Source: Gammaproteobacteria bacterium (GTDB taxonomy: Bacteria; Pseudomonadota; Gammaproteobacteria; Burkholderiales; Nitrosomonadaceae). Taken from it: a stretch of DNA of 64,000 nucleotides. A program made the translations under genes and the position numbers. The stretch is from assembly GCA_030431985.1 (NCBI GenBank), contig JAUIIB010000002.1, forward strand, positions 1 through 64,000. The letters run 5' to 3'. Positions 1 through 64,000 of this stretch are shown here, piece by piece (the first letter of the stretch is position 1; every line of letters starts with the position of its first letter). The notes beneath the pieces were generated by a model. That model was not told the origin of the DNA and ran no database searches. It was given only the letters and a program-made list of their open reading frames with translations.

Positions 1-329
1 GTTTGATCATGGCGCATGATGCGCGCATGAACCTGAAGAAATGGGATAGTGTAACGTGTCGGGCGTGTCATAAGAATCCTGATCCACCTGGAGACGATGC
101 ACAGGCGGCGCACAAGCGGATGGAGACACATGGTGCGACGTGTATCGATTGTCATCAGAACCTGGTACATGAAGAAGTAGAGATGACGGACCTGGATGCG
201 AGTTTGGCATCGGGAGAGATGGTCATGAAGTCTGACGACTGGGATAACTGGGAAGGTGAAGACGACGATGATGAAGACGATGACGATGATGTCGACGAAG
301 ACGAAGACGAAGATGAGGATGACTACTAA
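1..329 (+). CDS. cycB: Tetraheme cytochrome c_M552-like protein, C-terminal part
   Basis: This is the 3' end of a gene that begins left of the window. The visible part holds two heme-attachment motifs, CRACH and CIDCH, about 24 residues apart, and ends in a tail made almost only of Asp and Glu. The text between the motifs (His and Met rich, with a DPPGDDAQ stretch) matches what I know of the NapC/NirT-type membrane tetraheme cytochrome c_M552 of ammonia oxidisers. That protein passes electrons from hydroxylamine oxidation, via c554, to the quinone pool. In Nitrosomonas it is the last gene of the hao cluster, which would lie just outside the window. The upstream hemes and the membrane anchor are not visible, so family assignment rests on these two motifs and the tail. 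Another NapC-family member is possible. Confidence 0.8.
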   Translation, partial: LIMAHDARMNLKKWDSVTCRACHKNPDPPGDDAQAAHKRMETHGATCIDCHQNLVHEEVEMTDLDASLASGEMVMKSDDWDNWEGEDDDDEDDDDDVDEDEDEDEDDY

Positions 330-650
330 ATCACATTTCAGTGAGGAATTGATATTTAAATTCTCATAAATGTCTTATTGTATTTATCAACACTACAATT
401 ATCGCAACAATTTGCATGATCCCGTGTGAATTGTTGCGTTTATGTATTTGACTGAAGAATTAATAAAATTTTGCTAATTAGCATTATCCCGTACCTGCCC
501 ACCATAAAATCTGTGTGCATAGCGTATTTATGCAATACAGTTATCTTAATAATATTGTCAATTTATTTATTTAGAAGCAATCGATTAGGGTATGCGTTGT
601 TGTTCCAATTAAAACACGATATATCCGATGTTTCTTAAGGAGTTTCATTA
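330..650. other. Intergenic region after the c_M552-like gene
   Basis: This is 321 bp of AT-rich sequence with no credible gene. It contains one perfect 10-bp inverted repeat (403-438, listed separately). It ends in the leader of the helicase gene, which has a good ribosome binding site (TAAGGAG, about 8 bases before the ATG at 651). Confidence 0.6.
403..438. terminator. 10-bp inverted repeat, possible terminator of the cytochrome operon
   Basis: CGCAACAATT at 403-412 is repeated as its exact reverse complement AATTGTTGCG at 429-438, with a 16-base loop. It lies 73 bp after the stop codon of the c_M552-like gene. A T-containing stretch follows but there is no clean T run, so it may end transcription weakly or may be a protein-binding palindrome. 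Confidence 0.4.
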
Positions 651-2123
651 ATGTTATTTGAACAGCTTGGTTTGTCGACCAATATTTTACGCGCCATCGC
701 GGACGAAGGGTATGTGCGTCCGACACCCATTCAAGAAAAAGCCATACCGGCTATTTTAGAAGGTAAAGATGTTATGGGAGGGGCGCAAACGGGTACAGGA
801 AAAACCGCCGGATTTACACTGCCGATGCTTCGTCGTTTGGAGAAATATGAGAGTACCAGTAGGTCTCCGGCTAAGCATCCGGTTCGTGCGCTGATTCTCG
901 TACCAACGCGAGAGTTAGCTATACAGGTATCCGAAAGTATTAAGACCTACGGTAAATATACCAATCTTAAATCAACGCTTGTGTATGGTGGTGTTAACAT
1001 CGATACGCAAGTGGAGAGTATAAGAAATGGAGTTGAAATATTAGTTGCAACGCCGGGTCGCTTGCTGGATCACTTACAGCAAAAATATTTAAGCCTTTCA
1101 AGGGTCGAAGTCCTCATTCTTGATGAAGCAGATCGTATGTTAGATATGGGTTTCTTGCCAGATATCAGAAAGATCCTGGATACTCTGCCGGAAAACCGCC
1201 AAAATTTAATGTTTTCGGCAACCTTTTCAAATGAAATCAAAAAACTTGCCAATCAATTATTAAATGAACCGGTTTTAATAGAAGTCGCGAAAAGTAATTC
1301 AATCAATAATTTGATTACACATGTTGTGTATATGTCACGCACAAACTTAAAGGCAGAACATCTAGTTCATCTGTTGAAAGAAAAAAATTTAGATCAGGTA
1401 TTGATTTTCAGCCGTACAAAATCCGGTGTAGATCGATTAAAAAAATATATGGATCAGCATGGTATAGTGGCAGCTGCTATTCACGGTGACAAAAATCAAC
1501 TTCAGCGATGCCAGGCCTTTAATGACTTTAAACAAGGCCGCATTAATGTTTTGGTTGCAACAGATGTAGCGGCTAGAGGGCTGGATATTGATGAGTTATC
1601 GTGTGTTATTAATTTTGAATTGCCGACTAATCCTGAGGATTACATCCATAGGATTGGACGTACTGGACGAGCCGGTTCCAAAGGATATGCGATCTCACTG
1701 GTTTCTCCTGAAGAGAAAAAACAATTAGTCGAAATCGAAAAGCTATTACAAAAGAAAATACAAGTTGAACAAATCGATTATGCCAATAAAAAGCAGAATG
1801 AGAAGCTGAAAGCTAAAAACACTTCACCTCAACGCGACAAAAAAGCTGGTCGCGGAGAACCAAAACAGAACCATAGATCCACTGTGTCAGATCTGAATAT
1901 AGCAGAAGTCATTTATTTTAACGGTAAGCATATTAACCGTGAAATTAAGTCGAATAAGGCCAATAAACATGATCCTTTGTTTACACAACCCTATGTTTCA
2001 ACCAAATCGGAACATGAGTTAAACAATGACTCTGTTTTGAAAACGACAAAAAAGCGTCAAGGGAAAAGAAACTATAATCGTGGGCCAGTTCCTGCTTTGT
2101 TTGCGCCGCCAGTAAATAAATAA
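651..2123 (+). CDS. rhlE: DEAD-box ATP-dependent RNA helicase, RhlE type
   Basis: This 490-residue RNA helicase unwinds short duplexes in ribosome assembly and RNA turnover. All core motifs are present: Q motif PTPIQEKAIP (25-33), Walker A AQTGTGKT (45-52), PTRELA, TPGR, DEAD (about 158-161), SAT and HRIGRTGR (about 333-340). The opening MLFEQLGLS and the ADEGY segment are typical of the RhlE branch, against DbpA or SrmB. Residues from about 370 onward form a Lys/Arg-rich low-complexity tail, as expected for RNA binding. The start is supported by a TAAGGAG site. The gene stands alone, with a convergent porin gene 35 bp beyond its stop. Assignment to the DEAD-box family is certain; the RhlE subgroup is very likely. 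Confidence 0.95.
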   Translation: MLFEQLGLSTNILRAIADEGYVRPTPIQEKAIPAILEGKDVMGGAQTGTGKTAGFTLPMLRRLEKYESTSRSPAKHPVRALILVPTRELAIQVSESIKTYGKYTNLKSTLVYGGVNIDTQVESIRNGVEILVATPGRLLDHLQQKYLSLSRVEVLILDEADRMLDMGFLPDIRKILDTLPENRQNLMFSATFSNEIKKLANQLLNEPVLIEVAKSNSINNLITHVVYMSRTNLKAEHLVHLLKEKNLDQVLIFSRTKSGVDRLKKYMDQHGIVAAAIHGDKNQLQRCQAFNDFKQGRINVLVATDVAARGLDIDELSCVINFELPTNPEDYIHRIGRTGRAGSKGYAISLVSPEEKKQLVEIEKLLQKKIQVEQIDYANKKQNEKLKAKNTSPQRDKKAGRGEPKQNHRSTVSDLNIAEVIYFNGKHINREIKSNKANKHDPLFTQPYVSTKSEHELNNDSVLKTTKKRQGKRNYNRGPVPALFAPPVNK

Positions 2124-2158
2124 GTATTGCAATAGTACATTCTCAACTGCGGTTATGG

Positions 2159-3526
2159 CTAGAACCGCCAATCCAGTTGTAGTCCAACGATATTGATATG
2201 TTCTGAAAATTTTCCACTGAGCCTGTTGCCTGTTGTACCTATTCTGTTGATAGTAGTGTTATTGATAAATAAGTGTGCATAAGCAACATGTAAAGTTAGA
2301 TTTTTAAGCATTGCATAAGACAAACCTGCCGTCAGCCAGTAGCGATCGTTATCCGGAATTCGAGGCGATCGATAAACTGGACTTGGAACCGGTGATTCGT
2401 CATAAGAAAACCCAGTGCGAAAAATTAATCGGTTAATAACCGGTGAATAATTGATACCAAATGCGAACCGCCAGGTATCTTTCAACTTTAATATTTGGAT
2501 GTCATCGGGTTGAGCCGATGCGAACCGTGTTCTTAACGCTTGAATGTGGCTCCAGCGGGTCCACATAGCATCTGCGCTGATGGACCACGAAGTATTAATT
2601 CGATGAAAAAACCCAAATAATACATGATCGGGTAAGGTTACCGGTGTTTGAGCAGATGTATTCACAAATGTATTGTTTTGCGTTAAAAAGGTTGCGTTTT
2701 CAGGTACAGTGAAACGCGCACTACTGTGTATTTGGTGGTGTATTTTTGATCGATAACTGGCCCCAAAATGCGTATTGGGTGTCGGTGCATAAAAAATACC
2801 AATATTGTAGCCAAAACCAACGCTGTCACCTTTAAGTGAAACATGACCATCGGCGGATTGTGGCAGAAGGCCTTGGCGAGAGCAAGCTGAAGGTGCCAAT
2901 ATTCTCAAACAGGTAGAGCCGAAATCAATGGCATTGGTTAGTTTGGATTTTAAATACTGTACATTAAAGCCGACGCCAATTGCTATTTTCTCTGATATTT
3001 TTATAGAAACTGAAGGATTAAAATTTATTGTGAGAAGCTCAGAGTCAATGGCCTGATAACGTCCAACCCAGTCTGAATGGTAGCTGCTTTGCATGCCAAA
3101 AGGAATGTTAATACCTAAGCCAGCGGTAAGCCGTTCAGATAAGTTATGAACATAATAAAAATTTGGAATTAAAACTGTATGTGGTGCATTGCCTCCATTA
3201 CTGCCGTTTAAAGTTGATTCATTAGGTGATGGATTGAGGTGAGAGGTATTATTGGAAAATCGCACCGACGGAATCACAGCATATCCTGAAAAAGAAAACA
3301 ACCGATCTTTGATTTGGCTCATCGCAGCTGGATTAAAAAAAACAGCACTGCCATCTTCAGTATTTGTTGGCGCTCCTGAAAAAGCCTGACCTAATTCCTT
3401 GACGCTATGTTCCATAACAGCAACTCCAGCACCCGAAGCTGTTGAAACGTAAGTTAATAGACAGAGCAGACCAAAACAACAGCGCGATAAGCATGTACAA
3501 GAGTGTTGTGATTTGTGTATATGCAC
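2159..3526 (-). CDS. OmpP1/FadL-family outer membrane transport protein
   Basis: This 455-residue outer membrane protein belongs to the family that moves hydrophobic substrates such as long-chain fatty acids or aromatics. The N-terminus has a hydrophobic signal segment (about 17-33) followed by ASGAGVAVMEHS and, further on, FFNPAAMS. These match the conserved hatch region of FadL proteins. The rest is an alternating pattern with aromatic girdles and ends in F, as expected of a beta-barrel. The start is a GTG with a weak ribosome site; a Cys-rich stretch precedes the signal core, so the true start could differ slightly. The substrate cannot be told from sequence. FadE-like and FadD-like genes lie 33 kb away in the same window, which makes a fatty-acid substrate plausible but unproven. 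Confidence 0.88.
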   Translation of the reverse strand: MHIHKSQHSCTCLSRCCFGLLCLLTYVSTASGAGVAVMEHSVKELGQAFSGAPTNTEDGSAVFFNPAAMSQIKDRLFSFSGYAVIPSVRFSNNTSHLNPSPNESTLNGSNGGNAPHTVLIPNFYYVHNLSERLTAGLGINIPFGMQSSYHSDWVGRYQAIDSELLTINFNPSVSIKISEKIAIGVGFNVQYLKSKLTNAIDFGSTCLRILAPSACSRQGLLPQSADGHVSLKGDSVGFGYNIGIFYAPTPNTHFGASYRSKIHHQIHSSARFTVPENATFLTQNNTFVNTSAQTPVTLPDHVLFGFFHRINTSWSISADAMWTRWSHIQALRTRFASAQPDDIQILKLKDTWRFAFGINYSPVINRLIFRTGFSYDESPVPSPVYRSPRIPDNDRYWLTAGLSYAMLKNLTLHVAYAHLFINNTTINRIGTTGNRLSGKFSEHINIVGLQLDWRF

Positions 3527-3705
3527 TGAAATTCTATTGCAAAACGCAATATTGAGATAGAATTAAGTGTATATCAGTGTGAGACATATATCTTGTTATA
3601 TTTAATTATGATATTGAATATTAGCCATAATTGTAATTTTTTCTTTTGTTATGAGTCTTTAAGTTATAAAAAAACTGATTACAGTTTACAACTTTTAAAT
3701 TAAAA

Positions 3706-6231
3706 ATGAACGATGAATTCCAGAATTCACTTTCAATGTATCGATATGATTCTGGACTACTATTTCTAGATCATTCCGAACAGATTCGTAATGAGCAGAT
3801 TAGAATACTTTTCCAGTTAAGTAAAACAGCGTTTCTGGCAACGCCAATGCTCGCTGCTGTTCTTGTCTGGGTACACTGGAATATTATCCCTCAACTATGG
3901 TTGTTAATCTGGTTCGCTGCGATTTGTTTGTTAACACTAATACGATATTTACATGTCAGAGCATATTTCACACGTGACACAATGCTGCGCAATGCAGTTA
4001 AGGCAGCAAGGATTTTTTTACTGGGGACGTTGCTTGCAGGTGTTTTCTGGGGAGTGGCTGGCGGTGCTTTTTATATTAACGACAGTCCAGTACACAAACT
4101 TTTTCTCGCATTTCTATTAGGTGGCATTGTGGCTGGATCGATGACAACACTTTCAGCGTACAAAGGTGCTTTCTTAACTTTTTCCGTGCCGGCTGTGTTG
4201 CCTTATACGTACCAAGCTATGATTCATAGCAGTGAAACAAACACTGCTATGGCTGCTGCGTGTTTGTTATTTCTGGTTTTGATGATCAAGATTTCATTCC
4301 AGAATTATCGGAATGTTATGAATACATTGCGTTTACGTTTTAATAATTCAGATTTGATTCGGCATTTACGTGCAGCAAAAGACCGGCAACTTGCAACCAA
4401 TTGTGAATTACAAGCACAAATTGAAAAAAAGAATCAGGCTGAGCAAGCACTACAAATAACCAACAATATTCTAGAACAGCGCATTTTAGAGCGTACTGAA
4501 GCATTAATTCAGGTCAACGAAAAGTTGGAACAAGAAAAAGAGCTGTTTAAGGTTACATTAGCCAGTATTGGCGACGGTGTTGTCACAACAGATTTTTATG
4601 GGAGAGTTACCTACCTAAATCCAGTTGCGGAATTACTAACCGGAAAAAAAAGTAATGAAGTAGAAGGTGCTTTGTTGCACGAAGCATTTCACTTTACCGA
4701 CACTGCCGTGCATGAATGTATTACTCAAGTAGTTGCGAACCAATCACAAAAACAAACTGATAATTATTTTAAGAACCAGGAATGTTTATTGATTAGGGAG
4801 GATAACAAACAATTTGCAATAAGCTATACGCTGGCACCCATTCACGATGGCAAAAATAATATTATAGGTACAGTATCGACGTTTCGCGATGTAACAGAAG
4901 AGCGTGATTTGACGCAGAAATTAGCATACCAGGCTACACATGATGCATTAACTAATTTGCTTAATCGGCATGAATTTGAGTCACGTCTCGCCCAAATTCT
5001 TGAGGCAACTCGGGACTATCAAACACATGCTCTATTATATTTGGACCTGGATCAATTTAAAGTAGTGAACGATACGTGCGGACATAACGCCGGTGATGAA
5101 CTTTTACGTCAGATAAGCGCATTATTGCAGACACGTTTGCGTAGCGGGGATACCTGCGCACGCCTGGGTGGAGATGAGTTTGGTATTATTTTGGAACATT
5201 GTCCGTATCGAAAAGTACTGCACATTGCACAAACGTTACGTGAGCTGGTGCAAAATTTTCGTTTCCATTGGCAGGATAAGACATTTACTATCGGAGTAAG
5301 CATCGGTGTATTTCCAATTAATCAAACAAATATTACTCTGGTTAAGGCCCTGAGCGCGGCTGACAGCGCGTGTTATGTTGCCAAAGACAGCGGACGTAAT
5401 CGCATCCATGTGTATCAGGAGGCAGATAGTATTTTATTAAAACGATCGGGTGAAATGCAATGGCTGCCTCGGATTCAACAAGCTATCGAGGACGGACGCT
5501 TTCTGCTTTACTTTCAACCGATCGTGATGATATCCAGGCATAAAGAACCTGAGAAACATGGAGAAATATTGTTGCGATTACAGGATGAACAGGGCAATTT
5601 GATTTCCCCAGGAGCTTTTTTACCTTCAGCCGAGCGGTATAATCAGATGCTGACTCTCGATCGCTGGGTAGTTGAACGAACGTTTAAGTTGTTAAGGGCG
5701 GCTTCATTAGAACAAAGCCAAACAGTGTACGCAATTAATTTATCAGCACAGTCACTTGGCGATGAAGATTTTCTTGATTTTGTTGTTAATGGCATCAAAA
5801 AGAACTGTGTATGTCCATCTTATATTTGTTTTGAAATTACTGAAAATGTCGCGCTGGCTGACCTACGGCATGTTACACAATTTATAATGACGCTAAAAAA
5901 ATTAGGCTGCCGTTTTTCCATGGATGACTTTGGTAGTGGTTTGTCATCATTTGGGTATTTGAAAGATCTGCAGCTCGATTATCTAAAAATTGACGGAAAA
6001 CTTGTAAAAGACATGCTCGATGACCCGATCGATCATGCGATGGTGGAGGCGATACATAAAATCGGGCATGTCATGCAGCTTAAAACGATTGCTGAATGGG
6101 TAGAAAATAACGAAACCCAAGGCTTGCTGGAACAAATGGGTGTAGATTTTGTTCAGGGTTTTTGGCCGGCTGAGCCTTATTTAATAGATGATCAGCCGAT
6201 AAATAAAATTAGCCCACGTCAAAATCAGTGA
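3706..6231 (+). CDS. Membrane-anchored PAS-GGDEF-EAL cyclic-di-GMP signalling protein
   Basis: This is an 841-residue inner membrane protein that makes or degrades c-di-GMP. Order of parts: several membrane helices (about 35-205), a coiled coil (about 225-275), a PAS domain (about 278-395), GGDEF (about 405-560) and EAL (about 580-830). The diguanylate cyclase site is intact (GGDEF at 488-492), and an RxxD inhibitory site (R479-D482) lies five residues upstream. In the EAL domain the signature reads E620-I-L-L-R. The ENV triplet, DDFGSG (740-745) and the KIDG and AEW segments are also present, so phosphodiesterase activity is likely retained. The net activity cannot be predicted. No ligand-specific residues are visible in the PAS domain. 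The gene is monocistronic, and the ribosome site before ATG 3706 is poor. Confidence 0.93.
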   Translation: MNDEFQNSLSMYRYDSGLLFLDHSEQIRNEQIRILFQLSKTAFLATPMLAAVLVWVHWNIIPQLWLLIWFAAICLLTLIRYLHVRAYFTRDTMLRNAVKAARIFLLGTLLAGVFWGVAGGAFYINDSPVHKLFLAFLLGGIVAGSMTTLSAYKGAFLTFSVPAVLPYTYQAMIHSSETNTAMAAACLLFLVLMIKISFQNYRNVMNTLRLRFNNSDLIRHLRAAKDRQLATNCELQAQIEKKNQAEQALQITNNILEQRILERTEALIQVNEKLEQEKELFKVTLASIGDGVVTTDFYGRVTYLNPVAELLTGKKSNEVEGALLHEAFHFTDTAVHECITQVVANQSQKQTDNYFKNQECLLIREDNKQFAISYTLAPIHDGKNNIIGTVSTFRDVTEERDLTQKLAYQATHDALTNLLNRHEFESRLAQILEATRDYQTHALLYLDLDQFKVVNDTCGHNAGDELLRQISALLQTRLRSGDTCARLGGDEFGIILEHCPYRKVLHIAQTLRELVQNFRFHWQDKTFTIGVSIGVFPINQTNITLVKALSAADSACYVAKDSGRNRIHVYQEADSILLKRSGEMQWLPRIQQAIEDGRFLLYFQPIVMISRHKEPEKHGEILLRLQDEQGNLISPGAFLPSAERYNQMLTLDRWVVERTFKLLRAASLEQSQTVYAINLSAQSLGDEDFLDFVVNGIKKNCVCPSYICFEITENVALADLRHVTQFIMTLKKLGCRFSMDDFGSGLSSFGYLKDLQLDYLKIDGKLVKDMLDDPIDHAMVEAIHKIGHVMQLKTIAEWVENNETQGLLEQMGVDFVQGFWPAEPYLIDDQPINKISPRQNQ

Positions 6232-6413
6232 GTGCGTAATATTCCTAATTAGCTAATTGTCTGTTAAAGCTGTTCGTTTAAGTTGTCCGTTTTAAGCAAT
6301 CTATTATGCCGCTTGATTTGTATGACGAATGCGTATCCGGCATTGTTAAAGCCGGAGAGGGGTGACCAAAGAACTAACTCACAACCAGCGGAACAAGCTT
6401 TTATGCCGTTTGG

Positions 6414-6662
6414 TTATTCCGTAGGCTGGTGATTGTTAATGTAGTCAATAATGTCTTTCACACAGTGAAAATCTTTAACTTCTTCATCATCAAAAGTAAC
6501 ACCAAACTCTTCTTCAGCATCAAATAACAGCTGTACTCTGTCCATGGAATCGAGACCCAGCTCCTCAAATTCAGAAGCGGCATTGATTACCGATGCATCC
6601 ACATCTTCAATTTTTGATGCGATGAACTCTATCACTTTTTGTTCGATATTTTCTGTGTCCAT
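6414..6662 (-). CDS. Acyl carrier protein, accessory copy
   Basis: This 82-residue acidic acyl carrier protein has the phosphopantetheine attachment Ser39 in the motif LGLDSMD. Most housekeeping AcpP proteins read DSLD at this point. It lies 20 bp downstream of a KAS II gene on the same strand, so the two are probably co-transcribed. The order (synthase first, carrier second) is the reverse of the usual acpP-fabF order of the main fab cluster, and no fabD, fabG or fabH is adjacent. This suggests a dedicated second pair, although it could be the only acpP if the rest of the pathway sits elsewhere. An ACP function is clear; the end product is unknown. Confidence 0.88.
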   Translation of the reverse strand: MDTENIEQKVIEFIASKIEDVDASVINAASEFEELGLDSMDRVQLLFDAEEEFGVTFDDEEVKDFHCVKDIIDYINNHQPTE

Positions 6663-6682
6663 ATTTGATTTTCGTCTTTAAT

Positions 6683-7900
6683 TTAAGGAGTTGTAAAAAC
6701 GAGGCTGACATTATTACCGCCAAATCCGAATGCATTGCATAATGCTGTGTGTGGTGTTTTTTTGCATGCTTTTATGGGTGTATAGTCAAGATCGCATTCC
6801 GGGTCTGCTTTGTCTAAATTAATGGTCGGGTGGATCATGCCAGTTTGCAAAGATTTAATTGCGGCAATACTACCGATTGCTGCTGAGGCACCAATTGTAT
6901 GCCCAATTAATGATTTTGTAGCGCTAATAGAAACATGTGTTGCGTGTTTGCCTAAGACACGTTTAATTGCTTGGGTTTCGACGACATCTCCAAGCGGCGT
7001 AGACGTTGCATGTGCATTAATATAATCAATCGTGTCAAATGTTATTCCGGCATCCTGTATAGCTGCTTCCATTGCTGCAACTTGCCCTTCTACGTCAGGT
7101 GCTACAATGTGTGCTGCATCACAGGTGCATCCGTAACCGGCCAGTCTTGCATAAATCTGGGCTCCGCGCCGCTGTGCTGTATCTTCTTTCTCCAGTATCA
7201 GGATACCAGCGCCTTCGCCCATTACGAATCCGTCGCGGCCGATTGAAAATGGACGTGAAGCACGGTGCGGATTGTCGTTAAAACCCGTAGACAACGCAAA
7301 CAATGCTTCAAAACCAGAGATGGTTAGTGGTAAAACGCATGCCTCGGCACCGCCTGCAATTACAGCATCTGCCTTACCAGTACGTAACAAATCAAGTCCC
7401 ATACCAATTGCGTTGCCTGCAGAGGAGCAAGCTGTGCTGTAAGTCAGGTTAATGCCTTTTAAACCATATTCTGCAGCGATCCACGCTGCTGCGGAATTTG
7501 CCATGGTGCGCGGAACAGTAAAAGGTGGAATCGATCGTTTTTGAAGTTTACGCTCGGCAGATGATTCAAATGTACTGTAACCACCCATTCCGGAACCCAG
7601 ACTAACCCCAAGGCGGTGGGGTTCATAGAATTCCAGGTTGCCTGCATCCTTCATTGCCTGGTGAGTTGCATGTAAAGCGAATTGTGTGAACCGATCAGTT
7701 TGCTCAATTTGCTTTGTCGATAAAAAAGTCTTGGGGTCGAAGTCGTTAACCTGCCCTGCTATTTTTGAACGGTGTTTTGATGTGTCAAAGCATTGAATGG
7801 AACTGATTCCGCTTTTGCCGCTGATGGCCGCATCCCAAAATTGTTTAATGCTCGAGCCAATTGGTGAAACAACTCCCATTCCGGTAACAACAATGTGCAT
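6683..7900 (-). CDS. fabF: 3-oxoacyl-[acyl-carrier-protein] synthase II (FabF type)
   Basis: This 405-residue condensing enzyme extends acyl-ACP with malonyl-ACP. The Cys-His-His catalytic set is visible: the nucleophile in TACSSAG (about residue 160), HATSTPLGD (about 300) and KSLIGHTIGA (about 330). The C-terminal NAFGFGGNN segment is also typical. Length is normal for FabF (about 410). It begins with MHIVVTGMGVVSPIG and precedes the ACP gene by 20 bp. The partner ACP and the absence of other fab genes leave open a role outside primary fatty acid synthesis, such as a specialised lipid. KAS I (FabB) is a less likely alternative. Confidence 0.9.
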   Translation of the reverse strand: MHIVVTGMGVVSPIGSSIKQFWDAAISGKSGISSIQCFDTSKHRSKIAGQVNDFDPKTFLSTKQIEQTDRFTQFALHATHQAMKDAGNLEFYEPHRLGVSLGSGMGGYSTFESSAERKLQKRSIPPFTVPRTMANSAAAWIAAEYGLKGINLTYSTACSSAGNAIGMGLDLLRTGKADAVIAGGAEACVLPLTISGFEALFALSTGFNDNPHRASRPFSIGRDGFVMGEGAGILILEKEDTAQRRGAQIYARLAGYGCTCDAAHIVAPDVEGQVAAMEAAIQDAGITFDTIDYINAHATSTPLGDVVETQAIKRVLGKHATHVSISATKSLIGHTIGASAAIGSIAAIKSLQTGMIHPTINLDKADPECDLDYTPIKACKKTPHTALCNAFGFGGNNVSLVFTTP

Positions 7901-8106
7901 ATTCAGTATGAACAGAAGAAATTAGTATAGTAATTATAGTTAGCCAGAAAAAGGTGTGTTTGAATATTCGGTAAAGTCCTAAATCCTTAAACCACGAACG
8001 AATATACTTCAAAGCAGGATTTGTTGTCAAACGTCCCGACGCCAATAAAAATCAGGCACAATCTCAGCAATTCATGAAAGCTTGGCGTTGTAATGCAAAT
8101 TCAACT

Positions 8107-8146
8107 GCCTTGCAACATAGCTGGTCTTCTAACCATGCTGCAAGGC
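8107..8146. repeat. 8-bp inverted repeat downstream of the copper operon
   Basis: GCCTTGCA (8107-8114) and TGCAAGGC (8139-8146) are perfect reverse complements around a 24-base loop, which itself contains a short TGGT/ACCA pairing. It lies 41 bp past the stop codon of the histidine-rich protein gene (minus strand) and upstream of fabF. There is no T run, so a terminator role is only possible. Confidence 0.35.
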
Positions 8147-8186
8147 GCAGTGCACGTCAAATTCCGTGAATAATGACCACTCTTAA

Positions 8187-9281
8187 TTAATTGTCGGCTT
8201 CCTTTTCTCTTTTCTTTCTTAGCGCGACTATATTCGCAAATAGTGGTGCGCAAGTAACACCGAATAATAGTCCAATGAGTATCATGCCGGAGAAAGGCAA
8301 GTTATTGCTGAAAAAATCCGTCACTTGTTGGGTTGTCGATTGACTGTCCTTTTCATTGTTACCGCCATCATTTGTGTCTTCAGTTAATTTCCCGGGTTTG
8401 TATATGTCATTAATGACATAGGGCGTTAAACCGGGAATACTCGGAATATCTTCACCGCCGTTGCCAACAACAAGTTGTGCTTTCATCCCTTTTTCCATAT
8501 GTTGTGCAATGTCGCAGTGTACAAGATAAGTTTCATCTGCTGCAGGAACGATCATTGTGCCGGAAATTTTTCTAGGTCCGGTGGATTCCAAGTGGAACAT
8601 GCCTAGTTTATAGAGATAACGCGGTAAACCGTGCATCATAAATTGATGTCTGACTTCATCTTCATTAATAAAGTGCCAGGTAATTTTTGAGCATGGCTCG
8701 ACTTTCCACTGTTGTTCATCAAACGCAAAAGCCAGCCCCGGAAAATTTTTGGCATATTTTGCTCCAGCTTTGACAGTAATCTCGATTTCTTGCGAAATAC
8801 TGGAACAACTACTGGGCAGTTTGTCAAAGTTTTGGCCCATAATCATACCGCCCTCGTGATCCATGATATGGCTGTCGTCGTGATGATGGTGGTGGTCGCC
8901 GCGATGGCCTGAATGTGAGTCACCATCATCATGCAACATGATGTGATCGCCTGGGGTATCCATAAGATGATCGTCTCCATGCATCATGCCGCTATGATCA
9001 TCGCCATCATCTTCTTGATTGCGTTCATGCATACTGTGATCCATGTCGTGCCCGGCATGATCGGAATGGCCTCGATGGTCTGTATCATCATTATTTTGAC
9101 CACTTTCATGTGCACTATGATCCATAACGTGATCTCTATGATCTGAATGATCATTACTATCATCTTGGTTATTGTGCTCCATGTTGTCGTGTTCGCTGTG
9201 GTCAGAATGCTCCTGTGCATAGGCAAAAGTAGCAAACACAACCATGCACGATACTATAATAATAAGAAACTTCTTAGTCAT
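8187..9281 (-). CDS. Histidine-rich periplasmic cupredoxin with C-terminal membrane anchor
   Basis: This is a 364-residue protein that probably binds copper outside the cytoplasm. A signal peptide (1-22, ending AYA) is followed by about 125 residues dominated by Asp, His, Met and Gly, with 29 histidines including a run of five. A cupredoxin-like domain follows (about 160-275), with a complete set of candidate type 1 copper ligands: H212, C256, H261 and M266. After a hydrophilic linker comes one membrane helix (about 330-353) and a basic cytoplasmic end. The start overlaps the stop of the upstream multicopper oxidase by 8 bp, so the two are translated together. The His-rich part suggests copper storage or scavenging; the blue-copper domain suggests electron transfer to or from the oxidase. 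I do not recognise a named homologue. Confidence 0.82.
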   Translation of the reverse strand: MTKKFLIIIVSCMVVFATFAYAQEHSDHSEHDNMEHNNQDDSNDHSDHRDHVMDHSAHESGQNNDDTDHRGHSDHAGHDMDHSMHERNQEDDGDDHSGMMHGDDHLMDTPGDHIMLHDDGDSHSGHRGDHHHHHDDSHIMDHEGGMIMGQNFDKLPSSCSSISQEIEITVKAGAKYAKNFPGLAFAFDEQQWKVEPCSKITWHFINEDEVRHQFMMHGLPRYLYKLGMFHLESTGPRKISGTMIVPAADETYLVHCDIAQHMEKGMKAQLVVGNGGEDIPSIPGLTPYVINDIYKPGKLTEDTNDGGNNEKDSQSTTQQVTDFFSNNLPFSGMILIGLLFGVTCAPLFANIVALRKKREKEADN

Positions 9282-10989
9282 TGGTAGTACTCCCTTTTTT
9301 ACCTTTTAGGCGGGATAATGTTTCGGAGGCGATGTTAATCGCATATTGTCTTCTGACAATGATTAAATAAAGCAAAATACCTAAAACAAATCCGCCGATC
9401 AGGTTGATTACAGCAGTGCGTGTTTCAGGATTCATCCCGGCCAGAGCATCGGGTTCTCCAAGTGTTCCTGTATTATCAAGATCTTGCCATATCGGAAATT
9501 TTCGAGCATGAAATTCCTGCGTGAAATATTTGCTAATATCTACTCCGAGGCCTTTGGGTAAACCAATTTCGTTCTGATAGTTTTTATAAACAACTACGCT
9601 GACATTGCCTCCTGGATTCATGCCATTGTTAGTAATGCCTTTTTCCCTGTGATCATGAAACAACCAGATTCCGTCACCGTAACTGTGTAACCCGTCATTT
9701 GTCGTGTTGAGTGTCAAATCCAGCCGTTGAGCTGGTGCGAGATGATAAACATCGCGGGTAATCTGTGCCATGGGATTATGTTCTACACCATCGTAATGCG
9801 TAATTGTTGCCTTGTGACCGTGTGTGTGTAGCGCAATTGATTCACTGGATGTATTGGCAACACGTAGTTTGATTTTTTGATCCGGTTCGGCAAACACTAC
9901 TGACGATCTAAGTGTGTACGGAAACGATACACCGTTCAATGTGTAGTAATCTTCTGTTGAATCGGTAATATCGTACAGGCGATTCATGTCTCTCGCGATT
10001 AATCGCGGATCATTATATTTTTGAATGATTTCATGTAGCTCTTTATCCATGGCGTGATAGTGCAGGTCAAATTCCTCATCAAACTCTTCCTGAATCGCTA
10101 CAGAAGGATAGCGCACATGCCCGCCACCGACATTCAGTGTTTGTAGCCAGTTGTTAGGGCGGTTTTCTTCGACCACGATCATGCCGACCAGTCCCATAGC
10201 GAGATGGGTATGTGTTTGTACATGACAGTGGTAGAGCATGGTTCCAGCGTGACGGGGTTGGAATTGATAAACGCGGCGTTCGCCGGGCATGAGGAACATT
10301 TCGCTGGTTTGTGGAACACCGTCACCACCGCTGATCTGGCTGTCAGCGTGCGTAAACGGGTGATCAACACCGTGTAGGTGGATTGTGTGAGGCAAATAGT
10401 GTGTATTCTCAAGAACAATCTGGACGATATCGCCAACTTCCACCCGAATTACAGGTGAAGGTAGTCGCAGCAGCGGATTTGCGCGCATACTTTCGAAATT
10501 TTCAGTTGACATACCACTTGTCTTGGGCGCAAAAACCCATGCTCCCGGTTGTATGCCCGGGGCGATATCGAACGTTGGGATGAGGCCTTCAAAATCAGGT
10601 GTACGACCGTTCAGCTCAATAACTTCCAGTTTAATAGTGATACGATCTGGGTCACCATCTCCATCCATGTCATCTGTTTTAATGATGGTGTCAGGGGACA
10701 GGTTAGTCTCCATCAGTGTTCCCATCGAAATATTATTGGTTCCTTTGACTGCTGCGGCAATCAAAGCCGGGTTATCAGGTTCGCAGATGTTGGATTCACG
10801 AACTTTGACACCCTCAATAATCTGGGCTTTACGCCAGGACGAGGCCATTTTCGGGTCACATATCGGTTCTGCATTTAATGCTGCAGTATCAACTTTTACT
10901 GTTTTAGGCAACTTCAATGACGACTGGGCAACTACGGGAAACGTAATGCTACAGGCCGCTAAAATAGCCACAAGATAATGGATCGGCAT
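9274..10989 (-). CDS. Two-domain multicopper oxidase with C-terminal membrane helix
   Basis: This 571-residue secreted multicopper oxidase has a signal peptide at 1-21. Four HxH motifs that would build the trinuclear copper centre are visible: H204-L-H206, H254-C-H256, H388-T-H390 and H445-D-H447. The type 1 site HCHxxxHxxxxM (254-265) lies in the first cupredoxin domain. The last motif lacks Cys, so there is no second type 1 site. This is the topology of type C two-domain oxidases, unlike three-domain laccases or CopA. An insertion at 107-113 reads DMDGDGD, like an EF-hand calcium loop. A membrane helix (about 526-545) with a basic tail anchors the C-terminus. The natural substrate (Cu(I), Mn(II), NO or phenolics) is not evident. 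It is the first gene of an operon with the His-rich cupredoxin. Confidence 0.88.
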   Translation of the reverse strand: MPIHYLVAILAACSITFPVVAQSSLKLPKTVKVDTAALNAEPICDPKMASSWRKAQIIEGVKVRESNICEPDNPALIAAAVKGTNNISMGTLMETNLSPDTIIKTDDMDGDGDPDRITIKLEVIELNGRTPDFEGLIPTFDIAPGIQPGAWVFAPKTSGMSTENFESMRANPLLRLPSPVIRVEVGDIVQIVLENTHYLPHTIHLHGVDHPFTHADSQISGGDGVPQTSEMFLMPGERRVYQFQPRHAGTMLYHCHVQTHTHLAMGLVGMIVVEENRPNNWLQTLNVGGGHVRYPSVAIQEEFDEEFDLHYHAMDKELHEIIQKYNDPRLIARDMNRLYDITDSTEDYYTLNGVSFPYTLRSSVVFAEPDQKIKLRVANTSSESIALHTHGHKATITHYDGVEHNPMAQITRDVYHLAPAQRLDLTLNTTNDGLHSYGDGIWLFHDHREKGITNNGMNPGGNVSVVVYKNYQNEIGLPKGLGVDISKYFTQEFHARKFPIWQDLDNTGTLGEPDALAGMNPETRTAVINLIGGFVLGILLYLIIVRRQYAINIASETLSRLKGKKGSTTND

Positions 10990-11466
10990 TTTTTATGTAC
11001 CTTTCTGAGGTTGTTTTATCTAACGTGAATGATTGTTTCGTTCAAGCAACGATGAAATTTAGAATTAACAGTTATTAATGCTCTCAAGAGTCGTGAGTTA
11101 ATGAAAAGTTTCCTAAATTTCTCTTTTTGCTTTTATTATCTGGCGTTCGAAAATTATGTTATGTTTGTTGTTTTATGTAGTGGCAGAGCACTACTGGAAT
11201 ATGTGCAGTTCAACAGTTAACAGTTTTTTATGTAACTCGTTCTTTGCCCATGAGTCCTTGTTCTTTTTTCATGAGTCACGCGGTGAAAACGCAACTCACA
11301 TCCTTTTTCATTATACAGAACCATCTTGGCCATATGAAAGCATTTCCTTTAGTTCCGGGTGGTATTCTGAACCGGTATTTGATGGGAAGGTATTGGGGAT
11401 AATTTGAATAGCTAACTCCGTTGAATTATATAGATTAACGTCGAATTACAATTTATCAGCAAATTA
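10990..11466. other. Divergent intergenic region between copper oxidase and RND operons
   Basis: This 477-bp region must hold the promoters of the leftward copper operon and the rightward efflux operon. I see no convincing gene in it: an open frame at 11156-11407 has a random-looking product and no ribosome site. The only ordered element noted is a direct repeat at 11249-11277, listed separately. Confidence 0.55.
11249..11277. promoter_or_regulatory. Direct repeat CATGAGTC x2, possible operator
   Basis: CATGAGTC occurs at 11249-11256 and again at 11270-11277. The copies are 21 bp apart, two helical turns, so a dimeric regulator could contact both on one face. It lies about 190 bp upstream of the RND adaptor gene. 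No regulator gene is adjacent, and chance recurrence is possible. Confidence 0.25.
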
Positions 11467-12600
11467 ATGTACAAAATTTTTGTTTTAGTGTTGGCTTGCA
11501 TTGTGCAGCTGGGTCTGTATTCCTGTGGTGATGTTGATACTTCTGGAAATGAGAAACCCATGCCACCGTTGCCTGTAGGCGTGTTAGCGGTTAAATCGGT
11601 TAATATGCATCTTAGCACAGAGACTATCGCACAAACTGAAGGTGCTAAAGCGATTGAAATTCGTCCTAGAGTCGGCGGTATCGTATTAAAACGGTATTAT
11701 CATGAGGGTATGCCGGTAACGGCGGGTGAACCGCTGTTTTTGATCGATCCCGAACCGTTTCAAAAGGCTCTGGATGAGGTTAAGGCTGCTTTTCTTGAAC
11801 AGAGCATTCGTGTGATCAAGGCAAGAGACGAAAAAATACGCCAGGAAAAGTTAATTGTAGAAAATTTTGTCAGCAAAAAGTCTTACGACAATACAGTAAC
11901 AGATTTAATGTTAACCGAGGCTTCGTTGCGTGCGCTGAAAGCACGTGTCAAACAGGCACAGCTGGATTTGTCATATACAACGGTCAGAGCGCCGATTAGC
12001 GGTATTACCGGGCGTTCACAGATTTCTGAAGGGGCATTGGTTGCTGCAAACAGCAGTGTATTGACAACACTGACACAAGTATCGCCCATTTGGGTGCGGT
12101 TTAGCTTTTCAGATAATGAACTGGCCCGTTTTAATGGACGATTGAATGAAAACAATATTGATGAAGTTATTTTGATTTTACCCAATGGTGAGGAATATGA
12201 TGGACGCGGACATATTAATTTTGCCGCAAGTGAGATTGATCCATTGATTGGAACGCAGCAATTAAGGGCAACTTTTGATAATCCAAATCAACAGTTGATG
12301 CCTGGCCAATTTGTGCGCGTACGGGTTATTTCAAAAAAAACCGATAGTGTTTTTGTCTTGCCCCAGGTAGCCGTGTTGACATCCGACTTAGGGCGCTTTG
12401 TTTATGTTGTTGATGATAAAAACGTAGTTACTATACGCCCGATTACAGTCGGTGAGTGGTTTGGTAAAGACTGGATTATCCTGGATGGATTGCAAAATGG
12501 GGACCGTGTCGTTGTTAACAACTTAATACGTTTAGGTCCTGGAATGACCGTCGCCCCTGAATTGCTCGAAGCATCTGAAGTTCTGTCTCTTAAACATTGA
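11467..12600 (+). CDS. RND efflux periplasmic adaptor (membrane fusion) lipoprotein
   Basis: This 377-residue member of the AcrA/MexA family links an inner membrane RND pump to an outer membrane channel. The N-terminus has a lipobox ending in LYSC (Cys20), so the mature protein is probably lipid-anchored. The lipoyl half-motifs flank a helical hairpin (about 95-160). The segments EIRPRVGGIV and RAPISGITGRSQISEG are diagnostic of the family. The pump gene follows after 43 bp. No TolC-type channel gene is adjacent, so the channel must be encoded elsewhere. The substrate is unknown. Confidence 0.93.
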   Translation: MYKIFVLVLACIVQLGLYSCGDVDTSGNEKPMPPLPVGVLAVKSVNMHLSTETIAQTEGAKAIEIRPRVGGIVLKRYYHEGMPVTAGEPLFLIDPEPFQKALDEVKAAFLEQSIRVIKARDEKIRQEKLIVENFVSKKSYDNTVTDLMLTEASLRALKARVKQAQLDLSYTTVRAPISGITGRSQISEGALVAANSSVLTTLTQVSPIWVRFSFSDNELARFNGRLNENNIDEVILILPNGEEYDGRGHINFAASEIDPLIGTQQLRATFDNPNQQLMPGQFVRVRVISKKTDSVFVLPQVAVLTSDLGRFVYVVDDKNVVTIRPITVGEWFGKDWIILDGLQNGDRVVVNNLIRLGPGMTVAPELLEASEVLSLKH

Positions 12601-12643
12601 TACATATTGTTACCGTATGCAGATACAGGCGATTTTAAGATAA

Positions 12644-15600
12644 ATGGCTAAGTTCTTTATTACACGCCCGATCTTTGCATCGGTTTTATCGATAATAATT
12701 GTGCTTGCTGGTATCGCGGCCGTGGTTCAGCTGCCGATTGCTCAGTATCCGCAAATCACGCCACCGGTTGTTCAGGTAACCGCTCGATTTCCGGGAGCCA
12801 GCGCTGAAACATTGATTAAAACGGTCGCTGCGCCAATCGAAGAGCAATTAAGTGGTGTGGACGATTTGTTGTACTTTAATTCGAGTGCCGATTCGAGCGG
12901 GCAGCTTACCATAACCGTGACATTTGAAATCGGAACGGATGTCGACCTCGCCACATTCAATATCAGCAATCGTGTAAATACGGCTTTATCGCGTTTGCCA
13001 GATGAAGTCAGGCGCTCAGGAATCACTATACAGAAGCGAGCCAATGATTTGTTGCTTGTTTTTGCAGTAACGTCATCAGATAAAGCGCATACCCCACTCT
13101 TTCTGAGTAATTTTATCACTAATCATTTTCTGGATGAATTAAAGCGTACAGAAGGTGTTGGTGAAGCGCGTATTTTTGGATCGCAGGATTATTCAATGCG
13201 CATTTGGCTACAACCCACTAGAATGGCACAGTTGGGTATAACTACCAGCGATATTGCCTCGGCGATTCGCGCGCAAAATGCACAGTATGCTGCTGGGAAG
13301 ATTGGCCAGGAACCTGCGGCAGTGGATCAACAACTGGTCTATACCGTTACTGCAAAAGGACGGCTGGTCGAGGCAGAAGATTTTGGCAATATTATTTTAC
13401 GGGCTGACGGGCAGCGCGGCGTATTGCAACTGAAAGACATTGCGCGGATTGAACTGGGTGCGCAGCAATACAATATACAAAATCTTTTGAACGGCGAGCC
13501 GGGCGTTGGCATCGGTATTTTTCTGCAAACAGGCGCGAATGCGTTAGATACAGCAGCTGCAATCAAATCTAAAATGGAAGCGCTGCAGTCGACATTTCCA
13601 GATGGCATTCAATACGTTTTACCTTACGATACAAGCGATTTTGTCAAAGCTTCAATCTGGGAGGTAGTTAAAACGCTGCTAGAAGCAATGATATTAGTTG
13701 TTTTTGTAGTTTATCTTTTTTTGCAAAGCTGGCGTGCAACGATTATTCCGATTATAGCAGTGCCTATTTCCCTGATCGGCACATTTGCGGGATTGTGGCT
13801 ACTGGGTTACTCGGTCAATACGATGACATTGTTTGCTATGGTGTTGTCCATCGGAATTGTCGTTGATGACGCTATCGTTGTGCTGGAGAATGTTGAGCGA
13901 CTGATAACCGAGGAGAAACTGACACCTGTAAATGCAGCGATTAAGGCCATGCAGCAGGTTTCAAGTGCGGTGGTTGCAATGACATTGGTATTAGTTGCGG
14001 TTTTTTTGCCTGTGGCCTTTCTGGGAGGTATGGCGGGCGAATTATATCGTCAATTTGCGGTTACTGTTGCAGTAGCAGGGGTAATATCCGGGATTGTTGC
14101 ATTGACGCTTTCGCCTACGTTGTGTGCTTTAATGTTGCATTCAGCACAGCATCATGGCGCATTCTTCGAGTGGTTCAATCGCGTATTTAATCGGTTGCGG
14201 GATTTTTATGTGGCGATGGTAGGTGCTGCAATTCGACATGCGCTGATCAGTGTATTGGTATTTTTAGCCTTTATTGGCGGAATAGGGTATCTGCTCAATG
14301 TAATACCAGGCAGTCTTGTACCCTCTGAAGATCAAGGCTATGTGATCACTGCAGTAATCTTGCCGGATAACGCGGCTTTGTCACGAACCATTGCCACAAC
14401 GGATGCCGTGCGTACCGAAATTGCAAAGAATCCGGATGTTGCTTTTCAATTTGCGGTAAACGGACTCGACTTTATCGGCGGCGGCAATAAAACGAATGTG
14501 TCAACTGTATTTACGCGGATGACCGATTGGTCGGAACGTACCACAACTGCGGACGAACTGGTCAATCAATTGTTCGTTGCTGGAGCTAAACAAACGGATG
14601 GGCTTGCTATTGCATTTAATCCGCCAGCTATTCGAGGTTTAGGTAGTACGGGAGGCTTTGAACTTTATGTTCAAAGTCGAACAAATACCGATCCCCGGTT
14701 GTTGGCAAAAGTAGTCGATAATTTCTTGGGTGCACTCAAACAGGAACCATTGTTGGCCTCAGTCAATACATTTTATCGTTCAGGGGTACCGCAGTTTTTT
14801 GTCTCTGTCGATGAAGCCAAAGCGATATCACAAGGCGTTGCCATCGCTGAGATTTATGAAACGCTTCAGAGCACGATGGGTTCGCTTTATATCAATGATT
14901 TTAATCGGGCTGGACGCACTTATCGCGTTCAGTTACAAGCGGAAGCAGCTTACCGCATGAAGCCTGAGGATATCGGAAAAGTATACGTGCGTTCCAATTC
15001 AGGATTGATGATACCTTTATCTGCGCTAGTGCAGATCAAACAGATTATCGGTGCAGAACAACTGGAACGTTTTAATGGCTTGTTGTCCGCCAAAGTAATC
15101 GGTAATGGTATTCCCGGCTTGAGTTCAGGTGAAGCGATCAAGCTTGTGGAGGATGTGGCCGATCGGGTTTTGCCGGATGGCTATCAAATCGCCTGGACAG
15201 GTAAAGATTTCCAAGAAAAAAGAACAGGTTCGGCGGCGGTATTTGCCTTCAGTCTGGCTATTATTATGGTATTTCTAATTCTGGCTGCACAGTTTGAAAC
15301 CTGGGCGTTGCCGCTGGCTGTTATTATGGCGGTACCATTTGCCATGGCTGGCGCGTTGGTTGCTGTATTGCTACGGGATATGTCCAATGATATTTATTTT
15401 CAAATTGGTATGGTGACATTAATCGGTTTGGCGGCTAAAAATGCGATATTATTAGTAGAATTTGCAAATCAGAAAATGAAAGCGGGTATGGATGCTAAGC
15501 GTGCCGCAATTGAATCTGCACATCTACGTTTTCGGCCTATCGTGATGACCTCAATGGCGTTTATTCTGGGTGTTGTGCCTTTAGTCGTTGCAACGGGTGC

Positions 15601-15736
15601 GGGTTCAGCCGCACGGCAATCAATGGGGACCGGTGTTTTCGGCGGTATGATATTGGCTGCATTTGTTGCCACAGTTTTTGTGCCATTGTTTTTTTCATGG
15701 TTTGTTTCGAAGCATGTTGCAAATAAGCATGAATAA
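12644..15736 (+). CDS. RND efflux permease, HAE1 (AcrB/MexB) family
   Basis: This 1030-residue proton-driven inner membrane pump is of full family length. It starts with MAKFFITRPIFASVLSIII, the standard first helix of HAE1 permeases. Helix 4 carries the conserved Asp pair in GIVVDDAIVVLENVER, which relays protons. The second repeat has GLAAKNAILLVEFA, as in AcrB. Twelve membrane helices and two large periplasmic loops are expected from the hydrophobic pattern. It is translated with the adaptor upstream. The HAE1 type points to organic compounds such as drugs, dyes or solvents, not metal ions: the metal-type (CusA) pattern is not seen. Confidence 0.95.
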   Translation: MAKFFITRPIFASVLSIIIVLAGIAAVVQLPIAQYPQITPPVVQVTARFPGASAETLIKTVAAPIEEQLSGVDDLLYFNSSADSSGQLTITVTFEIGTDVDLATFNISNRVNTALSRLPDEVRRSGITIQKRANDLLLVFAVTSSDKAHTPLFLSNFITNHFLDELKRTEGVGEARIFGSQDYSMRIWLQPTRMAQLGITTSDIASAIRAQNAQYAAGKIGQEPAAVDQQLVYTVTAKGRLVEAEDFGNIILRADGQRGVLQLKDIARIELGAQQYNIQNLLNGEPGVGIGIFLQTGANALDTAAAIKSKMEALQSTFPDGIQYVLPYDTSDFVKASIWEVVKTLLEAMILVVFVVYLFLQSWRATIIPIIAVPISLIGTFAGLWLLGYSVNTMTLFAMVLSIGIVVDDAIVVLENVERLITEEKLTPVNAAIKAMQQVSSAVVAMTLVLVAVFLPVAFLGGMAGELYRQFAVTVAVAGVISGIVALTLSPTLCALMLHSAQHHGAFFEWFNRVFNRLRDFYVAMVGAAIRHALISVLVFLAFIGGIGYLLNVIPGSLVPSEDQGYVITAVILPDNAALSRTIATTDAVRTEIAKNPDVAFQFAVNGLDFIGGGNKTNVSTVFTRMTDWSERTTTADELVNQLFVAGAKQTDGLAIAFNPPAIRGLGSTGGFELYVQSRTNTDPRLLAKVVDNFLGALKQEPLLASVNTFYRSGVPQFFVSVDEAKAISQGVAIAEIYETLQSTMGSLYINDFNRAGRTYRVQLQAEAAYRMKPEDIGKVYVRSNSGLMIPLSALVQIKQIIGAEQLERFNGLLSAKVIGNGIPGLSSGEAIKLVEDVADRVLPDGYQIAWTGKDFQEKRTGSAAVFAFSLAIIMVFLILAAQFETWALPLAVIMAVPFAMAGALVAVLLRDMSNDIYFQIGMVTLIGLAAKNAILLVEFANQKMKAGMDAKRAAIESAHLRFRPIVMTSMAFILGVVPLVVATGAGSAARQSMGTGVFGGMILAAFVATVFVPLFFSWFVSKHVANKHE

Positions 15737-15833
15737 AACATCGTGTAAATGAATATTAACTGTTCAATAATTTTCGGGTCGATTGTTGCGTGCGATAATT
15801 ATTGTAGGCAGATCTGTTTGCTGGATTTTGGGC

Positions 15834-17534
15834 ATGCGTACGGGTAAAAAAATAGCGGCTTCCGACAAAAAAATACTACAGTCTTTGAGCGGCAGCAATA
15901 TCATCCTAGTAGGCATGATGGGTGCAGGCAAGACAACCATCGGTAAGGCACTTGCCAGTTACACAGGCAAGCGTTTTCTTGACTGCGATCATGAAATTCA
16001 GGAATGTACTGGTGTAAAAATACCGGTAATCTTTGAATTTGAAGGTGAAGCGGGGTTCCGCAAACGCGAAACACAGGCGCTCAAGAAGTTGACATGTCAG
16101 AATAATATTGTTTTGGCGACCGGCGGCGGCGCAGTACTCAGTCATGAAAACCGTATGATGCTGAAACGTAGTGGAATCGTTGTGTATTTACGAGCATCGG
16201 TTAATGATTTGTACCGGCGTACACGGTATGATAGAGACCGGCCGTTACTCAAAACAAACAATTTGCGTGGCAAACTGACTGAAATTTTTGAGCAACGAAA
16301 CAAACTCTATCATGAAACAGCACATATTGTTATTGATACTGCCCGGCAAAATATAAGATCTTTGGTCAAAGAACTGGCTAAGCGGCTGGTTGCTTTTAAA
16401 TTGGCACAACCTACTATTCATACAGAAAATCTTATGCGAACCATCACGGTTGAATTTTCGTCTTCTTCTAAAACGCGAAACTACCCTATTCATATTGGTA
16501 ATGGCATTTTAAGTCAAACAGAACTTATCGCTTCCAGCTTGAAACAAAAACGTGTGGCCATTGTTACAAACCAAACAGTCGCGCCGTTGTATCTTGACAA
16601 ATTGCGCACATCTTTAGACGTAAATGGTGTGCAGTCTATACCGATTATTCTGCCTGATGGCGAGACCTATAAAAATTGGGAAACACTAAATCAAATTTTT
16701 GATGCATTGCTGCAAAACCATTGTGAGCGCACAACAGCTATTCTGGCATTAGGTGGCGGTGTCATCGGTGATCTGACTGGATTTGCGGCTGCTACGTACT
16801 TGCGTGGTGTACCGTTTATTCAGATGCCGACTACGCTTCTGGCACAGGTTGATTCTTCAGTAGGTGGCAAAACCGGCATTAATCATCCCATGGGTAAAAA
16901 CATGGTCGGTGCGTTCTATCAGCCGCGCATGGTGATAACTGACAGTGCAACACTTGACACTTTACCCGATCGTGAATTACGTGCCGGGATAGCAGAGATC
17001 ATTAAGTATGGCTTAATCCGGGATCCAGTTTTTTTTGAATGGTTAGAAAAAAATATACAGCGCCTGCTTGCCCGTGATCCGGTGACGTTGAACGAGGCTA
17101 TTCAACGCAGCTGTGAGAATAAAGCCGAGATCGTGGCAGCTGACGAAAAAGAGAGTGGTGTGCGTACTTTATTAAATTTAGGTCATACCTTCGGACATGC
17201 GATTGAGAATGGTATGGGTTACGGTGTTTGGTTGCATGGAGAAGCGGTAGCGGCTGGAACGGTTATTGCGGCTGATTTGTCCAGACGCATGAAATTAATT
17301 AGCGACGCTGATGTTACGCGGATTCGAGCTATCTTTCAAAAGGCGGGGTTGCCGATTGAAGCGCCAAGCCTTGATCCAGAAAAATATTTTGAATTAATGG
17401 CGCTAGATAAGAAAGTTTCTGCCGGAAAGACGCGGTTTATTGTTCTAAACCGAATTGGTGAGGCGGTAATGCGTGCAGATATTCCACCCGCACTGGTTAC
17501 TGAATCACTAAATGCTTGTATGAAGCATGCATGA
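15834..17534 (+). CDS. aroKB: Fused shikimate kinase / 3-dehydroquinate synthase (AroK-AroB)
   Basis: One continuous frame joins two steps of the shikimate pathway. Residues 1 to about 195 are a shikimate kinase: Walker [10 protein letters not shown] (28-35 region), [22 protein letters not shown] and the lid DRDRPLL. Residues from about 201 to 566 are a complete 3-dehydroquinate synthase: [36 protein letters not shown], and the zinc ligands in the [16 protein letters not shown] and [10 protein letters not shown] segments. In most bacteria these are separate adjacent genes. I start at ATG 15834; a TTG at 15783 is in frame but would add an unsupported extension. A Met at 16434 could start AroB alone, but no good ribosome site precedes it. 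The stop overlaps the next gene by 8 bp. Confidence 0.93.
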
Positions 17535-18648
17535 GCTTGCACCTTACGCCGTTTCCGAAGACGTTTCGCGTGGACGAGCGATCAACGAAGCACCTCCTTC
17601 AGGTCGAAGTGAATTTCAGCGTGACCGAGATCGAATTATTCACTCAAAGGCATTTCGACGTCTTGAATACAAAACACAGGTGTTTGTAAATCATGAAGGT
17701 GATCTATTTCGTACTCGTTTAACACATAGCCTGGAGGTGGCGCAAATTGGTCGTTCAGTTGCGCGTAACTTGGGTTTGAATGAAGATTTGGTAGAAGCGA
17801 TTACGCTAGCGCACGATCTTGGACATACGCCCTTTGGACATGCCGGTCAAGACGCATTGCACAAATGCATGAAGAATTTTGGTGGTTTTGAACATAATCT
17901 GCAATCACTTCGTGTTGTCGATGTCCTTGAAGAACGTTATGCGGCATTTGATGGCCTGAATTTGTGCTTTGAAACCCGTGAAGGAATTTTGAAGCATGCG
18001 TCCAAAAAGAATGCTGGTCTTTTAGGCGAGGTGGGAGAACGTTTCATTATGAATCGAAGACCTTCTCTTGAAGCGCAGCTTGCCAATTTTGCAGATGAAA
18101 TTGCTTACAATAATCATGATGTTGACGATGGCCTGCGCTCTGGTTTAATTTCGCTAGAACAGCTGCAAGATGTCACTATTTTTTCCCGTCATTTAGATCA
18201 GGTGCAAACCAGTTATCCAGATCTTAAAAACAGGCGGTTGGTTTACGAAACTGTCAGATGTATGATTAATACACTGGCGACTGATTTGACGGTGCAGAGC
18301 CAGAAGAATATTGCCGAAGCAAAATTGACTGGCTTGGCCGATGTTTACCTGGCACCGCCGTTAATTGGGTTTAGTGATTCGATTAAAAAGGAACAGCATC
18401 AGCTTAAAAAATTTTTATACGATCATCTATATATGCACAGCCGTGTTGTTCGAATGAGCAGCAAGGCATCGCATATCATCAAGCGGCTGTTCGATGCGTT
18501 CAGTGTTAACGCCCGTTTGCTTCCTGAAAAGTATCAGTACAAATTCAAATACGAAGGTTATCAGGCCATTGCAGATTATATAGCAGGCATGACCGACCGG
18601 TACGCTATTCGTGAGTACCAGCGATTGTTTGCAATATCACAAGACTAA
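17527..18648 (+). CDS. dgt: Deoxyguanosinetriphosphate triphosphohydrolase-like protein
   Basis: This 373-residue HD-domain hydrolase belongs to the dGTPase-like group, which cleaves dNTPs to nucleoside and triphosphate. The N-terminus has SRGRAINE and [22 protein letters not shown]. The metal site is formed by RLTHSLEV and [13 protein letters not shown], followed by GFEHNLQS. The family role in dNTP balance is known mainly from other proteobacteria. The first 8 bp overlap aroKB, so translation is coupled. This neighbourhood (aroB followed by a dGTPase-like gene) is common in betaproteobacteria, which supports the call. Confidence 0.93.
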
Positions 18649-18776
18649 TTGCGCACAAATTTGTTCGTTGATTGTTACCAATGCCTGAAATTTAGCCTAA
18701 AATAAAATTCCAACGGTATATTCTGAAGGTATAGCAGAAACCTCTGTGAACCTATCGTGATTTTGAGAGACGAAGA

Positions 18777-19496
18777 ATGCATTGTCATATATCTAGAAAA
18801 ACGAATTGCTTGCATGCTGCACTCGTTCTAACTGTATTGTTTTGGGTGACAACTACATTATGCGCCGCTGAGAAAATTGTTCATGTTATTGATTTTACGG
18901 GACATATAGAAGGTGATGCGTTGCCATGGCTGGAGCAGCAGGGTTTTGAGTTTGAGTTGAATGCAAAGTCCATGAACCCACGATTTGAGAATGATGCGCT
19001 TGTGATCAGTACGGACCGCGAATCAGCTGGACTATTTGGTTTGAAGTTTGTACAGCATATTTACGGTGTTAAGCGTGTTGAAATTATCTGGGGAGTAAAT
19101 CAATATCCTGAAGGGGCGGATTGGAACAATGGTGTTAACAGTGTACCCATTGCAGTTATGCTGTCGTTTGGAACGGAGAGGCTATCGAGCGGATTGCCGC
19201 TGGGTATTAAATCGGCACCTTATTTTCTAAGTGCATTTATTGGTAAAAAAGAAGATGTTGATGAAATGTATATTGGCAGACTGTGGCGCCAGGGCGGGCG
19301 ATATTTTTGTGTCGCATCGGGCGACCAATCGGGTGAAACAATTACTACGGACTTTGAAGTCGACGAACGGTTTAGAACAGTTTTTCAGCAGAATGAGACG
19401 CCGCCAATTACCGCTGTGGCCTTTCAGCAAAACACCAACAACACGCAAGGTGTATCGGAGGCGTTTATCAAAAAGATTACATTTTTGTCGCAGTAA
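18777..19496 (+). CDS. Secreted protein of unknown function (DUF3047-like)
   Basis: This is a 239-residue protein with a signal peptide (about 1-30, ending LCAAE). The mature part is beta-rich and contains the stretch IIWGVNQYPEGADW and a later IGRLWRQGGRYF. These remind me of the DUF3047 family of periplasmic proteins, but I cannot confirm this by eye. There are no Cys pairs or heme motifs. The start is supported by a GAGACGAAG ribosome site. It lies between the dGTPase-like gene and an acylphosphatase-like gene, which gives no functional clue. Confidence 0.75.
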   Translation: MHCHISRKTNCLHAALVLTVLFWVTTTLCAAEKIVHVIDFTGHIEGDALPWLEQQGFEFELNAKSMNPRFENDALVISTDRESAGLFGLKFVQHIYGVKRVEIIWGVNQYPEGADWNNGVNSVPIAVMLSFGTERLSSGLPLGIKSAPYFLSAFIGKKEDVDEMYIGRLWRQGGRYFCVASGDQSGETITTDFEVDERFRTVFQQNETPPITAVAFQQNTNNTQGVSEAFIKKITFLSQ

Positions 19497-19542
19497 AAAG
19501 TGTTTCTGGTCGTGAACTAACGGATTCATTTGGGGTGCTGTG

Positions 19543-19878
19543 ATGTTGAAAAAAATCAGCTTTTATGTGACCGGGAATGTTCAGAACGTGATGTTCAGGC
19601 AAACGTTTGTGCGTGGGGCACAAAAGCGGAAACTTAGAGGCGGTGCGTCAAACGATATACTTGATCATAATCGCGTGTATTGTTCACTTATCGGCGATGA
19701 AGCCATAGTGGATGAGATGCTAGACAGGCTTAGAGCAGGTTGTGCTGTCAACTCATGGAATGCTCGTGTAGAAATACTGCATCTTTGTGAGCATTTTATT
19801 GATTTATCTGAGCATCAGGTAACAACCGATAATGTCAACCGGTTTAACTGGTCGTCCAATGTTGAATTCTATCTTTAG
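19543..19878 (+). CDS. Acylphosphatase-like protein
   Basis: This small protein of 111 residues resembles acylphosphatases, which hydrolyse carboxyl-phosphate bonds. The family signature GxVQGVxFR appears as GNVQNVMFR, so the phosphate-binding Arg is kept but the Gly is replaced by Asn. The second catalytic residue, an Asn in the GWVxN segment, appears to align with the Asn in GGASND. The C-terminal half is diverged and longer than normal (the family is about 90-95). ATG 19543 is preceded by GGGGTG; a GTG at 19540 is also possible. Activity is plausible but uncertain. Confidence 0.72.
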   Translation: MLKKISFYVTGNVQNVMFRQTFVRGAQKRKLRGGASNDILDHNRVYCSLIGDEAIVDEMLDRLRAGCAVNSWNARVEILHLCEHFIDLSEHQVTTDNVNRFNWSSNVEFYL

Positions 19879-19989
19879 TTGATCAAAAATAAATTCGTTT
19901 GTTGAGAGCGGTAGTAACAGTCAATTAAATTAGCCATAAATTAACGAACTCGCCAGAATACAAGGAGATGATATGTCGGGTATCTATAG

Positions 19990-20592
19990 TTACGATTTAT
20001 GCTGTAATTCATTTAGTAGATAGGCTAAAGCTTGGCCACGATGGCTAATGGTGTTTTTTTCACTTGGCTGAAGTTCAGCTGCTGTTTTGCCAAGCTCGGG
20101 AATATAGAAATAGGGGTCATAGCCAAACCCACCTTTACCCTGTGATTTCATGACAATTTCTCCATGCCATTTTCCTTCGGCAATCACGGGTTGCGGGTCG
20201 TCAATACTTCTTAGCAAGACAATAACACAATAATAATATGCACTGCGATCGGGAACATTGTTTAAACTATTGATCAGTTTTTGATTGTTGCGCTGATCGG
20301 ATTTGGGTTCGCCTGCGAATCGTGCTGAGAATATGCCTGGCGCTCCATTTAAGGCGTTAACGCACAGCCCCGAATCATCGGCCAAAGCGGGTAACCCTGT
20401 ATGATGGCATGCATGTCTGGCTTTAATGAGTGCGTTTTCAATGAATGTGGCATGAGGCTCTTCAGCTTCGGGTACATTGTAAACTGATTGTGGCAGGATG
20501 CCGATACCTAGTGGTTCAAGCAAAATGCCAATTTCCTTAAGTTTTCCCGGATTACCGCTAGCAATGACCAGCTTGTCTAAATGAATTGTCAT
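19990..20592 (-). CDS. rdgB: XTP/dITP diphosphatase, non-canonical purine NTP pyrophosphatase
   Basis: This 200-residue Ham1/RdgB enzyme removes inosine and xanthosine triphosphates from the nucleotide pool. The N-terminus ASGNPGKLKEI is the substrate-binding start of the family, and ALADDSGLCVNALNGAPGIFSARFAG is present in pieces typical of it. The C-terminal half has GGFGYDPYF and SHRGQAL. Length is normal. It starts 2 bp after the stop of rph on the same strand, an arrangement found widely in proteobacteria. Confidence 0.96.
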   Translation of the reverse strand: MTIHLDKLVIASGNPGKLKEIGILLEPLGIGILPQSVYNVPEAEEPHATFIENALIKARHACHHTGLPALADDSGLCVNALNGAPGIFSARFAGEPKSDQRNNQKLINSLNNVPDRSAYYYCVIVLLRSIDDPQPVIAEGKWHGEIVMKSQGKGGFGYDPYFYIPELGKTAAELQPSEKNTISHRGQALAYLLNELQHKS

Positions 20593-20594
20593 AA

Positions 20595-21317
20595 TTATGA
20601 CGCTTCCAATGCCGCTTTCTGGATCGATATTAATTCTTTTATACCCGATTCCGCTAAATCCAGCATTTGATTGAGTTCAGGGCGGGAAAAGGCGGCGCCT
20701 TCAGCAGTACCCTGTATTTCAACGATTCCGGATTTATCGGTCATAATGATATTCATGTCGGTATCACAAGTTGAGTCTTCCAGATAATCGAGGTCCAGGA
20801 TAGGGGAGTCCTGGTGAATACCAACGGAAATTGCGGCAACATAATCAATAATGGGCGTCGATTCAATAAGCCCACGTTTTAGAAGACTGCCTACAGCATC
20901 GTGCAAGGCGACAAAAGCACCTGTGATACTGGCCGTCCGCGTGCCACCATCCGCCTGGATGACATCGCAGTCAATTTGTATTGTGCGTTCTCCTAGCTTT
21001 TTAAGGTCGATTATCGCGCGTAAGGAGCGACCAATCAGGCGTTGAATTTCCATGGTCCGACCTGATTGTTTACCGCGTGCAGCTTCGCGTTGCATGCGTT
21101 CGTGGGTTGAACTGGGCAGCATGCCATATTCTGCAGTCAGCCACCCCTGATTCTGATCTTTTAAGAAAGGCGGTATTTTTTCGCTGATACTGGCGCTACA
21201 GATTATCCTGGTGTCGCCGCATTCAATCAATACTGAGCCATCGGCATGCTTGGAATAATGACGGGTTATTTTGACGGGGCGCAGTTGCGATGCGGTTCGA
21301 TTGTAATGACGTGCCAT
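20595..21317 (-). CDS. rph: Ribonuclease PH
   Basis: This 240-residue phosphorolytic 3'-5' exoribonuclease trims tRNA 3' ends. The N-terminus [11 protein letters not shown] is followed by [12 protein letters not shown]. The core has [35 protein letters not shown] and the phosphate-binding arginines. Full length compared with about 238 in E. coli, so it is not the truncated form seen in some K-12 strains. It lies between map and rdgB in the same direction and is probably co-transcribed with rdgB. Confidence 0.97.
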
Positions 21318-21337
21318 ATATAGAAAGTTGTTGTGAT

Positions 21338-22138
21338 TTAAAAACGGTAAACAGGTTTAGGAGGAGTACCTTCGGAAACGGTGAGCACCTCATAACTGTC
21401 CTCTGTGACCAAAACAGTATGTTCCCATTGAGCAGAAAGGCTGCCATCCTTGGTGGTAACCGTCCATCCATCGGGTAAGTGCCGAATTGAGGCTTTTCCT
21501 GCATTAATCATAGGCTCGATTGTGAACGTCATCCCCGGCTCGAGTTTTAATCCTGCACCCGCTTTTCCGTAATGCAACACCTGTGGGTCTTCATGAAATT
21601 TCTTTCCAATACCATGACCACAGAATTCTTTAACAACGCTGTAACCTATTTTCTCAGCGTGCTTTTGAATAACATGACCGATATCACCTAAATGATTACC
21701 CGGCTTAACCACATCAATGCCCCGCCACATGGCTTCGTATGTGAATTCGCATAGTCGTCTAGCCTGTATAGAAGGTTCTCCGACATAAAACATTCGACTG
21801 GTGTCACCGTGGTATTCATCGCTGATAACGGTAATATCGATGTTGACAATATCACCGTTTTTTAATTTCTTTTCGCCAGGGATACCGTGACATATTTGGT
21901 TATTAACTGAGGTACAAATGGATTTTGGGTACGGGCTGTGTCCTCTTGGTGCGTAGTTTAGGGGAGCCGGTATCGTTTTCTGTACGTCGACCATATAGCG
22001 GTGGCACAGTGTATCTAATTCTCCGGTTGTTATCCCTGGCTTTACATAAGGTGTAATGTAATCAAGTACTTCAGAGGCGAGTTTACCCGCTATTCTCATT
22101 TTTTCAATTTCTTGTGCGGTTTTTATAGTGACTTGCAT
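21338..22138 (-). CDS. map: Methionine aminopeptidase, type I
   Basis: This 266-residue metalloprotease removes the initiator Met from nascent proteins. The conserved features are visible: [16 protein letters not shown] with the substrate-binding His, [22 protein letters not shown] with two metal Asp residues, the metal His in [16 protein letters not shown], the metal Glu in TFTIEPMIN and the last in QWEHTVLVT. There is no N-terminal zinc extension, so it is type Ia. The gene reads toward rph with a 20-bp gap. Confidence 0.97.
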
Positions 22139-22185
22139 AAGTTTTTATGAGTGTTCGGTTTAACGCATTGGGTTAGATATAATTA

Positions 22186-22785
22186 TTATAAGCGTTCACA
22201 GGTGGCGTGTGTGAGCTTACTATCTGGAAATTGCTCGGCTAACGTTTCCAGTTCAGTAATGACAGATTTATCTATTTTAAAAAATAAGAATTTATAGTGT
22301 TCTATAGTATGTTCGCTTAAGACTATATCAGTAATACCTTTTTCATCTAGTTTTTTCTGTAAATCGTGCGCGGATGCTTGATTAGTGAATTCGCCAAAAG
22401 AGACAGCGTTGAGTAAAGGTCCTTTTTCCAGAATACGATAGCTGGCGATTCCCATATTACGGAGTTTATTGATTTCTCGTTCTGCTGTTTGTTGATTTCT
22501 GAACGGGTTTGTGTGGATTTGGAATTGTGTCAATGTGCCGGATAATATCTGTTTGCTTGGGACTTGCGGGTCAAGTTCGTCGATAGCTGCTTTAACCGAT
22601 GCCGCACGAGATGTTGAAAAAAGGCCCCATTCGATGCAATCGACAGATGGGGGTAATAGAATGATTCTTTCAGGATTGTAAACTTGTAGCGTTGAGTCAG
22701 AAGAAGGCGAAACGGGCCTATAAAAAATCGATAGAGTCATCGCCACAAGATTAACGGCCAGGAGAAAAAAAAAGATGTATTTCAT
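22186..22785 (-). CDS. Membrane-anchored SPOR-like domain protein
   Basis: This is a 199-residue protein with one N-terminal hydrophobic segment (about 3-20) and a periplasmic remainder. The part QFQIHTNPFRNQQTAEREI followed by NAVSFGEFTNQASAHDLQKKL shows two beta-alpha-beta repeats. These resemble the SPOR fold, which binds denuded peptidoglycan at division sites. It starts with MKYIFFFLLAVNLVAM, typical of similar small proteins in betaproteobacteria. It lies 47 bp upstream of map on the same strand. Family membership is inferred from pattern only. Confidence 0.7.
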   Translation of the reverse strand: MKYIFFFLLAVNLVAMTLSIFYRPVSPSSDSTLQVYNPERIILLPPSVDCIEWGLFSTSRAASVKAAIDELDPQVPSKQILSGTLTQFQIHTNPFRNQQTAEREINKLRNMGIASYRILEKGPLLNAVSFGEFTNQASAHDLQKKLDEKGITDIVLSEHTIEHYKFLFFKIDKSVITELETLAEQFPDSKLTHATCERL

Positions 22786-22930
22786 TCAGCAATTAAAATC
22801 GTGACATTTACGTTTTATCGAGTTGTGAACGCATAAGTACCTTGATAGAATACCATGTTAATTAAAGAATCGAATCAAAAAACAGAATTTTAACGGCATG
22901 AAAATTACGAGATATACACGGATGAATATG

Positions 22931-23593
22931 AAGTATAGGGCAATTACAAAAAAATGTAAGGCTATGATTATTGCTATGGTCACCGCATTGGCTATAGTGA
23001 TGTCAGCCTCCGTTACTGCGGCGGGAGATGCGGCCAAAGGTCAAGAAGTTGCAGCGGGTATTTGTGCTGGATGCCATAATCCCGATGGCAATAGTATTAT
23101 ACCGGCTAATCCTATTCTGGCTGGGCAACATGTCGAGTACATCATCAAGCAACTGATGGACTTTAAATCAGGGGAGGGTGAATCTCCTAATCGTGAGAGT
23201 GCCATCATGGGCCCTATGGTTGCTTCGCTAACGCAACAAGATATAGAAAATCTGGCTGCATTTTATGCTAAACAAAAACCTGAGTCGGCCGGTAATGTAA
23301 CTGACAATGAGAGTTATCTTGAAATGGGTAAGCGGCTTTACCACGGCGGCAATATTGACAATGGTGTTCCGGCCTGTGCGAGTTGCCATGGACCGTCAGG
23401 CGCGGGTATTCCTCCACATTACCCCGCTGTTGCAGGGCAGCATGCTGAATATACATTTATACAGCTTAATTTATTTAATGAAGGTAAACGTATCAATGAT
23501 AAAGGTGTGATGCAAAAAGTTGTTACACGTATGAACGGTGAAGAAGAACGCGCAGTTGCCGAATATATTCAGAGTATGGACGCACCGCAATAA
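22931..23593 (+). CDS. Diheme cytochrome c4
   Basis: This periplasmic cytochrome has two CxxCH motifs, CAGCH and CASCH, about 104 residues apart in two similar halves. Each half has a distal Met candidate (GPMVASL and GVMQKV). Both halves include AGQHxEY, typical of cytochrome c4, which carries electrons between the bc1 complex and terminal oxidases. A signal segment ends near SVTAAG. The frame opens at 22898; ATG 22931 (MKYRAITKKCK) gives the more normal signal peptide, though 22898 and 22922 are possible. It is convergent with hemL, with a strong terminator between. Confidence 0.93.
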   Translation, partial: KYRAITKKCKAMIIAMVTALAIVMSASVTAAGDAAKGQEVAAGICAGCHNPDGNSIIPANPILAGQHVEYIIKQLMDFKSGEGESPNRESAIMGPMVASLTQQDIENLAAFYAKQKPESAGNVTDNESYLEMGKRLYHGGNIDNGVPACASCHGPSGAGIPPHYPAVAGQHAEYTFIQLNLFNEGKRINDKGVMQKVVTRMNGEEERAVAEYIQSMDAPQ

Positions 23594-23620
23594 TTTTCTT
23601 CCCGTTCCTGTAATGGTATG

Positions 23621-23669
23621 AAACGGAGTAACCTGCCAAATGGTTTGGCGAGATGTTGCTCCGTTTTTT
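23621..23669 (+). terminator. Rho-independent terminator after cytochrome c4
   Basis: AAACGGAGTAAC (23621-23632) pairs with GTTGCTCCGTTT (23655-23666) with one G-U pair, and an inner GCCAAA/TTTGGC hairpin (23635-23649) closes on TGG. Six T residues (23664-23669) follow. The two stacked stems make a clear intrinsic terminator. It lies between convergent genes and could also slow transcription from hemL. Confidence 0.88.
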
Positions 23670-23678
23670 ATTGTGAAA

Positions 23679-24959
23679 TTACCACGCTGAAAATATTTTC
23701 TCTGCAGCATCTAAGGTAACGTTAATTTCTTTACTGCCATGCATGCAGGATACGAAACCGGCTTCAAAAGCTGATGGGGCAAAATAAATGCCTTCGCTTA
23801 GCATTGCATGGAAGAATCGGTTAAACGCATCTTTGTCGCAAGCTGTCACTTCGGCAAAGCTGATTGGAATTGTTTTATTAAAATACAGTCCGAACATGCC
23901 TCCGACAGACTGCGCACAAAAATCAATACCGTGCTTTTGTGCGCTGGTTGTTAGGCCATCCGTTAACTGACGCGTTATATCAGAGAGGTTTTCATAAAAA
24001 CCAGGTTGTTGAATCAGCTTTAATGTGGTTAACCCTGCAGTAACAGCGACCGGATTACCTGACAATGTGCCAGCCTGATAAACGGCTCCTACAGGTGCCA
24101 GACATTGCATAATATCTCGCCGACCGCCAAAAGCAGCCATAGGCATACCGCCACCGATAACCTTGCCTAATACGGTCAAGTCAGGCTGAATTTGATAGAG
24201 ACCTTGTGCGCAACTTAATCCTACACGGAAACCGGTCATCACTTCGTCAAAAATCAAAACGCTGCCATGCTGGGTACATAATGCGCGTAAAGTTTTAAGA
24301 AATTCCATGTGCGGTTTAATCAGGTTCATATTACCTGCAACCGGTTCGACGATAACTGCTGCAATTTCGTCGCCAAGTTGTTTGAATGTTTCTTCAGCGC
24401 CGGAAATATCATTGTAGTCCAACACAATTGTGTGTCCCGCCGCTTCTTGTGGCACTCCCGCTGAGCTTGGATTACCAAAGGTTAAGGCACCCGATCCGGC
24501 TTTTACCAGCAGTGAATCGTCGTGACCGTGATAGCATCCCTCAAATTTTATAATTTTATTACGACCGGTATATCCACGCGCCAGGCGAATTGCGCTCATT
24601 CCGGCCTCGGTTCCTGAGCTGACTAGTCTGACTTGTTCGATTGAGGGTAATAATGAACAAATCAGTTCGGCAATTTCCAGTTCTGCTTCAGTGGGTGCAC
24701 CAAATGTCAGACCATTTTCTGAAGCTATCTGGACGGCTTTAATGACCTCAGGATGGGCATGGCCCAATATGAGTGGTCCCCAGGACCCGACATAGTCAAT
24801 GTAAGGTTTATTATCTGCATCCCAAACGTAGGCCCCTTGCCCGCGCTGGAAAAATACCGGTGTGCCGCCAACAGATTTAAAGGCGCGTACGGGAGAATTA
24901 ACTCCACCGGGGATAACGTTCTGTGATTGTTCAAATAATTGTTGATTGCGTGAACTCAT
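23679..24959 (-). CDS. hemL: Glutamate-1-semialdehyde 2,1-aminomutase
   Basis: This 426-residue PLP enzyme forms 5-aminolevulinate in the C5 route to heme. It opens with [12 protein letters not shown] and [11 protein letters not shown]. The core has [31 protein letters not shown] and [10 protein letters not shown], and the PLP Lys is in GKVIGGGMP. Length is normal. It is followed 29 bp beyond... in reading direction by a terminator-bearing gap, and upstream by thiE and thiD on the same strand (57-bp gap), a grouping seen in many betaproteobacteria. Heme demand is high in a cytochrome-rich organism. Confidence 0.97.
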
Positions 24960-25016
24960 CGAATTGCTCTCAAATTAATTAAAAATAGATAAGTAGTATT
25001 TAATACCGTATCAAAG

Positions 25017-25649
25017 TTAGTTGAAATAGTGCGAGAATTTCATTGCTGTTTGACATATATCGTCTGCCTGGTATAAGGCCTGGCATACTGCCACGGCATC
25101 CGCGCCGCTTTCAATTAAAACCTGCATATTGGTTAATTTAATACCGCCAATACACACAACTGGTGTTTTGAATGCTGTCTTGGCTTGATGCAAAATCTCA
25201 ATCGGTGCTGAAACAGTGTCATACTTGGTTGACGTTGGAAAAAAAGCGCCAAAAGCAACATAATCTGCACCATTTTTTATGGCTCTCGAGGCCAGCGCCA
25301 AAGAGTTGTAACATGATGCACCCACAATTTTGTCTGCACCCAACTCTTTTCTAGCTGTAACAATACTCGCATCCTGTTTACCGAGATGAACGCCTGCTGC
25401 GTTAATTTTTGTTGCCAGTTCCACGCTATCGTTAATAATTAACGGAACAGCATATGTTTGACAAAGCTGTAGGAGAGCGCTGGCCTGTTGAAGCCGTAAA
25501 GCTGCGTCAGCGACTTTATTCCGGTATTGTATCAGCTGTGCGCCGCCGACTAATACCTGTTCGGTTTTGTCTAGCAAAAGCGTAGTGTCCGATAAATCCG
25601 GTGTGATGCCGTAAAGACCGCGTACAAGCATTTTAGGATTTCCCGGCAA
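25017..25649 (-). CDS. thiE: Thiamine-phosphate synthase
   Basis: This 210-residue TIM-barrel enzyme joins HMP diphosphate and thiazole phosphate to give thiamine phosphate. Typical segments are GLYGITPD, LIQYRNK, the metal-binding LIINDSVELA, GVHLGKQDAS, YVAFGAFFPTSTK and VCIGGI. Its start overlaps the end of thiD by 17 bp on the same strand, so the two are translated together. No TPP riboswitch was seen before the thiD gene, but I checked this only by eye. Confidence 0.95.
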   Translation of the reverse strand: MPGNPKMLVRGLYGITPDLSDTTLLLDKTEQVLVGGAQLIQYRNKVADAALRLQQASALLQLCQTYAVPLIINDSVELATKINAAGVHLGKQDASIVTARKELGADKIVGASCYNSLALASRAIKNGADYVAFGAFFPTSTKYDTVSAPIEILHQAKTAFKTPVVCIGGIKLTNMQVLIESGADAVAVCQALYQADDICQTAMKFSHYFN

Positions 25650-26499
25650 TCTGAACCCCGTGCATATTCTGAGCTATGTCTTCTTTTTCTTCATTCCTGA
25701 AAAAACGGTTTGGAATGTATTGCCCTTTGCCGGGCTGATAGCCGGCAGCCAGAGCTTTCCAGGTATATTCCTGTGCAATGACTACGCTGTCAGGTACTGT
25801 TTTACCTGTTGCAAGCATTGCGGCGATTGCTGAGGACAGCGTGCACCCTGAACCGTGATAATGGTGTGGTAATCTTTTCCATGCATCAGAGCGCAGACAT
25901 TCATTGTCCGCAAATAAAGCGTTGATTACTTCAGGTGTATCTTCATGTGTACCCGTAATTAATACGTATTGGCAGCCCAGCCCCAGCAGTCTGTATGCAG
26001 ATTCTTCCAGTAATGAATAATCCGAGTAGGTCGATTGATCTTTGTTAACGTTTGCCAGACGACACGCTTCTATACTGTTTGGGGTTAACACTGTAGTACG
26101 TGGTAGCAGCATGGCGCGTATTGTTTCGATCATTTCAGTGCTGGTTAATACGTCACCTTGTCCGGAAGCAAGCACCGGATCCAGAACAACAGGTATTTCC
26201 GGGTAATCCAATAGAATTTCGGTAATTGTCTCAATGGCTTTGGTACTACCCAAAACGCCCAGTTTAAAGGCGTGAACAGGGACATCATTCAATACGATGC
26301 GAGCCTGGCGGTCTATCCATTGCGCATCAAGCGGCAGTACTTCCTTAACTCCAGATGTATCTTGAACAGTAATGGCTGTTACAATCGGTAGCGGATGACA
26401 ACCCATCCCGGTGATTGTTAACGCATCTGCATGACTGCCAGCACCGCTACTTGGATCACAGGCTGCGAATGAAAGTACATTTGGGGGTGGCTGTGACAT
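25633..26499 (-). CDS. thiD: Hydroxymethylpyrimidine/phosphomethylpyrimidine kinase
   Basis: This 288-residue ribokinase-fold enzyme phosphorylates HMP twice on the way to thiamine. The N-terminus FAACDPSSGAGSHADALTI is the substrate-binding start (many homologues read GSDSSGGAGIQAD). HPLPIVTAITVQ, LDPVLASGQGD, LTPNSIEA and the anion-hole HHYHGSGCTLSSAIAA with its catalytic Asp region replaced by GSGC are visible. The Asp-to-Gly-Ser pattern GSGCT is normal for ThiD. It is divergent from the rubredoxin gene, with a 52-bp gap. Confidence 0.94.
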   Translation of the reverse strand: MSQPPPNVLSFAACDPSSGAGSHADALTITGMGCHPLPIVTAITVQDTSGVKEVLPLDAQWIDRQARIVLNDVPVHAFKLGVLGSTKAIETITEILLDYPEIPVVLDPVLASGQGDVLTSTEMIETIRAMLLPRTTVLTPNSIEACRLANVNKDQSTYSDYSLLEESAYRLLGLGCQYVLITGTHEDTPEVINALFADNECLRSDAWKRLPHHYHGSGCTLSSAIAAMLATGKTVPDSVVIAQEYTWKALAAGYQPGKGQYIPNRFFRNEEKEDIAQNMHGVQIAGKS

Positions 26500-26551
26500 A
26501 CATTAATACCGTAAAATATCATTTTAACTTAAAAGGGTGTCGCGATCTATT

Positions 26552-26740
26552 ATGACTACTGAAGAGAATAACAACTATAATCGTTATATGTGCCTCATCT
26601 GCGGCTATGTTTATGATGAAGAAAAAGGATCGCCGGATGAGGGAATTGCACCGGGAACACGCTGGGAGGATGTACCGATCAACTGGACATGCCCGGAATG
26701 CGGTGCGCGCAAAGAAGATTTCGAAATGGTGAAGATTTAA
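26552..26740 (+). CDS. Rubredoxin
   Basis: This small one-iron electron carrier has two CxxC pairs, CLICGYVYD and [11 protein letters not shown], with the aromatic and acidic residues between them ([14 protein letters not shown]) typical of rubredoxin. I start at ATG 26552, giving 62 residues with an Asn-rich leader. A GTG at 26537 is in frame and sits in the AAAAGGG ribosome-site stretch, and a start at 26588 would give the minimal domain. The stop overlaps the start of the glyoxalase gene by one base (TAATG). The redox partner is unknown. Confidence 0.94.
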
Positions 26741-27129
26741 TGCGGATACTGCATACTATGTTACGCGTCGGTGATTTGGAGAAATCGTTGGCATTTTACA
26801 CGCAGGTATTGGGGATGCGGTTACTGCGGCGTAAGGATTATCCTGAGGGTAAGTTTACATTGGCTTTTGTCGGTTATCAGGACGAATCCAATGGAACGGT
26901 CCTTGAGTTGACCCATAACTGGGATACCGATCGCTATGATCTCGGAGAAGGCTACGGTCATATTGCCATAGAAGTGGACGACGCCTATTCGGCATGTGAG
27001 GAAACCCGCAAACGAGGTGGAAAAGTAACCCGCGAGGCCGGACCGATGAAACATGGTTCAACGGTGATCGCATTTGTTGAAGATCCGGATGGATACAAAA
27101 TTGAGTTTATTCAAAAGAAGACGCGTTAA
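26740..27129 (+). CDS. gloA: Lactoylglutathione lyase (glyoxalase I)
   Basis: This 129-residue metalloenzyme converts the methylglyoxal-glutathione adduct to lactoylglutathione. All four metal ligands of the bacterial Ni-type enzyme are recognisable: His in MRILHTML, Glu in TVLELTHNW, His in GYGHIAI and Glu in GYKIEFIQ. The start ATG at 26740 overlaps the rubredoxin stop by one base, which fixes the start and indicates coupled translation. Pairing with rubredoxin has no obvious biochemical link. Confidence 0.95.
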
Positions 27130-27133
27130 ACTG

Positions 27134-27847
27134 TCATCGGTGGCCATGTAATAAAAAAATTGTGGGTATTTTATTGATATCAGGCGGCGATGTTAATTTC
27201 CATTGTTTGATAGTTTGTGTCCTAACATATTCGTCAGGTCCGCTGAGGCTTGATGCGATGCACAGATCCGTATCGTTCCGGCAAGTTTCCAGAATGAGCT
27301 CAAGTAGATTTTGATTTCTGTATGGTGCTTCAATAAACACTTGTGTTTGATCATGCTTGCTCGATTGCTTCTCAAGTAAGGTAATGCCTTGCGTGCGAGC
27401 CGATTTATCAATAGGCAAATAGCCGTGAAAACAAAACCGTTGCCCATTCAATCCCGAAGCCATTAGTGCCAGCATAATTGATGACGGACCGGTTAATGGG
27501 ATGACGGTAATACGCTTGTCATGTGCCAGTCGTACAAGATTGCCGCCTGGGTCGGCAACAGCGGGACATCCCGCCTCAGACAACAGCCCCGTGTCATGTC
27601 CTGTTAGCAAGGGTTGAAGCATTGTTTCCAATGCTTTGTCGGGCGTGTGCTCGTTGAGAGTATCTATATGAATTTCTTGAAGTGGCGACTTGCATTCAAT
27701 CTGTTTCAAAAATCGACGCGCTGTTTTAGGATGTTCGGCGATGAAATGTTCAAGTTGCTGTATTGACTGTTTGACCGTTACGGGAATGATCCAGTCCAGA
27801 TCGCAATCGCTGATCGGTGTTGGGATTAGGTAAAGTTTTCCTGTCAT
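27134..27847 (-). CDS. SAM-dependent methyltransferase of the RsmI / tetrapyrrole methylase family
   Basis: This 237-residue protein shows the tetrapyrrole-methylase fold used by RsmI, which 2'-O-methylates C1402 of 16S rRNA. It starts MTGKLYLIPTPISD (RsmI proteins read PIGNLxD). It has GLLSEAGCPAVADPGGNLV, PLTGPSSIMLALMASG and a C-terminal ASSLSGPDEYVRT. It is about 40 residues shorter than RsmI and lacks its C-terminal segment. I think it is a paralogue of unknown target that is common in betaproteobacteria, not the main RsmI. Its stop lies 4 bp from the convergent gloA stop. Confidence 0.82.
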   Translation of the reverse strand: MTGKLYLIPTPISDCDLDWIIPVTVKQSIQQLEHFIAEHPKTARRFLKQIECKSPLQEIHIDTLNEHTPDKALETMLQPLLTGHDTGLLSEAGCPAVADPGGNLVRLAHDKRITVIPLTGPSSIMLALMASGLNGQRFCFHGYLPIDKSARTQGITLLEKQSSKHDQTQVFIEAPYRNQNLLELILETCRNDTDLCIASSLSGPDEYVRTQTIKQWKLTSPPDINKIPTIFLLHGHR

Positions 27848-28013
27848 TAGAAACTTCCAGATCTTAAAGTGTTGTTTGAATCATGCTGGATTGGTGAAGC
27901 CTAGGAAGGCAGATCGAAACAGTAGAATAAGTGGATGATGGAATACTTGTTTGATCGTCTTTGTGCGCTAACAATCCAGCGTTTTTATAAACCCTACGCT
28001 ATACGGATGTGAC

Positions 28014-28022
28014 TGTTATAAT
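28014..28022 (+). promoter_or_regulatory. Extended -10 promoter element before efp
   Basis: The sequence TGTTATAAT at 28014-28022 is a perfect TATAAT with the TGn extension typical of sigma-70 promoters that need no strong -35. It lies 48 bp before the efp start codon. No good -35 box is seen at the normal distance. Confidence 0.5.
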
Positions 28023-28070
28023 TCACTATCTAAATTTATTGATTTAATTGATTATTACTAAAATTTTATT

Positions 28071-28631
28071 ATGAAAATTTCTGCATTTGAAGTACGTGTC
28101 GGCAATTTAATAGAATACCAAAATAAACTCTGGAAGATTCACAAAAAGAACCATGTTAAACCTGGCAAAGGTGGCGCATTTGTCCAGTTGGAAATGAAAT
28201 CCATTGGTGATGGCACCAAGCTTAATGAGCGTTTTCGGTCTGAAGATAAAGTGGAAAAGGCCCATGTTGAACAACGTCAAATGCAGTATTTATATGCTGA
28301 TGGTGATAGCTATGTTTTTATGGATAATGAATCTTATGAGCAACTCACGATTCCGGGTGACGAGCTCGAAGAACAAATGCCTTACCTGCTACCCAATACC
28401 GATGTGGTAATCAATTTTCATAATGAAAATCCTATCGGTATCGATCTACCGGCAAATGTTGTTCTGGAAGTTATGGAGACGGAAGTGATGTTGAAAGGAC
28501 AGACCGCGGCAAGTGGTGGCAAGCCGGCTGTTCTTGAAACCGGACTTAAAATAAGCGTACCGCAGTTTGTTAACATTGGCGATAAAATTAAAGTGAATAC
28601 AGATACAGGAGAGTATGTTGAGCGCGTATAA
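28071..28631 (+). CDS. efp: Translation elongation factor P
   Basis: This 186-residue three-domain OB-fold protein rescues ribosomes stalled at proline runs. It begins MKISAFEVRVGNLIEY, and the tip loop reads KPGKGGAF, with Lys33 at the place where EF-P is modified. Lys points to the EpmA/EpmB (beta-lysine) route or no modification, in contrast to the Arg/EarP version common in other betaproteobacteria. No epm or earP gene is in the window. Length and the C-terminal KVNTDTGEYVERV are normal. Confidence 0.97.
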   Translation: MKISAFEVRVGNLIEYQNKLWKIHKKNHVKPGKGGAFVQLEMKSIGDGTKLNERFRSEDKVEKAHVEQRQMQYLYADGDSYVFMDNESYEQLTIPGDELEEQMPYLLPNTDVVINFHNENPIGIDLPANVVLEVMETEVMLKGQTAASGGKPAVLETGLKISVPQFVNIGDKIKVNTDTGEYVERV

Positions 28632-28863
28632 AATATGCCAGACTAATTGTTATTGAATTAGAATCGGCAGGTAAGATATTCCTAATTGGAATGTCTAAGG
28701 ATAGGGGAAATCATTGACTAAACTACCAATGTAACGAATAACTTGGCTCTGTAATCATTTTGTTAATCAAGACAAAGCCTCATTGAAATTCGCCCTTTAT
28801 TGATCCCGTCGCGTTAATTGAGCTACTTGATTTAATATATTTTATAAATTGGAAAGCTGAAAG

Positions 28864-29061
28864 ATGGAACGCTTTTTCTTGTTAATACAGACACTTGCTC
28901 TTATAGCGCCTGTAACGGTTTTTTTTGGTTATATATTTTTGTATGAGGGTGACCAGTTTACCGCAGAACATTACATGATTACCGGGTTAAGCGCGTTGCC
29001 GTTTGGAATCGCATTGCTGGTTAAATTTTTGATGTCGGATGTAGATAAAAATTCAGATTGA
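28864..29061 (+). CDS. Small membrane protein with two predicted helices
   Basis: This is a 65-residue protein with two hydrophobic helices (about 5-27 and 39-58) joined by an acidic loop (YEGDQFTAEH), and a short charged end. A GAAAG stretch just before the ATG could serve as ribosome site. It precedes glpK by 55 bp on the same strand. I do not recognise the family. Codon use and the clean amphipathic layout make it look real. Confidence 0.6.
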   Translation: MERFFLLIQTLALIAPVTVFFGYIFLYEGDQFTAEHYMITGLSALPFGIALLVKFLMSDVDKNSD

Positions 29062-29116
29062 AAGTTCGATGTTGTGTGTACATTAAGTATCTGACTTTGT
29101 TAACGGTCTTAACATT

Positions 29117-30616
29117 ATGGATGCAGTTCGTAACATAGCATTACTTGCTATCGATCAGGGTACGACCAGTACGCGGGCAATTTTGTTTTCCGATCAAGGA
29201 AAAATACTGTCAATCAGCCAAAAGGAACTCGTTTTAAATTATCCGAATAAAGGGTGGGTTGAGCAGCAGCCGAATGATTTATGGCAAGGCACGCTATGGA
29301 CTTGTCAAAATGTCATAGCAGATGCTCGAAAAAATGATATTGAAATTGCCGGAATCGGTATTACAAACCAACGCGAAACAACGTTGATCTGGGATCGGAA
29401 AACTGGAGAGCCGATTTATAATGCAATTGTCTGGCAAGATCGCAGGACTGCAGATGATTGCGAAGCGCTAAAAAATGCCGGATATGAAAAAATAATTACC
29501 GAAAAGACGGGATTGCTTATCGATCCGTATTTTTCTGCTACAAAGATCGCATGGATACTCGATCACGTTAGCGGAGCAAGAGCGCGTGCAGACAATGGAG
29601 AGCTGGCATTTGGTACGGTAGATACGTTCCTGCTATGGAAGTTAACACATGGCAAAGTGCATGCCACTGATATTACCAATGCATCCCGTACGATGCTCTA
29701 TAATATTAATCGCTTGCAATGGGATGACGAATTACTGCAGTTATTCAATATTCCTTCTGCAATTCTTCCTGATGTTAAAGGAAATGTTGACCATTTCGGT
29801 GAAACCCATGCCGATTGTTTTGGTGAAACTTATGTCATTGGCGGTATGGCTGGCGATCAACATGCTGCATTGATCGGTCAGGGGTGTTTTAAGCCGGGTA
29901 TGGTTAAAGCCACCTATGGAACCGGCTGCTTTGCATTAATGAATGTTGGCGAGCGTCGTTACAGTTCCTCAAAAAAATTACTGACTACTATTGGCTATCG
30001 TATCGGTAGCGACATGGCATATGCCTTGGAGGGTTCGATTTTTACCGCCGGAGCCGCAGTGCAGTGGTTACGTGATAATCTTGGACTGCTCGAAAATGCA
30101 CATCAGAGCGAAGCACTGGCAGATTCCGTAGCCGACAACAATGAGGTTTATTTTGTGCCTGCTTTTACAGGACTCGGCGCCCCCTATTGGAAGGCGGGTG
30201 CGCGGGCGGCTATTGTTGGATTAAGCCGCGAAAGCAGCAGTGCACATATAGTTCGGGCAGCACTTGAAGCGCAGGGGTACCAGAGTCGAGATCTGATTGA
30301 CGCAATGGCAGCTGAACATGGAGATATTGACTCCGGTGGTGTTTTACGTATTGACGGCGGTATGGCAAATAATGCATTTATGTGTCAGTTTTTGGCTGAT
30401 ATGCTGAACCGCACCGTTGAACTACCCGAAATTACCGAAAGCACTGCCTGGGGAGCTGCTGTACTGGCTGGATTGCAAAGCGGTTTATTCGACGGGTTCG
30501 ATGAGAATGCCAGAAACTGGAAATGTGCGCGTCGCTATAGACCTCAAATGTCAGAAGATAAGAGACAAAAACTCTACGAGGGTTGGATGCATGCAATTGG
30601 TACCTTACTCAGTTAA
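29117..30616 (+). CDS. glpK: Glycerol kinase
   Basis: This 499-residue FGGY-family kinase makes glycerol 3-phosphate. It has the N-terminal DQGTTSTRAILF, GITNQRETT, VWQDRRT, SRTMLYNI, the ATP-site segment GTGCFALMN and the FGGY signature region GLGAPYWKAGARAAIVGLS. Length matches the family (about 500). No glycerol facilitator or dehydrogenase gene is adjacent. In an autotroph the enzyme may recycle glycerol from lipid turnover. It is followed by a sensor kinase gene with no close coupling. Confidence 0.96.
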   Translation: MDAVRNIALLAIDQGTTSTRAILFSDQGKILSISQKELVLNYPNKGWVEQQPNDLWQGTLWTCQNVIADARKNDIEIAGIGITNQRETTLIWDRKTGEPIYNAIVWQDRRTADDCEALKNAGYEKIITEKTGLLIDPYFSATKIAWILDHVSGARARADNGELAFGTVDTFLLWKLTHGKVHATDITNASRTMLYNINRLQWDDELLQLFNIPSAILPDVKGNVDHFGETHADCFGETYVIGGMAGDQHAALIGQGCFKPGMVKATYGTGCFALMNVGERRYSSSKKLLTTIGYRIGSDMAYALEGSIFTAGAAVQWLRDNLGLLENAHQSEALADSVADNNEVYFVPAFTGLGAPYWKAGARAAIVGLSRESSSAHIVRAALEAQGYQSRDLIDAMAAEHGDIDSGGVLRIDGGMANNAFMCQFLADMLNRTVELPEITESTAWGAAVLAGLQSGLFDGFDENARNWKCARRYRPQMSEDKRQKLYEGWMHAIGTLLS

Positions 30617-30722
30617 GTGTTGTGTTGTATTGTGATGGCTTTTACCGTCGAACTCTCTCGATCCCAAATAAAACTAATGAGACGTTTTGTATGTACCGCA
30701 TGGCGGGCAGGACTATAACACC

Positions 30723-33188
30723 GTGAAGGTAGCACATAAAAATCGACAGTCAAGTGTGCTTCCGATTCTGGATCATCAGAAAATTGTTGTGATTGCCGGT
30801 TTGCTGTTAATGGGACTAACCTTGGTGACGGGTATTGCTGTTTACAGTGTCATGCGTCAGCAGATTGAATTATCGCTTGGTAGAGGGTTAGATGTGGCTT
30901 TACAGGGTAAAGCACACTTGCTTGAGAGTCAGATTGAAGATGGATTGACAAATATTACTGCTTTAGCAACAAGGCCTTTTTTAGCCCAAGTCGTAGAGCA
31001 GTTGAACATCAAGTCAGTTGACTCCAAAGCGCGCGGTAATCTGAATAGTACTTTGTATTCATTGACTCAGACTGGCTTTTCTGCAATTGCTGTTTATGGT
31101 AAGCAGGGTGATCAGCTGTCTAAAGTCGGGCATTTCTCAGAAAAAAAAACACAGGCGTTACCCCTGAACATGGCAACCGAAACAGTACTGATTTGGGATA
31201 GTGAATTTATCCTCCACAGCAACAAGGAAATCATAGACCAGCACGGGCGGCCTATTGGTAAGATTATGATAGAAAAAAAGCTGCCGCAGCTGACACGCAG
31301 CTTTAGTGAAATCAGGTCGATAGGTGAAACCGGTACATTTATGTTATGCGCGTTACCCATACAAGATTCACATGAAATGCCTTGTTTGATTAGTCGGATT
31401 GATGGCATTCAGTTTAAGTATTTGATGCGTATAGCAGGAGAAGGTGTGTTGCCAATGAGCTATGCCCTAGATGGTAAGCGTGGGGTAGTAGCCGTTAAGG
31501 ATTATCGCGCAGTTCCGGTAATAGAAGCTTACGCACCGCTTGAAACCATTGATCTTGGAATGATTCTGAAACTGGATGAGGCGGAATTATTTAAGCCAAT
31601 AACTGAAGAATTAAAAACAGTCATTGTTTATCTCGCTTTGTTAATTATTGTGGAAATACTGTTGTTAAACTGGTTTGTTCGTAAACTGATGAACTCTGAG
31701 CGTATAGCGCAAAAAGCGAAAAAGAAAGCTGAACAATTTTCACTTGAACTCAGTATCAAAGAATCCGAGCTGCGGGAGCGCTTAAAAGAAATTACCTGTC
31801 TCTACGAAATACGACGTAACATTGGTGCAGACTTGTCGGTGGATGAAGTATGCCGTCAAATTTTCAGGTATTTGATTCCGGCAATGCAGTATCCTGAAGT
31901 TGCTTTGGGTGTTGTAGAAATCGGAGGGAACCGGATTGTTTCCGGTAATCAAATTGACGACGACACTCGTTCGTTAACGTCAATAATTGAAATTAAGGAT
32001 AAGTCATACGGGCAACTCAGCGTTTTATACCCTAAAAATAAATTTTTCCTGATGGTGGAAGAACAAAAATTGCTCGACGCTGTTGCGGCCGATTTGGCGA
32101 ACTGGCTTGAACGCAGACAGATTGACGAGTTGTTGAGAGAACGGCTTAAAGAGATTACCTGTCTTTATGAAATTCGTCGCGGTATCAATCTTGATTTGTC
32201 TATCGAAAAAGTGTGTCAAAATATTTTTGATCTTTTGATTCCGGCAATGCAATTTCCTAAACTTGCATCTGTGGTCATTGATCTTGATGGTCAACAGTTT
32301 AGATCCGAAAAGAAAAATCAATCGCACGCGAAATTACTGTCTTCAGGAATCGAAGGAGACAACGTGGATTGCTATAAACAGCGCGATTATATCGGGCACA
32401 CGCTGCGGTCGGACATTCAATTAAATGGTGAAAAATATGGTTATATCAGCGTTTCTTATCCAGAAGACAAGCCTTTTTTAATACAGGAAGAACAGAAATT
32501 AATCGGTGCGATTGCCGGTGATCTGGAAAGCTGGCTTGAGCGTAAACGACTTGAACAAGCCTTGGTTTCAGTAGCAGAAGAACAAGCGCATATTCTTGGA
32601 CAGACGTTGCATGATGATCTTGGACAGCAGGTTGCAGCAATCGGCTATCAGATCAGTGCATTAGAAAGAAAAATCGGACTATCCGATGATGAATCAATGC
32701 GCTCGATTGCAGCATCAATTGCATCTCAGGTACAGACTGCGGTTATACAGATAAAACAGTTGGCGCAGGGATTGTTACCATTTGAGCTTGAGGCAAATGG
32801 CCTGGCTGCGGCACTTGAGAAGCTTGCCGCCAGGATTGCAAAAACTTATTCGATTACCTGTAATTTCTCATGTGATAATGGAATACGAATTTATGATAAA
32901 AATCTGGCGCTTAACTTCTATCGCATCACGCAGGAGGCCGCCAACAATGCAATACGGCATGGCGCGGCTCAGCATTTGACCGTATCTTTATTATCCAGGG
33001 ATAAAAAATTACTTTTATCGATTTGTGATGATGGGTGCGGCTTTTCTGCGGATATTGATAACGGTATACAATCAGGGATGGGCATCAAAATTATGCAATA
33101 TCGCGCCAGACAATTAGGAGCCAGATTAAGTTTTTTATCGCGTTCAGAAGGTGGTGCTGAGGTGCGCCTTGAAATGGAGATGGTGTAG
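30723..33188 (+). CDS. Sensor histidine kinase with two repeated GAF-like modules (NarX/UhpB type)
   Basis: This is an 821-residue membrane sensor. Order of parts: helix 1 (about 17-41), a periplasmic sensing region of about 250 residues, helix 2 (about 300-325), a coiled coil, then two similar modules (about 350-470 and 471-600). Each module opens with RERLKEITCLYEIRR and continues to LIPAMQ. The kinase core follows: phospho-acceptor H630 in TLHDDLGQQ (HisKA_3 type), NNAIRHGA and DDGCGFSA. The N-terminus is uncertain: GTG 30723 has a CAGGA site, while a TTG at 30687 is in frame. The response regulator starts 1 bp after the stop. The signal is unknown; nitrate-type ligand residues cannot be assigned. 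Confidence 0.93.
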   Translation: MKVAHKNRQSSVLPILDHQKIVVIAGLLLMGLTLVTGIAVYSVMRQQIELSLGRGLDVALQGKAHLLESQIEDGLTNITALATRPFLAQVVEQLNIKSVDSKARGNLNSTLYSLTQTGFSAIAVYGKQGDQLSKVGHFSEKKTQALPLNMATETVLIWDSEFILHSNKEIIDQHGRPIGKIMIEKKLPQLTRSFSEIRSIGETGTFMLCALPIQDSHEMPCLISRIDGIQFKYLMRIAGEGVLPMSYALDGKRGVVAVKDYRAVPVIEAYAPLETIDLGMILKLDEAELFKPITEELKTVIVYLALLIIVEILLLNWFVRKLMNSERIAQKAKKKAEQFSLELSIKESELRERLKEITCLYEIRRNIGADLSVDEVCRQIFRYLIPAMQYPEVALGVVEIGGNRIVSGNQIDDDTRSLTSIIEIKDKSYGQLSVLYPKNKFFLMVEEQKLLDAVAADLANWLERRQIDELLRERLKEITCLYEIRRGINLDLSIEKVCQNIFDLLIPAMQFPKLASVVIDLDGQQFRSEKKNQSHAKLLSSGIEGDNVDCYKQRDYIGHTLRSDIQLNGEKYGYISVSYPEDKPFLIQEEQKLIGAIAGDLESWLERKRLEQALVSVAEEQAHILGQTLHDDLGQQVAAIGYQISALERKIGLSDDESMRSIAASIASQVQTAVIQIKQLAQGLLPFELEANGLAAALEKLAARIAKTYSITCNFSCDNGIRIYDKNLALNFYRITQEAANNAIRHGAAQHLTVSLLSRDKKLLLSICDDGCGFSADIDNGIQSGMGIKIMQYRARQLGARLSFLSRSEGGAEVRLEMEMV

Positions 33189-33189
33189 C

Positions 33190-33852
33190 ATGCCTTATTC
33201 AAAAGCACAAATTTTGTTAGTTGACGACCATCCGATCATGCGTCATGGCATGGCAACGTTTATTAATATCGAACCGGATTTACAAGTCCATGCAGAAGCT
33301 GGGAGCGGTGATGAGGCATTGGCTATATTAAGTAAAGCAAGTGATATTATTGATATTGTGTTATTGGATGTCACGTTAAAACCGACATCCGGTTTTGAAG
33401 TTATCAAAAATATACATAGCCTGTATCCCGAGTTACCCGTGCTCTTTGTTTCCATGCACGATGAAACGATTTATGCAGAGCGTTCTTTAAGGGCTGGTGC
33501 GCGAGGCTATGTTATGAAGCAGGAACCCGGAGAGATTCTGGTAAATGCCATTCGTGAGGTATTGCAAGGTAAAATTTATTTAAGTGACGCATTACACGAA
33601 AAATTACTCCACCGGATAATTACCGGTAATACTGAACTGGAATCCCCGATAAATAAGTTGACGCCAAGTGAGTTCGAAATCCTGCATTTGATCGGGTCCG
33701 GACATAGCAGCCAGGAAATTGCGAATTTGCTGCAACGTAGTATTAAAACGATAGAAACACATCGATTCAATATACGAACCAAGCTAAAGCTTAAAGACAG
33801 CGCAGAATTGATACGTTATGCGGCGCGTTGGGTAACACAGGAGCAACAATAG
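33190..33852 (+). CDS. LuxR/FixJ-type DNA-binding response regulator
   Basis: This 220-residue response regulator is the evident partner of the sensor kinase directly upstream (1-bp gap). The receiver domain has the acidic pair D12-D13, phospho-acceptor D60 in VLLDVTL, and a Lys in VMKQEPGE. The C-terminal LuxR-type helix-turn-helix reads KLTPSEFEILHLIGSGHSSQEIA and SIKTIETHRFNIRTKLKL (given in parts). The NarL/UhpA organisation fits the HisKA_3 kinase. Target genes are unknown. ATG 33190 fits the start of the receiver fold; the frame also opens 39 bp earlier, inside the kinase gene. Confidence 0.95.
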   Translation: MPYSKAQILLVDDHPIMRHGMATFINIEPDLQVHAEAGSGDEALAILSKASDIIDIVLLDVTLKPTSGFEVIKNIHSLYPELPVLFVSMHDETIYAERSLRAGARGYVMKQEPGEILVNAIREVLQGKIYLSDALHEKLLHRIITGNTELESPINKLTPSEFEILHLIGSGHSSQEIANLLQRSIKTIETHRFNIRTKLKLKDSAELIRYAARWVTQEQQ

Positions 33853-33927
33853 CAAAATAGCAACCGTTTTCTAAAGAAATGGGGGTGGATAAAACCTCGT
33901 TATTTTGTAAATCTATTCGTTCAGATG

Positions 33928-35073
<1,146 letters not shown>

Positions 35074-35308
35074 TTAAAAAATATACATTGACTTATTGTT
35101 GAACAGATATCCGGTGTATGCATTAAACAACACTTTTTACTCAGAATGTTTAAATGAGTGTAGGATTTAAGTAATTATCATGTAAATTCACAATCTGAGT
35201 TTGCGGCAAAAGCCGAATTTTACACGTGTGCTGTAAAACATGCATCGATGTTACATGTGTAACGAAGCATTTTTAGCTAACCATAAAGTTCGATAAAAGG
35301 GGAAAAAG

Positions 35309-37615
35309 GTGCTCTGGTCACTGTTTTATATTGTCTTATCGTTGCTGATTGTTTTTGCTGTTATTGCCTATATTCCATTGTTGCGTCGCCTGATTCTGAC
35401 AAATCAGATATTAAAAATTTTTCGCAAAATGTTGCCGCAGATTTCGCAAACCGAGCAGGAAGCACTTGATGCGGGTACGGTTTGGTGGGATGGTGATCTT
35501 TTTAGTGGAAAACCGGACTGGAATAAATTATTGGCCTATCCGAAACCGCAGCTCAGTGAAACAGAACGCTCTTTTCTTGACGGACCTGTCGAGGAACTGT
35601 GTTTGATGCTTAATGAGTGGCAGATTACTCATGATATAAAAGATTTGCCAGCCGAAGTTTGGCAATTTATCAAGGACAATGGTTTTTTCGGGTTAATTAT
35701 TCCTAAGCAATATGGCGGCCGTGGTTTCTCCGCGCTAGCACATTCCGAAATTGTAATGAAAATCGGTTCACGCAGTGGTACTGCTGCGGTAACCGTCATG
35801 GTTCCTAACTCGCTGGGTCCGGCTGAGTTGTTGTTGCATTATGGGACTGACGAGCAAAAAAATTACTATTTACCGAGACTGGCTAAAGGGCTTGAAGTGC
35901 CCTGTTTTGGTTTAACGTCTCCAGATGCCGGGTCAGATGCGGGTGCTATACCTGATCATGCTATTGTATGTAAGGGCGAGTTTGATGGTAAACAGGATGT
36001 CCTGGGCATGCGTGTCACCTGGGAGAAACGGTATATCACACTCGGTCCTGTGGCTACAATTCTTGGACTAGCCTTCAAAGTATACGATCCCGATCATTTT
36101 CTCGGCCAGAAAGAAGATTTGGGCATCACACTAGCCTTGATTCCAACGTCTACACCGGGTTTAAATATTGGTAGGCGTCATCTGCCGCTTGATGCTGTAT
36201 TTCAGAATGGTCCCAATTGGGGAAAAAACGTTTTTATTCCTATGGAGTGGATTATCGGCGGTGAAAAAGGTGTCGGACAAGGTTGGCGTATGCTCATGAA
36301 CTGTCTGGCTGCCGGTCGTTCAATTTCATTACCTGCTACCAGTGTCGGTGGTGCGAAGTTGGCAGCAAGAACTAGTGGCGCTTACAGCCGAGTTAGAGTT
36401 CAATTTAATTTGCCGATTGGTTATTTTGAGGGGGTAGAAGAGGCACTAGCACGTATTGGCGGCAATACTTATATGATGGATGCGGCGCGCGTGATGACGG
36501 CCGGAGCCGTTGATCTGGGTGAGAAACCCTCAGTCATTTCAGCTATTGTAAAGTATCACTTGACCGAGCGTTCGCGCCAAGCAATAAATGATGCTATGGA
36601 TATTCATGGCGGCAAAGGTATTTGCATCGGACCACGCAATTATCTTGGACGAGCATACCAGCATATTCCGGTGAGTATTACTGTTGAAGGTGCCAATATT
36701 CTTACACGAAATATGATTATTTTCGGTCAAGGGGCGATTCGTTGCCATCCGTATATTCTGCAGGAAGTTAATGCAGCGCATGATGAAGACGAGAAACGTG
36801 CTTCATTAGCTTTTGATACGGCATTGGTCGGTCATGTTAAGTACAGCTTACGTAATACGGCCAATTGCATTATTTACGGCCTATTCGGTAAATATATTAA
36901 AAGCAGCGTTCCAGCAAATTGTGTCCCTGAAGTTGCAATTTATTACCAGCAATTAACACGATTGTCTGTAAACTTTGCATTGCTAGCCGATATCGCGCTA
37001 ATGAAGCTGGGCGGCACATTGAAACGTAAAGAACGTTTATCTGCACGTTTGGGGGATATTCTGAGCTTACTCTATTTATGTTCGGCAGCTCTGAAACGGT
37101 TTGAAGACGACAAACGCCCTCAGACAGATTTGCCTTTACTGCATTGGTCCTTACAAGACTCCATTTATCGAATCCAGCAGACATTTGATGAATTTTTAAA
37201 AAATTTTCCCGGTAATAAATTTTTCGCATGGGTAATCAGGGTATGGTTGTTCCCGCTGGGAAAACCTTATTCACCGCCATCGGATGAATTGGGTCATGCA
37301 GTTGCCAGGACAGTGTTGGAGCCTTGTGAAACAAGAGATCGGTTGACATCCGGTATCTACATCCCTAAAAAACCGGACGAGCCGTTAGCTGAACTGGAAC
37401 AGGCTTTGCAATGTGCTATTGAGTGCTCATCTATAGAAAGCAAAATTCATCATGCCGTGAAATCGGGGAAAATTACTGCACGGGGAGATCAACGCATTGC
37501 GCAGGCACGTGAGCGTAACGTGATCTCTGCGGCAGAAGCCGATTTAATGTGCAAGATGGAGGGTTTACGCGGTCGAGTTATTAAAGTAGACGATTTCTCA
37601 CAAAACTTTACCTAG
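35309..37615 (+). CDS. fadE: Acyl-CoA dehydrogenase, FadE type
   Basis: This 768-residue flavoprotein should catalyse the first step of fatty acid beta-oxidation. N-terminal hydrophobic helix (about 1-25) is followed by an acyl-CoA dehydrogenase core: EVWQFIKDNGFFGLIIPKQYGGRG in parts, LTSPDAGSDAGAIPD, IHGGKGICIGPRNYLGRAYQ. The long C-terminal extension (DUF1974-like, from about 500) matches the FadE group (814 in E. coli), not short-chain enzymes. The start is GTG with a purine-rich AAAAGGGGAAAAAG before it. The FadD-like gene follows 79 bp downstream. Fatty acid oxidation in an autotroph would most likely serve membrane turnover. Confidence 0.92.
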   Translation: MLWSLFYIVLSLLIVFAVIAYIPLLRRLILTNQILKIFRKMLPQISQTEQEALDAGTVWWDGDLFSGKPDWNKLLAYPKPQLSETERSFLDGPVEELCLMLNEWQITHDIKDLPAEVWQFIKDNGFFGLIIPKQYGGRGFSALAHSEIVMKIGSRSGTAAVTVMVPNSLGPAELLLHYGTDEQKNYYLPRLAKGLEVPCFGLTSPDAGSDAGAIPDHAIVCKGEFDGKQDVLGMRVTWEKRYITLGPVATILGLAFKVYDPDHFLGQKEDLGITLALIPTSTPGLNIGRRHLPLDAVFQNGPNWGKNVFIPMEWIIGGEKGVGQGWRMLMNCLAAGRSISLPATSVGGAKLAARTSGAYSRVRVQFNLPIGYFEGVEEALARIGGNTYMMDAARVMTAGAVDLGEKPSVISAIVKYHLTERSRQAINDAMDIHGGKGICIGPRNYLGRAYQHIPVSITVEGANILTRNMIIFGQGAIRCHPYILQEVNAAHDEDEKRASLAFDTALVGHVKYSLRNTANCIIYGLFGKYIKSSVPANCVPEVAIYYQQLTRLSVNFALLADIALMKLGGTLKRKERLSARLGDILSLLYLCSAALKRFEDDKRPQTDLPLLHWSLQDSIYRIQQTFDEFLKNFPGNKFFAWVIRVWLFPLGKPYSPPSDELGHAVARTVLEPCETRDRLTSGIYIPKKPDEPLAELEQALQCAIECSSIESKIHHAVKSGKITARGDQRIAQARERNVISAAEADLMCKMEGLRGRVIKVDDFSQNFT

Positions 37616-37694
37616 GAATCATCATGTGTCGTGTTTGCTGTGCTAATTTGCTGAGGGTATATCGGTTAAAAGCAGATAAATTGGATATTGTAAT

Positions 37695-39524
37695 ATGAGT
37701 CGGATTATCACGGTCGAGCAAGCGAAAACGTTAGATGGTTTATTTGAGATGCGGACCAGAATGTCGCCGCAGGCGGAAGCCTACCGTTATTTTGATGGCG
37801 AACGCGAAACGTGGCAAAGTTATACTTGGAAAGAAATGAGTGAGCACATTGCCCGTTGGCAGGTTGCATTGACAAACACATCGTTAGTGTCCGGTGATAG
37901 TGTAGCGGTTATGATGTCCAATCGACCCGAATGGGTGATGTTTGATCAGGCAGCTCTAGGGTTAGGATTAGTTGTTGTACCTTTTTATACTGAAGATCGT
38001 GCCGAGAATGTAACCTATATGCTGAGTGACGCAGAAGTCAAGTTTTTGCTATTGGAAAAATCGGCACATTGGCAGGAAATTTGTGAAGCCTGCCGTAATG
38101 TTAAAGGACTGCAAAATATTGTACTGGTTGATCCGGTTTTAAAAAATAATACGATTGCCAATACAAATACACAGTACCAGGATAATCCTCGATTGACCGT
38201 ATTGGCGGATTGGTTGCCTGATAAAACAAACGAAGATGTTCGTCATTTGAATCAAAACTCCGAGCAATTGGCAACTATAATTTATACTTCGGGTACAACG
38301 GGTCGCCCTAAGGGGGTTATGCTGAGCCATCGCAATATTCTGTCCAATGCCTACGGCAGTCTGCAGGCGGTTCAAGTCGATCCGAACGATCTGTTATTGT
38401 CGTTTCTGCCATTGTCACATACATTTGAGCGTACGGTAGGCTATTACCTGCCCATCATGTGCGGTGCTACGGTGGCCTATGCGCGTTCAATACCTCAATT
38501 GCAGGAAGATTTGCTAATTGTTTGTCCGACGATTCTGATTTCAGTACCTAGAATTTATGAGCGCATTTATGCCGGTATCCAGACAAAGCTTTCACAGGGT
38601 TCTGCGTTTGCGCGGTGGATATTTAATGTTACGGTTAACGTGGGATACAGTCGTTTTGAATATCAGCAAGGACGCACATCATGGCGTTTGTCATTTTTAT
38701 TATGGCCGCTATTGAATACAATTGTTGCGTCGAAACTGATGAATAAACTCGGTGGTGCATTACGACTTGCAATGAGCGGTGGCGCAGCTTTATCGGCGGA
38801 AATATCACGCGTGTTTATTGGATTGGGACTGCAGTTACTGCAGGGTTATGGCATGACTGAAAGTAGTCCCGTTGCTTGTGTTAACCGGCACAATGATAAT
38901 GTGCCGTCGAGCGTTGGGGTGCCGATACCGGGTGTTGACGTTAAACTGGGAGAGGCGGATGCCTTATTAATTCGCGGTCCGAATGTGATGATGGGATACT
39001 GGAGCAATCCGCAAGCAACCGAATCGGTCTTGTCATCGGATGGCTGGTTAAACTCCGGCGACGTTGCTTCGATTGATGAGCAAGGTCACGTGACAATTAC
39101 CGGACGTTTGAAAGATATTATAGTGTTATCTACCGGTGAAAAAATACCGCCTGGTGATATGGAAACCGCTATTATGCGTGATTTGTTATTTGACCAGGTT
39201 ATGGTTATTGGTGAGTCCCGCCCGTATTTATGTGTGCTGGTGGTATTGAATGACGAGAATTGGGACAATTTTGCCCGGGAACATCATATCGATACGAATA
39301 CAGTAAGGGACGTTCAGAGTACTCACGTTGAGGAAGTACTGTTAGATAAAGTGTCACAGCAGACACGGGAGTTTCCGGGTTATGCGCGTATTCGAAAAAT
39401 AGCTGTAATTCCGGAGCCGTGGACTGTCGAGAATGAGATGTTGACACCGACACTTAAATTGCGGCGTTCGATAATCATGTCGCGGTATAAAGATGAGATT
39501 GGGCTGCTTTATGAAGGTCATTAG
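37695..39524 (+). CDS. Long-chain acyl-CoA synthetase, AMP-forming
   Basis: This 609-residue adenylate-forming enzyme activates fatty acids. The ATP motif YTSGTTGRPKGVMLSH is complete. Further motifs are QGYGMTESSPV, the GDV segment and the C-terminal hinge TGRLKDIIVLSTGEK. The length and FLPLSHTFERTVGYY resemble the FAA1/long-chain branch (FadD15-like), with a linker before the C-terminal lobe. It is co-directional with the FadE-like gene. An additional function such as wax or lipid recycling is possible. Confidence 0.93.
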   Translation: MSRIITVEQAKTLDGLFEMRTRMSPQAEAYRYFDGERETWQSYTWKEMSEHIARWQVALTNTSLVSGDSVAVMMSNRPEWVMFDQAALGLGLVVVPFYTEDRAENVTYMLSDAEVKFLLLEKSAHWQEICEACRNVKGLQNIVLVDPVLKNNTIANTNTQYQDNPRLTVLADWLPDKTNEDVRHLNQNSEQLATIIYTSGTTGRPKGVMLSHRNILSNAYGSLQAVQVDPNDLLLSFLPLSHTFERTVGYYLPIMCGATVAYARSIPQLQEDLLIVCPTILISVPRIYERIYAGIQTKLSQGSAFARWIFNVTVNVGYSRFEYQQGRTSWRLSFLLWPLLNTIVASKLMNKLGGALRLAMSGGAALSAEISRVFIGLGLQLLQGYGMTESSPVACVNRHNDNVPSSVGVPIPGVDVKLGEADALLIRGPNVMMGYWSNPQATESVLSSDGWLNSGDVASIDEQGHVTITGRLKDIIVLSTGEKIPPGDMETAIMRDLLFDQVMVIGESRPYLCVLVVLNDENWDNFAREHHIDTNTVRDVQSTHVEEVLLDKVSQQTREFPGYARIRKIAVIPEPWTVENEMLTPTLKLRRSIIMSRYKDEIGLLYEGH

Positions 39525-39574
39525 CAATGGTCATGAATGGTATTTTAGTTTTTGCTGTAGCCGACAGATCGACG

Positions 39575-39636
39575 AAATAGTTTTTTCAGCCAAATAACTA
39601 TTTGGTGCCTTCAGTGTTACGAGCGTGCTGAAAAAA
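39575..39636. repeat. Overlapping, mutually exclusive inverted repeats
   Basis: Three perfect pairings share bases here. AAATAGTT (39575-39582) matches AACTATTT (39596-39603). CCAAATA (39590-39596) matches TATTTGG (39599-39605). TTTTTTCAGC (39581-39590) matches GCTGAAAAAA (39627-39636). The first two cannot form together, and the third encloses the second. Such alternative folding is seen in attenuators and in degenerate mobile elements; either is possible. Confidence 0.5.
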
Positions 39637-40106
39637 TTCCTTAAACTTGTACTATGTCATGTGGATGAAGTTTGATTTAGGAAAATGCGGTCTTGACATT
39701 GTTAATATCATCGACGGGAAAAGTCTGCATATGCCTGTTCAAATCATGGTGCTATCTGTACTGACAGCGCGCGGTATTCTATTTGGCAGAACCACATAAC
39801 AATGAAATTTGAATCGTATCAATAATTGTTTATCTCAATAATTGAAGAATATACGATTGCCTATAAATATGGACCAAATCTCAGACGGTAAAGTAAAAAA
39901 TTACTCGATGGAACTATCAATACAGAGTGAGATGAAATTCGATTAAGGCAATAATGTATTATTTCAAAACTTGCTAAAGTACTCTCGGTCGGAAAAATAA
40001 ACTGAATGAAGTGTTGAATCAAATAGCTTAGAAGGTTGCTGATATAAGTATGAAATGGAGTTGGTTAAACTAACTTATTGAAAAACAGTGGTTAGGGTGT
40101 TTGGTC

Positions 40107-40130
40107 TCCTTAAATATATCCTTAAATATA
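40107..40130. repeat. Tandem 12-bp direct repeat
   Basis: TCCTTAAATATA occurs twice head to tail without mismatch (40107-40118 and 40119-40130). Two copies only; too short for a functional conclusion. Confidence 0.6.
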
Positions 40131-40159
40131 GTGAAAAAATTCTATATGAGTGATTTCTG

Positions 40160-40193
40160 ATTCCAAAAGTAAGGCACTATTACCTTTTGGAAT
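40160..40193. promoter_or_regulatory. 10-bp inverted repeat upstream of the carboxypeptidase gene
   Basis: ATTCCAAAAG (40160-40169) and CTTTTGGAAT (40184-40193) are exact reverse complements separated by 14 bases. It ends 72 bp before the carboxypeptidase start codon, where an operator or leader hairpin could act. No T run follows. Confidence 0.4.
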
Positions 40194-40265
40194 GCCCGCA
40201 GATAATTGAATTTTTAATAATTCTATGTGTATGAAAATAATATTTCAGAATGTTGAAACACTATA

Positions 40266-41774
40266 ATGTTAAACAGCTATCTAAATCTAGTTAAAAAATT
40301 GACTGAAATTTCGCATCTTAACGGTGTGATGAGTACCATAACCTGGGATCAAGAAGTAATGATGCCGGACGGTGCTGCTAATGCACGCGCAGATCAGGTC
40401 GCGACACTTGCCGGTGTCGTACATGAACGCATGACGGATCCGGTACTAGGTGAATACTTGGAAGAACTTAGAACGCTTACGGAACATTTTAATCCAGCGG
40501 AATGCTGCAATATTCGTGAAGCGTGTCGGCAATATGATTTAATGACCAAAATTCCCAAACGACTGGTGCAGGCATTAGCTGAACTGGGCTCGAAAGGTCA
40601 TATGACTTGGGTACAAGCACGTCAGGAAAACAAATTCAAGGACTTCTTGCCAGTCATTCAAGAATTTCTGATGTTGAAAAAAGAATGGGCCAGTTGCGCC
40701 TTTCCAGATCTTTCACCCTATGATGCGAATATTGATCAGTATGAACGCGGCATGACCGCAGCAGAAATCACAGTCATATTTGATCAGCTGAAAACGACGC
40801 TAATGCCGTTGATTCATGAAATTACCCACCATGCCTATCAACCCGATACTGCATTTTTACAGGGTTGTTTTCCGATCGACAAGCAGGCAGCATTAGCGCG
40901 AAAAATAAGTGAAGACATCGGTTTTCAGTTTGATAAGGGTCGTATGGATGTGTCTGTACATCCGTTTTGCGGCGGCAGTCATCCGACTGACGTACGTATT
41001 ACAACACGCTATTCCAAATATAATTTTGTCGAATCAATCTATGCCGCAATTCATGAAACCGGGCATGCGCTTTATGAACAGGGACGTCAGATAGCATCAG
41101 CAGATTTACCGGTTTCCGAATCGTTGACTATGGGTATTCACGAATCGCAGTCATTATTTTGGGAGCGTATGATCGCTCAAAGTAAAGCGTTCTGCACGCA
41201 TTATTTTGATTCATTTTGTAAATTTTTCCCGGAAAATTTGCAGACAGTAAAGGTCGATACATTTTATCGGGCGATTAACGCATGCAAGCCGGATTTTATT
41301 CGAGTTGAAGCTGATGAGTTAACCTATCCATTGCATATCATCCTTCGCTTTGAAATCGAAAAAGAATTGTTTGAAGGTAATGTTTCTGTTAACGATTTAC
41401 CCGAATTATGGAATGAGAAAATGTTCACATATCTGGGTATCAGGCCACCAAATGATACAGTGGGTATTTTGCAGGATTCGCATTGGAGCGGTGGTGCATT
41501 TGGATATTTTCCTTCTTATACTTTGGGTGCAATATACGCCTGCCAATTTTATCGGGCTATACAAAGCGAGCATCCGGATATTGAGCAGCTTGTTGCTTCG
41601 GGTGATTTCTCATCGATAAAGAACTGGTTAAATAAAAATATACACAGCCAAGGTAAATTGTATACACCTCAGGAATTGATACTTAGGATAACCGGAGAAC
41701 CACTTAACCCAGAGCATTTTATCTGCTATCTTGAGGAAAAATACCGCAAGATTTATCAACTAAAAGGGTCATAA
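40266..41774 (+). CDS. Carboxypeptidase Taq (M32 family metallopeptidase)
   Basis: This 502-residue zinc carboxypeptidase removes C-terminal residues from peptides. The zinc site HETGH (263-267) is intact, in the sequence AAIHETGHALYEQGR. Other family marks are DVRITTRY, GIHESQSLFWER, RVEADELTYPLHIILRFEIE (in part) and HWSGGAFGYFPSY. Length is normal. Cytosolic, no signal peptide. It stands alone after the long gap. Confidence 0.96.
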   Translation: MLNSYLNLVKKLTEISHLNGVMSTITWDQEVMMPDGAANARADQVATLAGVVHERMTDPVLGEYLEELRTLTEHFNPAECCNIREACRQYDLMTKIPKRLVQALAELGSKGHMTWVQARQENKFKDFLPVIQEFLMLKKEWASCAFPDLSPYDANIDQYERGMTAAEITVIFDQLKTTLMPLIHEITHHAYQPDTAFLQGCFPIDKQAALARKISEDIGFQFDKGRMDVSVHPFCGGSHPTDVRITTRYSKYNFVESIYAAIHETGHALYEQGRQIASADLPVSESLTMGIHESQSLFWERMIAQSKAFCTHYFDSFCKFFPENLQTVKVDTFYRAINACKPDFIRVEADELTYPLHIILRFEIEKELFEGNVSVNDLPELWNEKMFTYLGIRPPNDTVGILQDSHWSGGAFGYFPSYTLGAIYACQFYRAIQSEHPDIEQLVASGDFSSIKNWLNKNIHSQGKLYTPQELILRITGEPLNPEHFICYLEEKYRKIYQLKGS

Positions 41775-41806
41775 ATTAATTCGCAGTCGAGTTGTTAAAT
41801 CGTCGA

Positions 41807-42844
41807 TCATCTTAAAATTTGTTTATATTGCTGAGTTGCTTCAATCAACTTTGATAAAATACCTGGCTCCCATACTGAATGCCCGGCATCGTCAATAATG
41901 ATATATTCTGCTTGTGGCCAAGCGTGATGTAAGTCATCTGCACTGATTATCGGGCAAACAGCATCATATCGTCCTTGGACAATAGTTGCTGGAATGCCGT
42001 GCAGTTTATAGACATTGTCCAGTAGCGCGTTTTCCGGTAAAAAAATGTTATGACTAAAATAATGTGCTTCCATACGTGCCAAGCCCAAAGCCACAGTGTC
42101 TCCAGCAAAATAATCAACGGTTTCCCGGCTAGGTAATAATGTAGAGCACGAGCCTTCATAAGTACTCCAAGCCCGTGCCGCAGGCATGTGGATAGCTGGA
42201 TCAGTATTTTTTAAGCGCTTATAATATGCGGCAAGAATATCAGTGCGTTCAGTGATTTCTAGCAATGAAACAAATGTTTGCCAGGCTTCTGGAAAGAAGT
42301 GTTTTAGCCCATACAAAAACCAGTCTATTTCTTGTTTCCGGCATAGAAAAATACCGCGCAGGATGAAGCCAAGACATCGGTCTGGATGTGCCTCACCGTA
42401 TGCCAATGCAAGTGTGCTGCCCCATGAACCACCAAATACAAGCCATTTTTTAATGTTCAAATGCGCCCTTAGTAGTTCCAAATCATCAATAAGCAGTGGG
42501 GTTGTATTATTACGAATTTCTCCTAATGGTTTGGATCGTCCCGACCCACGCTGGTCAAAAATAATTATCCGGTAAAAGGACGGATCGAATAAACGTCGAT
42601 GGGCAGGTGTTGAACCTGCGCCAGGTCCTCCATGTAAGAATACAACCGGTACGCCATCAGGATTTCCTGATTGCTCCCAGTAAACGGTGTGGATTGAATC
42701 AACTGTGAGCATGCCGTGCTGATAGGGTTCTATTTCCGGGAATAATGAATATTTGTTGTTGGTTTGCATATTTTTTGTTGAGGCAGTAGGTTCTAAGATT
42801 AATGTGAAAAAGGTGATAAATAGCACTGAGATCAATGCTTGCAC
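41807..42844 (-). CDS. pip: Proline iminopeptidase (S33 family alpha/beta hydrolase)
   Basis: This serine peptidase releases N-terminal proline from peptides. The oxyanion-hole motif HGGPGAG, nucleophile GGSWGSTLAL, DQRGSGRS, the catalytic Asp in GRYDAVCP and the His in AGHSVWEP are present. The usual length is about 315 residues and the usual start resembles LFPEIEPYQHGML. The frame opens at a GTG at 42844 and would add a hydrophobic leader of about 25 residues. If real this is a signal peptide and the enzyme is exported. ATG 42769 would give the standard cytosolic form. Neither start has a strong ribosome site. Confidence 0.92.
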   Translation of the reverse strand: MQALISVLFITFFTLILEPTASTKNMQTNNKYSLFPEIEPYQHGMLTVDSIHTVYWEQSGNPDGVPVVFLHGGPGAGSTPAHRRLFDPSFYRIIIFDQRGSGRSKPLGEIRNNTTPLLIDDLELLRAHLNIKKWLVFGGSWGSTLALAYGEAHPDRCLGFILRGIFLCRKQEIDWFLYGLKHFFPEAWQTFVSLLEITERTDILAAYYKRLKNTDPAIHMPAARAWSTYEGSCSTLLPSRETVDYFAGDTVALGLARMEAHYFSHNIFLPENALLDNVYKLHGIPATIVQGRYDAVCPIISADDLHHAWPQAEYIIIDDAGHSVWEPGILSKLIEATQQYKQILR

Positions 42845-42914
42845 CCATTAGAGTTCTGCTATATTTAGTAAAATTAAAATACTTTAATCGTATTTACAGT
42901 TTAAGGGTAATATC

Positions 42915-43154
42915 ATGCATCACACAATTTTAAAAGAACAAGAGATTTCAATGTTACGTACCGAAATCGAAATGTTAATGAATGAACGACAAAGTTTGTT
43001 GAATACTGTCGGTGCTGCAGCAAGATTTATCGCCTGTTTGAATAGTAGCCAGTTACCCAAGGAGGCTTGTGAGACTGCTAAAAAACTGTCTGAGTCATTA
43101 AACCAGCTCAGTGAAGACACATTGCAGGATGCGCTGGAAAAGGTGAAGGCATAA
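42915..43154 (+). CDS. Small coiled-coil protein of unknown function
   Basis: This is a 79-residue, mostly helical protein with heptad-like leucines and many charges. Its only aromatic residue is one Phe. Two Cys residues are not spaced like a metal site. An AAGGGTAA ribosome site before ATG supports it. It ends one base before the TTG start of the patatin gene, so the two are likely an operon. I do not recognise the family. Confidence 0.7.
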   Translation: MHHTILKEQEISMLRTEIEMLMNERQSLLNTVGAAARFIACLNSSQLPKEACETAKKLSESLNQLSEDTLQDALEKVKA

Positions 43155-43155
43155 T

Positions 43156-44331
43156 TTGTTGTCACAGGCCGCTAAAACAAAATCAGGCTCCAAAAACAAA
43201 GATATAAAAATCGGACTGGTATTAACTGGCGGAGGTGCCCGTGCAGCCTATCAAGTCGGTGTTTTGTGTGCAATTGCTGAGATGCTGCCAAATAATACTG
43301 TTAATCCGTTCCCTGTGATTTGCGGTACGTCTGCGGGGGCAATCAACGCAGCGAGTTTAGCTGTAGCTGCAAATCAATTTCAGGAAGGTGTGCGCCAGCT
43401 TGAGGATGTGTGGGCAAATTTTCATGTTAGCCAAGTGTATCGGTCTGACCTAAGAGGTGTGCTGAGCAATGGCTTTCGTTTTTCACGATCCCTGTTCTCA
43501 CGTGAATATGGATTACATCGGGCAATATCATTGTTAGATAATGCTCCACTGAAATCATTATTATCTAACAGAATTCCTTTGCGTATGTTGCAACATAGCA
43601 TTCGGTCCGGTTCATTGCATGCACTGGGTATTACCGCCTGGGGCTATTCGTCTAGTCAATCGGTGACTTTTTATCAGGCCGCCCGAGAGGTTTTACCTTG
43701 GAAGCGTGTTCAACGTCTTGGTGTTGCCGCTAAAATCGGTGTGCCTCATCTAATGGCCTCTTCGGCTATTCCATTTTTTTTTCCTCCCATTAAACTAAAC
43801 CGGGAGTTTTTTGGCGATGGTTCTATGCGTCAATTGACACCAATTAGTCCCGCACTGCATTTAGGTGCAGAAAAAGTCTTGATACTCGGAGTACATAAAG
43901 TTTTAGATGAATTTCCCGAGCGCGTTAGTGCGGTTACTTATCCTTCTTTGGCTCAAATCGCTGGACATGCCATGAATAATATTTTTGTGGATAGTCTTGA
44001 TGTAGATTTAGAACGTTTACAACGTATTAATGAAACACTTAAGTTGATTCCTTTACAGGTTCACAGCGAAAAGCAAACTACGTTACGTCCGGTCGAGTCG
44101 ATGATGATCTCTCCAAGTGTGGAAATTAGTGAAATAGCGCAGCAATATGCCAGGTCGTTACCGATAACAATGCGTTGCTTGTATCGTATGATTGGTGCGA
44201 TGAATAAAAATGGTTCAACATTGCTCAGTTATGTATTGTTTGAAGCGCCATTTTGTCGGGCTTTAATCCAATTAGGGCGTGACGATGCAATGCAACAAAA
44301 AGATAAATTAATGGCATTTATTCTTGGTTGA
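43156..44331 (+). CDS. Patatin-like phospholipase
   Basis: This 391-residue lipid acyl hydrolase has a Ser-Asp dyad. The glycine-rich anion site GGGARAAYQVG, nucleophile elbow GTSAG and catalytic Asp in FGDGSM (DG[GA] variant) are present. The start is TTG 43156, or TTG 43159, with AAGGTGAAGG just upstream; no in-frame ATG lies before the first motif. A C-terminal region of about 120 residues beyond the Asp has no recognised domain. Upstream is the small coiled-coil gene. Substrate unknown. Confidence 0.93.
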   Translation: MLSQAAKTKSGSKNKDIKIGLVLTGGGARAAYQVGVLCAIAEMLPNNTVNPFPVICGTSAGAINAASLAVAANQFQEGVRQLEDVWANFHVSQVYRSDLRGVLSNGFRFSRSLFSREYGLHRAISLLDNAPLKSLLSNRIPLRMLQHSIRSGSLHALGITAWGYSSSQSVTFYQAAREVLPWKRVQRLGVAAKIGVPHLMASSAIPFFFPPIKLNREFFGDGSMRQLTPISPALHLGAEKVLILGVHKVLDEFPERVSAVTYPSLAQIAGHAMNNIFVDSLDVDLERLQRINETLKLIPLQVHSEKQTTLRPVESMMISPSVEISEIAQQYARSLPITMRCLYRMIGAMNKNGSTLLSYVLFEAPFCRALIQLGRDDAMQQKDKLMAFILG

Positions 44332-44366
44332 GACAATTCCTTGCCAGAACGTGAGGTTACGCTTAT

Positions 44367-45095
44367 ATGAGTTACGATAATCCGGAATTCTGGGTATCGG
44401 TCGTACAGATTATTATGATCGATATTGTTCTGGGTGGAGACAATGCTATTGTTATCGCACTGGCATGTCGTCGCTTGCCTGAGAGGCAACGCAATATGGG
44501 CGTTCTTTGGGGGGTCATAGGTGCAATTGTCCTGCGTGTTTTGTTGATCTTTTTTGCGTTAAGCTTATTGTCAGTACCGTATCTGAAAATAGTCGGCGCA
44601 AGTCTTTTGATTTGGATTGGAATTAAATTATTGCAACCCGTGTCAGATAACAGTGAGCATGAAGTAGTTGCCAGTGCTACATTACTCGGTGCGATAAAAA
44701 CGATTATTGTAGCTGATATCGTCATGAGTCTTGATAATGTGATTGCAATAGCTGGAGCAGCGGACAGTATTGAATTGGTAATCTTCGGTCTTGTTTTTAG
44801 CGTACCTATTATCGTTTGGGGAAGTCAGTTGGTTTTAAAACTAATGGACCGCTACCCCATCACTGTTGTTATAGGTGCTGCCTTATTAGGTTGGATTGCG
44901 GGAGATATGATTGTGACTGATGAAGCTACGCGTGACTGGATTAAAAATAATGCGGCTTATTTGCAGTCAATAATACCCGTTGTTACCGTATTAGTCGTTG
45001 TCATAATTGGTAAAAAGGTCGCGTGTGAAACACCCAAATCACCTGTCGTCGAAGATCTAGCCACGGATATACAACGCACGAACGAATTGAAGTGA
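44367..45095 (+). CDS. TerC-family integral membrane protein
   Basis: This 242-residue membrane protein has about seven helices. It carries the two family signatures with acidic residues in the membrane: LGGDNAIVIALACR and SLDNVIAIAGAAD. The related YjbE/Alx/TerC proteins export manganese or take part in tellurite resistance and metal loading of exported enzymes. A yybP-ykoY manganese riboswitch was not seen upstream, where the gap is only 35 bp. Followed by a universal stress gene at 28 bp. Confidence 0.93.
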   Translation: MSYDNPEFWVSVVQIIMIDIVLGGDNAIVIALACRRLPERQRNMGVLWGVIGAIVLRVLLIFFALSLLSVPYLKIVGASLLIWIGIKLLQPVSDNSEHEVVASATLLGAIKTIIVADIVMSLDNVIAIAGAADSIELVIFGLVFSVPIIVWGSQLVLKLMDRYPITVVIGAALLGWIAGDMIVTDEATRDWIKNNAAYLQSIIPVVTVLVVVIIGKKVACETPKSPVVEDLATDIQRTNELK

Positions 45096-45123
45096 TCAAT
45101 ATGTGTGGTAGAAAAATTTAATA

Positions 45124-45549
45124 ATGTTGAAAATTTTGTTGCCTGTTGATGGGTCTGGAAATTCAAACAAAGCTGTTAAGAAAAGTATAGAAATGAAAGA
45201 CTGGTACAAAGCCATACCGGAAATTCATTTATTAAATGTTCAATTTCCACTGGATGGTAATGTGTCTTTATTCATTCATCAGGGTGATATTAAGCAGTAT
45301 TATCAAGATGAAGGCATGAAATGCCTGCAAAATGCCTGTCAATTACTCGACTGCCAGCAAATGAATTATCGTTATCATATTGCTGTAGGTGATCCGGCTG
45401 ATATGATCGAACAATTTGCGACAAATCTTAACTGTGATTTGATCGCTATTAGTGCGCGAGGACACGGCGCGATTAAGAATTTGTTATTGGGTTCGGTGGT
45501 CAACAAGGTCATGCAGCTATCATCCGTACCTGTACTGCTTGTTAAATAA
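45124..45549 (+). CDS. Universal stress protein (UspA family)
   Basis: This 141-residue UspA-fold protein opens MLKILLPVDGSGNSNKAV and ends with the nucleotide-binding SARGHGAIKNLLLGSVVNKV, matching G-x2-G-x9-G(S/T). ATP binding is therefore likely. It sits between the TerC-like gene and the cyclic-nucleotide-phosphodiesterase-like gene, 22 bp before the latter. Confidence 0.95.
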   Translation: MLKILLPVDGSGNSNKAVKKSIEMKDWYKAIPEIHLLNVQFPLDGNVSLFIHQGDIKQYYQDEGMKCLQNACQLLDCQQMNYRYHIAVGDPADMIEQFATNLNCDLIAISARGHGAIKNLLLGSVVNKVMQLSSVPVLLVK

Positions 45550-45571
45550 TGTCAATTAATGGGGGCATGAT

Positions 45572-46336
45572 GTGAGGCTCAGAATACTAGGGTGCAGCGG
45601 AGGCATCGGTGGTGATTCGGACACAACATCAATGCTGGTCGATTCAGATATATTGATTGATGCGGGAACAGGGATGGGTAATCTGACGATGGAAGAATTG
45701 GTTCAAATTGACCACATTTTTGTAACGCATTCACACCTGGATCATATTGTTTTTATTCCGTTTCTAGTAGATACAGTAGGATTCATGCGTCAAAACCCAA
45801 TTACTGTTTATGCAACTCAGGATACGATCAGTATCTTAAAAAATCATTTGTTTAATTGGAATATCTGGCCCGATTTCACAAAAATTCCGAACACAGAAAA
45901 TCCATATATGCGTTATGAAGTGATCTCGCAGAATAACGCAGTAGACTTACAGGGGAGAATAATAACGCCACTGCCCGCAAACCATGTTGTACCTGCTGTG
46001 GGTTATCAACTTAATTCAGGTTCTGCTAGTCTGGTTTTTACTGGAGACACAACAACTAATGATGCGTTATGGCAGGTCGTAAATACTATTGAGAACCTGA
46101 AATATTTGATTATTGAGGCTGCTTTTTGTGAGGAGAAAAAAGATATTGCAATTCGGTCAAAGCATCTTTGTCCTAGTTTGTTATGCAACGAGTTAGAAAA
46201 GCTCAAACTACAGACCGAAATTTATATTACACATTTAAAGCAGGGAGAAGATGAATTGACGATGCGTGAAATTCAGACATATGCCGGAAAATTTAATCCG
46301 CAAAGATTATTGAAGAATCAGATATTCGATTTTTAG
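45572..46336 (+). CDS. Metallo-beta-lactamase-fold protein, cyclic-nucleotide phosphodiesterase class II-like
   Basis: This 254-residue hydrolase has the metal motif THSHLDHI (HxHxDH) near residues 51-57, GTGM and later CPSLL, together with KYLIIEAAFCEE and ITHLKQGED. The opening MRLRILGCSGGIGGDSDTTSMLV is typical of class II-type 3',5'-cyclic nucleotide phosphodiesterases rather than of beta-lactamases or RNase Z. The start is GTG with GGGGGC upstream. It precedes by 21 bp a GAF-containing secretion ATPase gene. The substrate (cAMP, cGMP or other) is inferred from family resemblance. Confidence 0.85.
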   Translation: MRLRILGCSGGIGGDSDTTSMLVDSDILIDAGTGMGNLTMEELVQIDHIFVTHSHLDHIVFIPFLVDTVGFMRQNPITVYATQDTISILKNHLFNWNIWPDFTKIPNTENPYMRYEVISQNNAVDLQGRIITPLPANHVVPAVGYQLNSGSASLVFTGDTTTNDALWQVVNTIENLKYLIIEAAFCEEKKDIAIRSKHLCPSLLCNELEKLKLQTEIYITHLKQGEDELTMREIQTYAGKFNPQRLLKNQIFDF

Positions 46337-46357
46337 CATATCGCAATGAGGTGTTAA

Positions 46358-48736
46358 ATGAACACGATTACCGTAGACGAACCCGTTGATGTTGAATCTC
46401 CAGATATCAATAATCAACTAAATTTTTCTAAAGACTTGCAGGCTGTTACGAATAAAATTCATGCAGCGAATGATATTGATGAAATCATGCTGGAAGTCAG
46501 CAAAGATATCTGTGGTTTGTTTAATGCTGATCGTTTAACAATTTATACACTGAGTGAGGACAAATCTTATTTGTCTTCCAGAGTAAAAACGGGTTTGGAT
46601 TCATTCCAGGATTTGAAACTGGCTGTTAAAGAACATAGCATCGCGGGGTTTGTTGGGTTACAGAAAAAAACAGTAAATATTCAAGATGTTTATAACAAAA
46701 AAGAATTGAAGTCGCTTAATCCGAATCTGGCTTTCTTGCAGGAAGTAGACAAGCGCACAGGTTACAGAACAAAGCAAATGCTTGTTGCACCTATTTTGAA
46801 CGCAGATGACAATGCGCTGGTTGGTGTGATGCAGGTAATTAATAGTAAGGATGATAAGTCATTTTCATCGATGATTGTTGAAGGTGCCGAAGAGATAGCA
46901 CAGACCCTGGCAATCGCACTTAAACAACGGCAAAAGTCTTTTCAGCTTCTCAAATCTAAATATGATCACCTAGTTTTTGATGCGGTTATTTCCACCAGTG
47001 AATTTGAACTGGCGACAAGATCTGCACGTAAAAAAGGCTGCGATTTAGAAGATGTATTAATTGATGAATTCCAGATTGCTATACCGATCATTGGAAAGGC
47101 CTTAGCGGCATTCTTTGATGTGAAATATGAGCCATTTAAAGCCGATCGTGTAAAACCGATTGAGTTGTTACGTAACCTAAAAAGAGATTATGTAGAAACT
47201 AATGCCTGGCTACCGATAGACGAGAATAAAGATGGAATAGTTGTGTTGACACTTGATCCTGAGCGGATCAAATCTCATCGTATTGTTAATAATATCTTCC
47301 CGAAATATAAAGTTGTTTATACAGTATCAACCAAGCATGAATTCAAACAGACAGTTGATTTGTTTTATGGTGGTAGTCAGGATGATATTGATTCTGGTGA
47401 CATCAACGATATGTTGGTGGGTCTGGAAGATGAAGGCGATGAGCTTCATGAAGTCGATGAGGCTTCTGCAGCAGCAGACAACGAACTCGTCAAGCTCGTT
47501 AACAAAATTATTATTGATGCCTACAAAATGGGTGTTTCAGATATTCATGTGGAACCGTACCCCGGTAAAGAAAAAACCAAAATACGCTTCCGTAAGGATG
47601 GTTCATTAATGCCTTATATCGAAGTTCCGGCAAGTTTGCGAAATCCTTTGGTGACGCGTATCAAGATTATGTGTGACCTTGACATTTCTGAAAAACGCCG
47701 CCCACAGGATGGCAAGATCAAGTTCAAGAAATTTGCACCGCTAGATATAGAACTCAGGGTGGCCACTGTCCCTTCTGCAGGAGGGCTGGAAGATGTTGTA
47801 ATGCGCATTCTGGCTGCAGGCGAACCAATACCGTTGGATAATATGGGTTTTACGCCTCACAACTTATCTGAACTTAAAGATATTATCAGCAAGCCTTACG
47901 GCTTGTTCTTTGTGTGTGGTCCAACCGGTTCAGGTAAAACCACAACGCTTCATTCCATTCTAAAGCATCTCAATCGTGCAGAAACTAAAATCTGGACTGC
48001 AGAAGATCCGGTGGAGATTACTCAAAAAGGATTGCGTCAGGTACAAATGAATGTCAAAGCAGGTCTGACTTTCCCGGTTGTGATGAAGTCTTTTTTACGT
48101 GCTGACCCCGATATTATTATGGTTGGAGAGATGCGCGACAAGGAAACCACCAGCATTGGTATCGAAGCGTCACTGACCGGTCATCTGGTTTTTGCCACGT
48201 TACACACTAATAGTGCACCGGAATCGGTAATTCGTTTATTGGATATGGGTATGGATCCATTTAATTTTGCCGATGCGTTACTGGGTGTTTTGGCGCAACG
48301 CTTAGCGAAACGGCTGTGTAAAAAATGCAAAGAACCGTACATTGCCGATGACCGGGAAATTCAATCTTTACTCGATGAGTATTGTGAGGAACTCAAATCT
48401 ATTGATCATTTTAAAGCTGATTCTGATGCAGCATATGCCGAAATCCTGGCGCACTGGAAAGAACATTATGGTGATGAGAAAGGTCAGATTACGTTGTATA
48501 AATCGGTTGGTTGTGATGATTGTACCGGTACGGGATACAGTGGCCGCGTCGGATTGCACGAATTACTGACTGCATCGGATGCGCTGAAAAAAAATATTCA
48601 AGAAAGGGCAAGAGTTGCGGAAATGCTGGTTACAGCACTTGACGAAGGTATGCGTACGTTAAAGCAGGATGGCATCGAGAAAGTGTTGCAGGGTATCACC
48701 GATATACACCAGGTAAGGGTTGTGTGTATTAAATAA
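46358..48736 (+). CDS. GAF-domain GspE/PilB-type secretion ATPase
   Basis: This 792-residue protein has an N-terminal GAF domain (about 20-190), a T2SSE N-terminal-like segment (about 210-345), an acidic linker and a GspE/PilB motor. The motor has Walker A GPTGSGKTTT (521-529), ASP box TAEDPVE, Walker B ADPDIIMVGEMRD, the HLVFATLHTN box and a tetracysteine zinc site (CKKC and CDDC). Such ATPases power type II secretion or type IV pilus extension. No pilus or Gsp genes are adjacent. The GAF domain could bind a cyclic nucleotide handled by the preceding phosphodiesterase-like gene. It could also be a diverged motor with its own targets. Confidence 0.92.
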   Translation: MNTITVDEPVDVESPDINNQLNFSKDLQAVTNKIHAANDIDEIMLEVSKDICGLFNADRLTIYTLSEDKSYLSSRVKTGLDSFQDLKLAVKEHSIAGFVGLQKKTVNIQDVYNKKELKSLNPNLAFLQEVDKRTGYRTKQMLVAPILNADDNALVGVMQVINSKDDKSFSSMIVEGAEEIAQTLAIALKQRQKSFQLLKSKYDHLVFDAVISTSEFELATRSARKKGCDLEDVLIDEFQIAIPIIGKALAAFFDVKYEPFKADRVKPIELLRNLKRDYVETNAWLPIDENKDGIVVLTLDPERIKSHRIVNNIFPKYKVVYTVSTKHEFKQTVDLFYGGSQDDIDSGDINDMLVGLEDEGDELHEVDEASAAADNELVKLVNKIIIDAYKMGVSDIHVEPYPGKEKTKIRFRKDGSLMPYIEVPASLRNPLVTRIKIMCDLDISEKRRPQDGKIKFKKFAPLDIELRVATVPSAGGLEDVVMRILAAGEPIPLDNMGFTPHNLSELKDIISKPYGLFFVCGPTGSGKTTTLHSILKHLNRAETKIWTAEDPVEITQKGLRQVQMNVKAGLTFPVVMKSFLRADPDIIMVGEMRDKETTSIGIEASLTGHLVFATLHTNSAPESVIRLLDMGMDPFNFADALLGVLAQRLAKRLCKKCKEPYIADDREIQSLLDEYCEELKSIDHFKADSDAAYAEILAHWKEHYGDEKGQITLYKSVGCDDCTGTGYSGRVGLHELLTASDALKKNIQERARVAEMLVTALDEGMRTLKQDGIEKVLQGITDIHQVRVVCIK

Positions 48737-48781
48737 CAGCACAGTCAAAATTTTTAGTATGGATGTAGGCCTGTTGACTAA

Positions 48782-49606
48782 CTAAAAAAAGTCTAGAATC
48801 ATTTTGCACGCCAAAGTGTAAAGTAGCAAAACAAATATTTTCTTGAGAGTTATAGTTTGGATAGAATGGGTGGATCTTGCTCCGAGATAGGTAGTCAACA
48901 TACTAGCCGTTATCAGCCATCCCAATGCAGGGAGATAAATATAGCCAAAGCTGTATTCAGGTAAATTCTGTGTATATTTGATGCCATTTAAGATATAACC
49001 GGCCGTCCCTGTTAGGGCTATTGGAAAGCCAATTGCTGCAGCGGTACCGATTGCCCGTTGAAGTTTGACATTGTATAAAGTCAGGAAAGGCGTTGTTAAA
49101 ACCCCGCCACCAATAGCTACAAGGCTTGAGACTGTGCCGACGATACTTCCTGCGGCAAAAAAAACCGATTTATTTGGAAGTCTGCAATAATTGAAATTCA
49201 AAACAGGTTGTGTTGCAGGTTTTGCTATCAGTTTAAGCAACATACTTGTGGCAACATAGCAGATAAATATAGTAAAAATAATACGTAAAATTAAAGTAGA
49301 AAGCATGCCGGCCAGCACTGTTCCTAGAAATGTGCCGACAATAATACCAGGTGACATGACTTTAAATATCCACCAGTCAACCGCGGCATACTTGTGATGG
49401 GTATATAAACTGATTGCAGAAGTAAAAATTATAGCGGCCATGGTTGTACCGAGTGCAAGATGGAGAATACGATCAGATGGGAAGTCTTGTGCGGAAAACA
49501 TGAATGTAAGTGCCGGAACAATGATGAGTCCGCCACCAATACCCAGTAACCCGGCAAAAAATCCGACAATAGCACCTAGGATCAGATACATTAACCACCA
49601 TTCCAT
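48782..49606 (-). CDS. TSUP (TauE/SafE) family membrane exporter
   Basis: This 274-residue protein has about eight hydrophobic helices in two halves. The family motif GFFAGLLGIGGGLIIVPAL and the second-half counterpart GTVSSLVAIGGGVLTTPFL (each shortened here) are both present. TauE/SafE proteins move sulfite, sulfoacetate or related anions; the substrate here is not known. Transcribed together with or just after the EVE-domain gene, 11 bp upstream. Confidence 0.93.
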   Translation of the reverse strand: MEWWLMYLILGAIVGFFAGLLGIGGGLIIVPALTFMFSAQDFPSDRILHLALGTTMAAIIFTSAISLYTHHKYAAVDWWIFKVMSPGIIVGTFLGTVLAGMLSTLILRIIFTIFICYVATSMLLKLIAKPATQPVLNFNYCRLPNKSVFFAAGSIVGTVSSLVAIGGGVLTTPFLTLYNVKLQRAIGTAAAIGFPIALTGTAGYILNGIKYTQNLPEYSFGYIYLPALGWLITASMLTTYLGARSTHSIQTITLKKIFVLLLYTLACKMILDFF

Positions 49607-49616
49607 AATATTGAAA

Positions 49617-50078
49617 TTATTCCTTTAATAACTGTAGAATAAATTTCCATTCGGCTGGGTCAACGGGTGTTATTGACAACCGGTTTCCCGTCTGTAAAAT
49701 GCGCATGCGTTTAAGTTCGGGGTATTGTCTTAGCGCTTTAATAGTCAATAAGCGCGTTTTTTCTTTCAGCGTAATTGCTACATTAAACCAGCGTGGGTTA
49801 TCCGGACTTGCCTTAGGATCAAAGTACCTGCTTTTTGGGTCAAATTGTGTGGCATCGGGATATGCGAGAGTGGTTACTTCTGCAATACCTGTTATTCCAG
49901 GCTGGTCGCAGCAGGAGTGATAAAAAAAAACTTGATCACCTATGCCCATTTGTTTCCACATGAAATTCCGTGCCTGGTAATTTCGTACACCATCCCATGG
50001 CGTTGTTTGATTCGGCGAAGCCGCGAGATCATCTATACTGAATTTGTACGGTTCCGATTTCATTAGCCAATAGCGCAT
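49617..50078 (-). CDS. EVE-domain protein (Thymocyte nuclear protein 1-like)
   Basis: This 153-residue EVE (PUA-fold) protein has the opening MRYWLMKSEPYKFSIDDL, WDGVRNYQARNFM and FYHSC, and a C-terminal GNRLSITPVDPAEW. The fold binds modified bases in nucleic acids, but the bacterial function is unsettled. The frame extends to 50159, but the ATG at 50078 is the family start; the upstream part is Cys-rich and improbable. Followed by the TSUP gene. Confidence 0.9.
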   Translation of the reverse strand: MRYWLMKSEPYKFSIDDLAASPNQTTPWDGVRNYQARNFMWKQMGIGDQVFFYHSCCDQPGITGIAEVTTLAYPDATQFDPKSRYFDPKASPDNPRWFNVAITLKEKTRLLTIKALRQYPELKRMRILQTGNRLSITPVDPAEWKFILQLLKE

Positions 50079-50295
50079 TACATTAAAAAAATATATATGT
50101 ATAAAACAATACATTTTACATGTGGACCGATTATGGCATTTATAAAATTTTGACTGCAAGGTGATTATTTACCCTAAATTAGCTTACAAAAGCTATTTAA
50201 AAAGGAATTTAATCTGAGGATGTATTCTCTATAATACTGCATAGGAATTTTTAGATTTAGAATAATTGTTTAATAAAATGGACGGTAGATAGTTT

Positions 50296-51246
50296 ATGGC
50301 TGATGAAGAAAGAAAGCCTGCAAATCCGGAATGGGAGAGGCAATTAATTGAGGGGCTTGCATTTGCAGCGTTACGTGAGCAGAAGCGTGCGCGTGTCTGG
50401 GGCATTTTTTTTAAATTTATTACTTTTGTCTATCTGTTTCTGTTACTTTTTGCGGCTACGGACTGGTTTGGTAATTCAGCAGCGCGCATTTCAGATAGAC
50501 ATACCGCTGTGATTGATCTGGACGGCATGATTATGCCTGATAGTTTAAGTAATGCAGAAAGCATCAATGCTAGCCTAAGGTCGGCTTTTGAAGATGAAGG
50601 TACGCAAGGCGTCATTCTTAGAATTAATAGCCCGGGCGGCAGCCCTGTTCAGGCAGGCTATATTAATGATGAAATACGTCGTTTGCGGGCAGCGTATCCG
50701 GATACGCCATTGTATGCAGTAGTTGAAGACATATGCGCTTCTGGTGGATACTATGTTGCAGCAGCCGCCGATAAAATTTTTGTAGATAAAGCAAGTTTAG
50801 TTGGTTCGATTGGTGTGCTCATGGAAGGTTTCGGTTTTGTAGATACTTTAGATAAATTGGGTATTGAGCGCCGATTGTTAACAGCGGGTGAACATAAAGG
50901 ATTTTTAGATCCTTTTACGCCTGTCGATCCCAAGCAGCGCGATCATGCAACGGATTTGCTGGGTGAAATACATGAGCAATTTATTCATGTTGTACAACTG
51001 GGGCGCGGCGAGCGGTTAAAAGATGAGTCTGAAATTTTCAGTGGTGTAATATGGACGGGACAGAAAAGTATTGAATTAGGGCTTGCCGATGAATTAGGGA
51101 GTGCCGAGTATGTTGCCCGTGAAGTGATTGAAGCTGAGAATATGGTCAATTTCTCAACGCGTGAAAATTTAATCGATCGTTTTGCTAAGCGTTTTAGTGA
51201 AGTGTCTTTGGCTGTTTTGAAAAATTATAGCTGGAACTTTAGGTAA
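50296..51246 (+). CDS. sppA: Signal peptide peptidase SppA (S49)
   Basis: This 316-residue membrane serine protease degrades cleaved signal peptides. There is one N-terminal membrane helix (about 35-58). The catalytic Ser lies in ICASGGYYVAAAAD and the Lys near ADKIFVDKASLVGSIGVL. LRINSPGGSPVQAG forms the oxyanion region. It is the short form of about 300 residues, not the duplicated E. coli SppA. Monocistronic. Confidence 0.95.
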   Translation: MADEERKPANPEWERQLIEGLAFAALREQKRARVWGIFFKFITFVYLFLLLFAATDWFGNSAARISDRHTAVIDLDGMIMPDSLSNAESINASLRSAFEDEGTQGVILRINSPGGSPVQAGYINDEIRRLRAAYPDTPLYAVVEDICASGGYYVAAAADKIFVDKASLVGSIGVLMEGFGFVDTLDKLGIERRLLTAGEHKGFLDPFTPVDPKQRDHATDLLGEIHEQFIHVVQLGRGERLKDESEIFSGVIWTGQKSIELGLADELGSAEYVAREVIEAENMVNFSTRENLIDRFAKRFSEVSLAVLKNYSWNFR

Positions 51247-51465
51247 GTCGCGTTTTAGAAAATAAAAGATTCGGGGTCGATTTTCGCCGTTGACGGAGGG
51301 TAGTATTTATTTTCAAATAGCTAATAAGAACGAGTTTTATCGTAAGTGCAATTTTCCCCGAACTATTATCTTTGATTTTCTGCCTTCCAGTATATTAATG
51401 TCGTTAAATTCGTTTAATTTCGTTAAAAAACTGTACTTACTGACAATAAAATGCAATAATCCTAC

Positions 51466-51936
51466 ATGGAAATGAAAAAGGCGGGCGCGAAGAAAATACT
51501 GGTTGTTCACGGACCCAATTTGAATCTTCTTGGAATGCGTGAGCCAGATATTTATGGTCGAGAAACGCTGCAAGAGATTAACGACGATTTAAGTCAAATT
51601 GCAGAGGGAGCTGAAGTTACTATTGATTTCTTTCAGAGCAATTCAGAAGCTGCGTTAATTGACAGGATTCAACTGACCATAACTGACGGAACAGACTTTA
51701 TCATTATAAACCCTGCAGCCTGTACGCATACCAGTGTTGCGATGCGTGATGCATTAGCGGCAACACGATTACCATTTATTGAAATTCATTTATCTAATAT
51801 TTTTTCCCGCGAAACTTTTCGCCACCATTCCTATTTTTCAGATTTAGCGATAGGTATGATTAGTGGCTTGGGTTCAAAAGGTTATCAGTTAGCATTGGAA
51901 TATGCTTTAACTGCGTATATTAAACAGGCCGACTAA
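51466..51936 (+). CDS. aroQ: 3-dehydroquinate dehydratase, type II
   Basis: This 156-residue type II dehydroquinase follows AroB in the shikimate pathway. The signature [19 protein letters not shown] holds the catalytic Tyr. [30 protein letters not shown] and the [20 protein letters not shown] region (in part) are typical. It precedes accB-accC, as in many betaproteobacteria. The ATG at 51466 adds a short basic leader before KKILVVHG. Both the aroKB fusion and this gene belong to one pathway although they are 34 kb apart. Confidence 0.97.
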
Positions 51937-52070
51937 CTTGTTTAATATTTATTTTAAAAAATTTTATCAACTAAAGTGCCAAAAATTTGGCCGGAGTTGA
52001 ATATTAAGCCACAGCATGTCGTTGCTTAGCTTGTTGCGGGCGCGTGCTCTGTTAAGATAGTTTTAAATTC

Positions 52071-52083
52071 CCCCGGATCGGGG
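52071..52083 (+). promoter_or_regulatory. Short GC-rich hairpin in the accB leader
   Basis: CCCCG (52071-52075) and CGGGG (52079-52083) can pair around a three-base loop, 21 bp before the accB start codon. The ribosome site AAGGGG follows it. A role in accB control is possible but unproven. Confidence 0.3.
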
Positions 52084-52104
52084 TGATGTTGCAAGGGGTC
52101 TGTT

Positions 52105-52599
52105 ATGGATTTAAGAAAACTTAAAAAGCTTATTGAGCTAGTAGAAGAATCTGGTATTGCTGAGTTGGAGATTACTGAAGGTGAGGAAAAAGTTCGGATC
52201 AGTAAATCAGGTGCCTCTAATCCCGGATATGCATGGCTACCGCCCATGCAGCAAGCAACTGTTCCATTGTATCAGCAAGGGCAACCTCAACCGACATCGG
52301 ATATGGCATCCAACGAGTCTAAATCATCCGATTCTAGTGATGAGAAAAAAGATACGGTACCGGATGGCTATGTTGTTAAATCACCAATGGTAGGTACTTT
52401 TTATCGCTCGTCATCACCTGGCGCTAATCCTTTTGTCGAGATCGGCCAGAATGTGAAAACGGGTGATACGTTGTGCATTATCGAGGCCATGAAAATGTTG
52501 AATGAAATTGAGGCCGATAAAGATGGCGTGATCAAAGCAATTCTGGTTGAAAATGGTCAGCCGGTAGAATATGGCGAGCATTTGTTTGTCATTCAGTAA
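52105..52599 (+). CDS. accB: Biotin carboxyl carrier protein of acetyl-CoA carboxylase
   Basis: This 164-residue carrier has the biotinylation motif EAMKMLNE, with the biotin Lys near position 130. The N-terminal [18 protein letters not shown] helix, a Ser/Pro/Gln-rich linker and a C-terminal lipoyl-like domain are normal. accC follows after 92 bp, with a hairpin in the gap. The complex makes malonyl-CoA for fatty acid synthesis, which the fabF/ACP pair would use. Confidence 0.97.
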
Positions 52600-52641
52600 C
52601 CGTAAATAGTGTTCAGAAAACCATATTGACTGTCATGTATA

Positions 52642-52674
52642 TGACCTGATTTTGATTTATTTATAATCAGGTTA
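52642..52674 (+). repeat. Inverted repeat between accB and accC
   Basis: TGACCTGATT (52642-52651) can pair with AATCAGGTTA (52665-52674) with one G-U pair and a 13-base loop. It occupies the 92-bp accB-accC gap. It could adjust relative expression of the two genes. No T run. Confidence 0.35.
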
Positions 52675-52691
52675 ATTCTTTGTGAGCAAAA

Positions 52692-54053
52692 ATGTTTGAA
52701 AAAATTCTTATCGCAAATCGTGGTGAAATTGCTTTGCGTATCCAGCGTGCTTGTCGAGCTATGGGTATAAAAACGGTGGCGGTTTATTCAGAAGCAGACT
52801 CAGAAGCAAAATATGTTAAGTTGGCGGATGAATCAGTTTGTATTGGTCCTGCTCCAGTAGCTTTAAGTTATTTAAATATTCCAGCTATTATCAGTGCTGC
52901 CGAAGTTACTGATGCTGAAGCAGTTCATCCCGGCTATGGCTTTCTTGCAGAAAATGCCGATTTTGCAGAACGCGTTGAAAAGAGCGGGTTTGTTTTCATT
53001 GGGCCGCGACCAGAAACAATACGCTTAATGGGGGATAAAGTCAGCGCGAAAAATGCGATGAAATCAGCAGGTGTTCCATGTGTTCCCGGTTCTGATGGCG
53101 CATTACCTGAAGATATAGATTCAATAAAAAAAATTGTTAGGGAAATAGGCTACCCGGTCATCATTAAGGCGTCCGGTGGTGGTGGTGGACGTGGTATGCG
53201 TGTAGTGCATACAGAAGCAGCGTTGTCCAACGCGGTTATTATGACACGTAACGAAGCGCAGGCAGCTTTTGGTAATCCGGTAGTGTATGCTGAAAAATAT
53301 TTGGAGAATCCGCGCCATATTGAATTTCAGCTGTTTATGGACGAACATGGGAACGTTGTTCATTTAGGTGAGCGCGATTGCTCAATGCAACGCCGACACC
53401 AAAAAATTCTAGAAGAAGCGCCTGCACCGGGTATTTCTGAATCGGTGCGCAATAAAATTGGAGAGCAATGCAAAAAAGCCTGTCGTGAGATTGGCTATCG
53501 TGGTGCCGGTACATTTGAGTTTCTTTATGAAAAAGGTGAGTTTTATTTCATTGAAATGAACACACGGATACAGGTGGAGCATCCCTTGACTGAGTTTATT
53601 ACTGGTTTTGACCTCATTCAGGCACAAATTAGTGTGGCTGCCGGAGGAATGTTGCCGTTCAAACAAGAGGATATCGAGTTTGAGGGTCATGCTATAGAAT
53701 GCCGCATTACTGCAGAGGATCCCTATAAATTGACACCATCTGCCGGACGCATTACTCAGTATCATGCACCAGGTGGACCTGGGGTGCGTGTGGATTCACA
53801 TGTTTATCACAATTATATGGTGCCGCCGTTTTATGATTCGATGATAGGTAAAATCATTACTTATGGCGATACACGAGCCCAGGCAGTAGCACGCATGCGT
53901 ATCGCATTATCGGAAATGGTGGTGCAGGGTATAAAAACTAATATCCCTTTGCATCTTGATCTACTGACTGATGCCACATTTTTGAATGGACAATTTTCGA
54001 TTCATTACTTGGAACATAAACTTGCATTACATAATCAGCAAGCCACTGATTAG
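52692..54053 (+). CDS. accC: Biotin carboxylase subunit of acetyl-CoA carboxylase
   Basis: This 453-residue ATP-grasp enzyme carboxylates biotin on AccB. It starts [17 protein letters not shown] and has the ATP lid [34 protein letters not shown] (in part), [22 protein letters not shown] (in part) and PLTEFITG. Length is normal. accB precedes and prmA follows (72 bp), a layout common in betaproteobacteria. Confidence 0.98.
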
Positions 54054-54125
54054 TAAAGAGTTAATCGAAAATAAATTATTAATCACCGGTGTTGACTTGT
54101 GCTATCCACTACACACCTGCCAAGA

Positions 54126-55043
54126 ATGTCTTGGATAACCATCACCCTTAAAACAAATAGCGCCTCAGTGGAAATACTGGGTGAGGTGTTATTGGAGCAA
54201 GGTGCATTGTCAATTGATATCCATGACGCTGCTGCAGGCACTGATCAGGAGCAACCTTTGTTTGGTGAACCGGGCTCACCGGATGGGCAAATTTGGCATG
54301 AATCGGAAGTTACCGGAATGTTTGATCGTAATACCGATGCCGATGCTGTCATGCAATCGGTAACGAAAATACTTCAATTATCTGAGGTGCCAGTTTACAC
54401 AGTTGAAACCATAGAAGCGCAAGATTGGGTGAGACTGACGCAATCGCAATTCAATCCTATTTGTATTTCATCACGCTTATGGATAGTGCCGACTTGGCAT
54501 AAACCGGTCGACCCTGAGGCAGTCAATTTAATACTTGATCCGGGGTTGGCATTTGGTACAGGAAGCCACCCGACAACCCAGCTATGTCTCGCATGGCTTG
54601 ACCAGCATTTAAGTCCGGGTGAAACGCTATTGGATTATGGCTGTGGATCGGGAATACTGTCCATTGCTGCATTAAAGCTTGGTGCTGCCCGGGTAGCAGG
54701 CGTCGATATCGATCCACATGCCATTGAAGCCAGCCATACTAATGCGCAATTAAATGCCTGTGACCAATCAAATTTGACGTTTGCAACACAATACACAGTC
54801 ACCGGCAATACAGCCCAGAAGGTTCCGCAGTATGATGTCGTTATGGCGAATATTTTGCCAAACCCGTTAATCATACTTGCACCAATTCTTGCTGAGGCAG
54901 CGCGACAAGGTGGACGGATCGTTTTGTCAGGTATACTTGAAGCTCAGGCGACGGAGGTGAAGTCGATTTATGAGCAATGGTTTGATATGAAAACGTCAAT
55001 AGTTCGGGAAGGATGGGTGTTAATAACCGGAATCAAAAATTGA
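54126..55043 (+). CDS. prmA: Ribosomal protein L11 methyltransferase
   Basis: This 305-residue SAM-dependent enzyme trimethylates ribosomal protein L11. The class I SAM motif LDYGCGSGILSIAALKLGA is clear, as are LDPGLAFGTGSHPTT, GVDIDPHAI and the catalytic-region MANILPNPL. ATG 54126 (MSWITITLK) is the family start; the frame opens 27 bp earlier. It is followed by the zinc-ribbon gene. Confidence 0.96.
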   Translation: MSWITITLKTNSASVEILGEVLLEQGALSIDIHDAAAGTDQEQPLFGEPGSPDGQIWHESEVTGMFDRNTDADAVMQSVTKILQLSEVPVYTVETIEAQDWVRLTQSQFNPICISSRLWIVPTWHKPVDPEAVNLILDPGLAFGTGSHPTTQLCLAWLDQHLSPGETLLDYGCGSGILSIAALKLGAARVAGVDIDPHAIEASHTNAQLNACDQSNLTFATQYTVTGNTAQKVPQYDVVMANILPNPLIILAPILAEAARQGGRIVLSGILEAQATEVKSIYEQWFDMKTSIVREGWVLITGIKN

Positions 55044-55070
55044 CAAATAAACGGTTGATTGGAGCAGTGG

Positions 55071-55967
55071 ATGGCACTTGTAACATTGTGTCCAGGATGT
55101 GGCACAACTTACAAAATTTATCCTGAGCAGCTACAGATACAAAATGGCTTGGTGCGATGTGGTAAGTGCCAAGTTGTTTTTAATGGATTCTCGACTCTAA
55201 TTACTATTGACGAGTCTGAAATCGAATATCTGACAACTTCCGTCGATAAAACTAATAATCTGGTTGAGTCAGAAAAATCCCAGGAGCTGATTGATAATGA
55301 ATGGGACCCATCGTATAGCGAACTGCCAACTGCTATCAATGTAGAGCCGTTAGACGATATTGAAGATAACGTTTCACAACAAGTAGAAGCAGCAAATGCT
55401 ATCGAACCGAATCAAGCGGCAATAGATTTGGAATCCACTACGATAACCGATGATTTTTTGTCCGATACCGGCCCCCGTTTCTCATTATTTGACAAGCTAT
55501 GGCTAGGCGGTTGCATTATATTGATTTTGGTTTTGATTGGGCAGGGAATTTATATATTCCGGGCAGATCTAGTCGCGCGAATGCCACAGGCTAGACCTTT
55601 GCTAGAACGATACTGTAATATCCTAAACTGTGTCGTACCATTACCTAAACATATCGAATTATTCAGTATTGTGTCGTCTGATCTTCAAGTCAAAGATTCT
55701 GTAACTCAGGATAAAGTTACAGTGTTAACTGCGGTCATACGCAATCATGCGGCATATGCGCAAGACTTACCCGCACTGAAGTTATTTTTAACGGATAGAG
55801 ATAATCAATTATTGGCCAGCCGTATTTTTACTGCGGCAAACTATTTGTCCGAGGTGGATAAAGAAAAAACGGCAATCTATCCCAATCAGGAAATTATCAT
55901 TCAGCTCTATTTGGACAATAACCACCTAGATCCAACGGGATATCGGCTCCAGATTATCTTTATCTAA
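55071..55967 (+). CDS. MJ0042-type zinc-ribbon membrane protein with DUF3426
   Basis: This 298-residue protein has an N-terminal MJ0042 zinc ribbon (CPGC ... CGKC, about residues 8-33), an acidic linker, one membrane helix (about 145-165) and a C-terminal periplasmic DUF3426 domain (CNILNCVVPLPKHIELF and following). ATG 55071 (MALVTLCPGC) is favoured over a TTG 12 bp upstream and has a GGAGCAG site. This gene is usually found after prmA in betaproteobacteria. Function unknown. Confidence 0.9.
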   Translation: MALVTLCPGCGTTYKIYPEQLQIQNGLVRCGKCQVVFNGFSTLITIDESEIEYLTTSVDKTNNLVESEKSQELIDNEWDPSYSELPTAINVEPLDDIEDNVSQQVEAANAIEPNQAAIDLESTTITDDFLSDTGPRFSLFDKLWLGGCIILILVLIGQGIYIFRADLVARMPQARPLLERYCNILNCVVPLPKHIELFSIVSSDLQVKDSVTQDKVTVLTAVIRNHAAYAQDLPALKLFLTDRDNQLLASRIFTAANYLSEVDKEKTAIYPNQEIIIQLYLDNNHLDPTGYRLQIIFI

Positions 55968-56082
55968 TGAAGTCAAGTAACTACGGTTAAATTAATATCC
56001 ATAACTTGATTCGATTTAGAATTAAAGTGGATGGTAAGGTATAATCAACTGCTTTACTTAAAATTTAAAAGCACCCAAAGTA

Positions 56083-59000
56083 ATGAATAAAAACCTCCGT
56101 ACGAGCCTGTTGAAAGACCTCATTGCCCAACGAATTATGATGCTTGATGGCGCAATGGGCACGATGATTCAGACGTTTAAACTTGAGGAAAAAGATTTCC
56201 GCGGCGAGCGATTTGCTGATTTTCCGCACGACTTAAAGGGCAACAACGATTTGCTCTCACTGACGCGACCGGACGTAATTTATTCTATCCACAGGGATTA
56301 CCTCGAAGCCGGTGCTGACGTTATTGAAACCAATACATTTAATGCCACCTCGGTTTCAATGGCGGACTATCATATGGAGGACCTTGTATACGAGCTCAAC
56401 GTTGCCGCCGCGAAACTTGCTTGTGAGGCGGCACGGGAGATCGAGGCTAAGACGCCGGACAAGCCCCGCTTTGTTGCTGGTGTTATCGGTCCCACAACCA
56501 AAACTGCCTCAATATCACCGGATGTAAATGACCCTGGTTTTCGCAATATTTCTTTTGACCAATTGGTTGCAGCATATACCGAATCGATACAGGGTCTGGT
56601 CGATGGCGGCGCCGATATTTTGTTGGTTGAAACTATTTTTGACTCGCTGAATTCCAAAGCAGCGTTGTTTGCTATTGATCAGTACTTTGAAGCAAGCAAT
56701 ATCCAGTTACCCGTGATGATTTCGGTGACAATAACCGATGCATCAGGTCGTACACTGTCAGGGCAAACCCCTGAAGCGTTTTGGAATTCAGTACAACATG
56801 CGCAACCGTTATCGGTCGGGATTAACTGTGCGCTGGGGGCTGAGCTGATGCGTCCCTATATTGAAGAGCTGTCTGCAGTTGCGGGTGTTTATGTTAGTGT
56901 TCATCCTAACGCAGGCCTGCCGAATCCACTGTCTGAAACCGGGTACGATGAATCGCCCGAATATACGGCACGTCAACTCAAAGATTTTGCACAATCAGGT
57001 TTTGTCAATATCGTTGGTGGTTGTTGCGGCACTACACCAGCGCATATCAAAGCCATCGCTGAAGCTGTTGCGTCCTTGCCGCCCAGAAAAATACCGGATA
57101 TTCCTAAGAAATTACGCTTGTCAGGTCTGGAAGCCTTAAATATAGACGATGATTCATTGTTTGTGAACGTTGGAGAACGAACCAATGTGACTGGTTCGCG
57201 CGCGTTTGCAAGATTGATTCTAGGCGATCAGTATGCTGAAGCACTCGATGTAGCGCGTAGCCAGGTCGAGAATGGTGCGCAAGTTATCGATATCAACATG
57301 GATGAAGCCATGCTGGACTCGCAGAAAGCGATGGTAAAGTTTTTGAATTTGATTGCTGCAGAGCCGGACATCAGCCGTGTACCGATAATGATCGATTCAA
57401 GTAAATGGTCGGTGATCGAGGCCGGACTCAAATGTATTCAGGGCAAATCGATTATTAATTCGATCAGTCTTAAAGAAGGCGAAGAAGAATTCATCCAACA
57501 TGCCAAACTGGCACGCCGATATGGTGCGGCAGTTATTGTGATGGCTTTTGACGAGGAAGGTCAGGCCGATACACTTGCCCGAAAAGTGGAGATCTGTACA
57601 CGCAGCTACCGAGTGCTCGTTGATAAAGTCGGTTTTCCACCCGAAGATATTATTTTCGATCCGAATATTTTTGCTATCGCAACCGGGATCGAAGAGCATA
57701 ACAATTACGGTGTGGATTTTATTGAGGCTACCCGTGAAATCAAAAAATCATTGCCGTATGCCAAGATTAGCGGTGGTGTGTCCAATGTCTCATTTTCTTT
57801 TCGCGGCAACGAGCCGATCCGTGAAGCGATTCATACCGCGTTTCTTTATCATGCGATTAAAGCCGGTATGACAATGGGTATCGTCAATGCGGGGCAATTG
57901 GGTGTTTATTCGGATATTCCAACGGATGTGCTCGAGTATATTGAAGATGTTATCCTGAATCGTCGCGATGATGCGACAGAGCGTCTGGTAGATTTTGCGG
58001 AAAACTTTAAAGGTAAGAAAAAAGAGCAGGTAGAGGATCTGAGCTGGCGAGAGCAGCCGTTGCAAGAACGGCTGACGCATGCACTCGTTAAAGGCATTTC
58101 TACTTATATTGTGGAAGATACTGAAGAAGCCCGTCAGGAGCTCATGGCGCAGGGGGGGCGACCCATTCAGGTGATCGAAGGTCCATTGATGGAAGGTATG
58201 GGTGTTGTCGGTGACTTGTTTGGTGCCGGTAAAATGTTTTTGCCGCAAGTGGTCAAATCAGCACGGGTTATGAAACAGGCCGTCGCACATTTATTGCCGT
58301 TTATCGAGGAAGAGAAGAAACTGCTTGGTGACTCGAAACCGAAAGGTAAAATTGTCGTGGCAACCGTAAAGGGTGACGTGCACGATATCGGTAAAAATAT
58401 TGTCGCAGTGGTATTGCAATGTAATAACTATGAAGTGATCAACATGGGTGTAATGGTGCCCAGTACCCAAATTCTGGATATGGCTAAAAAAGAAAATGCC
58501 GACATTATCGGTTTGTCGGGCCTAATTACGCCTTCACTTGAAGAAATGACGCATGTGGCTAAGGAAATGCAGCGCGAAGGCTTTACCATTCCCTTGTTGA
58601 TTGGCGGAGCAACGACGTCGCGCGTGCATACTGCGGTTAAAATCGCACCGCATTATGAAGGGCCTGTAGTGTGGGTCCCGGATGCGAGCCGGGCCGTCGG
58701 TGTTTGCAGCAGTTTGCTCTCAGACGACTTGAGAACTGATTATATTCAAGGTGTGAAGGATGAATATGAGAAAGTGCGTACCCAGCATAAAAACAAAAAA
58801 GGCCCCTCTAAAATCCTGCCAATCCAGGATGCACGTGCCAATGCGTTTAAACCAGACTGGTCGAATTATCAACCACCGCAACCCGAACTTCTCGGTATTC
58901 GTACATTGAATAATTATCCCCTGGAAAAAATTGTGCCGTTTATCGACTGGACGCCTTTTTTTCAGGCATGGGAGTTGGCAGGCCGTTATCCGGCTATTCT

Positions 59001-59793
59001 GGAAGATAAGGTTGTCGGAGAGACGGCAAGTAATCTTTTCCGTGATGCACAAACAATGTTGGAGAAAATCGTCACACAGAAATGGTTGTCGGCCAATGCG
59101 GTAGTTGGGTTATTTCCGGCTAATTCTGTTGGTGATGATATTGAGATATATACTGACGAGAGCCGAAATAATATCGCCATGACTTGGCATGGCTTGCGTC
59201 AGCAGACGCAGAAACCGACCGGAAAGCCGAATCGCTGTTTATCTGATTTTATCGCACCCAAAGATACAGGTCTTAAGGATTACATCGGTCTATTTGCTGT
59301 TGGTGCCGGATTTGGTATTGAAGAGCGTATTAAAGGATTTGAGGATATTAACGACGATTACAGCGCAATAGTGCTTAAGGCTCTAGCGGATCGACTCGCT
59401 GAAGCATTTGCCGAGCACATGCACATGCGTGTTAGACGTGAATTTTGGGGGTACGTTAAAGATGAAGATCTCGGTAATGAACAGTTAATCAATGAAGAAT
59501 ATAGCGGTATTCGACCCGCGCCGGGTTATCCGGCATGCCCCGATCATACTGAAAAGGGTTCATTATTCAAACTACTTGGTGCCCCTGAAAAAGCAGGTAT
59601 TATTGTTACAGAATCGTTTGCAATGGTACCAACAGCCGCCGTTTCAGGTTTTTATATCTCGCATCCAGATTCAACGTTTTTTGCTGTCGGTAAAATTGGC
59701 AAGGATCAAGTCGAAGATTATGCGCAACGCAAGGGTTGGGATATCGAAAAAACAGAGAGATGGTTGGCGCCTGCATTGGGTTACGAACGATAG
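56083..59793 (+). CDS. metH: Cobalamin-dependent methionine synthase
   Basis: This 1236-residue four-module enzyme transfers methyl from methyltetrahydrofolate to homocysteine. The homocysteine domain has the zinc Cys ligands C249, C314 and C315. The folate domain has [12 protein letters not shown], and the B12 module has DVHDIG (765-770) with the lower-ligand His767. The C-terminal activation domain has [15 protein letters not shown] and matches full length (E. coli 1227). The B12 must come from uptake or synthesis encoded elsewhere. No metE is in the window. No obvious cobalamin riboswitch was seen in the 115-bp gap upstream. Confidence 0.97.
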
Positions 59794-59948
59794 TTTATAA
59801 TAGTGTAGTGCAGTTTGACTATTGTCCTTGTTGCGTAATCGAGTAGCAAGCCTGGAAAATCAGAAACGTTTGAATATTTAAAGATATAAGCCAGATATAA
59901 GCCGCAGAATTAACAACTTTGCGCTGCGTATATGTAAATGCAATGCGA

Positions 59949-59984
59949 AAACACCCTAATTGCCGAAGACAAATTAGGGTGTTT
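59949..59984. terminator. Bidirectional terminator hairpin between metH and the PEP-CTERM gene
   Basis: AAACACCCTAATT (59949-59961) and AATTAGGGTGTTT (59972-59984) form a perfect 13-bp stem with a 10-base loop. A short T run lies at the 3' end on the plus strand and another on the minus strand, which suits both convergent genes. Confidence 0.75.
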
Positions 59985-60017
59985 GATTAGCTCGTATAAT
60001 TACTTATTTTTTATTTA

Positions 60018-60662
60018 TTAAAATACTCGACGGCGTTGAGTGAAGCCCAAGCCAAGCAAGCCGATACCAAGAAGACTCAATATTCCAGGCGTAGGAACTA
60101 GGCTAGTTGCCGCGAAGCCACTTAGATAAAATTCTTCATTAACATGTGAGATTGTAATTGATTCGCCTGCGGCAAGTGTAAAGCCACCTATGCCGTTAGC
60201 ATCGCCAAGGTATCCTGTGACTGCACTAAAATTGGTTCCGCCAATATTGATCATATCTCCTGCACCAAAGCCACCGTCATGATTGTTGTTGAACCAGAAT
60301 TCAACTTCTACAGGGACGTTAAATGTAAATGTAACATTTTCACCGGATGTCACATTATCATCGCTACTTGGGTTGCAGACATTGGCGCTTGAGCCTGGGT
60401 TTGCGCCTACGCTCGCTCCAGATAGAAGCGCACCACAGTCACCTAACCCCGCATTGTTCCAGTCAAGGTAGGCGAAACCCGATGCGGTAATATCTGCTGA
60501 AATTTGTGGATTTGAAACAGTTAATGTATTCCAAGCGCTTTCACCAAGACCTGTAACCGGGTTTTCAGTAAGATCAATAAAATCAATATTTAATGCAGCA
60601 TTGGCTGAAGAAATCATTGTGCACAACGCTAACACACTTGTGATCTTAATGCTGTTATTCAT
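60018..60662 (-). CDS. PEP-CTERM sorting domain protein
   Basis: This 214-residue secreted protein has a signal peptide (about 1-22, ending ANA) and a C-terminal sorting signal: VPTPGILSLLGIGLLGLGF followed by TQRRR, i.e. a Pro motif, a helix and a basic end. Here the usual VPEP is VPTP. Between these is a beta-rich, Gly/Asn/Ser-rich domain with one Cys pair. Such proteins are processed by exosortase and anchored or released at the cell surface, often near polysaccharide genes. No exosortase is in the window. Confidence 0.87.
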   Translation of the reverse strand: MNNSIKITSVLALCTMISSANAALNIDFIDLTENPVTGLGESAWNTLTVSNPQISADITASGFAYLDWNNAGLGDCGALLSGASVGANPGSSANVCNPSSDDNVTSGENVTFTFNVPVEVEFWFNNNHDGGFGAGDMINIGGTNFSAVTGYLGDANGIGGFTLAAGESITISHVNEEFYLSGFAATSLVPTPGILSLLGIGLLGLGFTQRRRVF

Positions 60663-60807
60663 TGTTATTACCTTTTATATTATTTATATTTTAGATATTA
60701 TGTTTGTTGCAAACTTAATTAAGCAAATTTCATGCCAAAAAATATAACCATATGATTATTAATGTAAATAATATTTATTTCTTATCGATAGCTTGTTTAA
60801 TAAATTG

Positions 60808-60878
60808 TACCGTAAAGTTTTCTGACAAACAGTATGCTACGGTATTATTTTTTATGCTCCGTAATAATAAATTACGGA
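60808..60878. promoter_or_regulatory. Cluster of CCGTA inverted repeats upstream of the PEP-CTERM gene
   Basis: TACCGTA (60808-60814) and TACGGTA (60838-60844) are exact reverse complements. TCCGTAAT (60858-60865) and ATTACGGA (60871-60878) form a second perfect 8-bp repeat, spacer 5 bp. All four half-sites share CCGTA, which suggests operator sites more than one hairpin. They lie 146-216 bp upstream of the PEP-CTERM start. Confidence 0.4.
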
Positions 60879-60960
60879 TAAATCAGATGCTGAAAAAGTG
60901 GAGTTTCTTGTAAATCGGACTGGATGAATGAGCAAGGTGTATATGCTTGGCTTATGAAGG

Positions 60961-61416
60961 TCAAGATGTTTTATTGTGATCATTTTCTTCTGTCTGACCG
61001 GCACTACTTGCCTTATCTGATTTCTCTAACAGAGATTCAACATTTGATTTTGATTCTTCAGAAATTGAGTCAATCAAATCCTCAGTTTCACTATTATCCA
61101 ACTCGTTATTTTCCTCCGATTCAGTATCAGAACGAGCGCTCCACATGAAATAAATTGCGCCTAATATAACAATGATTACCGGCATGACGACATAATAGAA
61201 AAGTGCGGATTCGACGGTGATATTTTGTGATGCGGGAGGCGGTTTGCTGACAATCATATAAGCGTGTGCGGCAGTAAATGCGAAAACCGGAACCAAGGCA
61301 GCTAGAAAGCGGTTCGTGATGAGTGGCCGGACAGTAAGTATATTGAAGACCGACGAACCGTAATAACCTATAAAATATATAAAAATATAAACAAAGATTG
61401 CGTTCAGGGTGCTCAT
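60961..61416 (-). CDS. Membrane protein with three helices and an acidic Ser-rich tail
   Basis: This is a 151-residue protein with three hydrophobic segments (about 5-25, 37-57 and 70-92) and a hydrophilic tail of about 58 residues rich in Glu, Ser and Asp, which would be soluble. No metal or heme motif is seen. I do not recognise a family. It is the last gene on the minus strand before the PEP-CTERM gene, 233 bp after the cytochrome gene. Confidence 0.7.
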   Translation of the reverse strand: MSTLNAIFVYIFIYFIGYYGSSVFNILTVRPLITNRFLAALVPVFAFTAAHAYMIVSKPPPASQNITVESALFYYVVMPVIIVILGAIYFMWSARSDTESEENNELDNSETEDLIDSISEESKSNVESLLEKSDKASSAGQTEENDHNKTS

Positions 61417-61567
61417 GTTATTCCTTATTGTATTTCTAGTTATGTTTTTTGTTTAAAGAGAAACCAGTCACAAGATTCGTTTGGTAATGTGCGTTTAACC
61501 TGAGGCCAGTTACACTAATACAGCTATTATCTGTACTCTTGTATTGTACCGTGTTAATGATACACAA

Positions 61568-61609
61568 CAGCCTGTAGAAAATCATAAATTTGCGATGTAT
61601 TACAGGCTG
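61568..61609. repeat. 9-bp inverted repeat
   Basis: CAGCCTGTA (61568-61576) and TACAGGCTG (61601-61609) are perfect reverse complements with a 24-base loop. It lies 41 bp beyond the stop of the cytochrome c gene on the minus strand. It might be a weak terminator or leader hairpin; no T run. Confidence 0.4.
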
Positions 61610-61649
61610 CAAGAAATAGATTAAAACACTGTAATTTGATGGCAATAGG

Positions 61650-62117
61650 TCAGCGTTCTTCAAAATTTTGATACCAAGTGGCATAAATTTTATCGGGCCA
61701 CAAAGACTTGATCCAGACTATCACATCGTCTACCTGTTGCTCGGTTAGGATGTTTTCCCATGCTGGCATGGTACTTACTTCGGGGGGGCCGCCTTTCAGA
61801 ATAGTGTTTTTTAGAACAGCCGTTGAATGATGCCATGTATGCGCGGTACCATCTAACGGAGGTGGGGGAAATTTGCCGTCAGCGTTGGGTGTGCGCCAGT
61901 CCGGCGTCCCCTGCGCATTTTTCCCGTGACAACTTTCGCAGTGGGCTTGAAAAATATAGGCTCCACGCTTGACTTGCTCAACATTAAACTGCCTTTCTAC
62001 CTGTTTTGCATTTGCATTGAGAATGTCATTGAGTGACCGGATTTGAGGCTGTTGAGTTTCATTACAACCGGTAGTTATGATTGCGCAGCCGATCAGCCAC
62101 ATAAAACGGATTGACAT
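61650..62117 (-). CDS. Monoheme c-type cytochrome lipoprotein
   Basis: This 155-residue protein has a lipobox ending ITTGC (Cys18), so it is probably an anchored lipoprotein. One heme motif CESCH (60-64) in HCESCHGKNAQG is followed by a DWRTPNADGKFPPPPLDG stretch and a distal Met candidate in VSTMPAWENILT. The fold looks like class I cytochrome c (cytochrome C domain, cbb3-like). It starts 10 bp after the DUF411 gene, so the two are probably co-transcribed. Confidence 0.92.
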   Translation of the reverse strand: MSIRFMWLIGCAIITTGCNETQQPQIRSLNDILNANAKQVERQFNVEQVKRGAYIFQAHCESCHGKNAQGTPDWRTPNADGKFPPPPLDGTAHTWHHSTAVLKNTILKGGPPEVSTMPAWENILTEQQVDDVIVWIKSLWPDKIYATWYQNFEER

Positions 62118-62127
62118 GAGCGGCCAC

Positions 62128-62664
62128 TCAATTCTTTAAACGCATAATAGAAGATGAAGCTTCAGATTGGGTTGCCGTGGCTGCAGCCGGAGCTTTCGTA
62201 TGTGGATCATAGCGTTGGTAAATTTCAGCATCCCTGCGCGTGTCACCGGCCGCATTGACTTTTAAAACACTATAGGGATCAACACGGCGCCCTTCCATGC
62301 CTGGTGAGCCGTGAGGCATATCGGGCACTGCAAGTCCTAGTGCATCGGGTTTTTCTTTGAGGAAACGAATAATGTCGGGTGCCGGAACATGACCCTCGAT
62401 AACATAGCCGTTTACCAATGCAGTGTGACAAGATCCGAGCGACTCAGACATACCGACTTGCTGCCGTATTTTCTGATTACCGACATCTTTGGTTACAACG
62501 GTAAAGCCATGATCGCGCATGTGGTCAACCCATTTGGAGCAGCAGCCGCATGTCGGGCTTTTATACACCTCAACAGTCGTCGTGGCGAATGCCGGTAAAG
62601 CGAATACTGAAATAATAGCTGTTAGCGTAAAACCGGCCAAAAAATTGTGAATTTGCTCGTTCAT
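62128..62664 (-). CDS. DUF411 periplasmic metal-binding-like protein
   Basis: This is a 178-residue protein with a signal peptide (about 1-25, ending AFA) and the DUF411 signature YKSPTCGCCSKWVDHM, a CGCC motif, then GSCHTALVNGYVIEGHVPAPDI and MPHGSPGME. DUF411 proteins often accompany copper genes. The Cys/His residues suggest Cu or Hg binding, though this is inferred. A long Ala-rich C-terminus is not typical. ATG 62664 has a GGAGATAAT site, better than the opening at 62694. It leads the cytochrome c gene. Confidence 0.9.
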   Translation of the reverse strand: MNEQIHNFLAGFTLTAIISVFALPAFATTTVEVYKSPTCGCCSKWVDHMRDHGFTVVTKDVGNQKIRQQVGMSESLGSCHTALVNGYVIEGHVPAPDIIRFLKEKPDALGLAVPDMPHGSPGMEGRRVDPYSVLKVNAAGDTRRDAEIYQRYDPHTKAPAAATATQSEASSSIMRLKN

Positions 62665-62955
62665 ATTATCTCCACTTATATTAATTTTATCCACACAGAC
62701 AATCGGGACACGCTCAATTGCTTTCAGATCATTTACATACCAAAATAGTTTTTAGTTATGGTCGCAATTCCTGTTTTGTTTTATAGCCATACCATGAATT
62801 AGATCGTCAACGTAGTGACGTACTATCCATATATCGCATATGCTTCGAGTAATGCGAATGATATAATCGGTCAGCCTGCTCAATATTAGTAAGTCACAAT
62901 GCTAAATTGTTCCTATCATTTTGTCTATTCTACGCGTATACGCTGTTTTTAACTC

Positions 62956-63846
62956 ATGCTACACAAAAAAAAACGTTATCAAGCCAATAAACTGCATAAA
63001 CGTTTAAGACGTCTGGTAGGTACTGCAATTGCCGATTTCAATATGATTGAGGCCGGAGACATCGTGATGGTGTGTTTATCCGGCGGTAAGGATAGTTATG
63101 TATTATTGGATATCCTCATGCACTTACGTGAGCATGCGCCTTTGCAGTTTGAATTGGTTGCCGTTAATCTAGACCAAAAACAGCCAGGTTTTCCGGAAGA
63201 CGTACTGCCGACATATCTGAGTGAAATTGGGGTTCCGTTTCGCATTGTCGAGCAGGACACCTACAGCATTGTTAAACGTGTATTGGCCGAGGGAAAAACA
63301 ACCTGCAGTTTGTGTTCCCGGTTGCGGCGCGGCATTTTATATCGTGTAGCGAGCGAACTGGGCGCGACAAAAATTGCTTTAGGCCATCATCGCGATGATA
63401 TTCTGGAGACGTTGTTTCTTAATATGTTTTATGGCGGTAAGTTGAAAGCAATGCCGCCTAAATTGGTCAGCGATAACGGTCAACATATGGTTATTCGTCC
63501 ATTGGCATATTGTAAGGAAAAGGATATTGCGGCTTATGCCCAAAATGCCGTTTTTCCGATTATTCCATGCAACTTATGCGGCTCTCAGCCCAATCTGCAG
63601 CGTCAGGTGATTAAGGAAATGCTGCAACAATGGGACAAGCGTTTTCCAGGAAGACTGGAAACCATGTTCAGATCAATACAAAACGTGCAATTATCGCATC
63701 TGGCCGATACTTCTGGTTTTGATTTTAAAGGTTTGAAAACGCAGGAAGCTCCATTTATCAATGGCGATAAAGCTTTTGACGAGGAAGTATTCGATCGGCC
63801 ATTTGAGGACATAATGGCTTCGTTTGCTGAAAATAATGTTAACTGA
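62956..63846 (+). CDS. ttcA: tRNA 2-thiocytidine biosynthesis protein
   Basis: This 296-residue PP-loop enzyme thiolates C32 of some tRNAs. The ATP site [15 protein letters not shown] is typical. [13 protein letters not shown] and CNLCGSQ provide the Cys pairs for a 4Fe-4S cluster and sulfur transfer. [17 protein letters not shown] and [11 protein letters not shown] are further marks. Length matches the family (about 300). Monocistronic here; upstream 291 bp contains no gene I can support. Confidence 0.96.
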
Positions 63847-63950
63847 AATCATGTGATTGTTTCGTTCTACTTTATAGAATGAGCGTATGATATTAACGAC
63901 TTCTAGTTAAAGAAAGACCTATCTTGTAAGTTAAGGCTAAACATGAAACT

Positions 63951-64000
63951 ATGAAGATTACTCACTTAGAACTCGTTGAACAAGATGGAAAAACGGAGCT
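63951..64000 (+). CDS. Start of an unidentified gene, cut by the window end
   Basis: An ATG at 63951 opens a frame running to the window end (MKITHLELVEQDG...). A possible AAGG site lies 14 bases before it. Too little sequence remains to identify the product. Confidence 0.4.
   Translation, partial: MKITHLELVEQDGKTE

Follow-up and report, generated by a model that had tools for sequence, protein, structure and literature searches.

Described systems closest to the locus

The proximity of PmoD homologues to multicopper oxidase (MCO) genes is already in print (PMC6189053, PMC6688271): in M. capsulatus a pmoD homologue, reported to go down without copper, lies next to an MCO gene (PMC6688271), growth by means of the copper enzyme is impaired when pmoD is lost (PMC6189053, PMC6688271), and copper loading and electron supply are given as possible roles of PmoD in the discussion of PMC6189053. 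These systems share with the methanotroph-type loci analysed below a PmoD-family gene near an MCO gene, which in those loci lies upstream of the MCO; the passages on PmoD in the two papers mention neither a cupredoxin partner, nor the Nitrosomonas pair described here, nor an MCO inside the operons of the copper membrane monooxygenases (CuMMO). In another ammonia oxidiser, N. maritimus, MCO and a C-terminal cupredoxin domain form one chain (PDB 9cck), as in a natural fusion found in this work (G1071), although the N. maritimus protein is archaeal and the likeness is drawn from the title of the structure rather than from a family comparison. A Sideroxydans cupredoxin/MCO cluster (PMC12016527) is set apart, as a different gene set, by its description. 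In phage-infected N. europaea two MCO genes were found to be over-expressed (PMC13356812), and no link to the MCO of this work is made.

The window, i.e. the whole 64,000-nucleotide stretch analysed, comes from a genome of the genus Nitrosomonas and carries the genes of the pair, MCO and CUP, with no PmoD gene beside them, in which it differs from the PmoD/AmoD-MCO loci. The first-pass annotation as a candidate undescribed system holds for the MCO-cupredoxin module, since neither a description of it nor a characterised homologue of the pair was found in the literature searched, and it does not extend to the PmoD-MCO proximity. The links to CuMMO and to a PmoD-family gene were not part of that reading, and point to a likely role of the pair.

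The multicopper oxidase

The MCO gene (9274..10989, minus strand) encodes a protein of 571 residues which, on its Pfam matches and predicted ligand sets, is a member of the two-domain multicopper oxidase superfamily. Both matches exceed the Pfam cut-offs (Cu-oxidase_3, PF07732, E 1.2e-22, 80.6 bits with a cut-off of 21; Cu-oxidase_2, PF07731, E 1.9e-18, 67 bits with a cut-off of 20.4), and the best solved relatives from a PDB search are 3g5w, which we take to be the N. europaea blue copper oxidase, and 2zwn. From the alignment to 3g5w, cupredoxin domain 1 (residues 175-278; 10156..10467, minus strand) contains the type-1 ligands H201, C255, H260 and M265 and contributes HLH and HCH to the trinuclear site, while domain 2 (residues 345-495; 9505..9957, minus strand) contributes HTH and HDH and lacks the type-1 Cys. 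The predicted motif set, made up of the Cys-His-His-Met type-1 ligands and, at the trinuclear site, four HxH pairs, is thus complete, as previously proposed, and none of H201, H204, H206, H254, C255, H256, H260, M265, H388, H390, H445 and H447 varies among the 35 aligned relatives; the allocation of each residue to a copper site presumes the laccase motif spacing.

The two cupredoxin domains, the domain-1 type-1 motifs and the interdomain trinuclear site are common to the 3g5w/2zwn-type oxidases, from which MCO differs by a C-terminal membrane anchor, by its cupredoxin partner gene and by an N-terminal extension of approximately 170 residues. The latter includes a calcium-loop-like DMDGDGDPD stretch of the DxDGDG type (residues 107-115; 10645..10671, minus strand), with D107, D109, D111, D113 and D115 invariant in 35/35 relatives, which may bind calcium. 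Hydropathy peaks at residues ~2-21 and 525-546 fit an N-terminal signal and a single C-terminal membrane helix (9352..9417, minus strand). A structure prediction of MCO was too poor for use (pLDDT 45.9), and no fold search was run with it.

Periplasmic copper oxidase chemistry of the CueO or CopA (PcoA) kind is plausible for MCO. These enzymes have three domains, whereas MCO has two and scores far below the curated NCBIfam cut-offs of both families (CueO, NF008205, 32.7 bits against 525; CopA/PcoA, TIGR01480, 46.3 bits against 478.95), so that neither identification was retained, as had been anticipated. An NcgA-type assignment was also set aside because the architecture differs from that of the best solved relative, which is presumably NcgA-type. 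Identification as the copper nitrite reductase NirK was rejected as well (TIGR02376, 43.9 bits against a cut-off of 296.3). The weak similarity to NirK would nevertheless be in keeping with a nitrogen-oxide chemistry, with the two-domain MCO as an oxidase of NO or hydroxylamine derived from AMO/HAO, or from pMMO acting on ammonia; however, every trinuclear-site His is kept in MCO, which is not the case in NirK.

The cupredoxin

CUP (8187..9281, minus strand; 364 residues), kept in 69 of 125 genomes of the family, is a type-1 cupredoxin as judged from its predicted fold and His/Cys/His/Met ligands. Sequence searches gave little: nothing exceeded the cut-off with Pfam alone for the CUP of the window, the PDB sequence search returned just weak matches to tag-bearing constructs, and the search with the CUP alignment or profile returned none at the sequence level. 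In the AlphaFold2 model residues 146-272 (8466..8846, minus strand) adopt a cupredoxin fold, with pLDDT of 71-95 in ten-residue blocks, that matches known cupredoxins (2aan, E 6.5e-7; 4hcf, TMt 0.81). The candidate type 1 site of the first-pass annotation is borne out by H212, C256, H261 and M266, all invariant in 35/35 aligned relatives. The fold is common to auracyanin-, N2OR- and laccase-type domains, from which CUP is distinguished by its His-rich region and membrane anchor, and by the lack of a sequence-level match in the PDB. As for MCO, the previously suggested signal peptide and membrane helix agree with the hydropathy peaks (~4-23 and 333-354; helix at 8220..8285, minus strand), the second of which falls within a model helix at 328-363.

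The His/Asp-rich region (residues 24-142; 8856..9212, minus strand), for most of which the model has low confidence and shows no secondary structure, contains 29 of the 35 His of the whole protein, together with 29 Asp and 9 Met. What had been called a 29-His tract is therefore not a run: the residues are spread over the region, and the longest run is 5. The description of a His-rich cupredoxin is valid in Nitrosomonas and not as a general trait, the expansion being seen in Nitrosomonas rows of the alignment only, by a count that excludes 2 of their 11 rows (unmatched by the pattern), with 3-4 His at this place in 24 methanotroph-type rows.

The complete type-1, i.e. electron-transfer, ligand set of CUP, along with the presence of all trinuclear ligands in MCO, is what would be expected if CUP shuttled electrons among the monooxygenase, MCO and the quinol/cytochrome pool, and if MCO served as a small O2-reducing electron sink or helped to deliver reductant to CuMMO, copper handling being secondary. 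The location of the genes in CuMMO operons and downstream of a cytochrome c oxidase cluster (see below) also agrees with this scheme, which we consider improbable: the His/Met-rich segments, the PmoD-family partner and the CusF fusion indicate copper binding, and the pair is not an obligate electron route because at least 12 AmoB-containing Nitrosomonas genomes are devoid of it.

Organization of the locus

The coordinates and strand of the two genes are as first annotated, including the 8-bp overlap (9274..9281, minus strand), which likely leads to translational coupling; in many relatives the genes overlap, or are separated, by a few bases. Related loci were available for 80 of 127 relatives (55 Nitrosomonas-type and 25 methanotroph-type), with ORFs picked as the longest non-overlapping ones and missed genes (for example CUP in L171, PmoD-like in L131) recovered by tblastn. 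CUP is directly downstream of MCO in 79 of the 80, the exception, L123, being a contig end inside MCO, so that the adjacency is not due to chance.

Upstream of MCO, and in its sense, a putative promoter-like element, GGTTCTGTATAATG (11309..11322, minus strand), has a single match in the window, and its exact 13-base core is found once per locus, in the MCO sense, in 38/55 Nitrosomonas-type and 0/25 methanotroph-type loci. A terminator-like hairpin of 16 pairs lies downstream of CUP (8107..8146, minus strand), such sites in the region being no more frequent than in shuffles. The count of the sigma-70 scan of the locus region was also not above shuffles, and Rfam gave no match around the locus up to E 0.1.

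The neighbours scanned encode CUP, RND efflux components, a carrier protein/ketoacyl synthase, a FadL-type porin, a GGDEF-EAL protein and others. No copper regulator, which the first-pass annotation had advised to look for, is found among them, and no copper nitrite reductase. The NcgABC system has the gene order ncgABC-nirK; this order does not occur among the scanned neighbours and NcgABC was rejected, in line with the earlier reading. In 20 Nitrosomonas loci the pair has no adjacent PmoD gene. A divergent RND efflux operon adjoins the pair in 16 of 20 Nitrosomonas loci, and could be taken as a sign of ordinary periplasmic copper tolerance, with a CueO/CopA-like cuprous oxidase and a copper-binding cupredoxin that are frequent in CuMMO organisms only because these meet and store much copper, although the permease scores best as a multidrug type. 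The copper oxidase fold and ligand set of MCO, the His-rich CUP of Nitrosomonas and the copper-responsive neighbour in M. capsulatus (PMC6688271) are also in favour of tolerance, which the distribution data render unlikely.

Links to PmoD, CuMMO and cytochrome oxidase genes

In the methanotroph-type loci a PmoD-family gene is found upstream of MCO in 25/25 cases, cut by the contig end in L153. Assignment of this third gene, present in the relatives and not in the window, is based on its sole significant PDB match, 6cpd PmoD (E 2.8e-22); C40 and C65 (CxnC) are invariant in 11/11 sequences. By eye, it has Cx9H, Cx10H or Cx8M where the CuA-forming motif is Cx7MxHxnC (PMC6189053). In five genomes of four families (L176, L178, L231, L232 and L233) CuMMO, PmoD, MCO and CUP genes are contiguous on one strand, with pmoAB in all and pmoC in four of the five (not in L178), and in L179 PmoD-MCO-CUP directly follows coxBA/COX3/COX4. 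The location in CuMMO and cox clusters of some genomes argues against simple tolerance, and operon links to CuMMO subunit and cox genes argue against nitrogen-oxide chemistry.

In G1071 a single 669-residue ORF fuses MCO with a CUP-like domain (35% over 118 residues, E 1e-18) and with a copper-binding CusF domain (PF11604, 49.4 bits with a cut-off of 27), in support of copper chemistry. CusF is an efflux chaperone, and this genome lacks PmoB, so that the fusion also favours tolerance.

Distribution

CuMMO presence was scored by PmoB. In the methanotroph order MCO is found in 193/201 genomes and PmoB in 176/201; the 8 MCO-less genomes contain neither PmoB (0/8) nor CUP (0/8), a co-absence with Fisher p 1.9e-8, with no correction for kinship. 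Within one genus (g286) 13 genomes contain both MCO and PmoB and 5 neither, and in a class sample (n=369) 11 genomes have MCO, 10 PmoB and 8 both (p 9e-13). Copper stress being general, tolerance does not readily account for MCO in just 11/369 genomes, nor for its joint presence or absence with PmoB in g286. A phylum sample (n=398) gave 3 MCO matches (G000, G006, G1071), none of the methanotroph order, and has little bearing on the reverse association.

The association with CuMMO is not strict. In the class sample PmoB occurs without MCO in G176 and G361. Over all genomes searched, MCO occurs without PmoB in G192 (one contig, 99% complete), G1071 (100% complete), G312 (87% complete) and 17 genomes of the methanotroph order; of the 13 of these 17 that are named, 12 are in at least 240 contigs and six are estimated to be 98-100% complete. 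CUP was found in 72 of 72 MCO-containing genomes searched (70 of the methanotroph order, G158 and G192), and next to MCO in at least 37 of the 62 outside Nitrosomonas for which the place of MCO is known, a lower bound to which adjacent pairs in G541, G521, G526 and G536 add. The proposed membrane-tethered pair is conserved and probably tethered, and its members are not always neighbours outside Nitrosomonas.

Solo MCO paralogues with no CUP nearby exist (L204, L206, L209, L214, L215 and L220). In Nitrosomonas 68 of 85 genomes contain both genes and 15 neither. AmoB is encoded by 12 of the 15 pair-less Nitrosomonas genomes, and by 4 of 8 genomes of a sister genus that lack the pair. The absences from these 15 and 8 genomes imply that MCO is not a universal NO oxidase, and nitrogen-oxide chemistry appears very improbable. 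A PmoB match is absent from the window's own genome (91% complete), presumably owing to an assembly gap; a search of it with the archaeal AmoA family was uninformative, this being the wrong family, with no match anywhere.

Proposed role of the MCO-CUP pair

With about an even chance of being correct, MCO-CUP may be the form taken in Nitrosomonas by a periplasmic, membrane-anchored copper-handling module serving CuMMO (AMO, pMMO and related enzymes), the methanotroph-type version of which also includes the PmoD-family protein. This reading draws on the protein families and their ligand sets, the gene linkage, the joint absence with CuMMO in the methanotroph order, the operon setting and a single natural fusion, and is tempered by AmoB without the pair in ammonia oxidisers, solo MCO paralogues and near-complete MCO-containing genomes without PmoB. 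The pair probably helps to supply or service the copper of the monooxygenase, because it is found in nearly all of the related methanotrophs examined and sometimes inside the CuMMO cluster.

MCO and CUP would both face the periplasm, where the probable activity of MCO, close to the membrane enzyme, would be the O2-dependent oxidation of Cu(I) or of some other small donor. CUP, with its His/Met-rich part, could hold copper or electrons or relay them among MCO, PmoD/AmoD and the monooxygenase, which would allow a membrane enzyme with a high demand for copper to be loaded and repaired in the absence of free Cu(I); operon-borne AmoD/AmoE may take the PmoD-like role in Nitrosomonas. A bolder proposal would unite PmoD/AmoD, MCO and CUP in a single membrane-bound complex that supplies CuMMO with metal or electrons; the complex would have accompanied CuMMO through gammaproteobacterial lineages, and Nitrosomonas would have gained it minus the PmoD gene. 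This proposal is tentative and rather doubtful.

For the copper loading of pMMO and AMO, and for their physiological redox partners, the module provides concrete, testable candidates: two or three genes, present in 193/201 genomes of the methanotroph order, absent there only where PmoB is absent, and sometimes within the CuMMO operon. The oxidation of methane and ammonia, in turn, bears on methane, nitrite and N2O fluxes.

The two proteins

The two minus-strand genes, reported by the first-pass annotation to overlap by 8 bp, are borne out as ORFs at 9274-10989 (571 aa), a multicopper oxidase by Pfam (MCO), and at 8187-9281 (364 aa), the cupredoxin (CUP). The best solved relatives of MCO are the two-domain oxidases 3g5w and 2zwn, with which residues 175-278 and 345 onward align, while residues 1-168 have no Pfam match. 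This N-terminal extension contains a calcium-loop-like motif, DMDGDGDPD (window 10645-10671, minus strand), whose Asp residues are unchanged in 35/35 relatives. CUP gives no Pfam match above the cut-off, and comparison of its predicted structure with known folds indicates a cupredoxin domain at residues 146-272. The full MCO ligand set and complete type 1 copper site claimed earlier stand, as the ligand residues of both proteins are unchanged in all 35 aligned Nitrosomonas and methanotroph-type relatives, and hydropathy supports the N-terminal signal and C-terminal helix described for each. Of the reported 29-His tract, the count is correct (29 His within CUP residues 24-142), but there is no single run, the longest being 5. 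The same part is an expansion of the Nitrosomonas sequences, with 21-31 His in nine matched ones versus 3-4 in 24 of methanotroph type. From the protein families we infer that both proteins are periplasmic, membrane-anchored and copper-loaded; a role as an electron-transfer branch is considered unlikely.

Occurrence

Close copies of the pair are found in the named records of Nitrosomonas sp. Nm51, N. aestuarii, N. marina, N. oligotropha, N. ureae and N. eutropha, and the genome of the window is therefore assigned to Nitrosomonas. Across the 125 genomes of the GTDB family, MCO and CUP each occur in 69, all from one genus of four; within that genus (85 genomes) 68 have both and 15 neither, one has MCO alone, broken off at a contig end (G015), and one has CUP alone, 582 bases from a contig start (G072). 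AmoB is present in 12 of the 15 pair-less Nitrosomonas genomes, and thus ammonia oxidation as such does not need the pair, which is also absent from 8/8 genomes examined of a sister genus, 4 of them with AmoB. Involvement in nitrogen-oxide chemistry is judged very improbable.

A scan of named genomes yielded 127 relatives. Of the best 80, 55 are Nitrosomonas-type loci, some of which carry no finer label than Proteobacteria or Nitrosomonadaceae. The other 25, with 58-67% identity over the best segment, are methanotroph-type loci from Methylomonas, Methyloprofundus, symbionts of mussels and snails, Methylococcaceae MAGs and a few records without a label. CUP lies directly downstream of MCO in 79 of these best 80 loci; in the other (L123) the contig stops first. 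Among 369 genomes sampled across the class, MCO is found in 11 and PmoB/AmoB, the marker of copper membrane monooxygenases (CuMMO), in 10, with both in 8; MCO occurs without PmoB in the window's own genome (91% complete), G192 and G312, and PmoB without MCO in G176 and G361. In the methanotroph order (201 genomes), MCO is present in 193, spanning 48/48 genera, and PmoB in 176: 176 genomes have both, 17 MCO only, none PmoB only and 8 neither (Fisher p 1.9e-8, kinship uncorrected). Among 13 listed MCO-only genomes of this order, 12 are in at least 240 contigs; since 6 are estimated to be 98-100% complete, some may truly lack PmoB. Genus g286, with MCO and PmoB both present in 13 genomes and both missing in 5, resembles Cycloclasticus, for which PMC12510462 describes a hydrocarbon monooxygenase missing in isolates and present in MAGs; that g286 is Cycloclasticus is a guess.

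Whether the two genes always occur together, a question raised by the first-pass annotation, is answered differently for presence and for adjacency: CUP is found in 70/70 searched MCO-positive genomes of the methanotroph order (also in G158 and G192) and in 0/8 of the MCO-less ones, which also lack PmoB (0/8), but it adjoins MCO in at least 37 of 62 genomes with an MCO position among the matches listed, with four more adjacent pairs beyond that count. In seven loci examined (L221-L227) CUP adjoins a gene of the PmoD family (PmoD-like) without MCO, and solo MCO paralogues lie in other neighbourhoods of methanotroph-order genomes (L204, L206, L209, L214, L215, L220). Thus, the proteins co-travel more strictly than their gene order.

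Gene order and the PmoD-like gene

By tblastn, a PmoD-like gene lies upstream of MCO in 25/25 methanotroph-type loci (cut by the contig end in L153), 23 of which have it as a called ORF. The only PDB entry hit significantly by its profile is PmoD 6cpd (E 2.8e-22), and the gene matches the ORF immediately behind amoB in Nitrosomonas (L183); around the pair, tblastn did not find it in 20 Nitrosomonas loci of 20 kb. In five genomes from four families, G158 (L176), G399 (L178), G536 (L231), G526 (L232) and G521 (L233), the genes for CuMMO subunits, PmoD-like protein, MCO and CUP form an unbroken same-strand series, pmoC not being seen in L178. These genomes are scattered on the MCO tree (the label changes 5 times, with 4 of these changes required by well-supported branches), so that the arrangement was either inherited from an ancestor or arose more than once. 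Similar-looking hydrolase-like genes with no Pfam match lie beside CUP in two of these loci (L176 7668-8603; L178 7672-8580).

According to PMC6189053, members of one class of PmoD homologues often lie close to MCO genes, and every PmoD surveyed there came from a CuMMO genome. PMC6688271 states that a Methylococcus capsulatus pmoD homologue adjoining an MCO gene is down-regulated when copper is lacking. That MCO is likely the same as the one in the window. The main text of PMC4831470, the source of the copper result, contains none of 'multicopper', 'copper oxidase' or 'cupredoxin'; passages of two Nitrosomonas papers (PMC3764937, PMC4940428) do not mention the pair, and no description of an MCO-cupredoxin module was found in the literature searched, whose scope left out most subscription papers.

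Promoter region and neighbouring genes

A promoter-like element, GGTTCTGTATAAT, occurs once per locus, upstream of MCO by a few hundred bases and in its sense, in 38/55 Nitrosomonas-type and 0/25 methanotroph-type loci. In the window the conserved promoter-like sequence is GGTTCTGTATAATG (11309-11322, minus strand), with the exact core shared by those 38 loci; little sequence is conserved across clades between the element and the MCO start. Divergent RND efflux genes for an adaptor and a permease (11467-15736, plus strand) adjoin the pair in 16/20 Nitrosomonas loci, the exceptions being L067-L070. A copper regulator, proposed earlier as something to look for nearby, was not found among these two genes and ten further ORFs (651 to 23593). 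The surroundings also include a single ORF for shikimate kinase fused to 3-dehydroquinate synthase (15783-17534, plus strand) and, downstream of the pair, a carrier protein and ketoacyl synthase (6414-7900, minus strand) unmatched in 20 other Nitrosomonas loci.

Evolutionary history

The 18 MCOs from Nitrosomonas fall together in a single clade (100/100) inside an otherwise methanotroph-order set, their exact sister being left ambiguous by the tree. MCO of Nitrosomonas G006 is 54-62% identical to those of five CuMMO-bearing genomes, and its AmoB 39-45% identical to PmoB of four of them. These values would fit horizontal transfer of MCO into Nitrosomonas; slower MCO evolution would yield identical figures.

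Proposed role

What the data show is to which families the proteins belong, their ligand sets, how they occur together, the order of their genes, and a single fusion. The latter is found in G1071, a genome outside the methanotroph order with a divergent MCO (E 6e-113) and no PmoB found, where a 669-aa ORF (L202 9090-11099, minus strand) joins MCO to a CUP-like domain (118 aa aligned with CUP at 35% identity, E 1e-18) and ends in a CusF domain (PF11604; 49.4 bits against a cut-off of 27). Such a single chain of oxidase, cupredoxin and copper-binding domain supports both joint action and copper chemistry; it also counts for plain copper tolerance, which we consider rather unlikely. The reading we favour, with an even chance of being correct, is that the pair handles copper for membrane copper enzymes, where MCO would act as a cuprous oxidase and CUP and PmoD/AmoD would hold or relay copper or electrons. 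In the one-contig genome G192, in which PmoB was not found, the PmoD-like gene, MCO and CUP follow right behind a cytochrome c oxidase cluster (coxBA, two COX3, COX4), sharing its strand and separated by short gaps only (L179 8545-16406). This PmoD-family gene is an exception to the restriction to CuMMO genomes stated in PMC6189053. The cox context of G192 argues for a general copper supply, rather than monooxygenase chemistry alone.
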